The notes under the pieces: model-generated
Seen by the model: the letters and a program-made list of their open reading frames with translations, nothing else
Databases searched by the model: none
What the model was told of the DNA's origin: nothing
Shown: positions 1-64,000 of the stretch, in pieces
Numbering within the stretch: the stretch's first letter is position 1
How the letters are laid out: every line of letters begins with the position of its first letter
Assembly: GCF_002078355.1 (NCBI RefSeq)
Contig: NZ_CP015363.1
Coordinates: 1,302,001-1,366,000, forward strand
Length of the DNA stretch: 64,000 nucleotides
Source: Ferroplasma acidiphilum
Lineage (GTDB): Archaea; Thermoplasmatota; Thermoplasmata; Thermoplasmatales; Thermoplasmataceae
Direction of reading: 5' to 3'
Program-made: the position numbers and the translations under genes

Positions 1-245
1 TATTCGGGGAAGTGCTGGGAATTAACAAAAGTAACATGCAAACAAAAATAGGGTATATATATAATACCACAGATGCCATAAATGCGGTGGATATGCATGA
101 ATGCGACTTTGCCATTATAATACCGCCATGGCAGAAGGATGTTTTCCTGAAAATGGCTCTGGATGGCGTAATATTCCCGCAGAAATCAACATATTTTTAT
201 CCAAAAATCCCATCAGGAATTGCTATTTACCTCAAGCCATCGTAG
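1..245 (+). CDS. DUF1015-family protein, C-terminal part (5' end outside window)
   Basis: The reading frame is open from the left edge (codons in phase with position 3) and ends with TAG at 243-245. The visible 81 or so residues end in a segment containing FPQKSTYFYPKIPSG, which matches the closing motif of DUF1015 proteins (conserved, often encoded near serine or hydroxyacid dehydrogenase genes; biochemical role not established). Without the N-terminus the family call rests on this tail alone. The last codons overlap the 5' end of the tRNA-Thr gene: the stop codon is tRNA positions 8-10, so gene end and RNA gene are physically fused. Confidence 0.6.
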   Translation, partial: FGEVLGINKSNMQTKIGYIYNTTDAINAVDMHECDFAIIIPPWQKDVFLKMALDGVIFPQKSTYFYPKIPSGIAIYLKPS

Positions 246-308
246 CTCAGCAGGAAGAGTGGCTGATTCGTAATCAGCAGGTCGCGAGTTCAAATCTCGC
301 CGATGGCT
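236..308 (+). tRNA. tRNA-Thr (anticodon CGT)
   Basis: A 73-nt cloverleaf: acceptor GCCATCG pairs with CGATGGC, the D-stem is GCTC/GAGT, the anticodon stem GCTGA/TCAGC encloses loop TTCGTAA (CGT anticodon, reads ACG), the T-stem is GCGAG/CTCGC with TTCAAAT, and the discriminator is U. CCA is not encoded. The 5' ten nucleotides overlap the end of the upstream DUF1015-like gene. The 3' 45 nt are duplicated at 1837-1881, marking this gene as an integration target. Confidence 0.97.
264..308 (+). repeat. attL-like direct repeat (3' part of tRNA-Thr)
   Basis: This 45-bp segment, from tRNA position 29 in the anticodon stem to the discriminator base, recurs at 1837-1881 in the same orientation with one difference (A303 versus G1876). 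An intact tRNA at one end and a 3' tRNA fragment at the other is the usual footprint of site-specific integration by an archaeal tyrosine integrase. Confidence 0.85.
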
Positions 309-757
309 AATCAACATATTAGTGAGTTTTTTGTATATTGCACTGTATTATTTTTGATATGATTGATAATTTTACTTTCCTTTAAACTTCCTTATGCAAT
401 ACCATTCGTATCTTTACTATTTTCAATCTAATCACATTGAATTACTTTGTGATTTTTCCCGTAAAGAGTCTTACCTAATACATAGCCCACAAATTTTTTT
501 AATTTTCTCCACATTTATGATTATCAGAACGTCTGTTTAAATGAGATTCCCCACCATCATATATAATCCTTATTTTCTATCTTGTAAAATCTCCATGCTA
601 TGACAATATATATAAACATATTTGAATATTATTATATTGAAAACATGTGAAATCCTCGTTTTTACGCCGTGTAAAAGTGTTCACAACATAAATACATTGC
701 ATGATTGTATGCTTCGTGTTTAAAAATACGAAGCAACATTTTTAAGGAATAATTATC
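309..757. other. Non-coding stretch inside the integrated element
   Basis: AT-rich, no convincing ORF on either strand and no RNA gene recognised. It directly follows the attL-like repeat. Confidence 0.6.
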
Positions 758-1090
758 TCATCCTACAACATTTTTTGTATGACTGCGTATTTTATCAAAG
801 GAGAGTATCACACAAATTATTGCAATTACAATCAATATAATACCTGGTAGTGTTGATTCCACAAATGGCATTGGTGTATATGCAATACCATGAATTTGTG
901 CATATTGTTTATTACCAGGGACAAACATTACATCCATTGCTAAAATATACACTATGCCAATTATAAATCCAAAACCAGCCGCTGCCCTTAACTTACTTTG
1001 AATTCCATCACTTTCAATCTCTATAAGAAGAAAGGTCAAAAATAACACACCAATTCCTCCTACCATCCAAGCTATATCGATTGCACTCAT
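758..1090 (-). CDS. Small multi-span membrane protein, unknown
   Basis: A 110-residue protein with three to four hydrophobic segments (near the N-terminus, around residues 35-55, and a strong one close to the C-terminus) and a basic tail. I start it at ATG 1090, because GAGGGTG just upstream is a good Shine-Dalgarno match; an in-frame GTG at 1099 would add three residues and lie within that motif. No family is recognised. It lies inside the tRNA-Thr-bounded element and could be cargo such as a superinfection or immunity membrane protein, but nothing in the sequence proves this. Confidence 0.55.
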   Translation of the reverse strand: MSAIDIAWMVGGIGVLFLTFLLIEIESDGIQSKLRAAAGFGFIIGIVYILAMDVMFVPGNKQYAQIHGIAYTPMPFVESTLPGIILIVIAIICVILSFDKIRSHTKNVVG

Positions 1091-1483
1091 TTCTTGCACC
1101 CTCTAATTAGCAAATTGCTATAGTTATTTATTCCATAATGCATTTTATATCTATCCAAATATTATCTTGATAGATATAAACCTTATGTAAATAGATAAAA
1201 ACATAGTTTTTTATCTTATAAAGAAACCATATAGTAATCTTCTTCATAACATGTCTATATCGCAATAAATTTTTATGTGATTTCTAATGAAAAACCTTAT
1301 GAAGGTATATTTACATAGCAATTTTAATAAAATTACAATGCATTAATTGTATTAAATAATGCAAAGACGCATTCGCATAATAGTAATTCTGGGATGTGTA
1401 AACTGTATAAAGCAATGGTAAGGTTTATTTGATTAATGCATATTGATGTGTATATCGAGTAGATTTGATAACGAAGTGAATAA
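1091..1483. other. Non-coding stretch inside the integrated element
   Basis: Very AT-rich, separating two divergently oriented small genes. It presumably holds both promoters; a possible TATA-like TGTATATCG lies about 30 nt before the plus-strand gene at 1484. Nothing else is seen. Confidence 0.5.
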
Positions 1484-1660
1484 ATGGCCAGAAGAATAAG
1501 AAATATAAAGAGAGATATGTCAGATGGATTTAATATAAAACAGAGATCGAAACTTAAACCTGAGCTTGTTGGGTCGAAAAGAACCATTACACTCAAGGGT
1601 CCAATACTTAATGTTGCCAAGACAAATTATTACAGGGTAGTAAACGAAAGAAAATCTTAA
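1484..1660 (+). CDS. Small basic protein, unknown
   Basis: A 58-residue ORF starting MARRIRNIKRDMSDGFN, rich in Lys and Arg. An in-frame TAA lies directly before the ATG, so the start is fixed unless internal. Its charge suggests nucleic-acid binding, but no motif (ribbon-helix-helix, zinc finger) is clear. It lies inside the tRNA-Thr-bounded element near the attR-like repeat, a position where small regulators are common. Function unknown. Confidence 0.45.
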   Translation: MARRIRNIKRDMSDGFNIKQRSKLKPELVGSKRTITLKGPILNVAKTNYYRVVNERKS

Positions 1661-1836
1661 ATAAACATCAGGCAACACAAATAATCAGTAGTGAAATAAA
1701 CCGATGCTTAAAGCGCGAGTTGCATGGGTGATTAACGAATTGCAATATGTGTAATAGTGGGTCGACACAGTTTCATACCCATAATCCACATGTTTTCCCT
1801 TACTCAATTTTGCCTGTCCATACAAGTATCTAATTG

Positions 1837-1881
1837 TGATTCGTAATCAGCAGGTCGCGAGTTCAAATCTCGCCGGTGGCT
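1837..1881 (+). repeat. attR-like direct repeat (tRNA-Thr 3' fragment)
   Basis: Repeats 264-308 (44 of 45 bases identical by my count). It starts within the anticodon stem and has no 5' tRNA half upstream, so it cannot be a functional tRNA. It marks the distal edge of the integrated element. Confidence 0.85.
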
Positions 1882-2289
1882 TACCACTAAAAGGTTAAAT
1901 CCTTCTGTATCCATAGGATAGTAATGGCAATATATGGAGTAGAACGAGATACAAAATCAGAGCGTGTAAGATTAACACAGAAGCCAGGGATGGTGAGAAA
2001 TAAAAACGAATAATAAAGCTAATTAGGTGTTTCCTTTATAAGCATTTTAAAGAGCTTGTCAATGGAAAATCCAAGGAAAATAGCAGATAATATAAAAATA
2101 ATAATAGAATACCACAGACCAAGTATAGCGGTTATAATAGATAGCACAAAAAGAAAAAATTAAGGATAAAATAATTATGATATGCTGTTAGCCTTACTTT
2201 ACGTGTATCATTATTCAAAAATATACATGAAATTATGAAGTATATTGTTAATATTAATGCTGATGATTCGGCAAGAGCGGAATAGTAAA
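1882..2289. other. Mostly non-coding DNA with gene debris
   Basis: Only very short ORFs are present, for example 33 residues at 2062-2163 (MENPRKIADNIK at its start, then a hydrophobic strand). Together with a short open stretch near 2236-2290 these look like pieces of eroded genes. No family is assigned. Confidence 0.4.
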
Positions 2290-2454
2290 TCATGCTATTT
2301 TCAGGATTTCATATATTGCTTTTCTAACGCCTGGATCCATGTTCATTTTTTCTATTTTTTCTTTATCCTTATCGGTAATACCATACTGTTTTATTATTGC
2401 ATAAGCCAAGCTGTAATCAACATAAAACATTTCCTTGAATTTTAAAGAAATCAT
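2290..2454 (-). CDS. Small helical protein, unknown (54 residues)
   Basis: A 54-residue ORF starting MISLKFKEMFYVDYSLAYA, with amphipathic, charged helical composition and no membrane segment. Support comes from position: a TATA-like CTTATATAC (2471-2482 on this strand) is centred about 25 nt upstream of the ATG, the spacing of leaderless archaeal genes. The opposite-strand ORF over the same DNA is low-complexity and less protein-like. No family is recognised and it has no operon partner. Confidence 0.4.
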   Translation of the reverse strand: MISLKFKEMFYVDYSLAYAIIKQYGITDKDKEKIEKMNMDPGVRKAIYEILKIA

Positions 2455-2470
2455 AAAAATATATCCAATT

Positions 2471-2482
2471 ATTGTATATAAG
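2471..2482 (-). promoter_or_regulatory. Candidate TATA box for the 54-residue gene
   Basis: Read on the minus strand this is CTTATATACAAT, close to an archaeal TATA box, about 25 nt upstream of the ATG at 2454. That spacing predicts transcription starting at or next to the start codon. Confidence 0.4.
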
Positions 2483-2881
2483 CGTATATGGACTTTTGGA
2501 GACGAATTTTTTAAGGCTCTATTCAGATAGATTATATTGGAAAAAAGCCAGTGCCATGCAGAAATAAAATAATCGTAAATCTCCTGGAAAAAATTTTACA
2601 AGATCAGAACCTGCTAAAGAAATTTAAGGATAAAAATTGTGAGAAAAATTAATTATATTTATATGCGCATATACGATATATTTTTATGATGCCAAAACCA
2701 TAGAGTTTTCCCTATATAATATCGAAGTATTTTGTTGAAAAACAATTTAGCTCTGGGACAAGTAAATAAATTAGTTGATCCAAACAGGCGCTCGAGGGAT
2801 AACTTTTGATCTACTGTAAAGAGTTGAGCCTTCCCGCTTACTGTAATAATATAGATAAAGAGCTAATAAATGAATAAGGTA
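2483..2881. other. Non-coding AT-rich stretch
   Basis: No ORF of convincing composition, no RNA gene recognised. It separates the small gene at 2290-2454 from the precursor/partner pair that follows. Confidence 0.5.
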
Positions 2882-3118
2882 TTAGGGTTTATTCCTATTA
2901 CGCATATTTTTCTTTATACGGTATTCCGCAAAGAAAAACGCGCATATTCCCAATACCGTTGCATTTATACCGGTAATTATCATGTATTTAAATGGTAATT
3001 TGCCAGTATATATCATAAAAATTGTCAAGAAATTCGCAAATGCATCGGTAAGTAGAATATAGCCAATAATTCTAAGTTTTAATGGAAAATTTTTAAAAGT
3101 TTCTATATGTATATTCAT
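2882..3118 (-). CDS. Small membrane protein, putative immunity partner of 3128-3859
   Basis: A 78-residue protein with two hydrophobic segments (about residues 17-40 and 45-65) and a strongly basic C-terminus (RIKKNMRNRNKP). It starts 9 nt after the stop of the upstream precursor-like gene, with a TGAGG Shine-Dalgarno-like motif overlapping that stop, so the two are co-transcribed. The protein at 10921-11136 is a homologue in the same position behind the paralogous precursor; they share the opening pattern MNxHxExFKNxPLxxRIIxYxLL, then diverge. Gene order, size and co-divergence suggest an immunity protein, which is an inference. Confidence 0.6.
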   Translation of the reverse strand: MNIHIETFKNFPLKLRIIGYILLTDAFANFLTIFMIYTGKLPFKYMIITGINATVLGICAFFFAEYRIKKNMRNRNKP

Positions 3119-3127
3119 ATTTTTGCC

Positions 3128-3859
3128 TCAGAAACCCCATGGAACCGGGTTACAACCAAATTCTGGAGAACCAAACCATGTTGTCCCAATATAACCTCCA
3201 TTACCGCACTCATATGCAAGAATGCCTATTGCTACACTCCCTACCCCCATAATTGCAGCTGCGACAGCTGGTATAGCAGCTAATGGAATACCCACTATTG
3301 TTCCTGTGGTAAAAAATGCAATTACGCCTGCCACGGTCGCTCCACTACCTAATGCTATGGATAGCAACTCGAGTTCAGAAGGCGAAAAACTTGCCGCCCA
3401 ACCAAAGAGTCCTGTACTGTACTTTGCGTCTCCCGGTGTATAAGTAGCAGCTATACTTGCCTGTGTATGGTTAGCCATATTGCTGGTATTTACTGCACCT
3501 GTCATATTGCTTTCATTAACATTGTGGGAATAAAATGAGAAATTTCCATCGTTAAATGCTATGATATTAACTCTTCCTGCCTGAATATTGTTCTGATAAA
3601 TAACCCATGATGATAATGAACCGTTTATGAAAGTTGAGATCATAAATCCGTCCTGCAATTTTACCATATTTATTGTTATATTGGGGTGATTTAAAAGAAA
3701 ATGTGGAGTAGCCTGATTATTCAATTGACATGCTGTAACCTGCTGTGGTATTGCTGTATTGATTTGTGCTGTATTCGTATTGTCTGCTACAGGAACAAAG
3801 ACCATCATTATAAATATCGCTGCCATTACTACACCTATTATAACCTTCTTTTTATTCAT
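3128..3859 (-). CDS. Secreted bacteriocin-like precursor protein (copy 1)
   Basis: A 243-residue protein. Residues 1-25 form a signal peptide or anchor (MNKKKVIIGV, then hydrophobic, then VADN). Residues 26-147 are a polar extracytoplasmic region with many N-x-S/T sites. Residues 149-243 are Gly/Ala-rich and hydrophobic, ending in CGNG, then GCNPVPWGF, with Cys218 and Cys236. The copy at 11147-11878 has the same length; by hand count the first 148 residues are about 84% identical and the last 95 about 48%, with both cysteines kept. Conserved pre-region plus variable hydrophobic C-terminus and a small membrane partner fits a bacteriocin-type (halocin-like in architecture) precursor. No homology to a named bacteriocin was verified; a surface protein is the alternative. 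Confidence 0.6.
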   Translation of the reverse strand: MNKKKVIIGVVMAAIFIMMVFVPVADNTNTAQINTAIPQQVTACQLNNQATPHFLLNHPNITINMVKLQDGFMISTFINGSLSSWVIYQNNIQAGRVNIIAFNDGNFSFYSHNVNESNMTGAVNTSNMANHTQASIAATYTPGDAKYSTGLFGWAASFSPSELELLSIALGSGATVAGVIAFFTTGTIVGIPLAAIPAVAAAIMGVGSVAIGILAYECGNGGYIGTTWFGSPEFGCNPVPWGF

Positions 3860-3876
3860 AGTAGTATTAACACATG

Positions 3877-3891
3877 AATATATATATATAT
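3877..3891 (-). promoter_or_regulatory. Shared TATA-like promoter of precursor copy 1
   Basis: An alternating AT run about 20-30 nt upstream of the ATG at 3859. The surrounding upstream block (roughly 3860-3925, including AGTAAATAATTTAT) is closely matched upstream of the paralogue at 11878, so both copies probably share regulation. Confidence 0.5.
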
Positions 3892-4121
3892 CGGTAATTA
3901 TATAAGTAAATAATTTATAGATAAAGCAATTCTATTGCAGTTAAAGAAACATACCATCTCAGATATACAGAATTATTAATAACTATAAACTTCCTGCTGA
4001 AATAATGATTGAGAATTAACATGCAGAGATTTTACTCATACACAGCTGATTCATATTTGTGTTGCCTGACTTTTCCATTTAACCTGGTACTTTGTAGCTA
4101 GCTGCCGCTAAAATAGTTCCA

Positions 4122-4334
4122 TCATATAAATTCTTTAACAAATATTATTTTATCCTTATTGAAAACTATTGCAATTTCATAGCTCCTGTCAATGTCATTG
4201 AAACTTGTGTGGGAAGTCCAGTTTCCTGTATATTTATCAAATTTCATTTCCCTTATCCTTATGTTTTCAACGCCCTCATAATTATGATATATGTATTCCC
4301 TGATAAATGCGGCGGCTGTATTGCGGTCTTCCAT
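4122..4334 (-). CDS. Small hypothetical protein
   Basis: A 70-residue protein starting MEDRNTAAAFIREYIYHN. The frame is open further upstream to 4445, but the ATG at 4334 is preferred: an AT-rich TATA-like stretch lies about 20-35 nt before it, and from this start the protein lines up with the oppositely oriented neighbour at 4426-4674 (same size, same alternation of a helix and two beta-strands, with a tyrosine-rich strand and a second strand of the type YEIAIVFNKDK). The two may be diverged paralogues. No function recognised. Confidence 0.5.
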   Translation of the reverse strand: MEDRNTAAAFIREYIYHNYEGVENIRIREMKFDKYTGNWTSHTSFNDIDRSYEIAIVFNKDKIIFVKEFI

Positions 4335-4425
4335 TGGAATGGATATATAAAAAATATAAAATACTTGCTTATATTGTTGCTTAAAAATTGAAAAACCCTT
4401 ATAATAATAGAATGCATTATTGATT

Positions 4426-4674
4426 ATGGAGTTTAAATTAACCATAGATCGTATGGAAGATTTAAAGAGTACTATAGTCGAACAGATAACAAAAATGGAG
4501 AATATTCCAGCTGAAAATGTTGAAATTTTAGATGTATTTTATTATTCCGGGCTAAAGAAATGGGCTGTCAGTGTGGCTTTCAATGTGAATGGAAAGCATT
4601 ATGTGGCGAGCATGGATATACTGGAGAATGGGCTGGTGGCCAGATACCAGCAGAGGGAGAAAAATGAAAACTGA
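4426..4674 (+). CDS. Small hypothetical protein, upstream of HxlR regulator
   Basis: An 82-residue alpha/beta protein (start MEFKLTIDRMEDLKS). ATG 4426 is chosen over an in-frame TTG at 4420. Its end overlaps the start of the HxlR-type gene by 11 nt (ATG at 4664, stop at 4672-4674), so the two are translationally coupled and probably act together. It resembles the divergent small gene at 4122-4334. No named family recognised. Confidence 0.6.
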   Translation: MEFKLTIDRMEDLKSTIVEQITKMENIPAENVEILDVFYYSGLKKWAVSVAFNVNGKHYVASMDILENGLVARYQQREKNEN

Positions 4675-4972
4675 TGATTGCCCGCTGAGCATTGCTTTAA
4701 GGCCGCTCAGGGGAAAATGGGAGCCCCTTATAATAAAATATTTATCAATTAACGGGAGTTCAGGATATAGCGAAATATCAAATTCTATGGAAAATATTAC
4801 GCCAAAGGCATTGACTGAGGCATTAGGGAAGCTTTCCACTGAGGGTATAATAGGGAAAAACATTATTTCATCTAAGCCGGTACGTGTGATGTATTACCTT
4901 ACCGATAAGGGGAAGGCAATGATAGACCCGCTTGATACTATTGAATCCCTCAATAAGAATAGGAAAAACTAA
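4664..4972 (+). CDS. HxlR-family winged-helix transcriptional regulator
   Basis: A 102-residue DNA-binding protein. It opens with Cys at residue 6 (MKTDDCPLSIALRPLRGKW), the typical CPxxxALxxLxGKW-type HxlR start; the recognition helix region is around ITPKALTEALGKLSTEGII and the wing is PVRVMYYLTDKGK. HxlR proteins are MarR-like dimers that often sense redox or electrophile stress through that N-terminal cysteine. The start at 4664 is chosen by family alignment; upstream in-frame codons would add an unrelated Trp-rich leader. It overlaps the preceding small gene by 11 nt; the target is unknown. Confidence 0.85.
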   Translation: MKTDDCPLSIALRPLRGKWEPLIIKYLSINGSSGYSEISNSMENITPKALTEALGKLSTEGIIGKNIISSKPVRVMYYLTDKGKAMIDPLDTIESLNKNRKN

Positions 4973-4997
4973 ATATGCCTTTTTTGTTTAGCTTTAT

Positions 4998-5831
4998 ATG
5001 TCAGGTAATTCGTATTATAACGAAAATTCAAGGGAGAGGCTAAATAGCATATCAAGATTGCTTTTGCTCATATCAATTGGATTCTTTATAGCTGCTTCCC
5101 TGATAAATACAATATATACATTAACTACCCACCATAGTGGTTTGTTTAAAGTTGGTGACATTATTGTTATTATATTCGATATTTTCTATGCGGCCATAAT
5201 ACTCAGCATTTATAGTTCAGGCAAGTTTGATATTACGGATAGGTTCATATTTATGTCTCTGATTTTATTTTCATTGATTTTTATTTCTGAACTTCTATTG
5301 TCAATTAGCATAGGGAGCACAATAATTCCAGCTATTCTGGGGTTTGTTTCACTTGCTTTCGGGTATCTATATTATTTCTTTAAGGATGACGAATTAATTT
5401 CGAGGATAATGATTATAATCGCGGCAATGCTTGCATATATTGGATTGATCGGTTACCCGCTTGCACCATATATTTTTGTATTCGGCACATCCTACCTGAA
5501 TTCAGCCCTGTGGGCACAGGCTTTTATAGTGATGGAAATTCTTCTCATCCTTGGATTTATCTTCAAACCCTCTGCAATGATATCGGATTTTCTTACCAGT
5601 TCTGCAAAACCACTCGCAATATTTATCTTTGGCATAGGATTAATTATTACAGGCGCGTCCATGGTTTCTTACAATGTTGTGGCACTCCCTGCAGCACTTG
5701 GCGATTCTATTTCTGGAGTGCTCATAATTGCGGGAATCCTGGCATTAATTACAGGAATATTATTCGTTATCCAGTCTATAATGAAATTTTATGATTCTGT
5801 AATAAAACCAAGAATACATTTTATGAGATAA
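4998..5831 (+). CDS. Polytopic membrane protein, unknown
   Basis: A 277-residue protein with about eight predicted transmembrane segments spread over the full length, short polar loops and a basic C-terminal tail (KPRIHFMR). No transporter signature or enzyme motif is recognised. It starts 25 nt after the HxlR gene on the same strand and could be co-transcribed with it, making it a possible regulon member. Thermoplasmatales have many such lineage-specific integral membrane proteins. Confidence 0.75.
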   Translation: MSGNSYYNENSRERLNSISRLLLLISIGFFIAASLINTIYTLTTHHSGLFKVGDIIVIIFDIFYAAIILSIYSSGKFDITDRFIFMSLILFSLIFISELLLSISIGSTIIPAILGFVSLAFGYLYYFFKDDELISRIMIIIAAMLAYIGLIGYPLAPYIFVFGTSYLNSALWAQAFIVMEILLILGFIFKPSAMISDFLTSSAKPLAIFIFGIGLIITGASMVSYNVVALPAALGDSISGVLIIAGILALITGILFVIQSIMKFYDSVIKPRIHFMR

Positions 5832-5861
5832 AAATTATATTTAATCAGGGCATCAGTAACT

Positions 5862-7307
5862 ATGACATTTGATGACCTGAAAGAATTTATAAAATATCAG
5901 GAAAGTAACGGCGACCTGGTAAGGGTAAACGAAGAAGTCGATCCTGAACTGGAACTTACATATATACTGAGCGAGGAGGAACGCATAGGCAAGAAGAGAA
6001 CCATGCTATTCAACAATGTTAAGGGGTCAAAGATGCCCGTAATAGGAAATATATTTTCATCAGATAAGAAAATAGAGGCTATACTGGGTGATACGCCGTA
6101 TAATATCGGCCTCAAACTAAAGAATCTGGTGAGAATACCTGATGATACCGAGTCCATGATATCACGCGGGCTTGAAATGCTGAAGGAAATGAGTGGAATA
6201 AAGCCCAAGGTTTATAACAGGAAAAATTCTGAATTTGAAGTTGTAGAGCCGCATTTATCCGATTATCCAATAACAAAGAACTGGCCGGGAGATGGTGGCC
6301 GCTATATAACAATGCCTGTTGTCATGACCAAAGACCCGGATACAGGAACGAGGAATGTTGGAACTTACAGAATGCAGGTATACGATGATGAAACTGTTGG
6401 CATGCACTGGCACATACATAAAGGCGGTGCAGAGCATATGGACAAATACAGAAACGAGGGTAAAATAATGGACGTTGCTGTTGCAATAGGCGTTGACCCT
6501 CTTACATTCTTCTCTTCAATAGCTCCACTACCCAATGGAATTGATGAATTTTCTTTCAGAGGAATACTTGCAAAGAAACACCTTGAGCTTATAAAAGGCG
6601 AAACAGTTAACATGGAATACCCAAGAAGTTCGCAGATTGTGCTTGAAGGTTATATAGACCCTTCTGAAACAAGGATTGAGGGGCCATTTGGGGACCATAC
6701 AGGCTATTATTCACTTGAAGAAGCTTTTCCAGTATTCCATGTAAAGAAAGTTGTACAGAAATTAGAACCGGTTTATTCCACCACAATAGTTGGGAAACTA
6801 TGGCATGAGGATGTAAGGATTGGAAAAGCAATAGAAAAGATGTTTCTACCGTTAATTCAGATACAGATACCTGAAATTGTTGATATGAACATACCTGAAG
6901 AAACTGTAGTAAGCAACATGATAGTTGTATCAATTAAAAAAAGGTATCCCGGACAGGCTAAGAAGGTTATGTTTGCCATATGGGGCACCGGGCAGATGAT
7001 GTTCACAAAAATTGTTGTTGTAGTTGATGATGATGTGGATGTACATGACATGAAACAGGTTATGTGGGCAATGACTACCAGAATCGATCCGGTTAACGAT
7101 GTTTTTATGGTTCCAAATACCCCGACAGATTCGCTTGACCACCCGGCAAGGCTATTTAACCTGGGTTCAAAGATGGGCATAGACGCAACAAAAAAATCAC
7201 CAGCTGAAAATTATAACAGGCCGTGGCCAGACACATTATCAATGACACCGGAAATAGAAAGAAAGGCAGATGAATTGCTCAAAAAGCTTGAACAGCCACA
7301 TAACTGA
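5862..7307 (+). CDS. UbiD-family prenylated-FMN-dependent decarboxylase
   Basis: A 481-residue protein of normal UbiD length. Family landmarks are the N-terminal LKEFIKYQESNGDLVRVNEEVDPELE, NVGTYRMQVYDDETVGMHWHIHKGG (substrate/cofactor region), and EGPFGDHTGYY, which carries the acidic residues of the catalytic Glu-Arg-Asp network. UbiD enzymes use prFMN made by UbiX to (de)carboxylate aromatic or alpha,beta-unsaturated acids, including steps in ubiquinone or menaquinone synthesis. No ubiX is visible in the window, so the substrate cannot be named. It converges with the methyltransferase gene at 7308, with the two stop codons adjacent. Confidence 0.92.
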   Translation: MTFDDLKEFIKYQESNGDLVRVNEEVDPELELTYILSEEERIGKKRTMLFNNVKGSKMPVIGNIFSSDKKIEAILGDTPYNIGLKLKNLVRIPDDTESMISRGLEMLKEMSGIKPKVYNRKNSEFEVVEPHLSDYPITKNWPGDGGRYITMPVVMTKDPDTGTRNVGTYRMQVYDDETVGMHWHIHKGGAEHMDKYRNEGKIMDVAVAIGVDPLTFFSSIAPLPNGIDEFSFRGILAKKHLELIKGETVNMEYPRSSQIVLEGYIDPSETRIEGPFGDHTGYYSLEEAFPVFHVKKVVQKLEPVYSTTIVGKLWHEDVRIGKAIEKMFLPLIQIQIPEIVDMNIPEETVVSNMIVVSIKKRYPGQAKKVMFAIWGTGQMMFTKIVVVVDDDVDVHDMKQVMWAMTTRIDPVNDVFMVPNTPTDSLDHPARLFNLGSKMGIDATKKSPAENYNRPWPDTLSMTPEIERKADELLKKLEQPHN

Positions 7308-7898
7308 TCAGGAAACTTTTTTGAATTTAAGTGAGATAAACTCTCCAGAAGTATTTATTTCACGCTCATACCCATCGAAGTTCAATGATTCTGCGTATTT
7401 TTTTGAAATAGAATGTTTTCCGTGCAGTGACATGGAAGATTTGTAATACTCCTGCATAAATTCTATTATTAAAAATGTTCCATTATCGGCTAATTTTGAA
7501 AGTATGTACTTGATATTGCTATCTCTATCCTGCCAGTGGTGGAATGACAGTGTTGTATATATAAGGTCAAATTTATTGTCAAATGGAATATCCCTGCTGC
7601 TTCCGGGCTTGCATGATGCCTTTATGCCGGCTTTTTCAAAATTCTTCTGCTCCGCCTTTACCATATTTAATGATGGGTCTATGGCAAAAAACTCTGCATG
7701 GGGAAATTTTTGTGATACCATTAATGACAGTTTACCCGGGCCTGCACCGATATCCAGTATAGACGACGGTTCCATATCCTTCATTTCATCCAGGGCAAAG
7801 CTATATAATTTTTTTAAAAGCCTCCAGGCAACACGATTGTAAAACGACGTTGTGAAAAATCCGAACTTTTCTTCACCTTCCAGATAATAATCTTTCAT
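7308..7898 (-). CDS. Class I SAM-dependent methyltransferase
   Basis: A 196-residue protein with the Rossmann methyltransferase core: motif I SILDIGAGPGKLSL (SAM-binding glycine loop, about residues 45-58), acidic end of strand 2 EFFAIDPS, and motif IV-like FDLIYTTLSFHHW. The substrate is not predictable; similarity in style is to UbiE/methyltransf_11 enzymes. It is convergent with the UbiD gene, with no spacer between stops. A shared quinone pathway is tempting but unsupported. Confidence 0.88.
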   Translation of the reverse strand: MKDYYLEGEEKFGFFTTSFYNRVAWRLLKKLYSFALDEMKDMEPSSILDIGAGPGKLSLMVSQKFPHAEFFAIDPSLNMVKAEQKNFEKAGIKASCKPGSSRDIPFDNKFDLIYTTLSFHHWQDRDSNIKYILSKLADNGTFLIIEFMQEYYKSSMSLHGKHSISKKYAESLNFDGYEREINTSGEFISLKFKKVS

Positions 7899-7984
7899 GT
7901 TATGGTATTGTGAACAGGAATTATAAATTTTCTTATTAGTGTTAATATATTATTATATATATTTTCTGAATAATTGTGGTTTTG

Positions 7985-8185
7985 TTATTTTGGTGTGCCA
8001 TCGATTTCTACGTATTTGCATTTATCGCACAGCCACCCTACTGCCCTATAGGATACTGCACCTTCCACTATATCCTGAACGTATAACCGTTCCATAGGAT
8101 AGTTTTCCTGTGTGCTGGACCTTCTTATCAATCCCTTTTTAACCTGTATATGAGCCTCGGAGGGGCAGAACTTTACATCAGCCAT
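7985..8185 (-). CDS. Small Cys-containing hypothetical protein
   Basis: A 66-residue protein, MADVKFCPSEAHIQVKKG at its start and WLCDKCKYVEIDG near its end. One Cys near the N-terminus and a CxxC near the C-terminus suggest a metal or zinc-ribbon-like site, though only three cysteines are present (a His could complete it). An AT-rich TATA-like stretch lies directly upstream. Function unknown. Confidence 0.6.
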   Translation of the reverse strand: MADVKFCPSEAHIQVKKGLIRRSSTQENYPMERLYVQDIVEGAVSYRAVGWLCDKCKYVEIDGTPK

Positions 8186-8376
8186 ATATATTCAATTATA
8201 TATATTTGTATATTATATAAATTATTCCACGAAGCTTTAATTCACTGCTAGCAATTCCAGGTATCTAAGCAGGGCATAGTGATAATATTAGAATGATTTG
8301 ATGCTTTGTTTCAAAAAATTTGCAGATGAAATTGGATAAGAGTGGTAAATAAGAGATACTCCAGCAAAATTAAATT

Positions 8377-8901
8377 ATGGATAGGCAATATACACAGGTG
8401 GATGCAATTATAATGGCTGGTGGGAAAGGCAGCAGGATGGGCACAGCGGAAAAAATGCTCCTGAAAGTAAATGGAGAGAAAGTTATTGATGCTATTATTA
8501 AAATCCTGCAAAATCTAAATTTTAACATAAGCCTTTGCATAAGTGAAAACACCAGATTTCTTGATGGGTATCATTCTTTAAGAACAATAATGGGGCAGGG
8601 CGATTATGCGCTTGACCTCAATTATGCCATAAAAACGTGCTCGTTGCCTGTATTAATTGTTCCGTCTGATGTTATAATCAAGCCTGATATGATACACGAT
8701 TTCGTTACAAGCGCATCTTCCCTGGACACTGCAATTGCAACACTAATTGTTAATAATAAATTATCCGGAATTTCCATGTTTTTTAAAAAACCGGAAACAG
8801 GAAATCTCCCATATAAAAATATAGAGATATTAAGGGATGATTTTTTTAACCTTAATTGTCCTGATGACTACAAAAAAGCGTTACATAGATTTGAAAAATA
8901 G
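8377..8901 (+). CDS. cobY: Adenosylcobinamide-phosphate guanylyltransferase (CobY-type NTP transferase)
   Basis: A 174-residue nucleotidyltransferase with the signature AGGKGSRMGTAEKMLLKVNG (nucleotide-binding loop, residues about 14-34) and PSDVII as the metal-binding Asp region. Size and motif fit archaeal CobY, which adds GMP to adenosylcobinamide phosphate late in cobamide synthesis and salvage; bacterial CobU is unrelated. MobA-type molybdopterin guanylyltransferase is the main alternative. No other cobalamin gene is adjacent. Confidence 0.75.
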   Translation: MDRQYTQVDAIIMAGGKGSRMGTAEKMLLKVNGEKVIDAIIKILQNLNFNISLCISENTRFLDGYHSLRTIMGQGDYALDLNYAIKTCSLPVLIVPSDVIIKPDMIHDFVTSASSLDTAIATLIVNNKLSGISMFFKKPETGNLPYKNIEILRDDFFNLNCPDDYKKALHRFEK

Positions 8902-8929
8902 CAAAATTTTTTTAACATGTACACATTCG

Positions 8930-9241
8930 AGTATTACTGGACTAGACCGGGGAGCTAGGCACTCCCTGTGACCCGTGCCGAAATGCGGGGGCGACTGTCT
9001 GGTGAGGGCAACCAGGCCTTTGGCAGTCTTCATGAAATCGTAGAGTCTCTGTCCTTTTGGATCGGGGGTTTGCATATGCAACTTCAAAGGATGATGCATA
9101 TACAATCTGTCGGGAAAACCCCGCCAGGCCCGGAAGGGAACACCGGTATTCCGAACCATCGATGCTGAGAGGGTGCGGGGAGGAGAGGAAGTGGAGGACG
9201 CTACCAAAACACCTGGTCTGAACCAGATGTGTCCAGTATTA
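8930..9241 (+). ncRNA. Signal recognition particle 7S RNA
   Basis: A long structured GC-rich RNA in an AT-rich genome. It contains the helix 8 core GCCAGGCCCGGAAGGGAACA (around 9123-9142) typical of SRP RNA, a long helix 5, and pairing ends (TACTGGAC at 8935-8942 with GTCCAGTA at 9231-9238). An A/T-rich TATA-like stretch (about 8905-8915) sits some 25 nt upstream. It binds SRP19 and SRP54 and targets ribosomes to the membrane. The ends are approximate. ORFs read through it are spurious. Confidence 0.95.
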
Positions 9242-9250
9242 TGGTTATTT

Positions 9251-10384
9251 ATGTATAAAATTATTCAGGACCCTGTAAATGGACCGGTAAAGATTGAGGG
9301 GCTCTTTAGCGAAATTGTGGATTCCCGCTACTTCCAGAGACTAAGATATATAAAACAACTTGGACTCTGCAACCTCGTATTCCCTGGCGCAAACCATACA
9401 CGGTTTGAACACTCCGTCGGTGCAATGTTTATGGCCCATGAGCTTTCAGAGAGCCTTGGAGTGAAAGATGAGATACCGGCAATTGCAGCCCTACTGCACG
9501 ATATAGGCCACATGCCGTTTAGCCATGGGTTGGAAAATGAATTTTACGGGCTTTACGGAAAAGTGCATGAGGATATGACAAAGGATGTTATTCTGGGAAA
9601 GGGGCCATACGGTGATAGCACCATTCCTGATATTCTTGAAAAATATGGATATAATCCCTGGGAAATAGCGGAAGTGGCAACAGGTTCTTCTAAAAAATAT
9701 CCTTTGTTTTCAACAATGGTTAGCGGGCCAATAGATGTGGATGAGATAGATTACCTCAGGAGGGATGCTTTATTCTGCGGGGTAACAATGGGACAGATCG
9801 ATTATAAAAGGCTTTTCAATACATTAATTGTGGAAGGAACAGACCTGGTTGGAGTGGAAAAATCAATTCCGACGATAGAATCCATAATAATAACCAGGAT
9901 ATTGATGTTCAATACAGTTTATTTCCACAAAACCTGTAGAATTGCACAGAAAATGCTTGGATATGCATATCTTGAAAATAATGAAAAGAACAGTGATGAC
10001 ATGAAAATGACAGATTACCAGTTCATTAATAAACTGGAAAAGGGAAATTCTTCGGAACTGGTTAGAAGCATAATGAATCGCAATCTGTTCAAGGTTGCTT
10101 ACAGGGGAGCCTACACAGAGGGAGCTGAGAAAAATATAAACTCACTGCTGCAGGATTTCCAGGAACATGAATATATTGTTGATATCATTCCGCCACTGTA
10201 TTTTGCGGGCAGCAGCAGGATAAAAAATTATGCGAAAGTGTATTACAGGGGCAAAATGGAAAACATAAACAATGTGTCATCAATGGCAATGGCATTGTCA
10301 GGTGAGATGGAGAATAAGCAACTGATAGTGTCCGCTTCAGAAAAGTCATATGATAAAATAAGGAAATTATTAAAATGCATATGA
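9251..10384 (+). CDS. HD-domain phosphohydrolase (SAMHD1/dGTPase-like)
   Basis: A 377-residue protein. HD motifs: RFEHSVGA (first His), LLHDIGHMPFSHGLE (HD pair), and DVDEIDYLRRD (final Asp). N-terminal DPVNGPVKI and SRYFQRLRYIKQLG are typical of the COG1078 family, metal-dependent phosphohydrolases related to SAMHD1 and bacterial dNTP triphosphohydrolases. The ATG at 9251 is chosen because longer in-frame starts lie inside the SRP RNA. The gene begins only about 10 nt after the RNA ends, so it may be read from the SRP RNA promoter. Confidence 0.88.
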   Translation: MYKIIQDPVNGPVKIEGLFSEIVDSRYFQRLRYIKQLGLCNLVFPGANHTRFEHSVGAMFMAHELSESLGVKDEIPAIAALLHDIGHMPFSHGLENEFYGLYGKVHEDMTKDVILGKGPYGDSTIPDILEKYGYNPWEIAEVATGSSKKYPLFSTMVSGPIDVDEIDYLRRDALFCGVTMGQIDYKRLFNTLIVEGTDLVGVEKSIPTIESIIITRILMFNTVYFHKTCRIAQKMLGYAYLENNEKNSDDMKMTDYQFINKLEKGNSSELVRSIMNRNLFKVAYRGAYTEGAEKNINSLLQDFQEHEYIVDIIPPLYFAGSSRIKNYAKVYYRGKMENINNVSSMAMALSGEMENKQLIVSASEKSYDKIRKLLKCI

Positions 10385-10570
10385 TTTCCACAAAAAATTA
10401 CATTTTCAGGCCTTTTAGAATATTTATGCTTAATGTTTTATGAAATATGGCTCTTATAACCGTGTCATAGGTTTTCTTCAGGCATGAAGAGCGCAGCCAG
10501 TCTAAATGCAATCTTTATAGCTTTAAAAAAACACCGGAAAATTAATTCCATGCAACAACTCTTATAATTA

Positions 10571-10655
10571 TGCAGAGGACGGGATTTGAACCCGCGAACT
10601 CCTTCGAGACTAGACCCTTAATCTAGCGCCTTTGTCCTAACTCGGTAACCTCTGC
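10571..10655 (-). tRNA. tRNA-Leu (anticodon reads AAG)
   Basis: An 85-nt class II tRNA: acceptor GCAGAGG/CCTCTGC, long variable arm, T-arm GCGGG TTCAAAT CCCGT, discriminator A. The anticodon stem CTAGA/TCTAG encloses the 7-nt loop TTAAGGG, giving anticodon AAG with G37. Archaeal Leu tRNAs for CUU/CUC normally have GAG (loop TTGAGGG), so this looks like G34 changed to A34. Position 10 is also A, opposite C25, where G10-C25 is usual. Reading the loop one base off would give TAA, but the 5-bp stem argues against that. Confidence 0.9.
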
Positions 10656-10920
10656 CCTTGGGTATTATTTTTAGATATATTAACTTTAATCAAATTTTCA
10701 TTAAAAAGCCGATACCATTTATATCCGGATTGGGTTTCTATGTACACACTGTCATGAATAATAGTACGTTTCACAATTAATATGTATGTGCCACTACCAT
10801 ATAATTTTGTAATTAACAACTTTATGAATTAGTCAATATATACTGTATTCAGATTTATTCCAATTATACAGGCACAGCGGGAATAAATTTAAACAATTTA
10901 GGTTGAAAATGTAGTTTAAA

Positions 10921-11136
10921 CTACTTTCTCATTATACGGTATAACACAGCCAGTGCCACGCTAATTGTCAATATCCACCGATTTATAGTAAGAATTGATA
11001 CATATTTGCCAGCGTCTCCCATATAAATCAAATAAAAATATACAAAGAGGGATATAAATCCATAAATAAGTAGAACATAATAAATAATTCTAATGCTTAA
11101 CGGTAAATTTTTAAATGGTTCTAAATGTCTATTCAT
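10921..11136 (-). CDS. Small membrane protein, putative immunity partner of 11147-11878
   Basis: A 71-residue protein with two to three hydrophobic segments and a basic C-terminus (YRIMRK). It starts 10 nt after the stop of the precursor-like gene, behind an AAGGTAA ribosome-binding-like motif. It is homologous to 2882-3118 over the first 20-25 residues and diverges afterwards, parallel to divergence of the two precursors. The ATG at 11136 is used; the longer upstream frame runs back into the precursor gene. Immunity function is inferred from position and size. Confidence 0.6.
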   Translation of the reverse strand: MNRHLEPFKNLPLSIRIIYYVLLIYGFISLFVYFYLIYMGDAGKYVSILTINRWILTISVALAVLYRIMRK

Positions 11137-11146
11137 ATTATTTACC

Positions 11147-11878
11147 TTAATAACCGTACGGGACGGGATTACAACCAACTTCTGGATGGGCAAAAATATT
11201 TGTCCCCATCCAAGCTCCATTACCGCATTTATGTGCAAGGTCGGATAATCCTATAGCTCCTAACCCCATAATTATTGATGCGACAGTAGGTATTGCGGCT
11301 ATTGCAGCACCTATCCCACTGAATCCAGTAATAAGTGCGATTATAGATGATACAGCATTTCCCGCATTTAATGCTGTCACTATTTCGCAAAGTTCGGAGT
11401 GTGAAAAGCTTATCGCCCAGCCATCCCATCCTACACTGAACTTCGCATCTCCTGGTGAATAGGTAGCAGCTATACTTGCCTCAGTATGATTGGTCATATT
11501 GCTGGTATTTACTGCACCCGTTGTATTGTTTTCATTAACATTGTGGGAATAAAATGAGAAATTTCCATCGTTAAATGCTATGATATTAACTCTTCCTGCC
11601 TGAATATTGTTCTGATAAATAACCCACGATGATAATGAACCGTTTATGAAAGTTGAGATCATAAACCCATCGCGTAATTTTACTGTGTTTATTGTTATAT
11701 TTGGATGATTTAAAAGCAAATATGGAGTAGCCTGATTATTCAATTGATATGCTTTACCCTGCTGTGGTATTGCTATACTGCTTTGAGCTGTATGCATATT
11801 ATCTGCCGCAGGAATAAATGCGAGCATTACAAATATTGCTGCCATTAATACACCTATTATTACCTTCTTTTTATTCAC
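11147..11878 (-). CDS. Secreted bacteriocin-like precursor protein (copy 2)
   Basis: A 243-residue paralogue of 3128-3859 with the same layout: signal peptide (1-25), conserved polar pre-region up to SPGDAKFS (141-148), then a hydrophobic Gly/Ala/Ile-rich C-terminal domain ending KCGNG, then GCNPVPYGY, with Cys218 and Cys236. It has an extra Cys164 in the variable domain and lacks Cys44 of copy 1. The domain diverged much more than the pre-region, as in polymorphic toxins or bacteriocins. The preceding promoter block is conserved with copy 1. Processing after the conserved region is plausible but the site is not identified. Confidence 0.6.
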   Translation of the reverse strand: MNKKKVIIGVLMAAIFVMLAFIPAADNMHTAQSSIAIPQQGKAYQLNNQATPYLLLNHPNITINTVKLRDGFMISTFINGSLSSWVIYQNNIQAGRVNIIAFNDGNFSFYSHNVNENNTTGAVNTSNMTNHTEASIAATYSPGDAKFSVGWDGWAISFSHSELCEIVTALNAGNAVSSIIALITGFSGIGAAIAAIPTVASIIMGLGAIGLSDLAHKCGNGAWMGTNIFAHPEVGCNPVPYGY

Positions 11879-11896
11879 AATGATATTAATACATGA

Positions 11897-11912
11897 ATAT
11901 ATATATATATTA
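11897..11912 (-). promoter_or_regulatory. Shared TATA-like promoter of precursor copy 2
   Basis: An alternating AT run about 20-33 nt before the ATG at 11878, in a block conserved with the region upstream of copy 1 (ATTAATACATGAATAT here, ATTAACACATGAATAT there). Confidence 0.5.
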
Positions 11913-12194
11913 CGATGATAGTATTAGTAAATAATTTATTAATAAATTAAATTTATATATTACTTATTTGAAATTAATGAAAAAACATTGAAATAGTTAT
12001 CTAAAAATATAATATTGACCCTATTTTAATATAAATTCTTTAATTATTTAAAATGTATTGCATAATTCACTTTGCCAGAATTTCAATTCAATGTAAATCT
12101 TCTGTAAAGTGAAATACAGAGGATTAATTAGCTTTTATTACACCGGCATACCAATACCTTATAGTTTATTAAACACAAAACAATTATATTAACA
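11913..12194. other. Intergenic AT-rich region between divergent genes
   Basis: No ORF or RNA recognised. It holds the distal promoter block of precursor copy 2 and presumably the promoter of the helicase-nuclease gene at 12195. Confidence 0.5.
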
Positions 12195-14867
12195 ATGATC
12201 AATAGAGATACTTTAGTAATATCTAATCCAGGAACGGGGAAAACAACCATGATTTCCAATGAAGTTATTAATCTGATTAAAGAAGGGGTAAAACCGGAAA
12301 AAATACTCTGCATCACATTTACAAACAACGCAGTAAGTGAACTCCAGAAAAATATTGACAAATTGCTGATTGCCAATAAAATTAAGAATGTAACTGCATA
12401 TGATGTTAACATTTACACATTCCATGCACTGGCATTCCAGGAACTTTTCCAATCAAAGGCGGAGAAAAATATAGTATCATATAATATTGCAAGGTACCTT
12501 ATATATAAGAAGCTCAGAGACCTTGAGGCGTTCAATTATGGCAGGGACTATGTTATTGAAGATATTGTCCCTAAACTGGAAAATGCAATCAGATACATAA
12601 AAAGCTTCGGAATCATGCCGGTAGACATAGCAAAAAACAGAGACATGATAATGGAATCACTGAGAAGAAAGTATAACTCCGGAATTGTGAGAAATATTGG
12701 CCTTGAAGAGGAAGAGTACCTGTTTGATTATTTTTACCAGGCATTTAATTATTATGAGGAAAATAAAGAAAACCCGGATTTCAACGATTTATTGTTTCAA
12801 TTCCAGAAACTGGAAGATAAGAAAACATATGAATATGTTTTTGTAGATGAATTGCAGGATGTTAACGATATAGAATCCAGAATTGCAATGTCTACAGGAA
12901 ATGTGAAATTTCTGGTGGGCGATAGGAAACAGTCCATATTTGGATTTCAGGGGGGCGCATTATCAGTATTTAACTCATTGATTGGAAACAGCGGGATAGA
13001 GAAGAAAGACCTGAAGATTAACTACAGAAGCACTGAAACCATACTGGCTTACTCGAAACAATACTATTTAAAATTCGAAAATGATGTGCCGGAACTTGAA
13101 AATTTCAGAGGCACAAAAGAAAAAGGGAATAAGGTAAAAATTGTTGAAGTAGATTCTCCAGAAGACTCCACCCTGGAAATTATAAATAGCATTCCAGAGT
13201 CCAGTGGCAATATAGGAATCATAGCAAGGACAAATTCACAGATAGATACCATATCTTCACTTCTTGATAGGTATAATATTGATTATTCAAGCGATTCAAA
13301 TGTACACACAATAAATCAGGCAAAAAAAGATATAACCGCATTTTTAAAAGGCATTCTGTATGATCGCCCGGATGATATAATTAATGCCATGGTAACACCA
13401 TTTTCTGGCATATCGCTGAAGGAGGCTTTCAAAATTGCTGAATCACTCAGAAGTGAAGAAAATACAATTGATTTATTTGACAGTTCAAACCCATTTTTCT
13501 CATTGAGGAATAAAGAACTGTCCAGGGAAAATATAATGGACCTCTTCGAAAGCAGAATATTTCCTATTGCATCGTCCATAAGCAGGGAGTATTTCCTTAC
13601 GGCTGCTACAGTAAAATCTTCCATCGGTGAATTTTTTGATGCGGAACGTGATTATACACGGAAAAATTTCTTCGATTTCCTGGATTTATCGTATTCTGAA
13701 AATTCCAGCAAATCTGGCAATTCACGTATAATTCTTACCACAGTGCACAAGGCTAAAGGGCGAGAATTTGACAATGTAATATATCTGCCAAAAAAGCCGA
13801 GAAAATCAGATACATATATAGATATTATTGTATCTTCCATAATTGAGGAAATAAAACAGATCAACGTTGATGACGAACTTAAAAATGAGAGCGTCAGAAT
13901 AGACTTTGTGGCTTTTACAAGGGCAAAAGAGGAGCTCTGGGTGTGTACAAATCGCAGGGAAGCGCCGAATTACCTTATACCAGAATATTCTGAAATGGTT
14001 GCCTATGAGAATATTCCTGAGAAACAGGAGATTACTGTACCTGGAAAATACAATGAAGCATATTTGCAGTTCGTATCAGGTGATTATAATGGCGCTAAGG
14101 AGACCCTTTCCAGCAAGGAAAACTGGTTAAAGAATATAATCTACGAATTTTTCCAGAATAAGAATGTCCTTTCATTTTCGCTTATAAGCATTGACAACCC
14201 GTTTTTCATGCTAAAGAACAATATATTGAAGCTCAATGAAAAAACAGATGCATTGTATTACGGATTAAATGCCCATGAAATGGCGGAATCGCTTTATAAA
14301 AATGAAATAAAAAATGAACTTCTTGGCAGTGGGGATAAACAGATACTCTCAAATATAGAATCTGTTGTAAACCAGATAAAATCAGGTTTTAATATGGAAC
14401 AGATTGAGGCAGAAGTTTCGGCAATAGCCAGGATAAACCAGATGTTTGAGGAGTTTTCTGGTGAACCGGATAAAATTATGTTTTTCGGCAAAATTGATGC
14501 TGTTTTCAGTGACGGGAAAAAATATGTTATCCTGGATTACAAAACGGATAAAACCACGGACAGGGCTTCACACCACAGGGTACAGTTGTTAGCGTATAAA
14601 ATCCTCTATTCTATAAAAAATAATATCAGCCCTGAAAATATAGATACTGCCATAGGGTATATTAGCATGAGAGGAAAAATAAACACACATGAAAATACAT
14701 CAGGCCTAATTTATAAACAACCGGACAAGTATTCTGAAACTTCACTGAAAAAATATATATCAAGATTCCTTGAGTATAAAAGCAATCCAGATAAATTTAT
14801 TGAGGACTATCTTAAGCAGCCCAGTGAAGATACATTATATGAAAGGTTAGCAGAACTTCTAAAATAA
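12195..14867 (+). CDS. UvrD/RecB-type superfamily 1 helicase with C-terminal PD-(D/E)XK nuclease
   Basis: An 890-residue protein. N-terminal SF1A helicase: Walker A NPGTGKTTM (about residues 11-19), Walker B FVDELQDV, motif III-like VGDRKQSIFGFQGG, motif V TVHKAKGREFDNVI and motif VI VAFTRAKEELWV. C-terminal RecB-family nuclease: the GLNAHEMAE histidine, GKIDAVF, then DYKTDK and QLLAY. The layout matches AddA/RecB-like helicase-nucleases for end resection, or anti-phage helicase-nucleases. No AddB-like partner or Fe-S cysteine set is visible. It converges on the type III restriction genes, so a defence role is possible but a repair role is equally likely. Confidence 0.88.
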   Translation: MINRDTLVISNPGTGKTTMISNEVINLIKEGVKPEKILCITFTNNAVSELQKNIDKLLIANKIKNVTAYDVNIYTFHALAFQELFQSKAEKNIVSYNIARYLIYKKLRDLEAFNYGRDYVIEDIVPKLENAIRYIKSFGIMPVDIAKNRDMIMESLRRKYNSGIVRNIGLEEEEYLFDYFYQAFNYYEENKENPDFNDLLFQFQKLEDKKTYEYVFVDELQDVNDIESRIAMSTGNVKFLVGDRKQSIFGFQGGALSVFNSLIGNSGIEKKDLKINYRSTETILAYSKQYYLKFENDVPELENFRGTKEKGNKVKIVEVDSPEDSTLEIINSIPESSGNIGIIARTNSQIDTISSLLDRYNIDYSSDSNVHTINQAKKDITAFLKGILYDRPDDIINAMVTPFSGISLKEAFKIAESLRSEENTIDLFDSSNPFFSLRNKELSRENIMDLFESRIFPIASSISREYFLTAATVKSSIGEFFDAERDYTRKNFFDFLDLSYSENSSKSGNSRIILTTVHKAKGREFDNVIYLPKKPRKSDTYIDIIVSSIIEEIKQINVDDELKNESVRIDFVAFTRAKEELWVCTNRREAPNYLIPEYSEMVAYENIPEKQEITVPGKYNEAYLQFVSGDYNGAKETLSSKENWLKNIIYEFFQNKNVLSFSLISIDNPFFMLKNNILKLNEKTDALYYGLNAHEMAESLYKNEIKNELLGSGDKQILSNIESVVNQIKSGFNMEQIEAEVSAIARINQMFEEFSGEPDKIMFFGKIDAVFSDGKKYVILDYKTDKTTDRASHHRVQLLAYKILYSIKNNISPENIDTAIGYISMRGKINTHENTSGLIYKQPDKYSETSLKKYISRFLEYKSNPDKFIEDYLKQPSEDTLYERLAELLK

Positions 14868-15105
14868 TTGTTATTTTTATCTATTCATGATGTGCATAGA
14901 TTTTAGGGCTATTTCTCCACTATTTTTATGCTGCCTGTATTTAAATAAATATTGTATGCAATAAGAAATTTTGATAGTGTAAGTAATTGTCTGTAAATTA
15001 TAAATGGCTTTGCCTACGGTAACATTCTAAATGTAAAGGGAATACTATTAATAAAAAATACTGAATGTTCCGATTTTAGTTTTAATATCAATTATCCCTA
15101 TTAGC

Positions 15106-18100
15106 CTAAATAACAGAAAATATCTTTTCAATATTATCTATCCAGTATTTCTTATAGTTTTCACCTACTGAATTTATATTATCTGTTACCATAAATAGGT
15201 GTACCTTTATTGAAAATCCGCCATACTGAAACTCCTTCGGAAACCCATTTTCCTCAAATAACTTACTGAAATAATCGGCCTTTTGCTCATAATCTGTGTA
15301 TTTTGTACTCTTTGGATCAACAAAAACTATTCTATATTCACTTCCTCTTTTAAGCCAGAAGATAAAGTCTGGAGAGTAATCTCTCATACGGTTCTTTCCC
15401 TTATCGAAGTATGGTATGTTTACATTATCAATACTTTCATCAATTTTGGAGAAAACCCACCAATCCAGTTTATAACTCTTTAGACCTTCTTTCGCTATAA
15501 ACTCATCCAGGTTATGTATGAATTCCTTCTCGCTCTTTACTTTAATGACATGACTTAGGACATCTGCCTTATCTGATATAGATAAAATTATTGGCAAGTA
15601 GTAATGTTGAGCTATATTTATCAACTCTATCTTGCTTTCATCGAATTCAAATAGTGTTGGCTTTTCAATCTTCCCCATTTTTTTCATTAGGTCGCCGTAT
15701 TCTTTTAGATCTCTCTCACTCATCTCTCCAGATTTAAATTTTTGTAGTAGATTTTTTTCAACAAAATCTGAATTTTTAAGGTTGCGTACGTCTTCAATTT
15801 TTTTATTTAGTTCATTTTTCTTTTCTTTGGAAATGCCTTCTGCACTTATTTCTTTAAAGTGAATAATCTCATCCTCCAGGTCTTTAAATTTATCCATATA
15901 CTTTATAGAGGTATTGAGATGTCCAATAAGATTATGCAATTGATTATATGCATTTGATGAATTTGTGTTCTGAATATTATCTGCGTTTAGATAATTATGT
16001 AATCTGCCTATTGTGGCAGGCGTGGCTACATCAGAATAATTAGCATAGATCACTCTATCGTCTTCCATCCAATTTACATAATCTTCAAGAAGGTTGAGGT
16101 TTCCGCTAAATTTTGGCAATTCCTTTAGCTCAACTTCTTTTTTTTCAAGGTAAACAGGTAGGAGGAGTTTCGGATTGAAATCAAATTTTGTCTTTTTTAC
16201 ATCTAAAATTTCACCGTTTTTTTCCAGTTCAAACTTTATGCCGTCCATTATTGCCTTGATGTTGTTTTCGTCAGTTCCGAAAATGAATAATGTCTCTATT
16301 ATGGAAATTAAACCTTCATAATTCTTCTCCTGTAAAATAGAAAATATTTTCTTTGCCTCTAGATCTCCATTCCTTGATAATTCTGCAATTCTCTGGCGTT
16401 TATTCTTAAGTGGCTCTATTCTAACTCCCCTGCCTATGGACTGGAGAACATATTTTTTTGCATCCCCCTTTCCTATGTTTACGAAAACCATTACATTTGG
16501 TCTATTTAAATCCCATCCTTCATAATATGACCTGGAACCCATAAGTATGTTAATAGGACTACTATTATTATCTATATTATTGAAAAAGCTGTCTTCTGTT
16601 GGGTTTTCACTCACTTCGTAACCCACTAACTTATCATTTAGCCATTTTGTTATATCGCCAATTTTTATTGATGCAAAGTACTTATCTGATGTCTTAAGCT
16701 TGAATGCGAGTTCTGCCTTATTGGCCTTTGTTCTAACAACCTCTATTTTTCCTGCGCCATCCGAGTTATACACTAATTTCAAAACATCATCAAATGTCAG
16801 GTTTGAAAAATCGTTGTAGTTAAACCTGAGTTTATTACTATCCGTATCCTTGCCAAACACATAAGTAGGGTTGTTTATAAATTCATCCAGTATAGAATTT
16901 TTACATTCTTCGAATATGCGTGAATCTATTCTATTAAGAGCTATGTCTCCCAGTGTTTCAAAGAATATTTCAATATCTGCATTTTCTACCTCAGTGGTGT
17001 GTCCGTAAAGAAGAAGAAGGGGGTTGTGATAAATATTAGCTGAGACTGTCGATAATTGTTTATACGCTTTTTTAACCATTGCAAGGGTTATGAGTGTTTT
17101 AAGTACAATTTTCTTTTTTTCATCTCTTCTTTCTATGGAATCGGAATCCTTGTTATATCCTTCCAGTGCACTCAAGTCCTGCTGTGAAACGTATATATTT
17201 TTTCCATATCCCTTTTCTGTGAAACGATCTAAATTTAGATTAAATACGGTAGTTATAATATCCCACCGATCTGTGAAGGTAGCTGAGAAATTAAATAAAA
17301 ATCCATTGCGGGAAAGTATTGAATAAAAAATTTGCCTCTTGGAATCGCCGTTGGTACCCTTATGCGCTTCATCAAGGATAATATACCATTTGCCATTATT
17401 TTCAATATCCTCAAAAGATAAAAGTTTCTCTGCAGATGTGTCAGAAATCAAGTCCGATCTATAGATAAATATGTTTATATCATCCCTATTAAACAATAAA
17501 TCATGCTTTACCTTATCATAATCCTTTAAATCCCAATATTTAATTTTAACAGGTGAAAATGAGTTAAATTCGTCTATTTGTTTCTTAATTTGATCTATTA
17601 AATCATCTCTATATGTAAGAAATAAAATATCTTCATCCGGTATTGAACCCCTTTTCTTAAGTTCATTTAAAATTTCTATTAATTTGACTATTACCAGGCT
17701 CTTTCCACTACCGGTTGCCATCCAGAAGCCCATCCTGTTTGTAAAGTTAAAGAAAGGTATACGTTTACCTTCTACATTATAGAATTGGCTTGCTATTTTA
17801 AAAATGCTGGTATTTTTAACTGAAATATCCAGAATGTCTGTATGTTTTACTATTCTTTCTGTGTTAATTTCATTGAAAAGTGATTTTTTGCCTTCCAGAA
17901 TACTACTATTATATTCGGATTCTGGATAGTTTAAAATATCACTATAATAATGATGGAGAAATTTTAATCCCGATTTCAATGCATCTTTCTGGTAATCATA
18001 TAATTTTTTGCTCTCAGAAAACTTATCGAATGTAAAATCCCATGAATCAGGTAAACTACTTGAATCTACATTATGAATTAATCTCTGATAAACCGGTATT

Positions 18101-18123
18101 ATTCTTTCTTCCATTATTACCAC
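15106..18123 (-). CDS. res: Type III restriction endonuclease subunit (Res)
   Basis: A 1005-residue protein. SF2 motor: Walker A ATGSGKS (136-142), DEAH box (251-254), SATFTDRW motif III, and QSIGRGVRIEP motif VI. The C-terminal PD-(D/E)XK nuclease is seen as SPDFIFW followed by IVFVDPKST. Together with Mod it forms a complex that cleaves after ATP-driven communication between inversely oriented sites. The GTG start at 18123 overlaps the mod stop by 7 nt; an ATG at 18114 is the alternative. The frame is intact, so the enzyme is probably active. Confidence 0.93.
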   Translation of the reverse strand: MVIMEERIIPVYQRLIHNVDSSSLPDSWDFTFDKFSESKKLYDYQKDALKSGLKFLHHYYSDILNYPESEYNSSILEGKKSLFNEINTERIVKHTDILDISVKNTSIFKIASQFYNVEGKRIPFFNFTNRMGFWMATGSGKSLVIVKLIEILNELKKRGSIPDEDILFLTYRDDLIDQIKKQIDEFNSFSPVKIKYWDLKDYDKVKHDLLFNRDDINIFIYRSDLISDTSAEKLLSFEDIENNGKWYIILDEAHKGTNGDSKRQIFYSILSRNGFLFNFSATFTDRWDIITTVFNLNLDRFTEKGYGKNIYVSQQDLSALEGYNKDSDSIERRDEKKKIVLKTLITLAMVKKAYKQLSTVSANIYHNPLLLLYGHTTEVENADIEIFFETLGDIALNRIDSRIFEECKNSILDEFINNPTYVFGKDTDSNKLRFNYNDFSNLTFDDVLKLVYNSDGAGKIEVVRTKANKAELAFKLKTSDKYFASIKIGDITKWLNDKLVGYEVSENPTEDSFFNNIDNNSSPINILMGSRSYYEGWDLNRPNVMVFVNIGKGDAKKYVLQSIGRGVRIEPLKNKRQRIAELSRNGDLEAKKIFSILQEKNYEGLISIIETLFIFGTDENNIKAIMDGIKFELEKNGEILDVKKTKFDFNPKLLLPVYLEKKEVELKELPKFSGNLNLLEDYVNWMEDDRVIYANYSDVATPATIGRLHNYLNADNIQNTNSSNAYNQLHNLIGHLNTSIKYMDKFKDLEDEIIHFKEISAEGISKEKKNELNKKIEDVRNLKNSDFVEKNLLQKFKSGEMSERDLKEYGDLMKKMGKIEKPTLFEFDESKIELINIAQHYYLPIILSISDKADVLSHVIKVKSEKEFIHNLDEFIAKEGLKSYKLDWWVFSKIDESIDNVNIPYFDKGKNRMRDYSPDFIFWLKRGSEYRIVFVDPKSTKYTDYEQKADYFSKLFEENGFPKEFQYGGFSIKVHLFMVTDNINSVGENYKKYWIDNIEKIFSVI

Positions 18124-20552
18124 CAGATCAGAGGCTTTAGTGCTGTAAAATCTACATCCGAGAAAACTATTTTCGCATCATTAAATACAACTTCATCTTT
18201 ACTTATACTTTTGATAAATTTACCTTTAACAAGAGATAAAGTTTCTGCTATGTCAATATTATCATATAGTCCATTAAAGTTAAACTTTATTTTATTATTT
18301 TTATTATCTATTTCCATTTTATCAAGAAACTTTAGATCTTTAAAAAATACATATTGATTGTATATAGATGTATCATTTAAATTATACAAAGGTTCAGAAG
18401 GTAAATAAACGGAATTTTTTAATGTTTGTTCATACTGTTCTAAATTAAAGTATTTGAAGAATCCTCCAGCGTTTTTCTCGTTATATTTTTCTTTAACGTC
18501 GTTTTCTTTTGATATACCTGATTTATCATATGCTAAAACTTTTTTCATTCTGGGCAAAACCACGTCATAAAAGTGTTCTCCCATTTCAATTCCAATCCAT
18601 TTTCTTTTAAGCTTATGTGCTACTGCTGCAGTTGTTCCAGATCCCAGGAAGAAATCCATAACAAGATCGGATTCATTAGAAGTAGATTCTATGACACGCT
18701 TTAAAAGAATTTCGGAATTTTCGGTTGGAAAATCAAAATGCCTTGAGTATCCGGGAATATCTGTCCAGTTATTCTTCAATGTAGTTCCTAAAGGAGCATA
18801 TTTGATTTTTCCATTCTCAATTTTTATTCTATCTTCTTGTTCTAATTCTTCAATTTGATCCTGAGAAAAACCCCATTTCCTCCCTTTTGGAGCTGGAAAT
18901 TTTTGTTTAAAAACAATCCTATAACAATCATCTTTATCTTTAGGATTTCCTGGCAAAAATGGTTCCCACCATTTTTCAATTTCCCTTTTTATCTTTATCT
19001 CATTAAAAATTGATTTGCCTGCTTTTCCATAGAAAAAAAGTGTATCGGTGTCTACCATAAATTTATTTAAACCATGTGAGAATTTGAAAAATTCTTGGGT
19101 TCTATTTACCACCATTTCATTCCTAAAATTCTCCCCGCCAAATATATCATTCATTAATAATCTTACATACATATTACCATTGTAATCACATCTAACAAAA
19201 ATACTGCCTTCTTCATTTAGATAATCTTTAGCTAACCTTATTCTATTCTCAAGCAATGTTATCCACGTAGCATCTTTATATTTCACATTATATAGATAAT
19301 CTGCATTTTTATCCTTATTAAAAGGCGGATCAATGTAAATTGTCTGTATTTTATCCTTAAATTTTGGTAAAATGGTATTTAATGCCTGATAATTTTCGGA
19401 GTGTATTAATCGGCCATCTAGTTCATTATCTAAATCATCAAATAATTTGATAATATTAAATTCAATATCTTTAAAATATTTTGTATCTACAGGTAAAAAT
19501 TTATAGTCAGGATTTAATGATTTATCTAACATGTTTATTATATTATTTTTATTAAAATTATCATCTACTAGATGGAGGTCTTTCCATTCACTAATCTGAT
19601 CATCTATACCATTATTATTTAAAATTTTATTTATTATTTCAATATCTTTTTCTGCAATTCTATCGAGAGTTATAACATAATTAGAATTTAAAACAAATTT
19701 AGGTTTATTCCAGGTCTTTACAAGTTCATCCTCGAATTGGGACACAAAATCAATTACATTATAAGCAATATTTTTTAGTATTTTTAGTTGTTTTATTCTA
19801 GTTTCTGAATAAACACTGTCATCGTCAAAAATATAATTCTTTAACCATAGGTCGAATTGCTCTCTCAAAAATGTTTTTGCGTCTTTATTGATAAAATAGT
19901 CAACTTCTGTCTGTTTCTTAAATGTGTGGAACAATTCCTCTAATTGTTCTTCCGTTATATGTATTCCCGTTTTATTTAACCCTTTTAAAATCTCAGATAC
20001 TTTTGTTTTCTTTCCACCTACTAAATAAGAAGATTTAAAATTTATTACTTTATCTTCTATCTTATCTGGTTTATCCAGTTCGAATACTACCTCTCCTTTT
20101 TCGTTAGCACGCTTTCCTTCAATCTGGGAGGCGTCAAATACCACTTTATATTCTAAATTATCTATTTTATAATTAATTGATAAACTCTTCCATAGATTGT
20201 CAGTTTTAACATAATAAAGCATGTTAGTTTTCCAGAAAAGCACCACATCCTGGATGTTTGTATATATTTTTTCGTATACTTTGGATTTTAATGGTGTATA
20301 ACTGAAGTATATGCTTCCGGATTCCGAAAAGTATGTCTTAAAGAATGTATGGAGTCTGGTAAACAACTCTTCTTTGAATTCGGGGAACTCTGAGATTTTT
20401 GCATCAATGTCGGATTGTATTAATTTAAAAATCTTATCAAAGTATGCAGACTTTATCCTCATTAAATTTACAAAGCCGGAATTTCCCTCTACTTTAGCAC
20501 CAATAAATATATTCTTTAAATCCTGATAAAACTCTACTTCATTTTTCACCAT
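18117..20552 (-). CDS. mod: Type III DNA methyltransferase subunit (Mod), adenine-specific
   Basis: An 811-residue protein. Catalytic motif IV DPPFN (about 408-412) precedes the SAM-binding motif I VMDFFLGSGTTA, the order of beta-class amino-methyltransferases typical of type III Mod. A roughly 380-residue N-terminal extension is longer than in classical EcoP1I-type Mod and probably contributes structure or target recognition. It modifies adenine on one strand and guides Res, encoded immediately downstream with overlapping ends. There is no simple repeat tract of the phase-variable type in the coding region. Confidence 0.93.
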   Translation of the reverse strand: MVKNEVEFYQDLKNIFIGAKVEGNSGFVNLMRIKSAYFDKIFKLIQSDIDAKISEFPEFKEELFTRLHTFFKTYFSESGSIYFSYTPLKSKVYEKIYTNIQDVVLFWKTNMLYYVKTDNLWKSLSINYKIDNLEYKVVFDASQIEGKRANEKGEVVFELDKPDKIEDKVINFKSSYLVGGKKTKVSEILKGLNKTGIHITEEQLEELFHTFKKQTEVDYFINKDAKTFLREQFDLWLKNYIFDDDSVYSETRIKQLKILKNIAYNVIDFVSQFEDELVKTWNKPKFVLNSNYVITLDRIAEKDIEIINKILNNNGIDDQISEWKDLHLVDDNFNKNNIINMLDKSLNPDYKFLPVDTKYFKDIEFNIIKLFDDLDNELDGRLIHSENYQALNTILPKFKDKIQTIYIDPPFNKDKNADYLYNVKYKDATWITLLENRIRLAKDYLNEEGSIFVRCDYNGNMYVRLLMNDIFGGENFRNEMVVNRTQEFFKFSHGLNKFMVDTDTLFFYGKAGKSIFNEIKIKREIEKWWEPFLPGNPKDKDDCYRIVFKQKFPAPKGRKWGFSQDQIEELEQEDRIKIENGKIKYAPLGTTLKNNWTDIPGYSRHFDFPTENSEILLKRVIESTSNESDLVMDFFLGSGTTAAVAHKLKRKWIGIEMGEHFYDVVLPRMKKVLAYDKSGISKENDVKEKYNEKNAGGFFKYFNLEQYEQTLKNSVYLPSEPLYNLNDTSIYNQYVFFKDLKFLDKMEIDNKNNKIKFNFNGLYDNIDIAETLSLVKGKFIKSISKDEVVFNDAKIVFSDVDFTALKPLIWW

Positions 20553-20641
20553 TACATAGCCTCTTTTAAATTATCAAATCAAATCATGGCATTGCATATA
20601 AAACTTACTTTTGTCTCTTTTGTAGATATCCCACAATAGGG

Positions 20642-20661
20642 CATTATACAGGAGTATAATG
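20642..20661. promoter_or_regulatory. Palindrome upstream of the mod-res operon
   Basis: A perfect 8-bp inverted repeat, CATTATAC and GTATAATG with a 4-nt spacer, about 90-110 nt before the mod start. It could be an operator for a controller protein or just a hairpin. No controller gene is seen nearby. Confidence 0.3.
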
Positions 20662-20780
20662 AAATCTTTCTTTGTTGATTATCATAGTATTTATTGATTT
20701 CATCGATTACTAGTGTGTTCCATAATTCGTCCTACTTTAATAATCATTGTACAATAAATTTAAAACTTAAGAAGTAAACC

Positions 20781-22253
20781 TCTGTATCCTTAACTCGGCA
20801 CATTTTTAGGGAACAGCTCCGGTTTAAGTTCCAGGATTTCAGCAAGTTCCCTGACTTTCTTTGGTATCTCTGCCATTATTATTCTATCTCCAACATCAGT
20901 AAGGTATATCTTTGACAGCTGCAGAAGAGCATCCTTTACACTAATTTTATTATTGATTTTCTTTGCCTTTAACAACTTCAAGAGCCTGTAATATGCAATG
21001 AGGGATATGAAAGAAACAAATACATACCCTTTTAATGTATCATCATCCCTCAGGTATGGTGTATCCACCTGCAAAAGATTCTTGAATACATCGAATGATT
21101 CCTCTATGTCATTCCTGAACTTGTATAATTCAAATATTGATTGCGGCTTTTCCCTTACATTGGTGATAAGTGCAATCTTTCCTGCCTTTTCAGGTGAATA
21201 TACAGGTTTCTTCCCGGAGTCAACAAGCGAATAGTACTCATTCTCCTCCATGGCTCTGAGCAATATATCCTCGAATACATGAATATCATAGTTTTTTATA
21301 GTAGTGGAAGAGTATCTTATAGCCCTTTTTCTGAACATGAAGAAATTATCTCCATTTATGGAATAGTCAGGGAGCTTTGAATCCCTTTTCAATGGTGTTA
21401 TAAAGTACAATCCATTCGTATCCATTTTGCTAAAATTATTGTCATCTATGAATCCACGGTCCATAACAAATAGAGTTCCCGGTGAGAGCTCTTCCTCCGT
21501 CTTTCTTAATGTATCAATATCTGCAATACTTCCAGGTACCAGGCGGATATAGCATGGCTCATTCCTCAACCTTGAAAATCCCATAATGATCCTTATCATT
21601 GGAAGATTGATGTCATTGTTGTTATGCCCGAACTCTGCCATCCTTATTCCAGGTGAATAGGAGAATAAGGCTGATGTATCATAGGCTATGACCTCATTCT
21701 TTTTCATCAGTTTCATATAGATACTCTTCTGCTTATCCTGATCCTGCCCTATGCGCTTTAACATAGATGACAATGATTTTGGTGATAGTTCATGTATTGT
21801 CCTGGAAAGCCATGTTTTCTCTATCCATGATTTTATGGACTTCAACGGCAAAGGGAATATTAGCCTGTTGAGGGAGAAAGCAACAATTTTCGTATAATCA
21901 TCAGGATATTCTTCCCTTAATAATGACAATACATCCTTCATAAGGGAGAATATGAGCTCAAGGTGGCCAATCTCATATATTCCATGGATTGATACAACCT
22001 CCCTTACTTTTTTAGGATTCTCTATGTCACCATTAATTACCTTTCCAACATATTTGGAAACCTTGTGCCTTTTACTGTGTTCTGAATCCCATACCATGCT
22101 GCTCTCATAAACGTAATTATATTTTCCAACCTTTTTTATCTCCCTTGTCATGTTCTGTATATAGGGAACACATATAAGCAAATAAATCTTTCGCCAAATA
22201 CTGGATAATAATTCAAATGTTCCCTAAATAAGCTCAGAGTTTAGGCTGTATAG
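20781..22253 (-). mobile_element. DDE-type insertion sequence (IS1634/IS4-like)
   Basis: One transposase gene flanked by imperfect inverted repeats: the reverse complement of 20781-20815 and 22219-22253 both contain TGTTCCCTAAA followed by a GAGTT(A/T) block. The left repeat overlaps the transposase stop codon region. The target duplication could not be fixed, so ends may be off by several bases. It inserted upstream of the mod-res operon. Confidence 0.65.
20790..22151 (-). CDS. IS1634/IS4-superfamily transposase
   Basis: A 453-residue protein from ATG 22151 (an in-frame TTG at 22181 would add ten residues). DDE-type signatures: VIAYDTSALFSYS (first Asp), LFVMDRGFIDDNNF (second Asp), and a later DIEESFDVFKNLLQVDTPYLRDDD region (YREK-like Glu). 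The N-terminal YVYESSMVWDSEHSKRHKVSKYVGK resembles the start of IS1634-type transposases. The frame is intact, so the element may still be active. Confidence 0.85.
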   Translation of the reverse strand: MTREIKKVGKYNYVYESSMVWDSEHSKRHKVSKYVGKVINGDIENPKKVREVVSIHGIYEIGHLELIFSLMKDVLSLLREEYPDDYTKIVAFSLNRLIFPLPLKSIKSWIEKTWLSRTIHELSPKSLSSMLKRIGQDQDKQKSIYMKLMKKNEVIAYDTSALFSYSPGIRMAEFGHNNNDINLPMIRIIMGFSRLRNEPCYIRLVPGSIADIDTLRKTEEELSPGTLFVMDRGFIDDNNFSKMDTNGLYFITPLKRDSKLPDYSINGDNFFMFRKRAIRYSSTTIKNYDIHVFEDILLRAMEENEYYSLVDSGKKPVYSPEKAGKIALITNVREKPQSIFELYKFRNDIEESFDVFKNLLQVDTPYLRDDDTLKGYVFVSFISLIAYYRLLKLLKAKKINNKISVKDALLQLSKIYLTDVGDRIIMAEIPKKVRELAEILELKPELFPKNVPS

Positions 22254-22315
22254 TGAAATATAGGGACTATTTGCTTTGGCACCACAAATCAATAATAAAA
22301 TAAATAGGAGTATAA

Positions 22316-22580
22316 AAATGGACTCGATTGGGTAAAACAGGAGATGGAAAAAGTATAATGAATCACTTGCAGACAGAATACAATACCTTAGAGATTTATC
22401 ATTCATAAAGGATTATGATAGCCTGTTACAGGAAAAGAATAATGGTAAAATAGGACATCCATAAAGGTCACAATTATAAGAAGATTCATGGAATGTTGGA
22501 TATCAAGGAAAGAGACACACAAGGGTTCTATAAAGAGGCGGAAAACATCGTCTTGAGGGAAATAGGAAGAAATTAAATCA
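22316..22580 (+). pseudogene. Transposase remnant, frameshifted
   Basis: On the plus strand, fragments read WKKYNESLADRIQYLRDLSF, then NNGKIGHP followed by a stop, then in another frame KIHGMLDIKERDTQGFYKEA. The order (short helical N-terminus, GKIGHPY-type motif, then YRQ-type helix) resembles N-termini of archaeal IS5-like transposases. At least two frame disruptions are needed. Family assignment is by eye only. Confidence 0.4.
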
Positions 22581-23229
22581 GATATAGGCAATATTTATAA
22601 GCTGAACCTTCAATTACTAGAATTTCATCTCTTCCTATATTTGATAATTCAAATGAGTGGATAAAGCATATATCTCGAAATTACCGAAACTTGGCTGTAT
22701 ATCCTAGGTCTTCATGTAGTATCTCAAAACGATTCATTATAGTTAAATTAGAACATTGAGATATGTCCGAGAAATAATTATCACCGTCGATCTCACATTG
22801 TTTACTTATTCATCAAAGATTTGACATCTCTAGATACCATACTGCTCTATTCTCCTGGAAATTTTAGCTTTCTCTGTTGTTTCTTTGATCGGAAGCGGTA
22901 TGAAAGCCAATGAAGTCAGAATATTTAAGAAGATAGAAATGGTAAATTCGAGAAAATGTTGGAAATAGATTTAAGTGTAAAGGCAGTCATGGAGCACCTA
23001 AGAGAGCTAAATGATTTTATAGACAGTGATCAATTTTCTTTTTAGGTATTGTTGTCGTCAGTCTATAACGTATGAGCTAATAAATTGTTCATGCTGATGG
23101 TATACATAGAGGAACGACCACTTTCAACACCAACTTATTTTTCATATTCTGTCATTTATATATTATTAGAACAGATGAAGAATCTATGACGAATGTTGTG
23201 TGAATAAACTTTAGTTACTATTAATTGAA
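22581..23229. other. Eroded DNA between the transposase remnant and tRNA-Val
   Basis: No intact gene. Short coding-like scraps (for example a 25-residue helical stretch on the plus strand near 22960-23045) suggest further decayed mobile-element sequence. Confidence 0.4.
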
Positions 23230-23302
23230 TGGGCCCGACCGGATTTGAACCGGTGATCACCGCCTTGTAAGGGCGGTATCATAACCACTAGACTACGAGC
23301 CC
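23230..23302 (-). tRNA. tRNA-Val (anticodon TAC)
   Basis: A 73-nt cloverleaf: acceptor GGGCTCG/CGGGCCC (one G-T pair), anticodon stem CCGCC/GGCGG with loop CTTACAA (anticodon TAC), T-arm ACCGG TTCAAAT CCGGT, discriminator A. It borders the eroded mobile-element region. No duplicated 3' fragment was found in the window. Confidence 0.96.
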
Positions 23303-23419
23303 GTAGAGGATAAGTCTATAATGATATAATAATTTTTATGTCTGTCCTTTAAAATATATATTTTATTTATTTTATATTATAATGAAGCTATTAAATATGA
23401 ATATAATATTTTGAATATC

Positions 23420-23812
23420 ATGCCGGGCAAGATAATGGTATCGGGAGAGGTATTCCTGGATGGTGTTAAACCTGATGATGCGATAATTTTCATTCATATT
23501 AAGGGACATGGCCGTGCAAGGGTTACACATATCGATATAGAAAGCATGGCATTTAAAAAGATATTATTGCCAAGGCATAGCGATTATCCGGAAATTTGCT
23601 GGGATTCGGATAAAGTCAGTATACCTGTAAAAGGACATGAACTCATAATCATAAGCCCCACACTTGGAAAACTCATGAAATTCCATGGAAATTTATATGT
23701 GCGCGGCAAGGGAAAAGGCATATTTTTTGGCCTTCATAGGGAGCAGATAAAAACTATTGAGGAATATGCCTCTAAACTTGGAATTCCTCCAAAAATAACT
23801 AAAAAGATTTAG
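23420..23812 (+). CDS. Conserved-looking hypothetical protein
   Basis: A 130-residue protein from ATG 23420 (an in-frame TTG three codons earlier is possible). It is predicted to be mostly beta, with basic Gly-rich loops such as YVRGKGKGIFFG, and no signal peptide or membrane segment. No domain is recognised. It converges with the next gene, overlapping by 4 nt. Confidence 0.7.
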   Translation: MPGKIMVSGEVFLDGVKPDDAIIFIHIKGHGRARVTHIDIESMAFKKILLPRHSDYPEICWDSDKVSIPVKGHELIIISPTLGKLMKFHGNLYVRGKGKGIFFGLHREQIKTIEEYASKLGIPPKITKKI

Positions 23813-24084
23813 AAAAGTCCTTTTTTGAATTTCTGTGTTACTTCTGTAGCCTGTATATCCCATGTTGGTTTCATTGATTTTGCTGTTTCCATCAAATGGT
23901 CGAGTGTATCAACATCCCATCTGCATACTGCCTGGTTTTCCTTATCTGCCAAGAAAAGCTCTTCAAGTTTTAATCCTGCAGGCAATTTCTTTGATTTTGC
24001 CATATCCATTATGGTTGTTGCAAACTTCATAACCTGATCTTTCTGTTCATCCTTCCATTTATGCACTACTATTACTTCTGTCAT
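23809..24084 (-). CDS. Small hypothetical protein with ferredoxin-like fold pattern
   Basis: A 91-residue soluble protein, MTEVIVVHKWKDEQKDQVMK at its start, with a beta-alpha-beta-beta-alpha-beta alternation and a VCRWDVDTLDHLMETAKSM core. This pattern recalls dimeric alpha/beta-barrel proteins (DUF4242-like or stress-responsive A/B barrel), but no diagnostic motif is present. Monocistronic with a short upstream region. Function unknown. Confidence 0.7.
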   Translation of the reverse strand: MTEVIVVHKWKDEQKDQVMKFATTIMDMAKSKKLPAGLKLEELFLADKENQAVCRWDVDTLDHLMETAKSMKPTWDIQATEVTQKFKKGLF

Positions 24085-24226
24085 ATATCTATATCACAAC
24101 GTAAATATTTAAATGTTCCTATAATTTAAGTTAATTACAGAAATCGCCATAAATTTTATGTGCCGCTGTTTTCACCATACATCTTAAAAATCTTTATTTA
24201 GTATTGTTAATTATTAGTAGATTACT

Positions 24227-26503
24227 TTGGTACTCAATTTAATTATAGCAGAAAAAATGGATGCCGGAAGGCGTATATCGTACATTCTCTCGGATAAAAC
24301 ATCGAAGCAGAAAAAAACTAAGAACATCAGTTATATAGAATTTGAAAGGAACAATGAGCAGAATATCATGGTCTCATTAAGTGGGCATATACTAGGAGCT
24401 GATTTTCCAGAAGAGTTCAAAGATTGGGTTAAATCTGACCTTGATAAGCTTATAGACTCCAATATTATCTATAAAGTTACCAACCAGAGGGCATATTCTG
24501 CATTGAAATCATTTTCAGGCATTGATAATATCATTATAGCTACTGACTATGACCGTGAAGGAGAACTCATAGGAGTGGAGGCATTAAAATTTATAGAGCC
24601 GGGTTATACAAACATCAGGCGTGCCAAATTCAGTGCACTGACGTCACAGGAGGTAAAGGATGCCTTTGACAATCTCCTTGATGTAAATTACGGGCTTGCA
24701 GACTCTGCCAAGGCACGGGAAGAGATAGACCTGCTCTGGGGTGCAGTTCTCACAAGGTTTTTCTCTGTAACAAGCAACAGGCTCTGGAAAGATTTTATCT
24801 CTGTGGGAAGGGTACAGACGCCAACACTGGCATTGATAGTTGAAAGGGAAGAAGAAATAACAAGCTTTGTGCCGGAAAAATATTTTGTCATAAATGTTAC
24901 ATTCAATAAGGGAATAGATTTCCAGGGCGTGTATGAAAAAAATATAAAAGACGAAGATGAAGCAAATAAAATTTTTAATGCAATAAATGGGAATGATGGG
25001 ATAGTAAAATCATATAAAAATGAGAAAAAAGAGGTGTATAAACCCCCACCATTCAGCACAACGGATTTCCTGAGGGAAGCATCCAGAATAGGGGTTACGC
25101 CGTCCAATGCTATGAAAATAGCCGAAAAGCTCTATATGAGCGGGCTTATAAGCTATCCAAGAACTGATAATACCGTTTACCAGCGATCTATACCGCTTAA
25201 AAGCATAGCAAAAAAATTTGAAGGTACTGAATTTGATAATGAAGCAAAGATGGTACTGGGGCAGGAAAAGATTTATCCATCGAGGGGCAAGGTTGAAACT
25301 ACAGACCACCCGCCAATATACCCTGTTTCATATCCGAAAAAGGCTCTTACAGGTGCATATAAAAACATCTATGAACTTATAGTTAGAAGATTTTTAGCTA
25401 CATTGTATAAAAATGCAGTTATAGAAAAATCTGATGCAGATATTGACATAAAAGGTTATAATTTCAAATCATCGGGCGAAAAAATAATCGACAACGGATG
25501 GTTTGACATTTATAAATACAGAAAATTAAGAGAATATAAACTTCCAGAACTGGTAATAGGGGAAACAGTAAAAGGAAAAAAATGGAATATGGAAGAAAAG
25601 TATACGGAGCCTCCTAAGAGATACGATGTGGCATCCCTGCTTAAACTCATGGAATCATTGAATCTCGGAACAAAAAGCACAAGGCATGACATTATACAGA
25701 AGCTCAATGACAGGAACTTTGCAACAGGCAATCCATTAAGGCCAACACCGCTGGGTATAGGGTTCATAAAATCTATAACAACTATTGATTCAGACATTGC
25801 AAAGCCTGATATGACTGCCGAGCTGGAAAAAGAGATGGATAAAATAGCAGAAAACCAGAAAAAATTGGATGATGTTGTCAATGACTCAAGAAATATGCTC
25901 CACAGTGCGTTAAAAGGTTTCAGAGGGAATAAGGAAGAAATTAAAGAAACAATTACATCATATGCCAACAAGGGCGATTCTATAGGGACATGCCCGCTGG
26001 ATGGCGGTGAAATATCACTGATTAAATTCAGGAATTTTTCAAAAATAAAGTGCTCAACAGAGGGCTGCAAAATCAATTTTAACCTTAACGCCACCGGGTT
26101 AGTGCAGATGACGGATAAAAGGTGTGATGTATGTTCCCTGCCAATTATAAAGATAATCAGGAAAGGACAGTCCCCGGAGTATAGATGTGTCGATCCGAAT
26201 TGCGAATATAACAGAAAAAAACTTTCTATTGGAAAATGCCCCTCTGATGGTGGCGACCTCATAATCAGGCAATCCAGGTACGGAAAGCGGTTTCTGGGGT
26301 GCTCCAACTATCCAAAATGCACCGTAACATATCCACTCCCGCAGAAAGGTGTGATAATGCCAACAGGAGAAATATGCCGGTACTGTGGCGCACCATTGCT
26401 TATAATGGTTAATGGAAAGAGAAAATGGAAATTTTGCCCGAATATGAAATGTGAATACAACAGGAAGGATAAAGTTGAAAAAAGCGAATCAGAGAATAAA
26501 TAG
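24227..26503 (+). CDS. topA: DNA topoisomerase I (type IA)
   Basis: A 758-residue enzyme. Toprim domain: LIIAEKMDAGRR near the N-terminus and ATDYDREGELIG (metal-binding acids and Glu). Active-site region: LYMSGLISYPRTDN with the nucleophilic Tyr. The C-terminus carries zinc-ribbon modules (CPLDGG, CDVCSLP, CPSDGGDLIIRQSRYGKRFLGCSNYPKC, CRYCGAPL). It relaxes negative supercoils by single-strand passage. The start is the TTG at 24227, since the conserved LIIAEK begins four codons in and no ATG precedes it. It overlaps the following gene. Confidence 0.94.
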   Translation: MVLNLIIAEKMDAGRRISYILSDKTSKQKKTKNISYIEFERNNEQNIMVSLSGHILGADFPEEFKDWVKSDLDKLIDSNIIYKVTNQRAYSALKSFSGIDNIIIATDYDREGELIGVEALKFIEPGYTNIRRAKFSALTSQEVKDAFDNLLDVNYGLADSAKAREEIDLLWGAVLTRFFSVTSNRLWKDFISVGRVQTPTLALIVEREEEITSFVPEKYFVINVTFNKGIDFQGVYEKNIKDEDEANKIFNAINGNDGIVKSYKNEKKEVYKPPPFSTTDFLREASRIGVTPSNAMKIAEKLYMSGLISYPRTDNTVYQRSIPLKSIAKKFEGTEFDNEAKMVLGQEKIYPSRGKVETTDHPPIYPVSYPKKALTGAYKNIYELIVRRFLATLYKNAVIEKSDADIDIKGYNFKSSGEKIIDNGWFDIYKYRKLREYKLPELVIGETVKGKKWNMEEKYTEPPKRYDVASLLKLMESLNLGTKSTRHDIIQKLNDRNFATGNPLRPTPLGIGFIKSITTIDSDIAKPDMTAELEKEMDKIAENQKKLDDVVNDSRNMLHSALKGFRGNKEEIKETITSYANKGDSIGTCPLDGGEISLIKFRNFSKIKCSTEGCKINFNLNATGLVQMTDKRCDVCSLPIIKIIRKGQSPEYRCVDPNCEYNRKKLSIGKCPSDGGDLIIRQSRYGKRFLGCSNYPKCTVTYPLPQKGVIMPTGEICRYCGAPLLIMVNGKRKWKFCPNMKCEYNRKDKVEKSESENK

Positions 26504-27344
26504 TGAGCTGTTCGGCATTCTGCTCTTCATAGTTTCAACAGCATTTGCACTGTACCTGGCATTTAACCTTGACCAGATTTCCGGCATAGCTGCAGAGTCA
26601 AATGGCATATCATTTATCTTTGTTATATACTATATAGTTTTCATTGTCATTTTTACTGCTGCGGCACTTTACATAATTAAAAAACATGCAAAGATAATGA
26701 AAGCAATATTTATTGTACTTGTACTATACATGATTTTCCTGGTGTCATCCATAGTTGCAGGAATAGTTGCTGTGAATCTTCCTGAATATTATGCAATAAT
26801 TGCTATAGTAACAGGTTTCTTTGCATACATGTTGATATTCCGGAATGAATGGTATATCACAGATGCTGCAGGGCTTATTATGATATCCGGGGCAGCGGCT
26901 ATACTGGGCATACTTCTCAGGCCTTATATTGCAATAACTTTGCTGGTAGTTTTCGCTGTGTATGATTATATATCAGTTTATAAAACGAAGCATATGGTAA
27001 CACTTGCTAAGGCGGCGATTGACAATCAGTTTCCACTTATGTTCACCCTTCCATCTCAAGGTGGAATCAAAATTAAAGACCTTACATTCGATAATCGCGG
27101 CACACATTCTGTAATAATGCTGGGGTTTGGAGATATGGCAATTCCTGAACTATTAATTATCTCCTCTGCAATATACAATCCACTCCATATTGCATTGTTT
27201 ATTGCACTTACCCTGGCAGGGGCACTCTCTGCCCTTGGATTTCTTTTCTTTTTTAACCATGGAAAACCTGCGCCAGGGCTTCCTTATATCAATACTGGAG
27301 TTATAATTGGCTTCCTTATTGCATTTGCAGTTGTAGCGATTTAA
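26475..27344 (+). CDS. Presenilin/signal-peptide-peptidase-like intramembrane aspartyl protease
   Basis: A polytopic protein of about 289 residues with nine or so hydrophobic segments. Catalytic motifs are YD in AVYDYISVYKTKHM and GFGD in VIMLGFGDMAIPEL, and the conserved C-terminal proline motif appears as KPAPGLPY. Archaeal homologues (PSH family) cleave substrates inside the membrane. The start is uncertain: a TTG at 26475 inside the topA end gives a short basic N-terminus; an ATG at 26451 is also in frame. The overlap with topA indicates co-transcription. It ends convergently with purH, overlapping by 4 nt. Confidence 0.85.
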   Translation: MKKANQRINSELFGILLFIVSTAFALYLAFNLDQISGIAAESNGISFIFVIYYIVFIVIFTAAALYIIKKHAKIMKAIFIVLVLYMIFLVSSIVAGIVAVNLPEYYAIIAIVTGFFAYMLIFRNEWYITDAAGLIMISGAAAILGILLRPYIAITLLVVFAVYDYISVYKTKHMVTLAKAAIDNQFPLMFTLPSQGGIKIKDLTFDNRGTHSVIMLGFGDMAIPELLIISSAIYNPLHIALFIALTLAGALSALGFLFFFNHGKPAPGLPYINTGVIIGFLIAFAVVAI

Positions 27345-28843
27345 TGAAGGAAAACACGCTTTCCGGTAAAGTATAATGGTATTTTATATTCATTGCACCT
27401 TTTTATTACGTCATCATCCCTTATAGATCCGCCAGGTTGTATGATAGCATCTATTCCATTCTTATAGCATTCGATGACCGAGTCGTCAAATGGAATGAAT
27501 GCGTCAGAAGCCAGCACTGAACCTTTTACATTGCTATTGCCCCTTTCTATAGCTATTTTTAATGATTCTATCCTGGATGTTTGCCCTGCACCAATTCCAA
27601 CCGTTGTCCTGTTCTTTGCAAGTACCATGGCATTGCTCTTTGCATGTGCAACTACCTTCCACGCAAATTCCAGGTCTGCAAGTTTTTCCTTTCCTGCTTC
27701 TGCTGTTGATTTCAATTCCAGATTGTCATACCTGTAGTCCAGCCTGGACTGCACAAGTACACCTCCGGATACCGAATAAATTGCTTTTTCAGGGTCGTGA
27801 TCCATGGAGCATTTCAGGATTCTCATATTCTTTTTCTTTTTTAACAGGTTCAATGCATCTGTATCATATTCTGGAGCTATCAATACCTCAATAAATTTTT
27901 TTTGCATTTCCTTTGCTGTATCCATATCGAGTTTTCTGTTGAGTGCAACTACAAATCCATAGGCTGATTCCGGGTCTGCGTTGTATGAATTGATAAAAGC
28001 TTCTTTCAATGTGCCTGCACTGGATACACCTGATGGAGTCCTGTGCTTTACTATTACAGATGTAATATCCTGAAAATCCTGCACTGTTTCCAGTGCTGCA
28101 TTGGCATCCAGTATATTATTGTATGATAATTCTTTGCCGTTCAACTGTATGGAATTTGGTATTCCATATTTTTCATTTACCTTGAACATATATGCTTCCT
28201 GGTCTGGATTTTCCCCGTATCTCAGATCTGTCCTATCGTAGCCATGTATGAATAATTCCTCAGGCTGCTTATCATTTAATTTCCTGTACAGCCGGTTATA
28301 TATCTGAATATCATAATCCGCAGATCTTGAGAATGCCCTTAACCCCAGTATTTCTTTAGTTTTCATATCAATTTTCCCATTCTTTTGAAGAACATCTTTT
28401 ACCATGCTGTAATCATCCGGATGTGAGAGTACTGCAACATTTTTGTAATTCTTTGCAGCTGCCCTTATAAGCGACAAGCCACCTATGTCTATATTTTCTA
28501 TCATTTTCTCAAGATCATCTGTTTTAGACGCCTCAACGAATGGATATAAATTGCATATTACCATGTCAAAATCTTTATAATGATATTTTTCCAGCTGCAT
28601 ATTGCTTTCACTGTCACGTTTTGAAAGTATTCCTGAAAAGATTGCGGGATGCAGTGTTTTTACACGCCCGCCAAGAAGATCGTCGAACCCCGTAAGATTT
28701 GATGAATTATTTGCTGCAATATTATTATCTTTGAGGTATTTTACTGTGCCTTCTGTCCCATATATCTCATCAATATGGTCCTTTATTGAACTTAAAAAAT
28801 TAACCAGGCCTGTCTTGTCATAGACGCTTATGAGAATTCTCAT
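27341..28843 (-). CDS. purH: PurH: IMP cyclohydrolase / AICAR formyltransferase
   Basis: A 500-residue bifunctional enzyme for the last two steps of IMP synthesis. The N-terminal MGS-like cyclohydrolase domain has VYDKTGL, GTEGTVKYL and RVKTLHPAIFSGIL; the transformylase domain has LRYGENPDQEAYMF and QPGGSIRDDDVIKRC and ends YFTGKRVFLH. The catalytic Lys-His pair is kept in KHRTPSG, but the usual KHxNPCG surroundings are changed (Asn to Thr, Cys to Ser) and SAFGG reads SAYGF. Activity is likely retained, possibly with altered folate or formyl-donor use. Confidence 0.93.
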   Translation of the reverse strand: MRILISVYDKTGLVNFLSSIKDHIDEIYGTEGTVKYLKDNNIAANNSSNLTGFDDLLGGRVKTLHPAIFSGILSKRDSESNMQLEKYHYKDFDMVICNLYPFVEASKTDDLEKMIENIDIGGLSLIRAAAKNYKNVAVLSHPDDYSMVKDVLQKNGKIDMKTKEILGLRAFSRSADYDIQIYNRLYRKLNDKQPEELFIHGYDRTDLRYGENPDQEAYMFKVNEKYGIPNSIQLNGKELSYNNILDANAALETVQDFQDITSVIVKHRTPSGVSSAGTLKEAFINSYNADPESAYGFVVALNRKLDMDTAKEMQKKFIEVLIAPEYDTDALNLLKKKKNMRILKCSMDHDPEKAIYSVSGGVLVQSRLDYRYDNLELKSTAEAGKEKLADLEFAWKVVAHAKSNAMVLAKNRTTVGIGAGQTSRIESLKIAIERGNSNVKGSVLASDAFIPFDDSVIECYKNGIDAIIQPGGSIRDDDVIKRCNEYKIPLYFTGKRVFLH

Positions 28844-28994
28844 ATTACCCTATTAAAAAATGTTTTAAATATTTATTGCAGAGGTTATCATATTTATCTC
28901 CGGGTTACAATAATTATTTCAGGGGATTGACCAGAACAAATGCATATTTAATTTTATTCCATAGATTTATAATTAAGGGCAATATGTATTTAAT

Positions 28995-30713
28995 ATGTCA
29001 AACTCGGAAATAGCTGGGATTTTTGAAAATTTATACAATATTTTAAGCATTGATGAAAAAACAAAATTTGAAGCCCTGGCATACCAGAGGGTGGCAAGGG
29101 AATTGCAATCAATGCCGGATGATGTTTCTGATCTCTATGATAAATATGGCATTGGTGGATTAATGAAAATTCCCGGTGTTGGCAAGGGAATCGCACAGCA
29201 TATAATAGAATACCTGAAAACCGGAAAAATAGAAAAATATGAAAAAATTAAAAGTGAATACCCTATTGATTTTAAAGATTTATTCCGGATAGAAGGCCTA
29301 GGGCCTAAAAAAGCAATATTACTGTATAAAAAGCTCGGCATAAAAAATTTAAATGATTTAAAAAAAGCTGCAGAAGAACATAAAATAGCAGATATCCCCG
29401 GCTTTGGGAAAAAAAGCGAAGAATTAATATTAAAGAATATTTCAATGCTGGCTTCGTTGCACGGTAGAATTTTGCTTGCCCAGGGATTAAATGAGGCAAG
29501 AAAAATCATTTCATATTTAACAAAAAGTGATTTTATAGACAGATGCTTTATCGCCGGGTCAACAAGAAGAATGAAAGAGACTCTGGGGGACATTGATATA
29601 CTGGCAACATCGAAAGATAGCAAAAAAACTATGGATTTATTTATAAATTTTGAGGATGCAAGATCGGTGATGATAAAAGGCGAGACAAAAACAACAATTC
29701 TATTAAGCACCGGTGTGACCTGCGACCTGCGTGTTATCAATGATGCAAGCTTTGGTGCTGCATTGCAATATTTTACTGGTAGCAAAGACCACAATATAAA
29801 GATAAGGAAAATAGCAATAGGCAATAATTATAAGTTGAATGAATACGGCCTGTTTTATAATGATAGCAATATAGCAGCCAGTAAGGATGAAAAATTCATA
29901 TACAACAGGCTAAATATGGATTATATACCTCCAGAAATGCGTGAAGACCGTGGTGAGATAGAACTGGCATTGCAACACAGGATACCGGAATTGATAAGTT
30001 TAAATGACATTAAAGGAGACCTGCATTTGCATACAAAGGAAAGTGATGGCCTCAACACAACGGAAGAAATGGTTAATGCTGCGCTGGAAAAGCGTTATGA
30101 ATATATTGCAATGACAAACCACACAAAAAATCTAAAAATAGCCCATGGAATTGGAGACCAGGATTTTATAAAATATTTTGATACAGTAGATAAATTAAAT
30201 CAGAAATATAAGATAAAAATATTGAAAGGCGCAGAAGTTGATATCTTAAAGGATGGCTCACTGGATTTAAAAGATGAAACACTGGGACAGATGGATTGCG
30301 TAATTGCTTCAGTCCATATGAATATCTCAATGGAAAAGGAAGATATGACACAGAGAGTAATAAACGCAATAAAAACCGGTAAGGTAAATATTCTGGGGCA
30401 CCCCACCGGAAGGTTGATTAATAAAAGATCGTCATATGAAATAGAACTGGATGAGGTATCAAAATACTGTGAAAAATATAAAACTGCACTGGAAATTAAT
30501 TCTTCTCCTGAGAGGTTAGATTTAAACGATGAAAACATTCTAAAAACCTCGAAGTACAATGTTTATTATTCAATAAACACAGATTCGCACAACATTTACG
30601 GGTATGATTTTATGGAATTGGGCGTTGGAACCGCAAGAAGGGGATGGCTTGGAAAGGAAAAAGTAATAAACACAATGGATTTAAATGGCCTGATGAAGTT
30701 TTTAAAAAAATAA
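28995..30713 (+). CDS. polX: PolX-family DNA polymerase with PHP domain
   Basis: A 572-residue protein. Helix-hairpin-helix motifs lie at about 57-72 (KIPGVGKGIAQHI), 98-112 and 133-145; the polymerase X palm has GSTRRMKETLGDIDIL with metal-binding Asp199 and Asp201; the C-terminal PHP domain starts around 338 (GDLHLHTKESDG), with later HPTGRLI and INTDSHNI metal ligands. It fills short gaps in base-excision repair, and PHP domains of this type give 3'-5' exonuclease or phosphatase activity. Monocistronic, with a promoter-sized gap upstream. Confidence 0.94.
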   Translation: MSNSEIAGIFENLYNILSIDEKTKFEALAYQRVARELQSMPDDVSDLYDKYGIGGLMKIPGVGKGIAQHIIEYLKTGKIEKYEKIKSEYPIDFKDLFRIEGLGPKKAILLYKKLGIKNLNDLKKAAEEHKIADIPGFGKKSEELILKNISMLASLHGRILLAQGLNEARKIISYLTKSDFIDRCFIAGSTRRMKETLGDIDILATSKDSKKTMDLFINFEDARSVMIKGETKTTILLSTGVTCDLRVINDASFGAALQYFTGSKDHNIKIRKIAIGNNYKLNEYGLFYNDSNIAASKDEKFIYNRLNMDYIPPEMREDRGEIELALQHRIPELISLNDIKGDLHLHTKESDGLNTTEEMVNAALEKRYEYIAMTNHTKNLKIAHGIGDQDFIKYFDTVDKLNQKYKIKILKGAEVDILKDGSLDLKDETLGQMDCVIASVHMNISMEKEDMTQRVINAIKTGKVNILGHPTGRLINKRSSYEIELDEVSKYCEKYKTALEINSSPERLDLNDENILKTSKYNVYYSINTDSHNIYGYDFMELGVGTARRGWLGKEKVINTMDLNGLMKFLKK

Positions 30714-30854
30714 TATTTAATAAACTGCATCTTAATTATTTATTTTAATAACCATGAATATTTTTCAGGAATTTAGCGATTGCCAGAGGTTTTATAGTTA
30801 AATCTATATTCGTCCACTAACTAATATTTAAATAAATCATAGTTATCAATTTTT

Positions 30855-33356
30855 ATGAAAGTCTTTTCATCTAAAAAAAGATTCATAGTAGGAGTAATTG
30901 TTGCAATAGTTATAATTTCAATGATTTCAGTCTCCATTGGGCCTTTACCGCCGACTAATAAACTGCTAAATCCTTCAAAAGGTATTTATTCTATTCCACC
31001 GGAGTATAAAACTGGCGCTAAATATATGAATATTACTTATAATGGTAAGACTGCAGAGGTCATAACTTTCCAGGAATCTGATGGATTTATAGGCATATAT
31101 AGCAACCATAACTGGTCGTTATATTATGAACAGGGCTATTTAGAGGCAAAATACAGGCTTGCACAGATGGTCTTCATCAAGAAGGAAGCACAGGGCACTT
31201 TATCCGAACTTGTAGGTAAAAGTGAATTGTCATCGGATATATTTTCAAGGGAATTAATGGACTGCCAGATAGCTAAATCTGAAGTAAACAACCTTTCAAA
31301 AACTTCCTACACCTATATGGCAACCAGCAATTTTGTCTCCGGTATAAACTCATACATAAACAATTTGAGCTATGGAAATACGCCACTGCTTTTTAAACTG
31401 CTCAATTATAAGCCCAAGGATTTTAACATAACAAATATCTTTGCAATCCAGCAAACTTTTCTGTGGGAAAACAGTGCAGGAGGCTTTGAGCCGCTTTACT
31501 TCCAGTATGCATTGCAGAAAATGCCTGAAAACATTATAAAAGCGCTGTATCCAGCTTACCAGGCAGGAATACAAAACCCCATTGTGCCTTATCAATGCAA
31601 TCCGGGAATTTACAACGAAACAGGCGATATTAACAATTTAACATTATACACGCCGTCTGTGCATATACCGGTAAACATAAGCAGCATACCTGCATTTTCA
31701 TCGCCAACATCACTTGCATTTCCATCCTCTGAAAGTTTCAGCAACGACTGGGCAGTCAACGGGGTAAAAACAGACAATGTTTCGGCTTTGCTTGCAAATG
31801 ACCCACATCTCACGACAAGCGTGCCTTCAATATGGATAGGTTTCCAGCTTGTATCTCCAGGCATGAACGTGATCGGAGTGGTGTTCCCTGGTTTCCCCGG
31901 CATAATACTCGGACATAATAGTTACATAGCATGGGGTGCAACTAACGGGCAGACACAGGAAACTTACTTCTATGCTGAAGAAACATCCAGTTCACATCCA
32001 TACAGTTACTATTCCAACGGAAACTGGACAAAATTCACAGTGATAAACGAAACAATAAATGTAAAGGATTCAAAGCCATATAATCTGCAGCTGGAAGTTG
32101 CAGACAATGGGGTTGTGGTTGACAATGATTCGGGAACAAAAATTGCCATGGACTGGACGGGTCTATCCCCGAGTTATGAGCTTACATTTTTCCTGCATAT
32201 AGACAGAGCACATACAGTATCAGAGTTCAGGGACAACCTTACACAATATTTCAAGGTTGCAATACAGAACTGGGCAGTTGCAGGTTCAAAGGGCAATATC
32301 GGCATATTCCCGTATGGAGATTATCCTGTCATAGAATCAGGCAATCCCAGAGGTGTATTAAATGGAACTGGTAGGTCAAACTGGGTGGGTTTCATACCAC
32401 TGAAATATGAGCCGTCCTTATACGACCCTGCAAGGGGATTTGTATTCTCTGCTAACCAGATAACTGTTTCACCAGGTTATCCATATTATACTGGCTGGCT
32501 TTATGAAACAGGGCCACGTGCAAATGAGATATATTCATTGTTAAATTCAACTTCCGGGTTCAATACGTCAAAAATGGAAAAAGTACAGTTGTCGGTACAT
32601 GATTACTCAACCAATATTTTCCTGAAGCCCCTGTTGAAATCCATTGAAAAATACTATGGAAATACAGAAATATATAATGAATTGGAATCATGGAACGGGA
32701 ATATGGATATTAATTCTTCAGCAGCAAGTGTTTTCCATTTCTGGGAACATAATATAGTAAACGATACTTTCCTGCCATACATGGAAGAATACGGAATAAC
32801 TCCTCAGGATGGATTATATAACATATCATTCTTCCTGGGTAGCGATGTAACATACCATGGCCCACTGATGGAAGACCTGGTAAACTGGACAATTAATTAT
32901 CCTGATTCAACATATTTCAATAACCCTTTGAATGGCAATGTTGAGAATTTTTCATCACTGGCACTTCATGCATTTAACCAGACAATAAATGAGCTTAATA
33001 AAAAATATGGCACAATATCATCGAAATGGGACTGGGGCAATATTCATAAGAGGTACTTATCCAGCTTCTTTAGCATAAATACATTGAATACAAAGGAAAT
33101 CCCGGCGGCTGGAAATGGAAATACGATAAACGCAGCATACGGGCTTACATCCAATTTTGGCCCCTCATGGAGGCTTATAGTTAACCTGTCAAATCCTGCA
33201 AAGTCCGTAGGCATATATCCCGGTGGCATCTCTGAAAACCCATTGAGCAGTTATTATTCAAACAACTTCATACCATGGAACAACGGTGTATATTACACAT
33301 TAATTCCAGTAAATATGCCGGAACAATTTTATCAGGGGTATGGTGATCAAAAATGA
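30855..33356 (+). CDS. Penicillin-acylase-family Ntn hydrolase, exported
   Basis: An 833-residue protein. Residues 9-28 form an N-terminal signal or anchor; the alpha chain covers up to about 295; autoproteolysis is predicted before Ser296 in SFSNDWAVNG, the new N-terminal nucleophile of the beta chain, followed by LLANDPHLTTSVPSIW and FPGFPGIILGHNSYIAWGATN. The family hydrolyses amide bonds (penicillins, acyl-homoserine lactones, lipopeptides); the natural substrate here is unknown. Many N-x-S/T sites fit a surface enzyme. It overlaps the next gene by 4 nt (ATGA). Confidence 0.9.
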   Translation: MKVFSSKKRFIVGVIVAIVIISMISVSIGPLPPTNKLLNPSKGIYSIPPEYKTGAKYMNITYNGKTAEVITFQESDGFIGIYSNHNWSLYYEQGYLEAKYRLAQMVFIKKEAQGTLSELVGKSELSSDIFSRELMDCQIAKSEVNNLSKTSYTYMATSNFVSGINSYINNLSYGNTPLLFKLLNYKPKDFNITNIFAIQQTFLWENSAGGFEPLYFQYALQKMPENIIKALYPAYQAGIQNPIVPYQCNPGIYNETGDINNLTLYTPSVHIPVNISSIPAFSSPTSLAFPSSESFSNDWAVNGVKTDNVSALLANDPHLTTSVPSIWIGFQLVSPGMNVIGVVFPGFPGIILGHNSYIAWGATNGQTQETYFYAEETSSSHPYSYYSNGNWTKFTVINETINVKDSKPYNLQLEVADNGVVVDNDSGTKIAMDWTGLSPSYELTFFLHIDRAHTVSEFRDNLTQYFKVAIQNWAVAGSKGNIGIFPYGDYPVIESGNPRGVLNGTGRSNWVGFIPLKYEPSLYDPARGFVFSANQITVSPGYPYYTGWLYETGPRANEIYSLLNSTSGFNTSKMEKVQLSVHDYSTNIFLKPLLKSIEKYYGNTEIYNELESWNGNMDINSSAASVFHFWEHNIVNDTFLPYMEEYGITPQDGLYNISFFLGSDVTYHGPLMEDLVNWTINYPDSTYFNNPLNGNVENFSSLALHAFNQTINELNKKYGTISSKWDWGNIHKRYLSSFFSINTLNTKEIPAAGNGNTINAAYGLTSNFGPSWRLIVNLSNPAKSVGIYPGGISENPLSSYYSNNFIPWNNGVYYTLIPVNMPEQFYQGYGDQK

Positions 33357-33691
33357 ATGATAAATATTTTAATATATATGGAATATTCATATTAATTATA
33401 ACTGCCTTTTTGCTTGGATATTACGGTTACTGGTATTTGCAAATTGTACCTGCAATTTTAATAGGCTATTTCATGGTTAGAAAAATTTCATATATAGTTT
33501 TAGCGGGTGTAGCCTCAATGCTGGGAATTTTTATAGCTTTAATACCATCCTATGCCACAAGGATCAGGGGTGCGTCATTAGCATCCAGCATAGCGGGAAT
33601 TCCATTTTACCTGGTAATACTATTAACCTTCCTGATTATATTCGTTATAACAATAGCGGGATTGCTAATAGGCTCTTCAATTAATAAATAA
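33353..33691 (+). CDS. Small membrane protein coupled to the acylase gene
   Basis: A 112-residue protein with about four hydrophobic segments and almost no soluble part. It overlaps the acylase stop codon by ATGA, so it is translationally coupled. It may act as membrane partner or anchor for the acylase, but no family is recognised. Confidence 0.65.
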   Translation: MNDKYFNIYGIFILIITAFLLGYYGYWYLQIVPAILIGYFMVRKISYIVLAGVASMLGIFIALIPSYATRIRGASLASSIAGIPFYLVILLTFLIIFVITIAGLLIGSSINK

Positions 33692-33756
33692 TTGCCAGGA
33701 AGTGTATTTAATATATTTTATTTCGTTAATTTATTCAAAATACTTTTATACCATAT

Positions 33757-34164
33757 ATGAATGAAATAATTATGGAAATATTTAAAAAAGAGAGAACTAT
33801 TGATACCACTAAAAATCTTCCTGACCTGATCAATGCCTTTTCACAATACCTGACAGATAATAAGTGGAGGGTTCAGAGCAATGTCCAGGCAGACAAAGCT
33901 ATACTGCAGGCACAGAAGTTTGGAATATTAAGGGGATTGGTTGCAGCTGACAGGGCACTTACATTTCTATTCACATCGGAAGGGTCACAGGTTAAGGTTC
34001 AGGTTGGAGTAGGTAAATTGCTGGGCGATATTGCCGTAACAGCTATAGAGGTTATTCTCCTTTCGGAGATTTTCATAGTTGTTGATGTCCCTGAAATAGC
34101 ATGGTCAGATCATGTGGAAAAAGAATTGCTGGATGAGTTGCAGAACATAGCAACACAGCAATAA
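33757..34164 (+). CDS. Hypothetical protein, soluble with one hydrophobic strand region
   Basis: A 135-residue protein: polar N-terminal helices (NLPDLINAFSQYLTDNKWRV), a core with AADRALTFLFTSEGSQVKVQVGVGKL, and a hydrophobic segment AVTAIEVILLSEIFIVVDV. The first codons allow ATG 33757 or ATG 33772. Its layout resembles small proteins that detect or bind misfolded or membrane lipids, but no family is assigned. Confidence 0.65.
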   Translation: MNEIIMEIFKKERTIDTTKNLPDLINAFSQYLTDNKWRVQSNVQADKAILQAQKFGILRGLVAADRALTFLFTSEGSQVKVQVGVGKLLGDIAVTAIEVILLSEIFIVVDVPEIAWSDHVEKELLDELQNIATQQ

Positions 34165-34211
34165 CACAGTATCCTGAAAATTTTTATCTTTTAGTTCAAC
34201 ATATACTATAA

Positions 34212-34667
34212 ATGGACGATAATAAACTCACAAAATTTTTAACCTCAGCAAAATTAAATGGCTATAGTTCCGGAAATGCTTATTATAAGGGCAAAATTGC
34301 CGGAACAATGGAATTTTCATTTAAAGATGGTAAATTGAAATATGCAGACATTTATTCCGGAACTGTATCATTTATCGGGCAAGAAACCGTCTTTGAGAAT
34401 AATATTCCACAGTGGGGCATGGTGTATTATGGTGCAATCCTGGATGACAGCTATGACTCCAAAGAGGTTTATGATTTTCTCCGGAGTGCCTTAAGGACCA
34501 TGCCAGAAAGCCTGCCCTTGAGAGGGAATGATGTTTTCTCAAACAATAAATTTACATACAAAAACGCCAGTGAAGGGGATATAGGGCATTTTATGGGATA
34601 TGAAGAAATTGAGGAAGCTGATAATGTTATTTATGAAATGCATTACTCTGGCGGCTATATCATATGA
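34212..34667 (+). CDS. DUF5680-like protein
   Basis: A 151-residue soluble protein: LTKFLTSAKLNGYSSGNAYY at the N-terminus, YADIYSGTVSFIGQETVFEN, PQWGMVYYGAIL, and a final EGDIGHFMGYEEI with YEMHYSGGYI. This succession matches my memory of DUF5680 (small YcgR-unrelated, Trp-Gly-Met-x-Tyr-Tyr-Gly-containing proteins of unknown role found in bacteria and archaea). An AT-rich TATA-like block lies just upstream. Confidence 0.65.
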   Translation: MDDNKLTKFLTSAKLNGYSSGNAYYKGKIAGTMEFSFKDGKLKYADIYSGTVSFIGQETVFENNIPQWGMVYYGAILDDSYDSKEVYDFLRSALRTMPESLPLRGNDVFSNNKFTYKNASEGDIGHFMGYEEIEEADNVIYEMHYSGGYII

Positions 34668-34774
34668 ATTGAAATTATGTGAACCGCATTGAAATATTTA
34701 ACACTGAATCTTCAAAATGATTCATAGTAATATTTATGAATAGCGAGTAATTTCTATGTCCTGCAGACAAAAGG

Positions 34775-34782
34775 TTTAAAAA
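34775..34782 (+). promoter_or_regulatory. TATA box of metK
   Basis: TTTAAAAA lies 21-28 nt before the ATG at 34803. This places the transcription start at about the start codon and supports ATG 34803 over the GTG at 34794. Confidence 0.5.
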
Positions 34783-34802
34783 CTTATACCTATGTGAGGC
34801 TT

Positions 34803-36017
34803 ATGGAGTCACAATTAAAAGTTGAAAGAAACATCCAGGTAGAGGCAATAAAGCAGAGCCCTACAATGAGCAGGGAAGTTGAAATTGTGGAGAGAAAGGG
34901 AATCGGGCATCCGGACAGCGTTGCGGATGGAATTGCCGAATCAGTAAGCAGGGCATTGAGCAAATATTACTTAAAGCAATATGGCAGAATATTACACCAT
35001 AATACAGATCAGGTGGAGGTGGTGGGAGGACAGGCAGATCCTAAATTCAAAGGAGGAAATGTTCTTGACCCTACATACATATTATTAAGTGGGCGTGCTA
35101 CTGCATCCGTTGGAAACGAGAGAATTCCTGTAAAATCACTGGCAATTAAGTCAGCAAAAGATTATTTGAGAGAGCATTTCCCGGATCTTGACATAGATTC
35201 TGATGTAATGATAGATTCAAGAATAGGAAATGGATCGGTGGACCTGAGAGGGTTATATGATACAAGAAAATTCAAAGCAAATGATACTTCCTTTGGAGTT
35301 GGATTTGCACCATTTACCGATACAGAGACACTTGTAAAACTTACAGAGAAATATATAAACGGCGACCTTAAGAAATCATTGCCAGCAATAGGATATGATA
35401 TAAAGGTAATGGGATTCAGGAAGGGAAGGACCATAAACCTTACAGTGGCAGCAGCATATGTGGATAAATACGTTAAAGACCCTTCAGAATATTATGCTAT
35501 AAAGGATGAACTTGTAAACAAGATAAAGGATAATGCAGTAAAATACACAGATGAGGACGTTCAGGTATTTGTAAATACTGGAGATGTCAAATCAGACAGT
35601 GTTTATTACCTTACTGTTACAGGCCTTTCTATGGAGAATGGCGATGATGGCTCCGTGGGAAGAGGAAACAGAGTCAATGGAATAATAACACCATACAGGC
35701 CAATGAGTATGGAAGCTGCAGCAGGGAAAAATCCTGTAACCCATGTGGGAAAGTTGTATAATGTACTGTCAAACCAGATAGCAGACAAAGTGGTAAAGGA
35801 AGAAGGAGGAGATATAAAGGAAGTCCTTGTAAGGATAGTTTCCCAGATAGGAAGGCCTGTAGATGAGCCTCATGTTGCATCTTTACAGCTTATCTATGAA
35901 GACAATGTTGACCCTTCAAAACATAAGAACAATATAAGGGCAATAGCAGATGACAAACTGGCACACATAGAAGAACTAACACAGATGTTTGTTGACGGAA
36001 AAGCAGATGTCTTTTAA
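34803..36017 (+). CDS. metK: S-adenosylmethionine synthetase, archaeal type
   Basis: A 404-residue enzyme making SAM from methionine and ATP. Archaeal AdoMet synthetase landmarks: ERKGIGHPDSVADGIAES, DQVEVVGGQADPKFKGGNVLDP, IDSRIGNGSVDLRGLYDT, and GDDGSVGRGNRVNGIITPYRP. Length and motifs fit the archaeal family rather than bacterial MetK. It is preceded by a good TATA box, so it is likely a strongly expressed leaderless transcript. The downstream acetyltransferase is convergent. Confidence 0.95.
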   Translation: MESQLKVERNIQVEAIKQSPTMSREVEIVERKGIGHPDSVADGIAESVSRALSKYYLKQYGRILHHNTDQVEVVGGQADPKFKGGNVLDPTYILLSGRATASVGNERIPVKSLAIKSAKDYLREHFPDLDIDSDVMIDSRIGNGSVDLRGLYDTRKFKANDTSFGVGFAPFTDTETLVKLTEKYINGDLKKSLPAIGYDIKVMGFRKGRTINLTVAAAYVDKYVKDPSEYYAIKDELVNKIKDNAVKYTDEDVQVFVNTGDVKSDSVYYLTVTGLSMENGDDGSVGRGNRVNGIITPYRPMSMEAAAGKNPVTHVGKLYNVLSNQIADKVVKEEGGDIKEVLVRIVSQIGRPVDEPHVASLQLIYEDNVDPSKHKNNIRAIADDKLAHIEELTQMFVDGKADVF

Positions 36018-36020
36018 ATT

Positions 36021-36488
36021 TTATATTATTTTCCACATAAGGTAAGCGTCGGATAAATCCGAGTAATAATTTTTTAATGTTGAAATAATAGAGAAACCAT
36101 TCCTTTTGTAAAATTTTATTCCGTTTTCATTGTCAGTGCGCACTTCCAATCTTACTGTGGACAGGCCAGCACGGATCATGACATTTAACTCCTGTGTCAA
36201 CAGTGCCTTGCCTATACCTGCATACCGGAATTCCTGTTTAACGGCAAACAGTAAAATTCTGCCTTCCGTGCCGGAATATTTAGCTCCAATAATAAAACCA
36301 ACTACAGAATCAAAATTGTCGTACACTATAAATGCCTGGGGCCATGCCCTGTAAAGGTCGAGTATCAGGGATTTAGTGTAGTACTCAGACAATGAGCACT
36401 TTATTATTTCCATTATAGTCTCACTATCTTTTATTTCGAATCCTCTGGGATAACCAAAAAATGAGTTCCCTGCGGCCATATATGCCAT
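36021..36488 (-). CDS. GNAT-family N-acetyltransferase (RimI-like)
   Basis: A 155-residue protein with acetyl-CoA-binding motif A VKQEFRYAGIGKALLTQEL and motif B STVRLEVRTDNENGIKFYKRNGF, the pattern of RimI/Ard1-type N-terminal acetyltransferases. The start is set at ATG 36488 because the longer frame to 36554 (TTG) overlaps the neighbouring membrane gene and adds an atypical leader; ATG 36479 is also possible. Substrate unknown. Confidence 0.82.
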   Translation of the reverse strand: MAYMAAGNSFFGYPRGFEIKDSETIMEIIKCSLSEYYTKSLILDLYRAWPQAFIVYDNFDSVVGFIIGAKYSGTEGRILLFAVKQEFRYAGIGKALLTQELNVMIRAGLSTVRLEVRTDNENGIKFYKRNGFSIISTLKNYYSDLSDAYLMWKII

Positions 36489-36519
36489 GTATATGTATAA
36501 AATATTATAATCTTTCCAA

Positions 36520-36921
36520 TTACACCAGGAACCTGGGGACGACAAGCATTGCAAAAAACAGGTTGAAAAGTACTATAGAAGCCATTCCCACATAAAGATA
36601 GTTTTTGTCATCAAAAAATGAAAGCCAGCCTATAAACACCACGGTGATAGGTGTGAATATGAGAACCCAGAGCCCTACTGTTATAAAATAAAGGCCATCT
36701 ATTGCAGAAAGGCCTGATACTATCTTGCTCAGCGATACTGATTTTGAATCTATTCCATGTGCCAGTGCGTAATTATAATTGGACATCTGAGATAGTGTGA
36801 ATCCATCTCCCCCATTCTTCGCAAACAGGATTATGACACCAACTACAATAAAAGAAACGCTTATCATTACTCCTGCTTTCAGGAAATAACTTATTATTAT
36901 TTCATCGTCGTGATTTTTCAT
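36520..36921 (-). CDS. DUF1634 membrane protein
   Basis: A 133-residue protein with three transmembrane segments: SYFLKAGVMISVSFIVVGVIILF, then SAIDGLYFITVGLWVLIFTPI, then YLYVGMASIVLFNLFFAMLVV. This is the DUF1634 pattern, a family regularly encoded beside TauE/SafE transporters. It overlaps the upstream TauE/SafE gene by 20 nt, so both form one unit, probably one transporter complex. Confidence 0.8.
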   Translation of the reverse strand: MKNHDDEIIISYFLKAGVMISVSFIVVGVIILFAKNGGDGFTLSQMSNYNYALAHGIDSKSVSLSKIVSGLSAIDGLYFITVGLWVLIFTPITVVFIGWLSFFDDKNYLYVGMASIVLFNLFFAMLVVPRFLV

Positions 36922-37897
36922 TGACCTTCCTCCACTCTTTCCTTTTAGAGTTATAAAATAGAAGCGATATTAATACTATAGATATTATAACAGATATAAA
37001 GAACTGTATCATCAATGAGAAAGTGATCAGGAAATTTATGAGGTGAAGTCCTTTAAACACCATATCGAATCCCAGGAATGATAGTATTGCGAAGAATATC
37101 CATCTTATATTTTCATTAGAAATTTTTACAAGCACCTTTGCTCCGAAAAATGCCCCTATTAAAACCCCTATTGCCGTTGCTGCAGCTATGAATAGATTTA
37201 TATATCCTTCATACCAGTATATTGAACTCCCTGTTGCTGCGGTTATTCCTATCATAAAATTGCTTGATGTTGTTGTAACCTTCATGGGAAGGTTCATTGC
37301 CCAGTCCATCCCCAGGACTTTCAATGCACCAGAGCCAATTCCAAGCAGTCCAGAAACAAACCCTGCAAAAAACATTACTATTTCTCCAAGCCACCATCTA
37401 ATCCCATGATATTTTATTGTTTTTCTCAACCTTTCATCATAATAAGAGCCGGTAAGCTGGAATAACTTTGTGCTCCAGTCCGGTTTTGTTTCAGGTGGAA
37501 CTTCCTTTCCAATTTTTTTAATTGTTGGTATTAATGAAAATAAAAGCACAAGCCCGAAGATAACGTAAACTGACCATATCAATGCGTGCTTATCAATAAA
37601 AACTAATGTAAGAGACCCAACTATTGCACCTGTGGTGGTGGCAATTTCCAATCCTATTCCTATCTTTATATTGGCTATTTTTTTCTTTGTGTATGCACTT
37701 GCAGACCCTGCAGATGTTGCTATAGTAGAAATAAGGCTCGCACCGGCAGCAAAGATAAAAGGAATGCCGTAGAATAATGTCAGCACAGGAACCAGTACTG
37801 TTCCGCCGCCAAGTCCTGTTAATGATCCAATGAATCCTGCAATAATAGAGCCGAAAACTATAGTCAGGAATTTCAATGCTATTAAAAGTAAAGTCAT
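36902..37897 (-). CDS. TauE/SafE-family sulfite/organosulfur exporter
   Basis: A 331-residue protein with eight or more transmembrane segments. Two family repeats are recognisable: GSIIAGFIGSLTGLGGGTVLVPVL near the N-terminus and AGFVSGLLGIGSGALKVLGMD in the second half. Proteins of this family export sulfite, sulfoacetate or related anions, or import sulfur compounds, which suits a sulfur-rich acidic habitat. It is the first gene of an operon with the DUF1634 gene. Confidence 0.88.
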   Translation of the reverse strand: MTLLLIALKFLTIVFGSIIAGFIGSLTGLGGGTVLVPVLTLFYGIPFIFAAGASLISTIATSAGSASAYTKKKIANIKIGIGLEIATTTGAIVGSLTLVFIDKHALIWSVYVIFGLVLLFSLIPTIKKIGKEVPPETKPDWSTKLFQLTGSYYDERLRKTIKYHGIRWWLGEIVMFFAGFVSGLLGIGSGALKVLGMDWAMNLPMKVTTTSSNFMIGITAATGSSIYWYEGYINLFIAAATAIGVLIGAFFGAKVLVKISNENIRWIFFAILSFLGFDMVFKGLHLINFLITFSLMIQFFISVIISIVLISLLFYNSKRKEWRKVNEKSRR

Positions 37898-38128
37898 TTA
37901 CACTTTATTACATTACTATATTTATTATTTATCAATGGAAATTATATATATCCTGATTTAAATTATTGATAGTATATATTAATTGCTGTAATTATAAAAA
38001 GTTCCTGTATCATTATAATCTACCTACACGTTAATATTAATTCTGCCGGTGATTTACAGGCAAAAACTGCCTGGCATATGAAGTATATTATGAATCTCAG
38101 AGTTTATATGTTATCCATATGCAATAGC

Positions 38129-39274
38129 TTAACTCCGGTTTACTTTCAAATTAAGCTTTCTGAAGCCATACATTATATCGCTATCTATTCTATCATCAGG
38201 GGAAGGCTTTTCAATTTCAAATCCAGGAACAGCCTTTGAAAATTCTTCCAGTGCTATTCTAGCTTCCAATCTTGCAAGTGGTGCACCAAGGCAAAAGTGT
38301 ATTCCCTGGCCGAATGCCATATGCCTCTTTTCCTTTCTGTATGGATTAAATGATTCCCCATCCTCAAATACTTCCTCATCCCTGTTAGCGGATCCGAGGT
38401 ACAAAGCAAGTATGTCATTTTTCAAAATCTCTTCACCCCCGATCTCTGTATCTATTTTAGAGTATCGTCTTGTTGATTGCACAGGCGATCTATATCTCAG
38501 GGTTTCCTCTACAACGCCGGGTATTATGGATGGTGTTTTTCGCATGTCATCATAAATTTCAGGATGGTCATATAAAGAGAGAATAGCGTTTGTGATAAGA
38601 TTGGTTGTGGTTTCGTTTCCGGCTACAAGAAGCAGTATTGCAAATCCAGCAATTTCCTTATCTGAAAGCTTCCTTCCATCCATTTCAACTGTAGAAAGCC
38701 TTGATATGAGGTTATTTCCATTAGAGTTTCTGTCTATTTTTTTGTAAAAATAATCTGCCATATCATATTGTGTTTCTATATCAGGCCCTCTTCCAAGGGA
38801 TGTTGCCAGCTTATCTGACCAATCCCTAAAAATTTCAGAATCAGACTCTGGAACGCCAAGCATCTCAGAAATAACCCTTATTGGCAACTGGTAGGACAGA
38901 TCTGAAACAACATCTGAATTCTCCTTTTCCACAATTGCATGGACAAGCATTCTGGCAAGTTCCCTGATTCTCGGTTCAAATAATTCTATACTGCGTGGTG
39001 TGAACGCACTGCCAACAAGGCTTCTTAAGGTGGTGTGCAGGGGAGGGTCAAGCAGCAATATGCTTGGTGTAGTTTTCTCGTTGAGCATTGCTGCCATTTC
39101 TTCCCCTAAAAGGTCACGGAACTGGGAAGAAAAATTCTGGTGGTCAGAAAGGATTCTGGATATGGTTTTATATTTGAAAATATGTATCATATTTCCTTCC
39201 CTGTATACAGGTGAGCTTTTCCTCATTTCACGATACCATTCAAATGGTTCTTGTTTATATGTAGGAATTCCCAT
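38129..39274 (-). CDS. Cytochrome P450 (CYP119/CYP231-like)
   Basis: A 381-residue soluble P450. I-helix oxygen-binding motif LLLVAGNETTTN, K-helix EETLRYRSP (ExxR), and heme-binding FGQGIHFCLGAPLAR with the thiolate Cys at about 328. The small size and lack of a membrane anchor match thermophilic archaeal P450s. Substrate is unknown; no ferredoxin or reductase gene is adjacent. It is monocistronic between convergent and divergent neighbours. Confidence 0.95.
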   Translation of the reverse strand: MGIPTYKQEPFEWYREMRKSSPVYREGNMIHIFKYKTISRILSDHQNFSSQFRDLLGEEMAAMLNEKTTPSILLLDPPLHTTLRSLVGSAFTPRSIELFEPRIRELARMLVHAIVEKENSDVVSDLSYQLPIRVISEMLGVPESDSEIFRDWSDKLATSLGRGPDIETQYDMADYFYKKIDRNSNGNNLISRLSTVEMDGRKLSDKEIAGFAILLLVAGNETTTNLITNAILSLYDHPEIYDDMRKTPSIIPGVVEETLRYRSPVQSTRRYSKIDTEIGGEEILKNDILALYLGSANRDEEVFEDGESFNPYRKEKRHMAFGQGIHFCLGAPLARLEARIALEEFSKAVPGFEIEKPSPDDRIDSDIMYGFRKLNLKVNRS

Positions 39275-39384
39275 AAATTAATATTGCGATTTAATATATT
39301 ATTTTGCCCATGATGAATTAAAATATGACAGCAGAATTAAGCTTAATCAATAAAAATAAAAAGGATGATAATATCACTTCTTAG

Positions 39385-40161
39385 ATGATCCAGAAATATT
39401 ACAGGGGCAAACCATCATATGGGGATGATTTTGATTATATACTTATATCCCGTATGACAATAAAATCAGATACCTTTGACGGGATTTTCCATGACGTTTA
39501 TTCCAATCATTACGACCTTACACTATTATTTGGAAAGCAGGGCATTATCGCTTTTATTTATGGATTGTTTATCAAACTCTCCCTATCTGTCAAGAAGGGG
39601 AAGGTACTTCCATTTGGAACTATTTATTCCAGGAATGCCTATGAATATCTCATTTCAAAAAATATTGTGCCTGACATGGAAAAAAACATGATACTTGGAA
39701 ACACATTGCTGTTGAAAAACAGGAGTTTTGAATATAAGATAGTAAATACCAGATTGCGCTGCAGGGAAAATATTCACTTTAAGGACTTCCTTGACCTGAC
39801 TATCAGAAGAGGAAATATGTTCAGGTATATTATTGTAGGAATTACAGGGGTCATTGTAAATGAGGGTGTACTGCTCCTCCTGCATGGCAAGCTTGGAAGT
39901 GAATTAAGCATTATACCCGCAATTGAAATTTCAATTATTTATAACTTTATTTTAAACAATAAATACACATTTAAAGGAAGGGGGCATTTTTACATGAGAT
40001 TGGCTAAGTACAATTTATTTAATCTCATAGGATTCGCTGCCAATCTTGGTGTGTATTATACAGCGGTGTATTACAGGACAGATATATACGTGGCAGATTT
40101 CCTTGGTATACTGGTGGCATTCATAATTACATACACAACTGCCACCATGATAGTGTGGTAA
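39385..40161 (+). CDS. GtrA-like membrane protein with truncated GT2-type N-terminal domain
   Basis: A 258-residue protein. Residues 130-258 form a GtrA/DPMS-type four-helix membrane domain (MFRYIIVGITGVIVNEG, later YNFILNNKYTFKG and YNLFNLIGF). Residues 1-130 resemble the second half of a dolichol-phosphate-sugar GT2 glycosyltransferase but lack the nucleotide-sugar-binding start and DxD. An in-frame stop lies directly before the ATG, so the truncation is real in this sequence. It likely takes part in lipid-linked sugar or surface glycan work; 1 nt separates it from the next gene. Confidence 0.7.
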   Translation: MIQKYYRGKPSYGDDFDYILISRMTIKSDTFDGIFHDVYSNHYDLTLLFGKQGIIAFIYGLFIKLSLSVKKGKVLPFGTIYSRNAYEYLISKNIVPDMEKNMILGNTLLLKNRSFEYKIVNTRLRCRENIHFKDFLDLTIRRGNMFRYIIVGITGVIVNEGVLLLLHGKLGSELSIIPAIEISIIYNFILNNKYTFKGRGHFYMRLAKYNLFNLIGFAANLGVYYTAVYYRTDIYVADFLGILVAFIITYTTATMIVW

Positions 40162-40162
40162 C

Positions 40163-42016
40163 ATGGAAAAAACAGGTACACTGGACAGGATTCAACGCAT
40201 TATATTGAATGAAACCGCCACAGTGCTAATTTTATCGGCTTTCGTGGCATTCGGGCTTTTTGGTTACCTTAACGTTTACGCCATAGTACTGGAAACTGCA
40301 TTGCTTCTGCTTGCATTTATAATACTTCTCGCATCTAACCTCAATGGATGGTTCCGATTCAAGCCATTTTATGTACAGGCTTTCCTGTATTCCACCATGT
40401 TGCTTGTGGACATGGTAATATTTCTGGCAGTTTCCAACCGGGCAATGAAATATGTTCTTCTTGCAGTTGCAACAGTATTGTTGTTAATTGTATCCTATAT
40501 ATTCTATAAAGACCCGGACTCCTATGCTTTCCTGAAAAAAAGGGAGCATATGGTAAAACCTATTTACATAATTGTGTCTGCTGCATTCATTGTAGCTGTG
40601 TCTGCAATTGCTGTACTTGTTGCATTTGAACCAACTGATGAGTTCCTTATTGATTTGTATTCCGCAATGAAATTCATGCATGGATTGAATCCCTATAATC
40701 CTGCAACCACGGCAGGGGTCTTTCTATATTTCAAGCATTTCAACCTTGACCTTAACGTAACCCCCACCATGTATGGTAAGGATATAACACTGCAGGGATA
40801 CCCGGCCCTGGCTTTCCTTATTTACATACCCTATGTGTACATAGGAAAATTTGCAAACCTGATAATTTCTGCTATAGCATTTATTCCGTTCATTATAATA
40901 TATAAAAAATTCAATAACAGAAAAGTAGCGCTGTATGCAATGTTTGCCCTGCTGGTAAATGTAATATTCCTTTACAGTTCGGCTTTTTCCTTAATAGGGC
41001 TGGTGTGGGTAGTATTCATTATGGTATCATATTATTACAGGGATAAACCAGTGTATTCCGGCATATTTTTTGGATTGGCACTGTCGGCAAAGCAGTTTCC
41101 TGCAATTATTTTCCCATTTATGTTTTATATGATATACAGGGAAAAGGGGATAGTTGCAGCCATAAAGTGGACTTTATCTGCATTCCTGGTATTCATGCTA
41201 ATCAATGGATATTTTATTATCAAATCACCTGTACTGTATTTCAAAGATATCCTTTCTTCAGAGATAGCAAAACTCATAGGCATCGGATTCGGGCCATCGC
41301 AATTGTCTTTCCTTAACTTTATACACATTCCTGCCACCATGTTTACGGTTTTGCTTGTGCTGTCACTGGTTGTAACCTTTATTTTATATGTAACCCATTA
41401 TGATACATTAAAATTCGAACTTTTCGCATTTCCCATGCTGATACTGTTATTCAATTACAGGCTGCTCATAACCTATGTTGCATTCTGGCCAATTATATCC
41501 CTCATATCCATAGAGGATATAAATTATAAAAAGAAAATAAATATAGATAAAAAAGCGCTGAAACGTTATGCCACATACGCTTTTGCAATATTAATTGCAA
41601 TATTAATTGTGGGGGCATATTTCGGTGTGCATTCCACAGAGGATGTTAAAGTCAATTCCATAAGCCTTGACATGTCAAAGGGGAAAATTCAGAAGATATA
41701 CATGAATGTTACATATACAGGCACTGCCTCGGAAAACATATATTTCCGAGGAATAATAAACGAAACAAATTATAATGGCCTCCTGTTCAATTACACGGGA
41801 AATAGATTGAGTCCTGGAAGCACCACAAATATTACACTGTATCCTGTAAGGGGTGAAACAATCCCGGATAATATTACAATTGACCTGATAGGATACAATG
41901 GAACTGTCCAGGGTTCATCTGCTTACACAATAAATAACTGGAAGGTTACGCCTTACCATGATTTGCTATATAATCCTCCGCAAAATAAGTTATCGCTAAG
42001 TCAGAGCCTGCCCTGA
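40163..42016 (+). CDS. GT-C-type membrane glycosyltransferase-like protein
   Basis: A 617-residue protein with about 12 transmembrane segments up to residue 490, then an extracytoplasmic beta-rich C-terminal domain with many N-x-S/T sites. The loop DEFLIDLYSAMKFMHGLNPYNPA, with an acidic residue after the first helices, and the YPALAFLIYIPY helix resemble GT87/GT-C enzymes using lipid-phosphate sugars outside the cell. With the GtrA-like gene just upstream it suggests cell-surface or glycoprotein glycosylation. The 3' end overlaps hemB on the other strand by 71 nt. Confidence 0.7.
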   Translation: MEKTGTLDRIQRIILNETATVLILSAFVAFGLFGYLNVYAIVLETALLLLAFIILLASNLNGWFRFKPFYVQAFLYSTMLLVDMVIFLAVSNRAMKYVLLAVATVLLLIVSYIFYKDPDSYAFLKKREHMVKPIYIIVSAAFIVAVSAIAVLVAFEPTDEFLIDLYSAMKFMHGLNPYNPATTAGVFLYFKHFNLDLNVTPTMYGKDITLQGYPALAFLIYIPYVYIGKFANLIISAIAFIPFIIIYKKFNNRKVALYAMFALLVNVIFLYSSAFSLIGLVWVVFIMVSYYYRDKPVYSGIFFGLALSAKQFPAIIFPFMFYMIYREKGIVAAIKWTLSAFLVFMLINGYFIIKSPVLYFKDILSSEIAKLIGIGFGPSQLSFLNFIHIPATMFTVLLVLSLVVTFILYVTHYDTLKFELFAFPMLILLFNYRLLITYVAFWPIISLISIEDINYKKKINIDKKALKRYATYAFAILIAILIVGAYFGVHSTEDVKVNSISLDMSKGKIQKIYMNVTYTGTASENIYFRGIINETNYNGLLFNYTGNRLSPGSTTNITLYPVRGETIPDNITIDLIGYNGTVQGSSAYTINNWKVTPYHDLLYNPPQNKLSLSQSLP

Positions 42017-42914
42017 ACAGGGAAATAAGCGCCTCATTTACGGTATCGGCAGCCAGTGCCCCTGAGAGTACTGCATTTTTGACCATGCTATATTCACCGC
42101 TCACCATGTATGTTGCCAGTGGCATTTTATAAAGTTGCTTTGCCCGGTAAATCATATCCAGGTAGAATAAAGCAGGCTTTACCATGATTATGTCGGCGCC
42201 TTCCTTCACATCAAGATCTATTTCACGCATTGCCTCGTCACCATTCCGGTAATCCATCTGATAACTTTTCCTGTCGCCAAATTGTGGTGTGGAATCTGCA
42301 GCATCCCTGAATGGTCCATAGAGGTTGGATGCAAATTTTGAACTGTATGCCATAATCATTGTGTTGACATAGCCATTGGAATCCATTGCCTTCCTTATGA
42401 CCCCGACCTGCCCGTCCATCATCCCTGAAGGGGCAACTATGTCAACTCCTGCCTCTGCATAGCTTATTGCCTCTTTCCCATATATATTGAGGGTTTTATC
42501 GTTGTCCACATAGCCATTGGATATTACCCCACAATGCCCTGTATCCGTATATTCACAGAGGCAGAGATCTGCAATTACATTCAATTTTGTATTTAACTTT
42601 GCAGATCTGATGGCTTTCTGGACTATTCCATCATGGTCATAGGATGATGTGCCTGAAGAATCTTTATGTTTTGGTATTCCGAAAATTATAATATTTTTGA
42701 CCCCGATGTCCTCAAGATGCCCTATGTATTTTTCATATTCATTTAATGAATACCGGTAAATTCCTGGCATTGACTTAATTGCAGTTTTTGATTTTTCCGT
42801 CTCATCCACAAAAACTGGCATTATAAGCTTATCTGAATTTATTTTGGTTTCACTGAAAATATCCCTTAGATTGCTATTTAACCTGTACCTTCTCATACGT
42901 TCAACTGGAAACAT
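41946..42914 (-). CDS. hemB: Porphobilinogen synthase (delta-aminolevulinate dehydratase)
   Basis: A 322-residue enzyme condensing two aminolevulinates to porphobilinogen. RMRRYRLNSNLRDIF N-terminus, zinc-site cysteines in ADLCLCEYTDTGHCGV, lysines in MIMAYSSKFASNLYGPFRDAA and the Schiff-base region ADIIMVKPALFYLDMI. Length is normal. It shares 71 bp with the convergent membrane gene, which is more than usual. The cofactor product serves haem or cobamide synthesis; a P450 is encoded nearby. Confidence 0.95.
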   Translation of the reverse strand: MFPVERMRRYRLNSNLRDIFSETKINSDKLIMPVFVDETEKSKTAIKSMPGIYRYSLNEYEKYIGHLEDIGVKNIIIFGIPKHKDSSGTSSYDHDGIVQKAIRSAKLNTKLNVIADLCLCEYTDTGHCGVISNGYVDNDKTLNIYGKEAISYAEAGVDIVAPSGMMDGQVGVIRKAMDSNGYVNTMIMAYSSKFASNLYGPFRDAADSTPQFGDRKSYQMDYRNGDEAMREIDLDVKEGADIIMVKPALFYLDMIYRAKQLYKMPLATYMVSGEYSMVKNAVLSGALAADTVNEALISLFRAGSDLAITYFAEDYIANHGKA

Positions 42915-42952
42915 AGGTAAATATGGTTAATTGCTAAATAAATATTGTTAAT

Positions 42953-43672
42953 TCAAATTTTTCCATTGCTTTTTAAGTATTCACTGTAAAACTCCGGATA
43001 GGCCTCATATTCTATATCATCGAAATCATGGGCTTCCATGAAGCCTTTCAGCCTGAGCAGGCAGGAATCGCATTTTCCACACGCTTTTTCCCTTCCATTG
43101 TAGCATGACCATGTAAGCCTGTATGGAACGCCAAGTTTCCTGCCAAGCTTAACTATATCACTTTTTGTAAGGTATTGCAATGGCACCATAATCCTGAATC
43201 CCTCTGTAATTCCCAGTTCCGTGCCGAGATTTAAGGTTTTTTCCATAGCGTTGAAGAATTCTGGCCTGCAATCTGGATACCCTGAATAATCTATTGCATT
43301 TGCGCCTATAAAAATAGAATTAGCTTTTATTGTTTCTCCATATGCAGCAGCAAGTGAGATAAATATGGTATTCCTGGCAGGCACATATGTAACAGGTATT
43401 TCCTTTTCAATGTTTTCCAACCCGCGCTCGGGCACATCTATTTTATCTGTGAGTGCAGAACCGCCTATCTGTGTCATGTCAATTTTAATTTTCTTGAGCT
43501 TGACTCCATAGTAATTGCAAATATCCTCTGAACTCTGTAGTTCCCTGATATGCCTCTGCCCGTAGTCAAAGCTTACAGGATAAACCTCATAGCCCTTATC
43601 CAGTGCATATGCCAGAACGGTAGGAGAATCAAGGCCCCCTGAAATCAGTATCACTGCCTTATCATTAGCCAT
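42953..43672 (-). CDS. queC: 7-cyano-7-deazaguanine synthase (QueC)
   Basis: A 239-residue PP-loop ATPase: ISGGLDSPTVLAYAL nucleotide motif at the N-terminus, the SFDYGQRHIREL family motif, and zinc cysteines in SCYNGREKACGKCDSCLLRLKGF. It converts 7-carboxy-7-deazaguanine to preQ0, the precursor of archaeosine in archaeal tRNA position 15. Likely co-transcribed with the dehydrogenase gene upstream (22-nt gap) and hemB downstream. Confidence 0.95.
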   Translation of the reverse strand: MANDKAVILISGGLDSPTVLAYALDKGYEVYPVSFDYGQRHIRELQSSEDICNYYGVKLKKIKIDMTQIGGSALTDKIDVPERGLENIEKEIPVTYVPARNTIFISLAAAYGETIKANSIFIGANAIDYSGYPDCRPEFFNAMEKTLNLGTELGITEGFRIMVPLQYLTKSDIVKLGRKLGVPYRLTWSCYNGREKACGKCDSCLLRLKGFMEAHDFDDIEYEAYPEFYSEYLKSNGKI

Positions 43673-43694
43673 GGCACATAATTATAGCACAGTA

Positions 43695-44630
43695 TTATAA
43701 TTTATATAGCGGATCTTTCCCATTGAGCACATTTACAAGGTTTGTTACTGCAGTCTCAGCCATTTTGTCCCTTGTTTCATATGTTGCACTTCCAATGTGT
43801 GGCGTCACAACAACATTGTTAAATGAAAGAAGCGGGTTTGTATTGTCAACAGGCTCGTCCTCGAAAACATCAAGTGCAGCGCCTCCAATTATTTTTTCAT
43901 CCAATGCCCTTACAAGGTCTTTTTCATTTACTATTTTTCCCCTCGTGCCATTGATAAGAAATGCAGTTTTCTTCATTTTAGAAATTTTCCGGTAATCCAT
44001 AAAATGGAAAGTATCTGCATTGAGGTCCAGTGCTATTATAACGAAATCTGATTTTTGCAGGAGTTCATCTATGCTCACAAAATCAGCATCAACATCATGC
44101 CTGTGCCTGCTATAATATATAATTTTCATATCAAAGCCAGAAGCTCTTCTGGCTATTGCTTTGCCTATTCTGCCCATTCCTACTATTCCAAGCGTTTTGC
44201 CATGTATTTCGCTTCCAAGCATAAATGTGGGGTTCCAACCGGCTTTCCATTCATTTTTATGTATAAGGTTGTTTCCGGATACAATGTTTCTTGCTGCAGC
44301 AATCATAAGGCCAAATATCAGATCCGCTGTGGCATCTGTGAGCACTTCAGGAGTATTTGTAACTATTATACCCTTTGACTTCGCATACTCAACATCGATA
44401 TGGTCGTATCCTACGCTGTATGTGCTTATTACCTTCAATTTTTTACCATGGTCTATTAATTCTTTATCTATTTTCTCATTTAATGTTATCAATATTCCAT
44501 CAGCACTTCCAATATTTGACAGAAGCCATTCCCTCATACTTCCTTTTCCGGAAAAAACTTCTATTTCCATATTTTCTATTTTTTCAATATAATTTCCCGG
44601 TATATTCCTGGTCACAAGAATTTTATACAT
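43695..44630 (-). CDS. D-2-hydroxyacid dehydrogenase (glyoxylate/hydroxypyruvate reductase type)
   Basis: A 311-residue enzyme. NAD(P)-binding GIVGMGRIGKAIARR; after strand 2 it reads YYSRHR, basic residues that favour NADPH. Catalytic Arg in NGTRGKIV, Glu in DVFEDEP and His in TPHIGSATYETR. This is the 2-hydroxyacid dehydrogenase family acting on glyoxylate, hydroxypyruvate or similar 2-oxoacids; exact substrate is uncertain. First gene of a possible queC-hemB transcript. Confidence 0.9.
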   Translation of the reverse strand: MYKILVTRNIPGNYIEKIENMEIEVFSGKGSMREWLLSNIGSADGILITLNEKIDKELIDHGKKLKVISTYSVGYDHIDVEYAKSKGIIVTNTPEVLTDATADLIFGLMIAAARNIVSGNNLIHKNEWKAGWNPTFMLGSEIHGKTLGIVGMGRIGKAIARRASGFDMKIIYYSRHRHDVDADFVSIDELLQKSDFVIIALDLNADTFHFMDYRKISKMKKTAFLINGTRGKIVNEKDLVRALDEKIIGGAALDVFEDEPVDNTNPLLSFNNVVVTPHIGSATYETRDKMAETAVTNLVNVLNGKDPLYKL

Positions 44631-44748
44631 GCGAACACATATAATAAAATAATAAAACTTTTTCCATGAGAGATTTTGTCTTTATATATTTATATATAGT
44701 ATATATAGATAAATCTTAATAATACGTTAAAAATAGGGAGCAGATAAA

Positions 44749-45411
44749 GTGAGTATAATAACTTCTATAACGGTAGGCCTTATAAAGTTCGTTGAGGTAA
44801 TAATAATAAAGCTTGGATTGGGTGGAGTATTTTTCCTTATGCTTCTTGAGGGGATGTTACTGCCAATACCATCTGAAATCGTCATGACATTTTCGGGTTA
44901 TCTTGCTTTTTACAGGCTCCTGGATCCTTATAGCCCCTATGTCTCAGTTGTACTGCTTCTTATTGTTGGTTCTGTTGGAGACCTTATAGGTGCATGGATA
45001 GCTTACTGGATAGGCAAATACGGAGGCGATCCATTTATAATCAGGTATGGAAAATATTTGTTCTTGAAACCTGATACAATAGACAGAACAAAGGCATGGT
45101 TTAACAGATATGGGGAACTTTCCGTTTTTATAACGAGGTTTATACCTGTATTCAGGACTTTTATTTCAATACCTGCAGGGATTGCCACAATGAACTTCAG
45201 GAAATTTTCTATTTATACATTGTCGGGAGACGTTATATTTAATGTAGTACTTATTTACCTTGGCATACTGTTCGGGTCACACTGGGAAATTCTTCTAAAA
45301 TACTTTGATGAATATTCCTACGTGGGCATCGCCATCTTTGCTGTAATAATTATTTATCTGATTGTCAGGATAATAAGGAACAGAAACGAAAGCACACAAC
45401 TAAACAAATAA
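44749..45411 (+). CDS. DedA-family membrane protein (VTT domain)
   Basis: A 220-residue protein. It shows the DedA pattern: FFLMLLEGMLLPIPSEIVMTFSG, GDLIGAWIAYWIGKYGG, and FITRFIPVFRTFISIPAGIATM, containing the functional Glu and Arg residues. DedA proteins act as lipid scramblases or carriers (for example of undecaprenyl phosphate or phospholipids) and support proton homeostasis. The start is GTG 44749 with AGGGAG upstream as ribosome-binding site. The next gene (MFS) follows on the same strand after about 30 nt. Confidence 0.9.
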   Translation: MSIITSITVGLIKFVEVIIIKLGLGGVFFLMLLEGMLLPIPSEIVMTFSGYLAFYRLLDPYSPYVSVVLLLIVGSVGDLIGAWIAYWIGKYGGDPFIIRYGKYLFLKPDTIDRTKAWFNRYGELSVFITRFIPVFRTFISIPAGIATMNFRKFSIYTLSGDVIFNVVLIYLGILFGSHWEILLKYFDEYSYVGIAIFAVIIIYLIVRIIRNRNESTQLNK

Positions 45412-45441
45412 ATAATATACTAATAAACAATATTGAATAAT

Positions 45442-46680
45442 ATGTTTTCTGATTCACCTGATGTTGTTAACAGGTCTTTCCGTTATCTGCTCATTTCAAG
45501 GGCTCTCCGGAGTTCTGCACTTATATTTGTAACACTCTCCCTGCCGCTTTATCTTCACTTTCTCCACTTCTCACTGGTATTTATCAGCCTCATATATATT
45601 CCAATTATAATTTTTAATGTGGTTCTTGTACTTATTCTCGGCAGGCTCGGTGACAAGATCGGATATTCAAAAATACTCATATTGGGTGAGGCGTTTCCTG
45701 TAGTCGGATTATTATTGCTTGCCATATCCACGAACATATATGTTATAGCCATAGGTGCAATTATAGCTGGAATTACCGGTGGTGCAGGGGGAATGAGGGG
45801 TGCATTTTCACCAGGAATGACAGCATTCATCGCTAATAATTATCCAGGAGAAGGAAACAGGGTAAACCGTCTGTCGCTCCTGACGGCAACAGCATCCTTT
45901 TTTTCAATATTCGGTGGATTATTCCTATCACTTTATGGCATCATATCATCCGCTATAGGCATTCTTCTGTTTTACCGGGTATTCTTTATAGTATCATTTT
46001 TGCTGGTATTCGGCTCATTAATAGCGTTATCAAGGCTTCATGAATACAGGCGGCCTAAAAAGACAACAAAAATAATGAAAAAAGCCAGTTTCAAGTATCT
46101 ATTGAGGATTATTTTACCCAATAGCATAAATGCTGCTGCAATAGGAATAGCAATGCCATTGCTTCCTCTTTTCTTTGAGTTGAAATTCCATGTAGACCCT
46201 GGAACAGTGGGAAATATTTATACTATAGCTTATGCTGCAACGGCAATAGGGTCTTATACCTCTGGAAAATTCATAAATGGCAGGGTAGATTCACTTAAGA
46301 TGGCATCTATAGCCCATATCCTTCAGGGGGCATTGTTTATAATAATAGCGTTTACCCCATTTCTGTTTATAGCCACTGCTATATATGTTGGGAGAATGGC
46401 TGTTGCAGGGATAGGATCGCCCATGAGGGGCGCCATAAATGTAAGGGGAATTGACAAGGAGGACTATGGCACATCCACTTCAATACAGGGAGTGTCTGGG
46501 AGGGGGTCACAGCTAACAACCGGTGCATCCGGCTATCTTATGGATTTAAATTTTGCATTTCCATTATTGATAGGCGGGGCCATGCAGGCCGCCGGCGGAG
46601 TTCTTTATTATGTGCTTGTGAAAAGCTGGCATCCGGAGAAGAGTTCTGAACGCAGAAGTGAAACAGTAAAAACCAATTAA
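45442..46680 (+). CDS. Major facilitator superfamily transporter
   Basis: A 412-residue protein from ATG 45442 (TTG 45433 also in frame) with 12 transmembrane segments in two halves joined by a basic loop (RLHEYRRPKKTTKIMKK, around 200). The MFS motif A region appears as GRLGDKIGYSKILILGE. Gly-rich helix GAIIAGITGGAGGMRGAFSPG is notable. Substrate unknown. It may be co-transcribed with dedA. The end overlaps the histidine phosphatase gene by 4 nt. Confidence 0.85.
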   Translation: MFSDSPDVVNRSFRYLLISRALRSSALIFVTLSLPLYLHFLHFSLVFISLIYIPIIIFNVVLVLILGRLGDKIGYSKILILGEAFPVVGLLLLAISTNIYVIAIGAIIAGITGGAGGMRGAFSPGMTAFIANNYPGEGNRVNRLSLLTATASFFSIFGGLFLSLYGIISSAIGILLFYRVFFIVSFLLVFGSLIALSRLHEYRRPKKTTKIMKKASFKYLLRIILPNSINAAAIGIAMPLLPLFFELKFHVDPGTVGNIYTIAYAATAIGSYTSGKFINGRVDSLKMASIAHILQGALFIIIAFTPFLFIATAIYVGRMAVAGIGSPMRGAINVRGIDKEDYGTSTSIQGVSGRGSQLTTGASGYLMDLNFAFPLLIGGAMQAAGGVLYYVLVKSWHPEKSSERRSETVKTN

Positions 46681-47276
46681 GAAAATATCGATTTTATCTT
46701 ATCATCAAGGTTTATAGCTCCAAGTGACAGTAATTTAAGAGGGCTTCGGGCAATAACCGTCATGGATGCATTTTTAATAGCCATGCCAAAACTTTCTCCC
46801 TCGGATAATCCCATGTAATAGGATGCAATTGCACGGATAGGGTCTGAGTGTGAAACAAATATGTATTTTCCCTTATAGTCATCCATGCATGCCTTAACAC
46901 GTTCCTGTAGATGTTCCCATGTTTCCATTCCCAGTGAGTCCCTTACTTTTCCCGTTATATGTGAATTTGGATACAGGGTATCAAGGAATTCATTTATATT
47001 ATGCCCATTAGCGTTTCCAAGGTAGACTTCCCTTAAACGGTCATCTATCTTTACATCCAGACCAACATAATTTGAAATAATATTCGCTGTATCGTATGCC
47101 CTCTTTATCGGGCTTGATATTATTCCATCAAATTTCAATCCGGTTAATTGTTCACCGGTTCTTTCTGCCTGTTTTTCGCCTGTATCCGTAAGTGTATTGT
47201 GGTCAACATCATCGGAAAGTACTTTTTCAACATTTATGTTGCTTTCACCGTGCCTGATAAATATATATCCTCTCAT
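46677..47276 (-). CDS. Histidine phosphatase (phosphoglycerate-mutase-like)
   Basis: A 199-residue protein: IFIRHGESNIN holds the phospho-accepting His; ISSPIKRAYDTA the conserved Arg; FVSHSDPIRAIASYY the second catalytic His. The ATG at 47276 gives the standard family start MRGYIFIRHGE; the upstream extension is discarded. The family includes cofactor-dependent PGMs, CobC phosphatases and broad-specificity phosphatases; CobC-type alpha-ribazole phosphatase is possible given a cobY gene in this genome. Confidence 0.9.
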   Translation of the reverse strand: MRGYIFIRHGESNINVEKVLSDDVDHNTLTDTGEKQAERTGEQLTGLKFDGIISSPIKRAYDTANIISNYVGLDVKIDDRLREVYLGNANGHNINEFLDTLYPNSHITGKVRDSLGMETWEHLQERVKACMDDYKGKYIFVSHSDPIRAIASYYMGLSEGESFGMAIKNASMTVIARSPLKLLSLGAINLDDKIKSIFS

Positions 47277-47571
47277 AGGTGGGAATAAAATAATTATTAA
47301 TAAATATACATACATATCACTTTGCCTGATTGAGTTTTTATTGAACGAATATGGATATATATTGCAATATCTGCGATAATAATTAATTTCTTCTATCATT
47401 GAAGGGTTGCAGGTGGAGATTGCCTTAAATTCCTGAAAGCTGATAAAGTGGTATACTATTGTTTTGTATTGCTTTCAGGCAACTATGATTAAAAGTATCC
47501 ATGCAACAGGGCATTATATCTCCATGAATATTTATTTATAACAACATCAGTTTACCCAGCAGGTAGAAAAT

Positions 47572-48873
47572 ATGTTTGATTTCATTGATTATCTTTCGAT
47601 TTCTAATATTTTAATAAATAATTTGTGGATAGTAATCGCTGCAATTTTCATTTTTGCTATGACAATTGCAGTTGGATTCCTGGAAGTAGGTGAGCTGGGA
47701 AAGAAATTTAAAAATAGTATGCTGAAAACCATAGTAATCACCGGGACAGCTATGTTTGTAATGTCTATAATCGGGTTTAATACGGCTTTTGCCCCTACAC
47801 TATATGGTATAATTGGAAATCCATTTTATAAGGATGGCTTCATGCTTGGCGGATTCTCCCCGGGAGTCATATTCAATACCTGGTGGTCAATGGGTACCTC
47901 CTATTTTAATACAGGTTTAACTACAGGTTCATACTTTTTCTTTGAAACTGCATGTGCAGCTGTAACACTCGCCCTTGTTGGTGTCATAGTTTTAAATAAG
48001 GTAAAATTCGGGGCCTTTTTTGCTTTTTCTATAGTATATTTTATATTTATATGGAATCTTCCTGCTGCATGGATCTGGAATCCATCTGGCTGGCTTTACC
48101 AGATGGGCATGAGGGATTTTGCAGGCGGGATTGTAGTACATGGGGCTGCTGCCATCGCCGGGCTCGCCATAATATATGAAATATGGATGGAAGAGAGAAA
48201 AAAGGGGTTAAAAACATCATTGAAAGTAAATATAAAGCCAGATTACCAGTGGCTAGCTGTCGGGATATTAATTTTATGGATTGGATGGTTTGGCTTTAAT
48301 CCCGGGAGTGTGCTTGCATTCAATGATGATGTATTGGTAGTTGTCATTGCAACATTTATTGCCTCCGGAGCTGGAATGGTATCCACCATGTTGTTTTCAA
48401 GAATGTTTGATAGGGAAACTCCAATTATTATTGTCGCTGTCAATGGGATATTAATGGGTTTGATAATAGTAACTCCCTTGGCAGGATTTGTCAGCCCTGC
48501 CAGTGCACTTATACTTGGTTTAATAGGTGGCCCATTGTATGTTGGCGCGGAAAAATTATTCGCTAAGGTTAAATGGTTCTCAGACCCTGTAGGATTATTC
48601 CCTGCCCATGGAGTAGGTGGCATATTTGGTGTACTGATGATAGGGCTATTTACACAGCATGCATTCGCCGCAGCTTCGGGAAACGCTATACTGCCAAATG
48701 GATTATTATTCGATGGTGGTTTTGCTGCTCTAAGGCAGCTTGGCATAGAGGCTTTCGGCGTCTTCGTTGTAGTTATAACTGTATTTGCGATCTCTTTCCT
48801 GGCTATATTCATTATAGCAAAATTGTCCCATGGAATTCTCAATGAGGATGCATATAAAAACCTGGAGAAATAA
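47572..48873 (+). CDS. amt: Ammonium transporter (Amt family)
   Basis: A 433-residue protein with about 11 transmembrane segments. Pore histidines are in RDFAGGIVVHGAAAIAG and LFPAHGVGGIFGVLM; WIGWFGFNPGS is a family helix. It imports ammonium (or conducts NH3 after deprotonation). Unlike most bacterial and many archaeal loci, there is no glnK beside it. A 295-bp region upstream has no gene and presumably contains the promoter. Confidence 0.95.
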   Translation: MFDFIDYLSISNILINNLWIVIAAIFIFAMTIAVGFLEVGELGKKFKNSMLKTIVITGTAMFVMSIIGFNTAFAPTLYGIIGNPFYKDGFMLGGFSPGVIFNTWWSMGTSYFNTGLTTGSYFFFETACAAVTLALVGVIVLNKVKFGAFFAFSIVYFIFIWNLPAAWIWNPSGWLYQMGMRDFAGGIVVHGAAAIAGLAIIYEIWMEERKKGLKTSLKVNIKPDYQWLAVGILILWIGWFGFNPGSVLAFNDDVLVVVIATFIASGAGMVSTMLFSRMFDRETPIIIVAVNGILMGLIIVTPLAGFVSPASALILGLIGGPLYVGAEKLFAKVKWFSDPVGLFPAHGVGGIFGVLMIGLFTQHAFAAASGNAILPNGLLFDGGFAALRQLGIEAFGVFVVVITVFAISFLAIFIIAKLSHGILNEDAYKNLEK

Positions 48874-48935
48874 TAAATTTTAACATTTTTGCAGTTTTTT
48901 TAAATTAGACAATGCTATGAATAAGAGAATTCTAG

Positions 48936-49010
48936 CGGGCTCGGTGGGATTTGGACCCACGATCACCGACTTAGAAGGACGGTGCCTTATCCATACTAGG
49001 CCACGAGCCC
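48936..49010 (-). tRNA. tRNA-Arg (anticodon TCT)
   Basis: A 75-nt cloverleaf: acceptor GGGCTCG/CGAGCCC, D-stem GCCT/AGGC, anticodon loop CTTCTAA (anticodon TCT), T-arm GTGGG TCCAAAT CCCAC, discriminator G. The anticodon stem CCGTC/GTCGG has one T-T mismatch at pair 30-40. Confidence 0.93.
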
Positions 49011-49280
49011 GCTTCCAATATTTTAGGATATAATATAAGTATTTCTATCTATGCCGAACATTTGGTTTCTGCCTTATTGCAATGTAATTACAGGAAATTA
49101 CGGTACTTTTAGATATTTTTCTGCACGTCACAATTGTTGTCGGAGTCATTGCATTGCAAATCCAGTATTTCTATTCTCGCCATAACAGATTGAAAAATAT
49201 TACATACAATCAATGTCAGCCATAGACTATATAATAAAGTATAAGTAACAGTTATACATTGGTATAATGGTGAGTTATAC

Positions 49281-49529
49281 ATGTTTGAAGAAGAAATGAC
49301 TATAGGCCCGAAGGGGCAGGTTGTAATACCGGTTGCTTTAAGGAAAACATTAAAAATTACACCGGGTTCAAAAGTGATTTTCAAAATAGATGGTGATAAG
49401 ATAATACTGGAAAAACTAAAAATGGATTCGGTTAATATATTCAGGAATATTGCAAAAAAAGGAAAAAGTGTAAATGAAATAAAATACAATGAATATGAGG
49501 ATGAAATTATTAAAAGGAATAAATTATGA
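49281..49529 (+). CDS. vapB: AbrB/MazE-like antitoxin (VapB)
   Basis: An 82-residue protein. The N-terminal swapped-hairpin DNA-binding motif MTIGPKGQVVIPVALRKTL is that of AbrB/SpoVT antitoxins; the charged C-terminal half (NEIKYNEYEDEIIKRNKL) would wrap the toxin. It overlaps the toxin gene by 4 nt (ATGA). It probably represses its own operon. Confidence 0.9.
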   Translation: MFEEEMTIGPKGQVVIPVALRKTLKITPGSKVIFKIDGDKIILEKLKMDSVNIFRNIAKKGKSVNEIKYNEYEDEIIKRNKL

Positions 49530-49936
49530 TATATATTGATTCTAATGTATTTATATTTGCTGCACTTAACAATGAGGAATTGGGAAATAGTGCTAAACTT
49601 ATTTTAGAAAAAGTGGAAAATCGAAGCATCGAGGCATCCACCAGCTCATTAACTTTTGATGAAGTTGTATGGATTGTTAAGAAGAACAGGAGTTTTGAAG
49701 ATGCAGTATCTATTGGTGAGGCTTTTCTGGGTATGGAAGGGCTCCACCTGATTGATGTAAACCAGGACTTGCTGGCACTTGCCATATCTATTATGAAAAA
49801 GTATAAAACTTATCCAAGAGATTCTATTCATGCAGCTACTGCAATTACTCAAAAAGCAGCTGTAGTTGTATCTGAGGACAGTGATTTTGATAAAATAACA
49901 GAAATAAAAAGAATAGGCATAAGGGAGTTCAAATAG
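49526..49936 (+). CDS. vapC: PIN-domain toxin (VapC)
   Basis: A 136-residue PIN RNase. Acidic residues: Asp5 in MIYIDSNVFIFA, Glu in TFDEVVW, Asp in PRDSIHAATAI and Asp in VVSEDSDFDK, the expected metal-binding quartet. VapC toxins cleave tRNA or rRNA; here the target is unknown. The module stands next to transposase debris in a variable region. Confidence 0.92.
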   Translation: MIYIDSNVFIFAALNNEELGNSAKLILEKVENRSIEASTSSLTFDEVVWIVKKNRSFEDAVSIGEAFLGMEGLHLIDVNQDLLALAISIMKKYKTYPRDSIHAATAITQKAAVVVSEDSDFDKITEIKRIGIREFK

Positions 49937-49961
49937 TATTTTTTATAGAGTGCCTCATGTA

Positions 49962-50320
49962 TTAGCAAATGACGATTTTCATTATGCCCCTCTGTTTTTC
50001 TCCAAGTTCCCTGTTTGATATTATAATGAGGTTATATTCAAGTGCATTTAGGCCTATCGCAGTATCAAAGTTTCTTTTGCTTGTGTACCAGATATCCTCA
50101 CATTTTAGTATCTCCTAAAGGATGCTAAAAGTACGCCCTATTTCCCATCTTAGTGAATATAGAAGCATATTCCTTTCTCAAATCAATGCCAATTTTTATG
50201 TTTACCAGTAACCTGCCAGGAATAATTCCACTCCTTTTATCTGTATCAATTATAGGAATTGCATGTGTGTTTTCAAGCACATAATCATATGTGTCCGATG
50301 CATCATATATTTATAAATCT
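49962..50320 (-). pseudogene. DDE transposase remnant (C-terminal part)
   Basis: Read on the minus strand, the first frame gives YDASDTYDYVLENTHAIPII and a following strand-helix segment, and after a frameshift RWEIGRTFSIL, a stop, then CEDIWYTSKRNFDTAIGLNA and IISNRELGEKQRG. The RWxIGRTFSxL block is the typical final Glu region of DDE transposases. N-terminus missing, one frameshift, one internal stop. The fragment abuts the end of the peptidase gene at 50322. Confidence 0.7.
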
Positions 50321-50321
50321 T

Positions 50322-51083
50322 TCACTTAGAGATTTTACTTTCATCTGCAATATTTAAATGTGTTTTCTTCTCCAGGCTAATCTTCTTTCCATGGTAAATT
50401 GCATTGTATATTTTCCTGTTATTGCGATGATGTTGTATAACAATCCCATAAGCTTTGTTTACCACTGAAATTGCCGGAATATTTGTTCCTATTGTTTGTG
50501 CTGCGAATGTATCTGCAGATATTTCGCTATATATTAAATGGAGCTTGAGGATAAGTATGACTATAACTATACTGGATAATGCCACAATAGCAGAAATTAT
50601 AAAGAGAAAATGAAATCCTGAAAGCCAGAATTGTATCAATACTATTAGAGATACCGCTACAATAAGTAAAATTGTGAGAGCTAGAATGTAGGTTTTGGAT
50701 GCATCTTTTCTAATGAAATGATATGGCTCGTGAAAAACTAAAGCTTCTCTTTCATTATCGTCCAGAGCATCGAAAAAATTTTCATTTATAAATATCTTTG
50801 CTTGTTTTCCTAGAGGGGTAAATGATGGAGATCTGTACATTTTATTAAGTGCAGGGAATTTAAATATTTCCAGATCAATATGAGTTATATGCTTAGTTAG
50901 TGCAGTGTATTTTTTAGATAAATCGTAATCTATTATTGCATTGAAACGCTGAGTTATATCTGTTTTTCTTCCATGTTTTGAACGTTGAAGTTGTATCATT
51001 ATTAATAAAATTGCAGCAAACGAGGTAAGACTGGCTAAAATATTATAGGATGCTGAATTCCCTAAATGAAAATGAAAACTCAA
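50322..51083 (-). CDS. M48-type membrane metallopeptidase, second copy, probably frameshifted at its start
   Basis: 253 residues from a TTG at 51083. HEPYH (118-122) is the HExxH zinc site, followed by two membrane segments and an EISADTFAA motif with the third-ligand Glu. It is related in layout to 54654-55514. No ATG is in frame, but ATG codons at 51157 and 51151 come into frame if the run of eight A at 51130-51137 (T on the coding strand) gained one base, adding MSNPNFFLISIVILAG. So the gene is either a recent pseudogene, phase-variable, or affected by a sequencing error. It is followed by a transposase scar where the SpoIIM-like gene would be. Confidence 0.65.
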   Translation of the reverse strand: MSFHFHLGNSASYNILASLTSFAAILLIMIQLQRSKHGRKTDITQRFNAIIDYDLSKKYTALTKHITHIDLEIFKFPALNKMYRSPSFTPLGKQAKIFINENFFDALDDNEREALVFHEPYHFIRKDASKTYILALTILLIVAVSLIVLIQFWLSGFHFLFIISAIVALSSIVIVILILKLHLIYSEISADTFAAQTIGTNIPAISVVNKAYGIVIQHHRNNRKIYNAIYHGKKISLEKKTHLNIADESKISK

Positions 51084-51179
51084 TATATATTCTAATACTG
51101 CTATACCTGCGAGGATTACTATGGAAATTAAAAAAAATTTGGATTTGACATTTGCATTCTATTCACCTGATCGTACCGA

Positions 51180-51463
51180 TTAATTGCCAAAAATCATACC
51201 GGCAATGCCACTTGTTGTTGCTTGTAATTGGTTTCCGATATTTTCGAATTCATGTCGTATTATATTATTTTCAATTGCTTTAAAACCTCTATAAACAGGC
51301 ACTTCTGTAGATGTTAATAGTGCTGCTATTGCAAATATTGATATTAAAGACTTTTACAGTTACTTCTATGCTCTCTATGGCAACTCATTTCCGTACTATT
51401 ATTACGGTACATCTCTATGGCTTTCAACTCCTTATATTTTTGATGCAGGATATTTGATCTCAT
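51180..51463 (-). pseudogene. Decayed copy of the family 2 precursor peptide gene
   Basis: From ATG 51463 it reads MRSNILHQKYKELKAIEMYR then NNSTEMSCHREHRSN, nearly the same as the start of the intact precursor at 55537-56070. A one-base deletion then shifts the frame; the shifted frame continues with ISIFAIAALLTSTEVPVY and ENNIIRHEFENIG and stops after GIAGMIFGN. The hydrophobic C-terminal domain is absent. It lies just upstream of the second peptidase copy, the same order as in the intact locus. Confidence 0.8.
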
Positions 51464-51991
51464 AATATTAATTTGTAAATAAATTTTCCTGTATGACTCG
51501 TGGGAGTTTGATAGGTTAAAGTCAAATTGTTCTTAAATTGAATTTGTTATCATGTATCATATCCAACTGTTACATTCATCTATTCACATCACAATGTTCT
51601 TATTCGGAATGCAAACCTTAATTTAGACCAACTACAATGGTTAGTGTTAACTTCAGTGCTGAACACAATACTAGTCATTTCAACTCCAGATATTGTGTAT
51701 TTTATCCTAAACTCGCTCTCAAATGTAAGGCACATACTATTGCTAGCTTTTCCAGTATACGAACTATTACTACATTTTTACAAATCTATCTACCGGAAAG
51801 AAAGCCACTGAGTTTGCGATATAGATGAATTTCTGGAATTGTAAAATATTCAATAATTAGTTAATATTTAAACATTTTTCAAATCCCATGAGTGGCATAA
51901 TTTTTAAAATAACAATAAATTAAATATTTTTAAGATAATTATAACATATACATATATAATAGCAAGGTTTATTCAATAATATCATATACAT
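51464..51991. other. Intergenic region upstream of tnpB
   Basis: AT-rich. A 63-codon ORF at 51637-51828 has poor composition and is not called. The left end of the TnpB element is presumably in the later part but no clear end sequence was identified. Confidence 0.4.
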
Positions 51992-53392
51992 ATGAGAAAA
52001 AGAGCCATGATGTCTGAAGAACGGAGAAACAAAATTAAAAATTCATTAAGAATAACAAGAGAAAGAAGAAAAACACAGGATGTAATAATACTTAAACTAA
52101 AAATAGACAATGATAAATTAAATAATAATACTATAAAGGCATTAAACACAATCTTTTTAGAAGCTAAATGGCTATATAATTATGTTATAAACAAAGAATT
52201 CAACAATGATATTTTTAATATAGACCCTAAAATAAAGAATGTAAATGTATATGTTAAAGACCATTATGAAACAAGGAAATTAAAATATTTATCATCACAG
52301 ATGAAGGAGGAAATTATTAACAGGGCAATGGACAACATAAGAGGTCTTCATAAATTAAAAGAAAAAGGCTCTAAGATAGGAAAATTGAAATTTAAATCAT
52401 TTATAACATCAATACCATTGAATCAATATACTATAACATATAAAATAATAAATAATAATTATATTAAAATACAGAATATAAAGCAGTTATTAAAAGTAAA
52501 TGGCCTGGATAATTTAGAATACTATTATGAACCGGCAAGTGCATTGCTAATCAATAAAAACAGTTATTATTATATTTACATAACAGCGTATAAAAATAAA
52601 TACATTTTAGAAAAACCTGTCAATAATCAAAAAATAATATCATTTGACTTAGGAATAAAGAATCAGTTAACATGCTCTAATGGCTCAATATTAAACTATA
52701 ATATACCAAAATCCAAAAAAGAAATAAGATTGCAAAGGTCATTGTCAAGAAAAGCTAAATATGCAGAAGGAACTAAAAAACTAAGTAGAGAGCAATCTAA
52801 GAACTATTATAAAAATAAAAACAGATTAAACAGAGAACAAACTAAAACAGCAAATAAAAGAAAAGACACTATAAACAAAATAGTCCATTATCTAACATCC
52901 AATTATGATATAGTAATAACACAGAAAGACAATATATCCGGATGGAAGCATCTCTTTGGTAAAAGGATAGAAAATACAGGTATAGGTGAAATAATCGATG
53001 CACTTAAACATAAGGCATCAACACTTATACTGCTTAACCAATTTATTCCTACAACAAAGGAATGCTCTAATTGCCATAATAAATATGATATAAAATTAGA
53101 TGAAAGAATATACAATTGCCCTAAGTGTGGTTTTATAATCGATAGGGATTATAACTCTTCATTAAATGATATGTATTATGGCATTAAAAAATTAAATGAA
53201 TTATTAAAAATTAAAAATAGAAAATTAAATAATTATTTTAAGAAATATAATATAAATTTAAATGTACCTATGGAGCGTAGGGAACTAACGCCTGTGGAGA
53301 TTATTGCCTCTGGCTTTGAAGGGCTTAATATAAGCCCCTATGTGAAGTTAAGCATGGTCAATGAAGCAGGAAGCCTCAATGCTTTAGCATGA
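51992..53392 (+). CDS. tnpB: TnpB-like RNA-guided nuclease (IS1341-type, no tnpA)
   Basis: A 466-residue protein. RuvC-I FDLGIKNQ with Asp219; RuvC-II region ITQKDNISGWKHLFGKR; zinc finger CSNC (358-361) and CPKC (376-379); RuvC-III FIIDRDYNSS with Asp384/386. The QxxxISGW region matches the subgroup with QDE-I-GW, but the usual Glu is Asp313, so cleavage may be reduced. The C-terminus after 390 is longer than usual. No tnpA is present. Base composition is very AT-rich compared with neighbours, a sign of transfer. Confidence 0.9.
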   Translation: MRKRAMMSEERRNKIKNSLRITRERRKTQDVIILKLKIDNDKLNNNTIKALNTIFLEAKWLYNYVINKEFNNDIFNIDPKIKNVNVYVKDHYETRKLKYLSSQMKEEIINRAMDNIRGLHKLKEKGSKIGKLKFKSFITSIPLNQYTITYKIINNNYIKIQNIKQLLKVNGLDNLEYYYEPASALLINKNSYYYIYITAYKNKYILEKPVNNQKIISFDLGIKNQLTCSNGSILNYNIPKSKKEIRLQRSLSRKAKYAEGTKKLSREQSKNYYKNKNRLNREQTKTANKRKDTINKIVHYLTSNYDIVITQKDNISGWKHLFGKRIENTGIGEIIDALKHKASTLILLNQFIPTTKECSNCHNKYDIKLDERIYNCPKCGFIIDRDYNSSLNDMYYGIKKLNELLKIKNRKLNNYFKKYNINLNVPMERRELTPVEIIASGFEGLNISPYVKLSMVNEAGSLNALA

Positions 53393-53402
53393 GGTAGTTC
53401 AC
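53300..53402 (+). ncRNA. Candidate omega/reRNA and right end of the TnpB element
   Basis: The 3' end of tnpB has the composition break and hairpin expected for the guide RNA scaffold: CCTCAATGCT and AGCATGAGG form a stem at 53374-53395 that includes the stop codon, followed by AGTTCAC, similar to right ends of archaeal IS1341/IS605 elements. If this is right, the sequence just downstream of about 53402 is the guide. Confidence 0.45.
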
Positions 53403-53641
53403 CACAATATCTATTGTTGATGTGTGCTTTTAGTGATTACATAATAAAGGAGTCCCCAATGATTAAAAATTTTCATGCAAAGAAAAACTTTTATAGAATT
53501 ATTCCGTAGTCTGGCAGACCAGAGAAAAGTGTCAGGCATGAGATAGAAATTCCGGGAGGAATATCCATCGTTCTGAAACGTGTACATATATTTTTGTGGA
53601 GTTGAACTTGTAAAGTTGGACACACATTACACTAGTATAAT

Positions 53642-54676
53642 TTAAAAATTATATATGCCTAATCCAGCTTCTATTAAGGCACCTATGACAAGCAAAGATA
53701 TTGAAAGTATTAGGTAAAATCCAGAACTATATAACAGATCGTGTGTTCTTTGAGTGAAATATTGTGATTTCTCATTTCTTATCATGGATTGGGTAAATGA
53801 TAATATTATATCTGTCATAACTAAAGCAATTGATAGGCCAAAAACATAGCCGAGAGTTTCCGGGAAAAACTGTGGCAATATATATTTTACAAACGATGAA
53901 GAGCCATGTGTAATATCAAGTGAAGACATTATTATTGCTTCATATATATTGGATGAAAATAGTTCTATAAATGTGCCTGTGAATAAACTAAATCCACCAA
54001 TCATATATTCAAATACATCCAGAGTTATATTGTTTTTAAGTATGGTGCTGAAGAAATGCCAGTAATTGTAAGAACCACTTTTTACAGTTCCGGAAGATGC
54101 TAAAGGGGCCGCAGGTTGTACAAACGTATATATAATTATCAAAATAAAAAATATGGAGTAATACATTATCATTGAAGAATAAAAATATTGAAGAAATAAT
54201 GATTTCTTATTTTCATTTTTATTTTTTATCGACATTAGATTAAATTTATTATCATATTCGTTTTGCAAAAATTTCTTATTTTTTAAAATAAATAGCGAGT
54301 TAATTATGTTGGATATAAAAAATGATTTTATTATATCTCTTACAAGCAATAGTTTTAATAATTTATTTTTGCTTATTTCATATTTGTTAATTATCTCTAA
54401 TTTAAATATATCCTCAGCTATACCATGACCTGTTAATGATTCAATTGAGTAATAGCAGAAAGAAATTAAAAACAATATAAGTAAGTTATATAATCCGTAA
54501 TTTGTGTCGAATATATGTAAAAACCCCGGAATGAAATCTATTTTATATGCCAGGAAAAAACCTAGAAATGCATCCTTTATATGAAATATAGAGGCAATTA
54601 ATGATGTTAATGAAATTAAAATCGTTTGTTCTGTAACGTATATTATAAATTTTTCACTTAAACTTATTAGTTTCAT
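53642..54676 (-). CDS. RDD-like plus SpoIIM (DUF95)-like membrane protein of the peptide locus
   Basis: A 344-residue membrane protein from ATG 54676 (TTG 54688 possible). The N-terminal third looks like an RDD domain (YYSIESLTGHGIAEDIFKLE, then a KLLLVRDIIKSF helix). The C-terminal half resembles SpoIIM/DUF95: FIELFSSNIYEAIIMSS, YILPQFFPETLGYVFGLSIA and the final LLVIGALIEAGLGIY. DUF95 proteins are constant members of circular bacteriocin clusters. It overlaps the peptidase gene by 23 nt, so it belongs to the same operon. Role in secretion, maturation or immunity is inferred. Confidence 0.65.
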   Translation of the reverse strand: MKLISLSEKFIIYVTEQTILISLTSLIASIFHIKDAFLGFFLAYKIDFIPGFLHIFDTNYGLYNLLILFLISFCYYSIESLTGHGIAEDIFKLEIINKYEISKNKLLKLLLVRDIIKSFFISNIINSLFILKNKKFLQNEYDNKFNLMSIKNKNENKKSLFLQYFYSSMIMYYSIFFILIIIYTFVQPAAPLASSGTVKSGSYNYWHFFSTILKNNITLDVFEYMIGGFSLFTGTFIELFSSNIYEAIIMSSLDITHGSSSFVKYILPQFFPETLGYVFGLSIALVMTDIILSFTQSMIRNEKSQYFTQRTHDLLYSSGFYLILSISLLVIGALIEAGLGIYNF

Positions 54677-55514
54677 TGTATTCCTCAATTTTCTTTAATC
54701 TTTTATTAATCTGTTTTTTTATTCTAAATATCATATACCTATGACCAATGATATTTTTACTAAGATAATACGAAGTTTTCTGCAAAGCTGTAGATATATA
54801 ATCTTTTTTTAATTCTTTTATAGAAAATATGTCACAACTCAGTTCTTCTCTGTTAAAGATTATTGTGAAGATGGAGTATAGAATTATTATCACTGTGAGA
54901 AACCCAATAATTAGATTTATTAATAAGGACAATTGTACTCCATACATAAATATTGTCAACAGCAAAAATATTATGGCTCCACCAGCAAGCAGTATGGCAA
55001 AAGCAAGCACTTTTCGAATTAACCCACTGTTAGTTATAAAATGACCTATTTCATGAAGTACTACCGCGTCCATTTCATCAGGGGTAATATAGTCTAAAAA
55101 ATCGCGTTGTATCAAAATTTTTAATGCTTTAGAATAAAAGATACCTGCTGGAGATAAATGAAACAAATCGTTTAAATCATATATGTATATATTTATTTCT
55201 TTAATATTGCTCTCCCTATATTTTATACCTGCATATTTTTTTGTATAAATTTCCGACAAATCATAATCCTTAACTGCGTTACGTGGCTCGTCAAGATATC
55301 CTGTTTTTTTAAAGTATAAATACAGTAAAATTCCTAATTCAGCTGGGTAAATAAAAATGTTAAAAATATTTAAAATTATATTTTCTATTTTAGTTGGGTG
55401 TAAGAGAATAAAATTGTCGAAAATTGTAAAAATAGAAACGGTGATTAAACCGATAATTAAATATGGTAAAAGGAATAACTTATAAATTTTCTTTTTATTA
55501 TTTTCGATTTTCAT
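54654..55514 (-). CDS. M48-type membrane metallopeptidase of the peptide locus
   Basis: A 286-residue protein. Two N-terminal transmembrane segments (11-32, about 44-68), zinc motif HEIGH at 154-158 in VVLHEIGHFITNSGL, two more hydrophobic helices, then FNREELSCDIFSIKEL with the third-ligand Glu. The layout is that of HtpX/M48 or M56-like membrane peptidases. It lies 22 nt after the precursor gene and overlaps the SpoIIM-like gene, so it is a good candidate for processing the precursor. A second copy is at 50322-51083. Confidence 0.78.
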   Translation of the reverse strand: MKIENNKKKIYKLFLLPYLIIGLITVSIFTIFDNFILLHPTKIENIILNIFNIFIYPAELGILLYLYFKKTGYLDEPRNAVKDYDLSEIYTKKYAGIKYRESNIKEINIYIYDLNDLFHLSPAGIFYSKALKILIQRDFLDYITPDEMDAVVLHEIGHFITNSGLIRKVLAFAILLAGGAIIFLLLTIFMYGVQLSLLINLIIGFLTVIIILYSIFTIIFNREELSCDIFSIKELKKDYISTALQKTSYYLSKNIIGHRYMIFRIKKQINKRLKKIEEYNETNKFK

Positions 55515-55536
55515 TCATTCTTCCTCAAGTATATAA

Positions 55537-56070
55537 TTAATACGCAACTATGGCGATTGCCAATGATCCTAATAGTGCTTGCCCTACTGGATTAGATAGA
55601 TCAAGTGCCAAGATCCCTATTATTGCAACGTTACTCCATGAACTCCAAAGTATAGCGAACCCAATTGTCGCCAAAGTACCACTTCCTACGACAATACCGA
55701 CACCGATAAATAAACCGATAAGGAAGTTCACTATGTCGGTTTCGGTCGGCCTAGCACCCCAATGCGTAAGCTCGTAATCCACAAGCTCCGCTATATGTCC
55801 ACTAGTTATAACATCAGTAGATGAGGATTGAATTGTTTTACCTAAATTCCCAAATTCATACGGTATTGCATTATTTTCCATTGATATTAATCCACTATAC
55901 ACCGGTACTCCTACAGATGTTAGTAAAACTGCTATTGCAAATATAGATATCAAAGATTTTTTCCAGTTATTTTTATGTTCTTTGTGATAATCCATTCCCG
56001 TACTATTGTTACGGTACATTTCAATGGCTTTCAACTCTTTATATTTTGGATTCAAAATATTTGATTCCAT
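55537..56070 (-). CDS. Putative precursor of a hydrophobic (circular-bacteriocin-like) peptide
   Basis: 177 residues. 1-37 polar and basic (KYKELKAIEMYRNNSTG), 38-60 one transmembrane segment (signal anchor), 61-110 polar, 113-177 almost wholly hydrophobic and Gly/Ala/Ile-rich with no charge except Asp157, ending SLAIAIVAY. Circular bacteriocins are 60-70 residue hydrophobic helical peptides whose precursors end in an aromatic residue (for example AIAY or VIAW), so the C-terminal domain fits that class in size and end. The leader is much longer than usual. It is the first gene of an operon with a peptidase and a SpoIIM-like protein. Function inferred. Confidence 0.6.
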   Translation of the reverse strand: MESNILNPKYKELKAIEMYRNNSTGMDYHKEHKNNWKKSLISIFAIAVLLTSVGVPVYSGLISMENNAIPYEFGNLGKTIQSSSTDVITSGHIAELVDYELTHWGARPTETDIVNFLIGLFIGVGIVVGSGTLATIGFAILWSSWSNVAIIGILALDLSNPVGQALLGSLAIAIVAY

Positions 56071-56710
56071 ATAATAATAATAATAATAATAACTATTTAA
56101 ATATTTCTATATAGTCAGTCAGAGTTTAATAGTTTACTATCAACTTATTCCCTGAACCACTATTTTATACTATTGGAAAAATGTCGTATAATACTGTTAC
56201 ATGGATTGAAAGAAATCATGTGTGAATTTATACATATCAAAAATTCTTCTGTAAAATGGTTGTCACTGGAGAAATTAACTCATTAAATAGTAATTATAAA
56301 GTATATAAAGTTGTGAAGTAATCACAATTATTAGTATAATTTTAGAAATTGATTTTTATTTATTTAATAATATACAAGTGGCATATTGGGGTGTATTCGC
56401 GACGCCTGCATAGTAATTAATCATCCGGTATCTTAATTCCCATATTAAATCAGCATGAATCACATGGGCATAGTTGAGAAATAGTATGGTATGTATTATC
56501 TAGGTAGAGATAGTAAAATAAAGAATTATACTAAACCAACTATACCATTGTATGAATCTGAACCTAAATGATGCATACCAACCCGCCTCTGTTATTTAAT
56601 GATTAAATTTATAAATAACACCGGCTTATATTAATACAATATTGTGGAAATAACCCAACGGAAAAAATATATGCCTGTTGTAATTATATTGTTGCTGGCT
56701 GATGTAAAAA
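56071..56710. other. Intergenic region upstream of the peptide operon
   Basis: 640 bp without a convincing gene. It begins with a (TAA)n-like tract and an AT-rich promoter zone for the precursor gene. A short ORF from TTG 56643 directly before 56711 is too small to call. Confidence 0.5.
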
Positions 56711-56953
56711 ATGGCAATCAATTTATCACATAAGATTAAAAAAAGGAAGATATCGAACAAAACTTTCATTCCTATTTTTATTCTGTTTATTATAATTGGG
56801 TATCTATATTATTATAACATTTTTAATTATAAAAATTTTTATCTAACTATTCTGTTAGATGTAAGTTATCTTATACTGCTTGGGGATGCAATAGATAGAT
56901 ATCTTGACCATATAAGGAAAAAATGGCAGAATAGTAGTAAAAATTTCATGTAA
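56711..56953 (+). CDS. Small basic membrane protein, unknown
   Basis: An 80-residue protein: basic N-terminus (HKIKKRKISNK), two transmembrane segments (about 21-36 and 43-58), and a basic C-terminus. It is divergently placed 640 bp from the peptide operon. Immunity proteins of circular bacteriocins are small, basic and membrane-bound, so this is a possible immunity gene, but distance and orientation make it weak. Confidence 0.45.
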   Translation: MAINLSHKIKKRKISNKTFIPIFILFIIIGYLYYYNIFNYKNFYLTILLDVSYLILLGDAIDRYLDHIRKKWQNSSKNFM

Positions 56954-57177
56954 AATCTTGATTTTATACAAATCTGTAGGGATCTAATGAACACTTGAAG
57001 AAAATCCACATGAATTTCCTCTCCTGACACTCAGATTGATAATTATTGCATATATATTGACCTGTTTCCGCTCAACTTAATTTTGGACAGTTATAGATTA
57101 GAATATTTCAATATGCCTGGAAAGTCCCATAGGTGCATACTACAAATTTTTATAATATGCCCTGATGACTAACTTCC

Positions 57178-57888
57178 ATGGGAGTACCTGAAGATATACC
57201 GTTTTCTGATTTCGGGAGGCTTGAAAGCATAAAAAAACAGAATAATAGACTTTTATTTGACAATGATTTGTCAGGATTCAAAGGCAAGAAAGTTTACCAG
57301 TATATATTCCTGTACTGGATTTCAGATGATTCAATAATCTACAATGGCAAGAAAATCGCAAAGATTTCGGTAAACGGGAATTTATTACAGAGAAAGGTTT
57401 TATTCAGGCAGAATGTTTTTGAAAAATTTGGCGATACCACATGGACGTTTGGACTTTCGGATAAAATAAATAATGGAATAATACTCTGTTATTACCATAA
57501 CAACGAGGGGCAAAAGTCATTTGCGCATATATTCACCAGTAAATCACTGAAGAGGAAAATCGTAAAAAAAATAATAGAAACTTTAACTGAAGCGGCTGAA
57601 AAATATGGAATGCCTATAAAAGAAGGATATGTATTCTACGAATATATAGATAAAGAAAATTACAAAGAAAGCCCACCCCAGCAGGAAGAGGAAGGAGATG
57701 AAAAGTTATTTAAAATTCTGGAAATTGAACCTACCGATAATCCTGAAATAATAAAAAATGCATACAGGAAAATGGCTAAGATATATCATCCTGACCTCAC
57801 AACTCCGGAAAATGAAGAAGAATATTCTGAAAAGATGAAAAATATAAACTATGCCTATGAAAAATTATACAAAAAATATTACAGGTAG
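57178..57888 (+). CDS. J-domain protein
   Basis: A 236-residue protein. The C-terminal 70 residues are a J domain: KLFKILEIEPTDNPEIIKNA, AYRKMAKIYHPDLT with the HPD triad, and INYAYEKLYKKYY. The N-terminal 160 residues form an unrecognised alpha/beta domain with several aromatic strands, linked by an acidic stretch. Such proteins recruit Hsp70 (DnaK) to specific clients; the order (J domain last) differs from canonical DnaJ and there are no zinc or GF regions. Confidence 0.85.
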   Translation: MGVPEDIPFSDFGRLESIKKQNNRLLFDNDLSGFKGKKVYQYIFLYWISDDSIIYNGKKIAKISVNGNLLQRKVLFRQNVFEKFGDTTWTFGLSDKINNGIILCYYHNNEGQKSFAHIFTSKSLKRKIVKKIIETLTEAAEKYGMPIKEGYVFYEYIDKENYKESPPQQEEEGDEKLFKILEIEPTDNPEIIKNAYRKMAKIYHPDLTTPENEEEYSEKMKNINYAYEKLYKKYYR

Positions 57889-57889
57889 A

Positions 57890-59119
57890 TTATTCTACCG
57901 TAAATTCATGCCCATTGAAGGGCAATATAAATTTGTATTCCGGAAGTGATTCCTGAAGTTTTTCCCTCTGGTCACCGTGGCATAATACCACTATTTCCGG
58001 GTCTACGCCTTTCACAAACTTCACAAGGTCAGAATGCCCTGCGTGTGCAGATAGATCAAAGAAATCTATTTTCATTGCCGGTTTTATTGTTGCGCCTGCA
58101 ATCTGTATTGTTCCGTTTTCTATAAGGCTCCTTCCGTTTGTTCCATCTACCTGATATCCTGTAAGGAATATGGCAGATTTTGGATCTTCGGCAAAGGCAT
58201 CTATGTACCCGAGAACCGGCCCGCCGTCAAGCATTCCTGAAGTTGTAATAATTATATCTGCCTCCCTTATGGCTTCCTGTCTCATCCTGTTGTTCCTTAC
58301 CTGTATTACACGGCCCATTGATCTCCTGAATAGTTTCGGGTCCTTGAGAAATCCTGGTGTATCCATATATATTCCGGATATCCTGTTTCCCATTCCATCA
58401 ACATAAATCCTGTAATCCATATCTCTCAGGGTCATTATCATTTCCTGGGTCCTTCCAATTGCGAATGTGGGCAATATTACCCTGCCTCCATTCTCTATGG
58501 TTTCCCTTATGCTTTCCTTGAGCCTCTGGATTACCTCATCCCTATCTTCATGGTCCCTTCCTGCATATGTGCTTTCCATTATCAGTACATCAGTCTTCAC
58601 GGGCTTTGCTCCATAAAGCAGGTTTGTGTCCTTTGTGTACAGATCGCCGGTAATCATAAATGACCTGGCGTCCTGGAACCACCACATTGTAGAACCTGGT
58701 ATATGCCCTGCACTGTGTGCCACAGCTGTAAGGTTGTCTACCTGGAATGGCTGCTCATATTTCGCCGTCATCATTGACTTGAACAGGTTATCAACATCTT
58801 CCTCGTTGAACATTTTGGTATAGTTTTCAAGCCTCATGATTTTGAGCGAATCCATGAGTATGGGCTTTATACTGTTCGCAGTCATAGCCGTTGCATGGAA
58901 ATTTGCCTGAAAGTTATGGTAATACACAGGCAATGCCCCGGTATGGTCCAGATGGGCATGTGTCAGGAATATGTCATTCACCTTTTCAGGTGGAAGTGGA
59001 TATTCAGGTGGTTTTTCCGGCTCTATACCATAATCTATCATTATCTTGCTTTGCTTATCCTCTATCTTTATTGCTAGTCTTCCGACTTCTTCGGCTCCGC
59101 CGAGAAATTTTATTTTCAT
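57890..59119 (-). CDS. Beta-CASP metallo-beta-lactamase ribonuclease (aCPSF2-like)
   Basis: A 409-residue protein. Metal motif THAHLDHTGALP, MITGDLY for the bridging Asp, and beta-CASP motifs: LPTFAIGRTQEM (motif A/B), TTSGMLDGGPV, and HAGHSDL near the C-terminus. There is no N-terminal KH domain, so it belongs to the short archaeal CPSF73-like group rather than aCPSF1. It acts in RNA processing or decay. It begins 6 nt after the MTA phosphorylase gene, so the two are co-transcribed. Confidence 0.92.
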   Translation of the reverse strand: MKIKFLGGAEEVGRLAIKIEDKQSKIMIDYGIEPEKPPEYPLPPEKVNDIFLTHAHLDHTGALPVYYHNFQANFHATAMTANSIKPILMDSLKIMRLENYTKMFNEEDVDNLFKSMMTAKYEQPFQVDNLTAVAHSAGHIPGSTMWWFQDARSFMITGDLYTKDTNLLYGAKPVKTDVLIMESTYAGRDHEDRDEVIQRLKESIRETIENGGRVILPTFAIGRTQEMIMTLRDMDYRIYVDGMGNRISGIYMDTPGFLKDPKLFRRSMGRVIQVRNNRMRQEAIREADIIITTSGMLDGGPVLGYIDAFAEDPKSAIFLTGYQVDGTNGRSLIENGTIQIAGATIKPAMKIDFFDLSAHAGHSDLVKFVKGVDPEIVVLCHGDQREKLQESLPEYKFILPFNGHEFTVE

Positions 59120-59125
59120 TTTATA

Positions 59126-59899
59126 TCACGCTTTTGCATTTTCTAATCTCAAAGAACATTTGCAATTCCTTTGACCGTTAATTTCTGGAACTAAATTATA
59201 TAACATTTTTGATACTTTTTCCTCACTTTCTTTCATTATCTGCATAACATCTGAAGCTTCCACAGCTTCATCTTTCCATGCATCGTAATCTGTGACAGTT
59301 GCCAGCATGCCATAGCACATTGACAATTCAGCTGCAAGATTAATTTCAGGAACAAGAGTCATTCCTATTATATCGGCAAAATTCCTGAACATTTTTGATT
59401 CAGCCCTGGTTGAGAACCTTGGACCCTCTATGCATATATATGCACCATTCTTATGTACGGGAAATGATAATTTTTTGCCCGCTTCATATGCCTTTGCACT
59501 TATATCACTGCAGAATGGGTCTGCCATGGAAATATGGTAAACATCAGGGCCATTATAATATGTAAGGTCCCTCCTTTTAGTAAAATCAATAAATTGATCG
59601 GGTATTACTATATCTCCCGGTTTATATTCCTCCTTTAATGATCCGACAGCGTTGAGGCCTATTATCCTCTGAACGCCAGCTTTCTGCAATGCAAAAATAT
59701 TTGCTTTATAGTTCACCATATGAGGTGGTATTGTGTGCTTTTTCCCATGCCTGGGCAGAAAAGCTACCTCAACTCCATTTATTTCACCAATCTCAAGTGG
59801 TGCTGATGGTTTGCCATAGGGTGTATCAATATCCATTGTTTTCCTGGTTTCCATTATACTATAAAGACCACTGCCTCCTATTATTCCTACGTATGTCAT
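59126..59899 (-). CDS. mtnP: S-methyl-5'-thioadenosine phosphorylase
   Basis: A 257-residue protein: [12 protein letters not shown] phosphate-binding start, [45 protein letters not shown], and [17 protein letters not shown], then [10 protein letters not shown] with the purine-binding Asp. It phosphorolyses methylthioadenosine (a by-product of polyamine synthesis) to adenine and methylthioribose phosphate; some homologues use adenosine or inosine. Same operon as the beta-CASP gene. Confidence 0.93.
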
Positions 59900-59940
59900 T
59901 GTTTATCCCATTAATTATATACTATATCATTCATTAATAT

Positions 59941-60669
59941 TTATTCATTTCTAAATATTTTATCGGATTGCCGTAAAAGGTATTTATTTATGCCGGAGCC
60001 ATACTGGGCTGCAGTTTTACTCCTGTTATAAATCTCTTCCGGCAATGAGGTTTTAGCCGCTATTTCCCTGAGTATCAGCTTGTTCCTGTTTCCCTCAATA
60101 TTATCTTCCCTGGTTATATAATGCCTTATTTTCAACATACCAGGGGACAGATATGGTGTTATCAATTCCTTATCATAGTATTCTGCCATTTTCTTTTCCC
60201 TTGGCAATGTAACATTGAATAGCCTGTTAATGTATGTATCATTTTTAAGCCTTGGATTGTCTATAAACCTTCTGTATCCATAAAATAGTTCGTCAGCACC
60301 CTGACCTGTAACAACATATTTTTCCGGGATAAAATCCATTAAAATGAATAGTACAAGCTCATATCCCATTTCCATCTTTGTGATCTTCGGGTCAATTTTT
60401 AATAGCTGGCTTATATAGCCCTCAATGTCGATCTCATCCAGCAATATTATTTTTGGATTTATTTTTAAGATCGAAGATGCATCATCAACATTTTCAATAT
60501 CCCTTGAATCTGAAAAACCCAGTGTGTATGGTATATACCTGTAACCTGAAAGTGCAAGGAGCAGTGAACTGTCGAGGCCACCTGAATAGGCTATCGCACA
60601 GGGCTTATCTGCTGTTTGTTCCACTGCTGCCTTAAGTTCATTATAAACATTATCTACTATATTCTGCAT
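59941..60669 (-). CDS. Asparagine-synthase-like PP-loop ATPase (stand-alone)
   Basis: A 242-residue protein: IAYSGGLDSSLLLALS PP-loop, TGQGADELFYGYRRF (AsnB motif) and LITPYLSPGM, then IYNRSKTAAQYGSGI. This is the synthetase half of AsnB without the N-terminal glutaminase, so it would use ammonia or another amine. Some archaea encode this form, and its product (asparagine or a modified base or amide) is unproven. Confidence 0.85.
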   Translation of the reverse strand: MQNIVDNVYNELKAAVEQTADKPCAIAYSGGLDSSLLLALSGYRYIPYTLGFSDSRDIENVDDASSILKINPKIILLDEIDIEGYISQLLKIDPKITKMEMGYELVLFILMDFIPEKYVVTGQGADELFYGYRRFIDNPRLKNDTYINRLFNVTLPREKKMAEYYDKELITPYLSPGMLKIRHYITREDNIEGNRNKLILREIAAKTSLPEEIYNRSKTAAQYGSGINKYLLRQSDKIFRNE

Positions 60670-60908
60670 ATTAACAAATATCCATATTGTTTATTTAAAC
60701 TTAAGGTTGCTTATTTTATAAAGAAAAATGCATAGGAAATGGGTATTTTTATGATATTCGTTAAGAAACCCTAAATGTACACAGATAGTATCCTTAATTC
60801 CAGTAATATATATGGAAAGTCCTGTTTGCATAATTATGCCTGTATATTGTATCGTATCCCTTTGCCAGTCATCGAATTATTTATAACGGCTAAAGCATTT
60901 AACATGCA

Positions 60909-61328
60909 ATGATAAAGGTCATGGCATCCGGAGTATTTGACATACTGCATTTAGGGCATGTGCATTACTTAAGGGAATCAAAATCCTTTGGCGATTATCT
61001 TGTCGTGGTTATTGCTTCAGATTATACAGCACAGAAACATGGAAAGGAACTGGTATTCAATGAAAATGAACGTTCTGCCCTTGTATCAGAACTGAAGATG
61101 GTGGATGAGGTGATGGTAGGCCATAGTGATGATAATATATTCAAAACTGTTGCAGAATTGAAACCGGATATAATTACACTGGGATATGACCAGAAATTTG
61201 ATGATTCCTATATTGAAACTGAATGCAAAAAACTCGGGCTAAATACAAAGGTGAGGAGGACATCGCCATACGACGGGACAATAAACAGTTCCTCAAAAAT
61301 AAGGCAAAAAATTCTTGAATCTATCTGA
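60909..61328 (+). CDS. ribL: FAD synthetase, archaeal RibL-type cytidylyltransferase-like
   Basis: A 139-residue nucleotidyltransferase: SGVFDILHLGHVHYLRES with the HxGH motif, FNENERSALVSELKMVDEV, LGYDQKFD and a final GTINSSSKIRQKI (the ISSS-like motif). Archaeal RibL transfers AMP to FMN to give FAD; glycerol-phosphate cytidylyltransferases are close relatives. Monocistronic. Confidence 0.85.
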   Translation: MIKVMASGVFDILHLGHVHYLRESKSFGDYLVVVIASDYTAQKHGKELVFNENERSALVSELKMVDEVMVGHSDDNIFKTVAELKPDIITLGYDQKFDDSYIETECKKLGLNTKVRRTSPYDGTINSSSKIRQKILESI

Positions 61329-61441
61329 AATGGCACTATTAATTCAATAAAGAGAAAATGGATTATAGATAGCTAAAATGGATTAACGAATAACAATCAA
61401 AAAAAACAATTATAAAATATAGGTAATATTACAGGTAAATT

Positions 61442-61825
61442 TTAATTAATTCCCTGATTGTTCTGGTTTCTGGTTGATTCTTCATACCTTTTCTGGATAG
61501 CCTGTTCCAGCTCCTTGTATTTCTCTTCCAGTGTCTTTTGCTGGTTTTCAAGTGTTTTAAGCCTCATCTGGCTCAGTTCCTTCTGCTCTTCCAGGTCAGA
61601 AACAAGTTTTTCCCTGTCATCAATCTTATAAATAATAGGTCCTACATTTTTATATATCGGGGCATCTTTACCTACTGTATTCAGTTCTTTAAGCGTTTTG
61701 TCAAGTTCTTTAACCTTCATGTCAATCTGATATCTCTGGTTTGCAACTTGCTCTATCTGTGCCTGCATGTCCTGTGCCTGTTTTATCTGGTTCTGCAAAT
61801 ATGCATTTAAGTTAGGTTCTACCAT
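61442..61825 (-). CDS. pfdB: Prefoldin beta subunit
   Basis: A 127-residue protein with two long coiled-coil helices (about 5-45 and 75-120) around a beta-hairpin segment (DAPIYKNVGPIIYKI), the prefoldin beta pattern with its KNVG motif. It forms an alpha2beta4 jellyfish-like chaperone that hands clients to the thermosome. It overlaps the pcc1 gene by 7 nt, the common archaeal arrangement. Confidence 0.95.
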   Translation of the reverse strand: MVEPNLNAYLQNQIKQAQDMQAQIEQVANQRYQIDMKVKELDKTLKELNTVGKDAPIYKNVGPIIYKIDDREKLVSDLEEQKELSQMRLKTLENQQKTLEEKYKELEQAIQKRYEESTRNQNNQGIN

Positions 61826-62052
61826 ATATCTTCCTCCATTATTTTTTTAGTTACGTTCAATACCCTTGTTATTGAGGAAACACTGGCCCTTAAAGATGAA
61901 GTGTCAGGGGCTGTAATTATTATATATATACTGGAATTATCTTCCTTAACAGCAACACTTGACCTTCCAAATGTTTCCGTGACCTCTGGCCTTATAGCTT
62001 CCAGGTATTTTATGTACTCTGATTTCTTCAGGGTGAGTTTAACTCTGAACAT
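61819..62052 (-). CDS. pcc1: KEOPS complex subunit Pcc1
   Basis: A 77-residue protein: an N-terminal strand (RVKLTLKKSEYIKYLEAIRPE), a central strand with SSIYIIITAPDTSSLRASVSS and a final helix SITRVLNVTKKIMEE. Size and pattern fit Pcc1, the dimerisation subunit of KEOPS, which makes t6A in tRNA reading ANN codons. First gene in a transcript with prefoldin beta. Confidence 0.85.
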   Translation of the reverse strand: MFRVKLTLKKSEYIKYLEAIRPEVTETFGRSSVAVKEDNSSIYIIITAPDTSSLRASVSSITRVLNVTKKIMEEDIW

Positions 62053-62124
62053 TTCTACGTCATTATGATATATTATTATATAACTATTTGTCAGTTTTCA
62101 ATGTGTTAAAATGTAGCATATTCC

Positions 62125-62853
62125 TTAACCTATAGCCTGCAATTTTTTATTTTTCCTGATACTGATTTCATGGGAATAGTAAAGAACTGCAAAAATACAT
62201 ACAAATATTACAGCGGAGATCAGGGCAGGCAAATATAATGCTACTACAGCATCTTCAATGCACTGGAATAAGCCGAGAAGTGTATAGAATATTAAAGCAT
62301 TTATGCTAAATTTCGAACTCCCAGGAAGTATTAACAATAAAACTGCAAAGATTGAAATGGATGCTATAAACCATCCTGCGAAGTTTGTGAGAGGAACACC
62401 AAAATATATGCCAGGCACTGCCCAGTGCCATAGATGTATGGAAAAGCGTGGATCAAAAGATAAATCAATTGCCACCATCAATATAGATGAGGTAACAATT
62501 TTCCCACGCCCTGCGAGCCATGAGAAATATAATAGTGAAGACCAGAGGAATGGAATAGCCACGGGAACACCCAATAGTTCAGGGCCGAGAATTGATGAAT
62601 ATATATACCTTCCAAATGGAATGCCTGTATGCACCCCTGAAAATTCAATAAAAAAGGCAAGGATGTAGGAAGCTGCAAAGAATTTCAGGGTGAAATTAGC
62701 ACCTTTAAATTTTATTGAATGATAAAAGTAGAATGGTATAAATATTACCTCCATGAAGACAGACAGATCATAAATGTGGGTAAATATGTATGCAATTAGC
62801 ATAACGATGCCAGATGCAAGGTACGCATAGGCAATGAGCCATTCAGTTTTCAT
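62125..62853 (-). CDS. CruF-like carotenoid biosynthesis membrane protein (DUF422)
   Basis: A 242-residue protein with about seven transmembrane segments. The family block SFDPRFSIHLWHWAVPG, then YFGVPLTNFAGWFIAS, and the IEFSGVHTGIPFGRYIY segment are typical of CruF/bisanhydrobacterioruberin hydratase. It would hydrate C50 carotenoids or related pigments; other carotenoid genes are outside the window. Its start is only 9 bp from the divergent gene at 62863. Confidence 0.8.
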   Translation of the reverse strand: MKTEWLIAYAYLASGIVMLIAYIFTHIYDLSVFMEVIFIPFYFYHSIKFKGANFTLKFFAASYILAFFIEFSGVHTGIPFGRYIYSSILGPELLGVPVAIPFLWSSLLYFSWLAGRGKIVTSSILMVAIDLSFDPRFSIHLWHWAVPGIYFGVPLTNFAGWFIASISIFAVLLLILPGSSKFSINALIFYTLLGLFQCIEDAVVALYLPALISAVIFVCIFAVLYYSHEISIRKNKKLQAIG

Positions 62854-62862
62854 TGGATAAAC

Positions 62863-63438
62863 ATGGTAAAACTCTATTTGATACTTTTCAGGATGCCTGC
62901 CACCGTATCTTTATATATACAGAATTTATCAGTTTCTGTGGCAGGCTTAAATTTATCCAATACATTCCTTGGAATAGCCCTTCTGCTAATATTTTCCCGG
63001 ATCTTATATAGAAGGCTAAAACAGGGAATTAATGGAAGGCAGTATAAAACTGCAAGGCTATTCATAACACCTACCATTTATTTCCTGCTTCTTGTGTTCT
63101 TTATGGTTGCATTCATAGGGAATATAGATTATATTATTATAGTAATACTGCTCTGCGTTGTTGGAATTATCCCCGGATTTATCTATGGCGAGCGTGTAAC
63201 ATTTTTTGACAGGAACGGCCAGATTTTTTATAAAAGGTCTCCATATATACTTACCTTCTGGGCTGCAGGGTTTATGGTAAGAATATTGCTTGAATTCATT
63301 TTCCCTTCAAACCTGGAGATACAGTTTATAGTGGATACATTACTTGCTGTAACGCTTGGGCTCATTGTGGGAGAATCCATTAAAACCTACAGGAAATACA
63401 GGGAATATACAATGGAAAATAACCTTACTATAAATTAG
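62863..63438 (+). CDS. CcdC-like (DUF1453) membrane protein
   Basis: A 191-residue protein with five transmembrane segments. The block GIIPGFIYGERVTFFDRNGQ followed by IFYKRSPYILTFWAAGF resembles CcdC/DUF1453 proteins, whose role is unclear. The ATG at 62863 is 9 bp from the divergent cruF-like start; the ATG at 62893 is a realistic alternative that leaves 39 bp for a divergent promoter. The end overlaps the DNA glycosylase gene by 4 nt. Confidence 0.65.
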   Translation: MVKLYLILFRMPATVSLYIQNLSVSVAGLNLSNTFLGIALLLIFSRILYRRLKQGINGRQYKTARLFITPTIYFLLLVFFMVAFIGNIDYIIIVILLCVVGIIPGFIYGERVTFFDRNGQIFYKRSPYILTFWAAGFMVRILLEFIFPSNLEIQFIVDTLLAVTLGLIVGESIKTYRKYREYTMENNLTIN

Positions 63439-64000
63439 TGTTTTCCGTATAAACAATCATCCCGGAGAAAACAGGATTTGCATACAGGTGTTTTTTTGCA
63501 GAAATCTTTTCCAAGGTTTACGATCATGCCATGAAAATTTTTAAGCTGATCTATTTCAGAAAATTCTTCTTCTGCGTAATTCCTTATTTCTTTTCTTGAA
63601 AAGTCCTTTCCATAAAATCTTTTGAAAAATCTCAGTGTATATGCATCAACGACAAATACCGGATAGTCAAGGGCATAGAGCATTATAGACTCCATGGTTT
63701 CGTTTCCAACGCCGTTAAGCCCCATGATAAATCCTTCTATTTCTTTAATGTCTTTATTTTTCATCCCGGGCAGATTGCCATATTTTTCTGTGATTTCCTT
63801 TGAGAGGGTAAGAAGGTAGCGGCTCTTCTGGTTATAGAACCCGGAACTCTTAATAAGTTCCTTCAATCTCTCCTGATCAGTTGTGGCTATTTCATTCAGG
63901 GTATAAACATGATTTTCTTTCATTTTTTTCAAAGCCTTTTCCACATTTTTCCACGATGTATTCTGTGTAAGTATAGTTCCAATTACAGTCTCATCATCAG
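63435..64000 (-). CDS. Endonuclease III-like DNA glycosylase (5' end outside window)
   Basis: The frame continues to the window edge with an EndoIII start region (TVIGTILTQNTSWKNVEKAL). HhH motif LNGVGNETMESIML, catalytic Asp in FVVDAYTLRFF, and an Fe-S cluster C-x5-C-x2-C-x5-C at the end. The Lys of bifunctional EndoIII (GVGxKT) is Glu here, as in monofunctional glycosylases, so a MagIII-like alkyladenine or a mismatch specificity is more likely than Nth. A base-excision repair enzyme. Confidence 0.88.
   Translation of the reverse strand, partial: DDETVIGTILTQNTSWKNVEKALKKMKENHVYTLNEIATTDQERLKELIKSSGFYNQKSRYLLTLSKEITEKYGNLPGMKNKDIKEIEGFIMGLNGVGNETMESIMLYALDYPVFVVDAYTLRFFKRFYGKDFSRKEIRNYAEEEFSEIDQLKNFHGMIVNLGKDFCKKTPVCKSCFLRDDCLYGKH

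Follow-up and report, generated by a model that had tools for sequence, protein, structure and literature searches.

To our knowledge, few archaeal antagonistic proteins have been characterized. Among those with which the locus analyzed here can be compared, halocin C8 (a haloarchaeal archaeocin, ProC8) resembles it as a long secreted archaeal precursor in which the active peptide would correspond to the C-terminal part; its immunity function, according to PMC8628083 citing Sun et al. 2005, resides inside the same precursor, whereas the Ferroplasma locus carries a separate downstream partner gene, although its N-terminal region may have a protective role as well. Halocin C8, put forward as a precedent in the initial annotation, can be retained as an example of a long archaeal precursor only; its domain model does not match. 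The family TIGR04449, which has a cysteine-rich C-terminal domain, gave no match at E 10 in a search of the genome and none by hmmscan of the precursors. The fusellovirus proteins SSV9 B310 and SSV1 a291 are likewise secreted archaeal toxins, of about 300 amino acids, in which the signal peptide is conserved and the body divergent, and the genes downstream of them, SSV9 C108 and SSV1 c124, have been proposed to encode antitoxins, three-span in SSV9 (PMC8628083, PMC13431529). These toxins are viral, and the glucanase-like fold reported for them (PMC13431529) would differ from that of the C-terminal domain (CTD) of the Ferroplasma precursor, which is modelled as a hydrophobic helical hairpin.

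The class III bacteriocins geobacillin 26 and alicyclobacillin 24 share with the Ferroplasma protein a Sec-exported precursor of approximately 240 amino acids and a hydrophobic C-terminal helix, and membrane-associated action in an acidophile has been described for them (PMC13176240). One C-terminal helix is, however, reported for them instead of a hairpin, and the word immunity is absent from PMC13176240. The geobacillin-26 family (NF035925) had no match over its cut-off in 77 related genomes; a single weak match, at E 0.099, was found in one alignment member, and follow-up searches gave nothing. Sulfolobicins (SulA/SulB) are antimicrobials that archaea secrete, that associate with membranes and that act against close relatives (PMC5733018), but they are reported to be a two-protein toxin. 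Polymorphic toxin systems place a common trafficking module on different bodies with matching partners; in Ferroplasma, by contrast, the shared module comprises only a signal peptide and a promoter, and the proteins are small. Activation by proteolysis has a precedent in secreted haloarchaeal precursors (PMC12893001).

The Ferroplasma precursor and its partner

The window, that is the whole stretch of 64,000 nucleotides that was analyzed, is part of a complete 1,826,943-bp genome and contains two copies of the precursor-partner pair, whose features are as follows:

3128–3859, minus strand: precursor, copy 1 (243 aa, ATG start), called from the open reading frame and homologues in several genera
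2882–3118, minus strand: partner, copy 1, a 78-aa two-span basic membrane protein and candidate immunity protein
3865–3886, minus strand: promoter core, copy 1, TATATATATTCATGTGTTAATA, common to other precursor genes
3779–3859, minus strand: signal-peptide region of copy 1 (about residues 1–27), common to otherwise unrelated precursors
3422–3778, minus strand: N-terminal (putative pro-)region of copy 1 (residues 28–146), alike in the two copies and divergent between genera, with a low-confidence beta-rich model
3131–3421, minus strand: CTD of copy 1 (residues 147–243), delimited by alignments and AlphaFold (pLDDT 78)
11147–11878, minus strand: precursor, copy 2, a paralogue (243 aa, GTG start)
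10921–11136, minus strand: partner, copy 2, a 71-aa two-span basic membrane protein
11884–11905, minus strand: promoter core, copy 2, TATATATATTCATGTATTAATA

Open reading frames and hydrophobic segments confirmed the description given in the initial annotation, namely a secreted precursor of 243 residues followed 9 nt later by a two-span basic partner of 78 residues; in copy 2 the gap is 10 nt. The copy 1 precursor has hydrophobic segments at residues 6–24 (N-terminal), 165–183 and 188–206, and those of its partner lie at residues 17–35 and 46–64, the partner having 11 K/R against 3 D/E. Along the CTD, a YSxGxxGWAxSF motif is followed by the hydrophobic helical hairpin, a G-rich beta hairpin and a terminal NPVPWGF, with cysteines at C218 and C236. 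The count of two cysteines made at the outset requires correction, as the copy 1 precursor contains three (C44, C218 and C236), of which only C218 and C236 are kept in close homologues, both being missing from distant ones. A third, more divergent copy of the CTD is found in the same genome (L154, C1:1532706), with a 75-aa partner and without the shared promoter core.

Modelled alone from five input sequences, the CTD was predicted by AlphaFold to form a hydrophobic helical hairpin that beta hairpins close off, in the order two strands, helix 17–41, helix 47–74 and two strands. The model of the full-length precursor was poor (pLDDT 42), with a beta-rich N-terminal half at low confidence. With regard to a glucanase- or hydrolase-like beta fold, the CTD is modelled as a helical hairpin with beta hairpins, and the N-terminal half has a low-confidence model. 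Foldseek searches of the CTD model against the PDB and viral models gave no match at E 0.001, and the best VIA-align Z, 9.3, lies inside the range that is uninformative for helical models and bundles.

Comparison of copies 1 and 2 gave identities of 122/146 (84%) over residues 1–146 and 47/97 (48%) over residues 147–243, matching the values first estimated, with dN of 0.079 and 0.485 and dS of 0.30 and 0.63, respectively. At the nucleotide level, identity reaches 97–100% in a run at codons ~71–105 and is about 50% near codons 160–175. This profile indicates that the N-terminal half has undergone gene conversion and that the CTD changes fast, and N-terminal gene conversion also fits the higher synonymous change found there between copy 2 and its fer1 orthologue (pS 0.183, against 0.072 in the CTD); gene conversion would account for part of the 84% identity. 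The picture of a conserved export region attached to a variable active domain applies between the two Ferroplasma copies, whereas across genera it is the CTD that is the conserved, recognizable part and the N-terminal half can be recognized far less well, if it can be recognized at all. The partners, which had been said to keep only their N-terminus, are 43% identical, an identity that is indeed concentrated N-terminally yet extends past the N-terminal part.

A CTD family and the genes downstream of it

A family profile built on the CTD (residues 147–243, ~97 residues) retrieved relatives from several genera of the same family and from one genome (G263) of another family, amounting to 29 loci in Thermoplasmata; a close relative of the locus is present in Ferroplasma acidarmanus fer1. 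The aligned CTDs have in common the YSxGxxGWAxSF motif, a two-helix hydrophobic stretch and a G-rich turn (GxYxG), and most members end in a proline-aromatic stretch (NPVPWGY, VPWWA). The distribution is patchy within a genus, with several divergent copies per genome. Two further loci, L125 and L126, gave weak CTD matches that appear to have arisen by chance from unrelated hydrophobic segments.

No Pfam or NCBIfam model reached its cut-off against the precursors, the partners or the CTD alignment, which agrees with the earlier assignment of the precursors to no named group; solved structures in the PDB gave no significant match to the CTD by sequence, nor was a match to a known structural surface protein found. 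Judged from these searches, the CTD defines a family absent from Pfam, NCBIfam and PDB. No relatives were found in viral contigs, phages or plasmids; bacteria may carry the same domain, a possibility that the analysis addressed through plasmids and phages. A description of the CTD was not found in the open literature searched, although a 2019 survey of archaeal toxins (mBio e00715-19) may list some such genes, and no report on antagonistic proteins of acid-mine Thermoplasmatales was found within the searchable literature.

A small membrane protein lies directly downstream of the precursor in 29/29 Thermoplasmata CTD loci, comprising 27 loci scored for gap and spans together with L100 and L132. 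Precursor and partner travel as a unit across genera, which supports the initial interpretation. The gap was between −17 and +16 nt in 26 of the scored loci and 194 nt in the remaining one, and the partners were predicted to have two or more spans in 25 cases and one span in 2. As background, 464 kb of this genome contain 328 genes that encode 150 aa or more, and only 4 of them (~1%) have a small protein with at least two spans less than or equal to 20 nt downstream; the pair under study is one of these four. Orphan copies of partner 1 were not found in the genus, where only copies 1 and 2 score significantly. Homologues that never have the small partner are rare: all 29 Thermoplasmata loci possess one, but the CTD-like domains of three proteins from a different class (L151, L152 and L160), of which L151 gave a PKD domain in the domain search, are without a small downstream membrane partner and possibly represent a different use of the same CTD-like domain. 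At L007 the precursor is intact, but the partner frame has no ATG, GTG or TTG near its expected start; this frame (2245–2479), preceded by a GAGGTGA motif, either has a rare start codon or is a decayed partner. Two related partner-like genes stand in tandem after one precursor at L162 (2483–2985) and L164 (2120–2594, both in coding-strand coordinates).

Co-variation of CTD and partner, which had been suggested as a check, gave suggestive results: in Mantel tests, the similarity of partners tracked that of the CTDs (r 0.16, p 0.011) but not that of the N-terminal parts (r 0.04, p 0.28), and removal of near-duplicates left r 0.115 at p 0.051 for the CTD. Between two Ferroplasma genomes, the partners differ by 0 synonymous and 11 nonsynonymous changes and the adjacent CTDs by 9 and 7 (Fisher p 0.003); the partner changes set against neutrality alone gave p 0.08. 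The Mantel results and substitution counts are only suggestive, and constraint on the copy 1 partner may be relaxed in fer1.

Three loci hold a decayed precursor beside an intact partner. In F. acidarmanus fer1, the equivalent of ~3494–3912 of the window is missing from copy 1 (L018), and with it the start, the signal peptide, the promoter core and some 120 residues, while the partner frame is intact; L100 has an in-frame TAA at the border between the precursor halves; and L132 consists of a 109-residue precursor remnant followed by an intact 69-aa partner. Given that the partner has only about a third of the precursor's length, chance alone would place all three breaks in the precursor in ~45% of cases.

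A signal peptide and promoter common to nine genes

Nine genes of the genome, namely copies 1 and 2, L003, L004, L005, L006, L104, L105 and L106, have in common the signal peptide MNKKKVIIGVLMAAIFVMxAFVPxADN together with ~60 nt of DNA upstream of it. In this upstream DNA a TATA-like core lies near the start codon, an arrangement known from leaderless genes, and the 22-nt core, searched with at most one mismatch, is matched in the genome only at eight of the nine. These nine genes represent seven types, mostly unrelated past the signal peptide (a distant relationship links classes B and C), and each body type has a membrane protein downstream of it, of its own partner type. Partner similarity tracks body class, with z of 38.9 for L003/L004, 23.0 for L011/L014 and 14.5 for L006/L015, against cross-class scores mostly below 5; the partner of L009, as called here, is an exception without a match to its class. 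The earlier suggestion of active domains matched to their partners is supported by these unrelated secreted bodies. A polymorphic-toxin layout, with a conserved N-terminal trafficking part, exchangeable C-terminal parts and matching immunity genes, would fit the shared signal peptide and promoter and the class-matched partners, but within the CTD family it is the CTD that is conserved across genera.

We consider it an evenly balanced possibility that Ferroplasma encodes a co-regulated secreted arsenal, in which one promoter and signal-peptide cassette would have been placed before some seven toxin bodies, for the most part unrelated and each accompanied by its own immunity protein in the membrane, and of which the hairpin family would be one Thermoplasmata-wide branch. 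The shared promoter may reveal a common regulator. Among the secreted products of L003, L004, L005, L006, L104, L105 and L106, two classes end in a ...PPW motif; a 255-aa protein located downstream of the decayed CTD locus L132 (2381–3148, G024) ends in EPPW, like class C precursors.

Candidate functions of the pair

The genomic evidence shows that the two genes are paired and conserved as a pair, that the CTD forms a family, that promoter and signal peptide are shared between genes and that partners match body class; from it we infer export, cleavage, membrane damage and immunity. The pair is probably a bacteriocin-type (archaeocin) membrane-inserting toxin with its immunity protein, a reading that best explains a secreted protein with a hydrophobic hairpin, the fixed adjacency of a small membrane protein, the matching of partners to body class and the shared expression and export cassette. 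The precursor would be exported by means of its N-terminal signal peptide, its middle region serving as a pro-domain or carrier, and the C-terminal ~97 residues would perhaps be freed by cleavage near residue 146. The helical hairpin would then insert into and permeabilize the membrane of related Thermoplasmatales cells, and the partner, in the producer's own membrane, would block this insertion; the matching of partners at class level bears indirectly on whether each would protect against its own toxin only. Thermoplasmatales have no cell wall, which makes a membrane target plausible, and wall-less cells would be a good match for a toxin that inserts into membranes and an immunity protein that resides in them.

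A toxin with its immunity protein is further favored by partner similarity that follows the CTD and not the N-terminal half, by the contrasting substitution counts of partners and CTDs between the Ferroplasma genomes, by the three decayed precursors that keep an intact partner, by the patchy, multi-copy distribution and by the archaeal secreted-toxin precedents SSV9 B310/C108 and SSV1 a291/c124. Against it stand the finding that no known toxin or immunity model matches precursor or partner, the weakening of the Mantel correlation once near-duplicates are removed, the neutrality comparison of the partner changes and the possibly relaxed constraint on the copy 1 partner in fer1, the chance expectation for broken precursors, the additional loss of the promoter in fer1 copy 1, the partnerless CTD-like domains of the other class and the L007 partner frame.

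The C-terminal hydrophobic hairpin and the adjoining small membrane protein would also suit a surface or membrane structural protein, anchored through the hairpin and assembled or anchored with the help of the partner, whose beta-rich N-terminal half, modelled at low confidence, could be exposed. This is nevertheless unlikely in view of the patchy occurrence within a genus and the several divergent copies per genome, of partners that change faster than CTDs between close genomes, of unrelated bodies that have unrelated partners under the same promoter, and of decayed bodies that persist beside intact partners. Peptide signalling, with the CTD or a fragment of it as a secreted pheromone and the partner as receptor or processing factor, could draw on the secreted precursor with its conserved C-terminal end (NPVPWGY) and on the coordinate regulation suggested by the shared promoter; pheromones, however, are not usually hydrophobic hairpins of ~97 residues, sensory and protease domains are absent from the two-span partner and no regulator was seen adjoining the pair, which makes signalling quite improbable. 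Very improbable is a self-targeting toxin-antitoxin or abortive-infection module acting from within on the producer's own membrane: the CTD is predicted to be membrane-active, adjoins a membrane protein and could be toxic from inside were export to fail, but the clear signal peptide is common to many secreted proteins and no viral homologues were found.

Taken as toxins with cognate immunity proteins, the family members form a directly testable candidate set, with culturable producers and two close strains differing in one copy.

Several other genes of the window were noted. A 177-aa secreted hydrophobic protein (55537–56070, minus strand) heads a cluster at 53642–56070, in which it is followed by an M48-type metalloprotease (54654–55514, minus strand) and a SpoIIM-like membrane protein (53642–54688, minus strand); the arrangement resembles a further bacteriocin-type cluster, of another kind. 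Another M48-like metalloprotease, also membrane-bound, is encoded nearby (50322–51083, minus strand). Elsewhere, at 30855–33691 on the plus strand, a penicillin amidase family protein (833 aa) is followed, with a 4-nt overlap, by a two-span protein of 112 aa.

Follow-up and report, generated by a model that had tools for sequence, protein, structure and literature searches.

Organization of the locus

The window analysed here is a 64,000-nucleotide stretch of Ferroplasma acidiphilum DNA, taken from a genome of 1,826,943 bp that falls into one species-level group with Ferroplasma acidarmanus Fer1. It contains a compact three-gene unit with the following features:

55537..56070, minus strand: gene for the 177-aa precursor, of type I (ORF call; same-leader homologues across 8 of the order's genera)
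55798..56070, minus strand: leader part, residues 1–91 of the precursor (conserved module that tracks SpoIIM)
55540..55797, minus strand: variable core, residues 92–177 of the precursor (mosaic break in relatives)
54654..55514, minus strand: M48 membrane metallopeptidase, 286 aa (PF01435; Ste24/HtpX-like by profile)
55041..55055, minus strand: zinc motif HEIGH, residues 154–158 of the M48 protein (from the sequence)
53642..54676, minus strand: RDD-SpoIIM (DUF95) membrane protein, 344 aa (PF01944; ATG at 54676)
56071..56112, minus strand: predicted promoter region, TTTAAATA box and TTA run (from the sequence only)

An earlier note on this DNA had proposed an operon of three ORFs, the third overlapping the peptidase gene. 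The ORF list confirms all three positions, and the tight packing on the minus strand bears out the operon: the precursor and M48 genes are separated by 22 nt, and the M48 and SpoIIM genes overlap by 23 nt.

A decayed second unit and comparison with Fer1

A second, broken unit lies at 51463–50303 on the same strand, about 4 kb from the intact one:

51180..51463, minus strand: decayed precursor; stops in the leader, core lost; also decayed in Fer1
50322..51083, minus strand: decayed-copy M48 gene; retains HEPYH, reading frame disrupted in a T run close to the start
50303..50344, minus strand: SpoIIM remnant of the decayed copy; first 13 codons and then a stop, MKVKSLSERFINI*

The decayed leader is 71% identical to that of the intact precursor over residues 1–38, after which it acquires stops. 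The region is syntenic in F. acidarmanus Fer1, where positions 51494–56589, comprising the intact unit and a TnpB gene, are missing and the decayed copy alone is present at the syntenic site. Elsewhere in Fer1 there is a SpoIIM fragment 99.6% identical to the gene in the window, located beside an apparent insertion sequence. The absence of the intact unit from Fer1 indicates that the unit is gained and lost between close strains. The gene between the intact and decayed units (51992–53392) is TnpB-like (IS605 OrfB/Cas12f-like), and just past the decayed unit, at 49281–49936, lies a pair encoding a MazE-like antitoxin and a PIN-domain toxin.

Leader and core of the precursor

The precursor begins with a polar, basic N-terminus, followed by a single hydrophobic segment at about residues 36–53, and closes with a hydrophobic C-terminal block whose last residue is Tyr; the earlier note had recognized the polar leader, the membrane anchor and the hydrophobic block. 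Its leader (residues 1–91) consists of the basic N-terminus, the one membrane segment, an invariant GVP motif and a linker. The core runs from HIAELVDYELTHWGARPT... to ...AIVAY and comprises 86 aa, with a GRAVY of 1.08, a net charge of –5 and no Cys; the boundary between leader and core is the mosaic break observed in relatives, not a mapped cleavage site. The C-terminal block, given as about 65 residues in the earlier note, comes to about 86 when counted from the conserved GDIVxYELTHWG motif.

All full-length members of the family share this plan: a basic N-terminus, one membrane segment, the invariant GVP, a linker, the motif G(D/N)(I/L)(V/I)xYE(L/I)xHWGxxP that opens the core, and a hydrophobic variable stretch that stops at one aligned C-terminal position in every member. 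Measured from the motif onward, the cores are 73–97 residues long, with a GRAVY of 0.6–1.4 and a net charge of –1 to –14, and cysteine is absent from 26 out of 26. Close precursor pairs have more synonymous than non-synonymous change, which identifies them as true protein genes. The basic N-terminus together with the single membrane segment suggests that the leader acts as a Sec-type signal anchor, which would place the core on or through the cell membrane.

No Pfam or NCBIfam family matched the precursor, nor did any PDB sequence or plasmid, and the core profile found no match in PDB at E ≤ 10. The core was modelled as five helices with low confidence (pLDDT 66).

The M48 peptidase and the SpoIIM protein

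The middle gene was correctly assigned to the M48 peptidases: its product matches PF01435 above the curated cut-off and carries the zinc-site motifs HEIGH (residues 154–158) and ELSCD. PF01435 is matched by 22 of 24 aligned homologues, and the M48 profile matches the structures of Ste24p (4il3) and yeast CAAX protease. HExxH is retained in all 26 unit-assigned peptidases, most pairs of which are just 14–30% identical, and 6 of the 26 have Gln in place of Glu as their third zinc ligand. (One unit has two M48-like genes, the second of which was taken as its peptidase; the first lacks HExxH.) Retention of HExxH despite such divergence suggests that catalysis is required, with specificity following the core. 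Genome contigs queried with the M48 alone yielded no relatives because this protein diverges too fast. Extra M48-like genes without HExxH adjoin normal units at L041:9364–10365 and L032:900–1871; they are possibly binding-only immunity proteins or products of decay.

The third gene had been described as encoding RDD and SpoIIM parts. The SpoIIM assignment holds, at the cut-off of PF01944: the score is 26.8 bits (E 5.9e-6) for a threshold of 26.9, and 28.0 bits when the whole genome was searched. Of 11 homologues, 9 belong to this family by the same profile. The RDD assignment is weaker: PF06271 is matched by one homologue (E 0.003), and the phylum has, in a different family, an RDD-like protein that matches the profile's N-terminal half (3e-7). 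The protein is 41–70% identical to most of its homologues. When 390 genomes of the phylum were searched with the SpoIIM profile, only same-family relatives and one RDD-like protein were found; the same profile had no match in PDB. A viral origin was considered and rejected, as the SpoIIM profile had no match in viral contigs.

Several more isolated SpoIIM genes were also encountered. A stand-alone SpoIIM protein, with no precursor seen, is encoded at G000:C1:1211800–1212258 (L143:4630–5316) beside a chloride-channel-like gene. At locus L117 a SpoIIM gene (1441–2547) and a precursor-like ORF (7814–8347) lie 5 kb apart, with no M48 found adjoining, and L118:1139–2218 encodes another more distant SpoIIM relative. 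The distant relatives at L117 and L118 possibly represent a third variant of the unit.

Distribution of the unit

The three genes co-occur elsewhere, as the earlier proposal implied: the order precursor, M48, SpoIIM is found in almost every precursor-encoding locus. When 117 genomes of the order were searched at the protein level, relatives turned up in about 19, spread over 8 genera and with the weakest of them doubtful; a profile search of the order gave a similar set. Copy number is patchy, some genomes having no units and others of the same genus three or four, and tandem arrays and decayed copies are common. Among the loci are two from a single E-plasma scaffold and several from Thermoplasmata MAGs; genes flanking the units sampled are transposases and unrelated metabolic genes.

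The genome that contains the window also carries an intact but divergent unit, type II, at G000:C1:19838–22328 (L114:4839–7329). Fer1 carries the type II unit as well, at the same conserved site, which is flanked by a DUF763 gene and hydantoinase genes, and divergent type II forms occur in other genera. Profile comparison shows type I and type II precursors to be homologues along almost their entire length (probability 99.3, E 3e-20).

Two arrays preserve traces of rearrangement. In L038, the first unit is followed by 178 nt that repeat the beginning of the intact SpoIIM gene with 100% identity. L033 contains four precursor–M48 pairs that share one intact SpoIIM gene, and the core of one pair, with neither leader nor membrane segment, directly follows the preceding M48 gene. 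By analogy, these scars resemble the pattern of recombinational insertion and the orphan modules of polymorphic toxins.

Modular inheritance of leader, core, M48 and SpoIIM

Distance matrices of the four parts were correlated, with permutation P-values, for nine type I units with an intact leader and SpoIIM. Leader and SpoIIM distances were strongly correlated (r = 0.89, p = 4e-4), as were core and M48 distances (r = 0.77, p = 2e-4); the leader–core, leader–M48, core–SpoIIM and M48–SpoIIM correlations were not significant in these nine units (r 0.02–0.08). In a set of 17 type I units, r was 0.59 for core and M48 (p = 2e-4) and 0.07 for leader and core. For 13 of 21 type I units, looking in another genome for the closest core and for the closest M48 leads to the same owner. 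The genes are arranged in the order leader–core–M48–SpoIIM, so adjacency alone cannot account for a pairing of outer with outer and inner with inner parts.

Individual comparisons show the same mosaic structure. Two units of one genome have leaders that are 96% identical (dS 0.12), while their cores and M48s are 34% and 25% identical, respectively, with a dS of about 2, i.e. synonymous sites near saturation. At the nucleotide level, leaders are 91–100% identical, and within about 45–90 bases past the junction with the core identity has fallen to about 40%. The converse mosaic was found between an E-plasma unit and that of a second MAG, with 80% identical cores and 49% identical leaders. The core and M48 thus form a cassette that is swapped between two fixed arms, the leader and the SpoIIM gene. 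Judged from these sequences, the pattern is as expected of a polymorphic peptide inherited with a cognate immunity or core-specific maturation protein, SpoIIM being shared.

These data bear on two alternative explanations. The core could be a linear toxin, with the M48 as its maturation protease and SpoIIM as an immunity or export protein. Conservation of HExxH in every unit agrees with this; circular bacteriocin clusters have no known leader peptidase except for one putative M50 case (PMC8534725), a gap that such a peptidase would fill, and the SpoIIM domain has been linked to immunity (PMC5695211). We nevertheless consider this explanation somewhat unlikely, since the M48 covaries with the core and not with the leader, and a single conserved SpoIIM per array of differing cores is the reverse of what a cognate-immunity SpoIIM would produce. 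Variation of the M48 with the core fits cognate immunity at least as well as core release. The other alternative, a membrane quality-control module formed by an HtpX-like protease and a small membrane substrate or adaptor, agrees with the Ste24/HtpX-like nature of the M48; it is highly improbable, because patchy occurrence, arrays, decay and cassette exchange are not traits of housekeeping modules.

Comparison with circular bacteriocins

The earlier note had interpreted the locus as circular-bacteriocin-like, pointing out that DUF95 proteins are regular members of circular bacteriocin clusters. The latter statement agrees with the literature: SpoIIM is present in every known cluster of this kind (PMC6131525), and without it the mature rings of leucocyclicin Q stay inside the cell (PMC7132975; PMC6131525). 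In a true head-to-tail circular bacteriocin, the M48 would cut the leader, and SpoIIM, with or without the M48, would close the ring and export it. Besides the presence of SpoIIM, several likenesses to AS-48/uberolysin clusters, in particular that of Listeria plasmid NZ_CP124265.1, speak for such an arrangement. In both cases a hydrophobic, predicted-helical peptide with a fixed hydrophobic C-terminus is encoded C-terminally, and the AS-48-type Listeria cluster has the same order of precursor, multi-membrane protein and SpoIIM. The motif LPxFFxExLGxV is common to the SpoIIM of the unit and that of Listeria (E 6e-4, probability only 30). Archaeal cores end in VIAW, IVAY or IIAA, compared with VIAW in AS-48 and AIAY in circularin A, though endings such as VIAW and IVAY are only suggestive, as both sets close in short hydrophobic motifs. 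Of the reference peptides, AS-48 and carnocyclin A agree with PDB; for uberolysin and circularin A in the comparison alignment, and for the termini of enterocin NKR-5-3B, provisional sequences were used.

Membership in the circular bacteriocins was not supported by profile analysis. At E ≤ 1, PF09221 (AS-48/uberolysin) and all NCBIfam models matched 0 of 18 precursor members, although as a positive control the PF09221 scan picked up the Listeria AS-48 homologue at 4e-13. Profile–profile comparison (hhalign) of the cores with six circular bacteriocins gave a probability of 0.1 out of 100, and Foldseek, run with the low-confidence core model, returned noise only and no AS-48-like fold. The archaeal cores are acidic and larger than the 60–70 residues of circular bacteriocins, and the leader of about 90 residues with its own membrane anchor contrasts with leaders of 2–48 residues. 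The middle gene of the archaeal unit encodes an M48, whereas that of the Listeria cluster encodes an unrelated membrane protein; the latter had been considered as a possible M48 homologue and was rejected, as no homology was found. The absence of an ABC transporter, already remarked upon in the earlier note, was confirmed: no ATP-binding protein is encoded by the ORFs of the unit and no exporter ATPase is conserved in it, while an ATPase is treated as required for circular bacteriocins (PMC8534725). A true circular bacteriocin is therefore unlikely. The unit behaves as a polymorphic bacteriocin cassette, for which the AS-48-family label is unproven.

Proposed function of the unit

We propose that the unit probably makes a polymorphic, self-protected, membrane-active, archaeocin-like weapon, in which the leader and SpoIIM arms are fixed and the core and M48 are swapped. 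The conserved SpoIIM would handle every precursor bearing this leader, as an export or maturation partner; leader–SpoIIM covariation and the arrays sharing one intact SpoIIM point to such a role. Each M48 would be cognate to its own core, most likely as an immunity protease that degrades peptide of the type made by the cell itself and, as the second likeliest option, as a core-specific maturation protease. The active site of HtpX-type peptidases is cytosolic, which would suit either the degradation of peptide lodged in the membrane of its own producer or a processing step that precedes export. New specificities would arise when a core–M48 cassette is swapped between the fixed leader and the fixed SpoIIM gene. 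More tentatively, such units may constitute a class of SpoIIM-dependent archaeal peptide weapons not described before, the M48 of the exchanged cassette being either core-specific immunity or the enzyme, so far missing, that processes or cyclises SpoIIM-type bacteriocins.

Several points weaken this proposal. No exporter ATPase is conserved, Gln takes the place of the third zinc ligand in 6 of the 26 peptidases, and the type I units with leader and SpoIIM both intact number only nine. The covariation of leader and SpoIIM may be no more than a reflection of the species tree; arms inherited vertically would suffice to produce the correlation, which is no proof that SpoIIM binds the leader. Furthermore, the type II core is stable and under purifying selection (dN 0.06 and dS 0.70 between two Ferroplasma strains), which contradicts an arms-race expectation for that copy. 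Persistence of this stable unit in two strains at a conserved chromosomal site would rather favour a signalling, mating-type or kin-recognition peptide, and recognition systems likewise typically have polymorphic pairs. Such a function appears quite unlikely, given that no receptor or regulator gene is conserved beside the unit and its sole variable partner is a protease.

Relation to other known systems

Returning to the proposed weapon, it has close organizational parallels in polymorphic toxins. In CDI, Rhs and streptococcal cassette bacteriocin loci, a constant leader is followed by a variable C-terminal part that is exchanged together with the next gene; leaderless orphan modules and a shared delivery component are further features of these systems. 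The archaeal unit similarly has a constant N-terminal part, a sharp break and a variable C-terminal part, with the downstream M48 gene co-inherited with the variable core and with orphan cassettes and scars in arrays. It differs in having a small hydrophobic peptide in place of a large toxin and a membrane metallopeptidase as the partner, and in being archaeal. As a candidate antimicrobial peptide of archaea, its product can be compared with halocins, sulfolobicins and archaeal lanthipeptides, but halocin C8 and lanthipeptides need cysteines, whereas the cores are cysteine-free and the unit has no modification enzyme. The M48 shares HExxH and membrane helices with Ste24/HtpX peptidases, from which it is distinguished by fast divergence, operon linkage, core specificity and the occasional Gln as third ligand.

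Archaeal peptide warfare is poorly known, and the unit may be a new kind of archaeal warfare locus. Makarova's 2019 survey of archaeal toxins and peptides in mBio reportedly contains uncharacterised candidates, which may include this precursor family. If the units are weapons, they offer a system that is genetically clear, in acidophiles whose lack of a wall leaves the membrane directly open to such a peptide. The split into leader plus SpoIIM and core plus M48 provides a lead on two issues that have long been open for SpoIIM-type bacteriocins, namely what SpoIIM recognises and by which peptidase the peptide is processed or neutralised. Neither antiSMASH nor BACTIBASE detected a bacteriocin locus in the E-plasma genome (PMC10354927), where two of the units are located.

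A trinucleotide repeat upstream of the precursor gene

In the window, a run of TTA trinucleotides (56071–56095) abuts the start codon of the precursor gene, and the same is seen in most type I precursors, with a copy number that varies between paralogues. Changes in the length of the run could alter promoter spacing and so give rise to phase variation.
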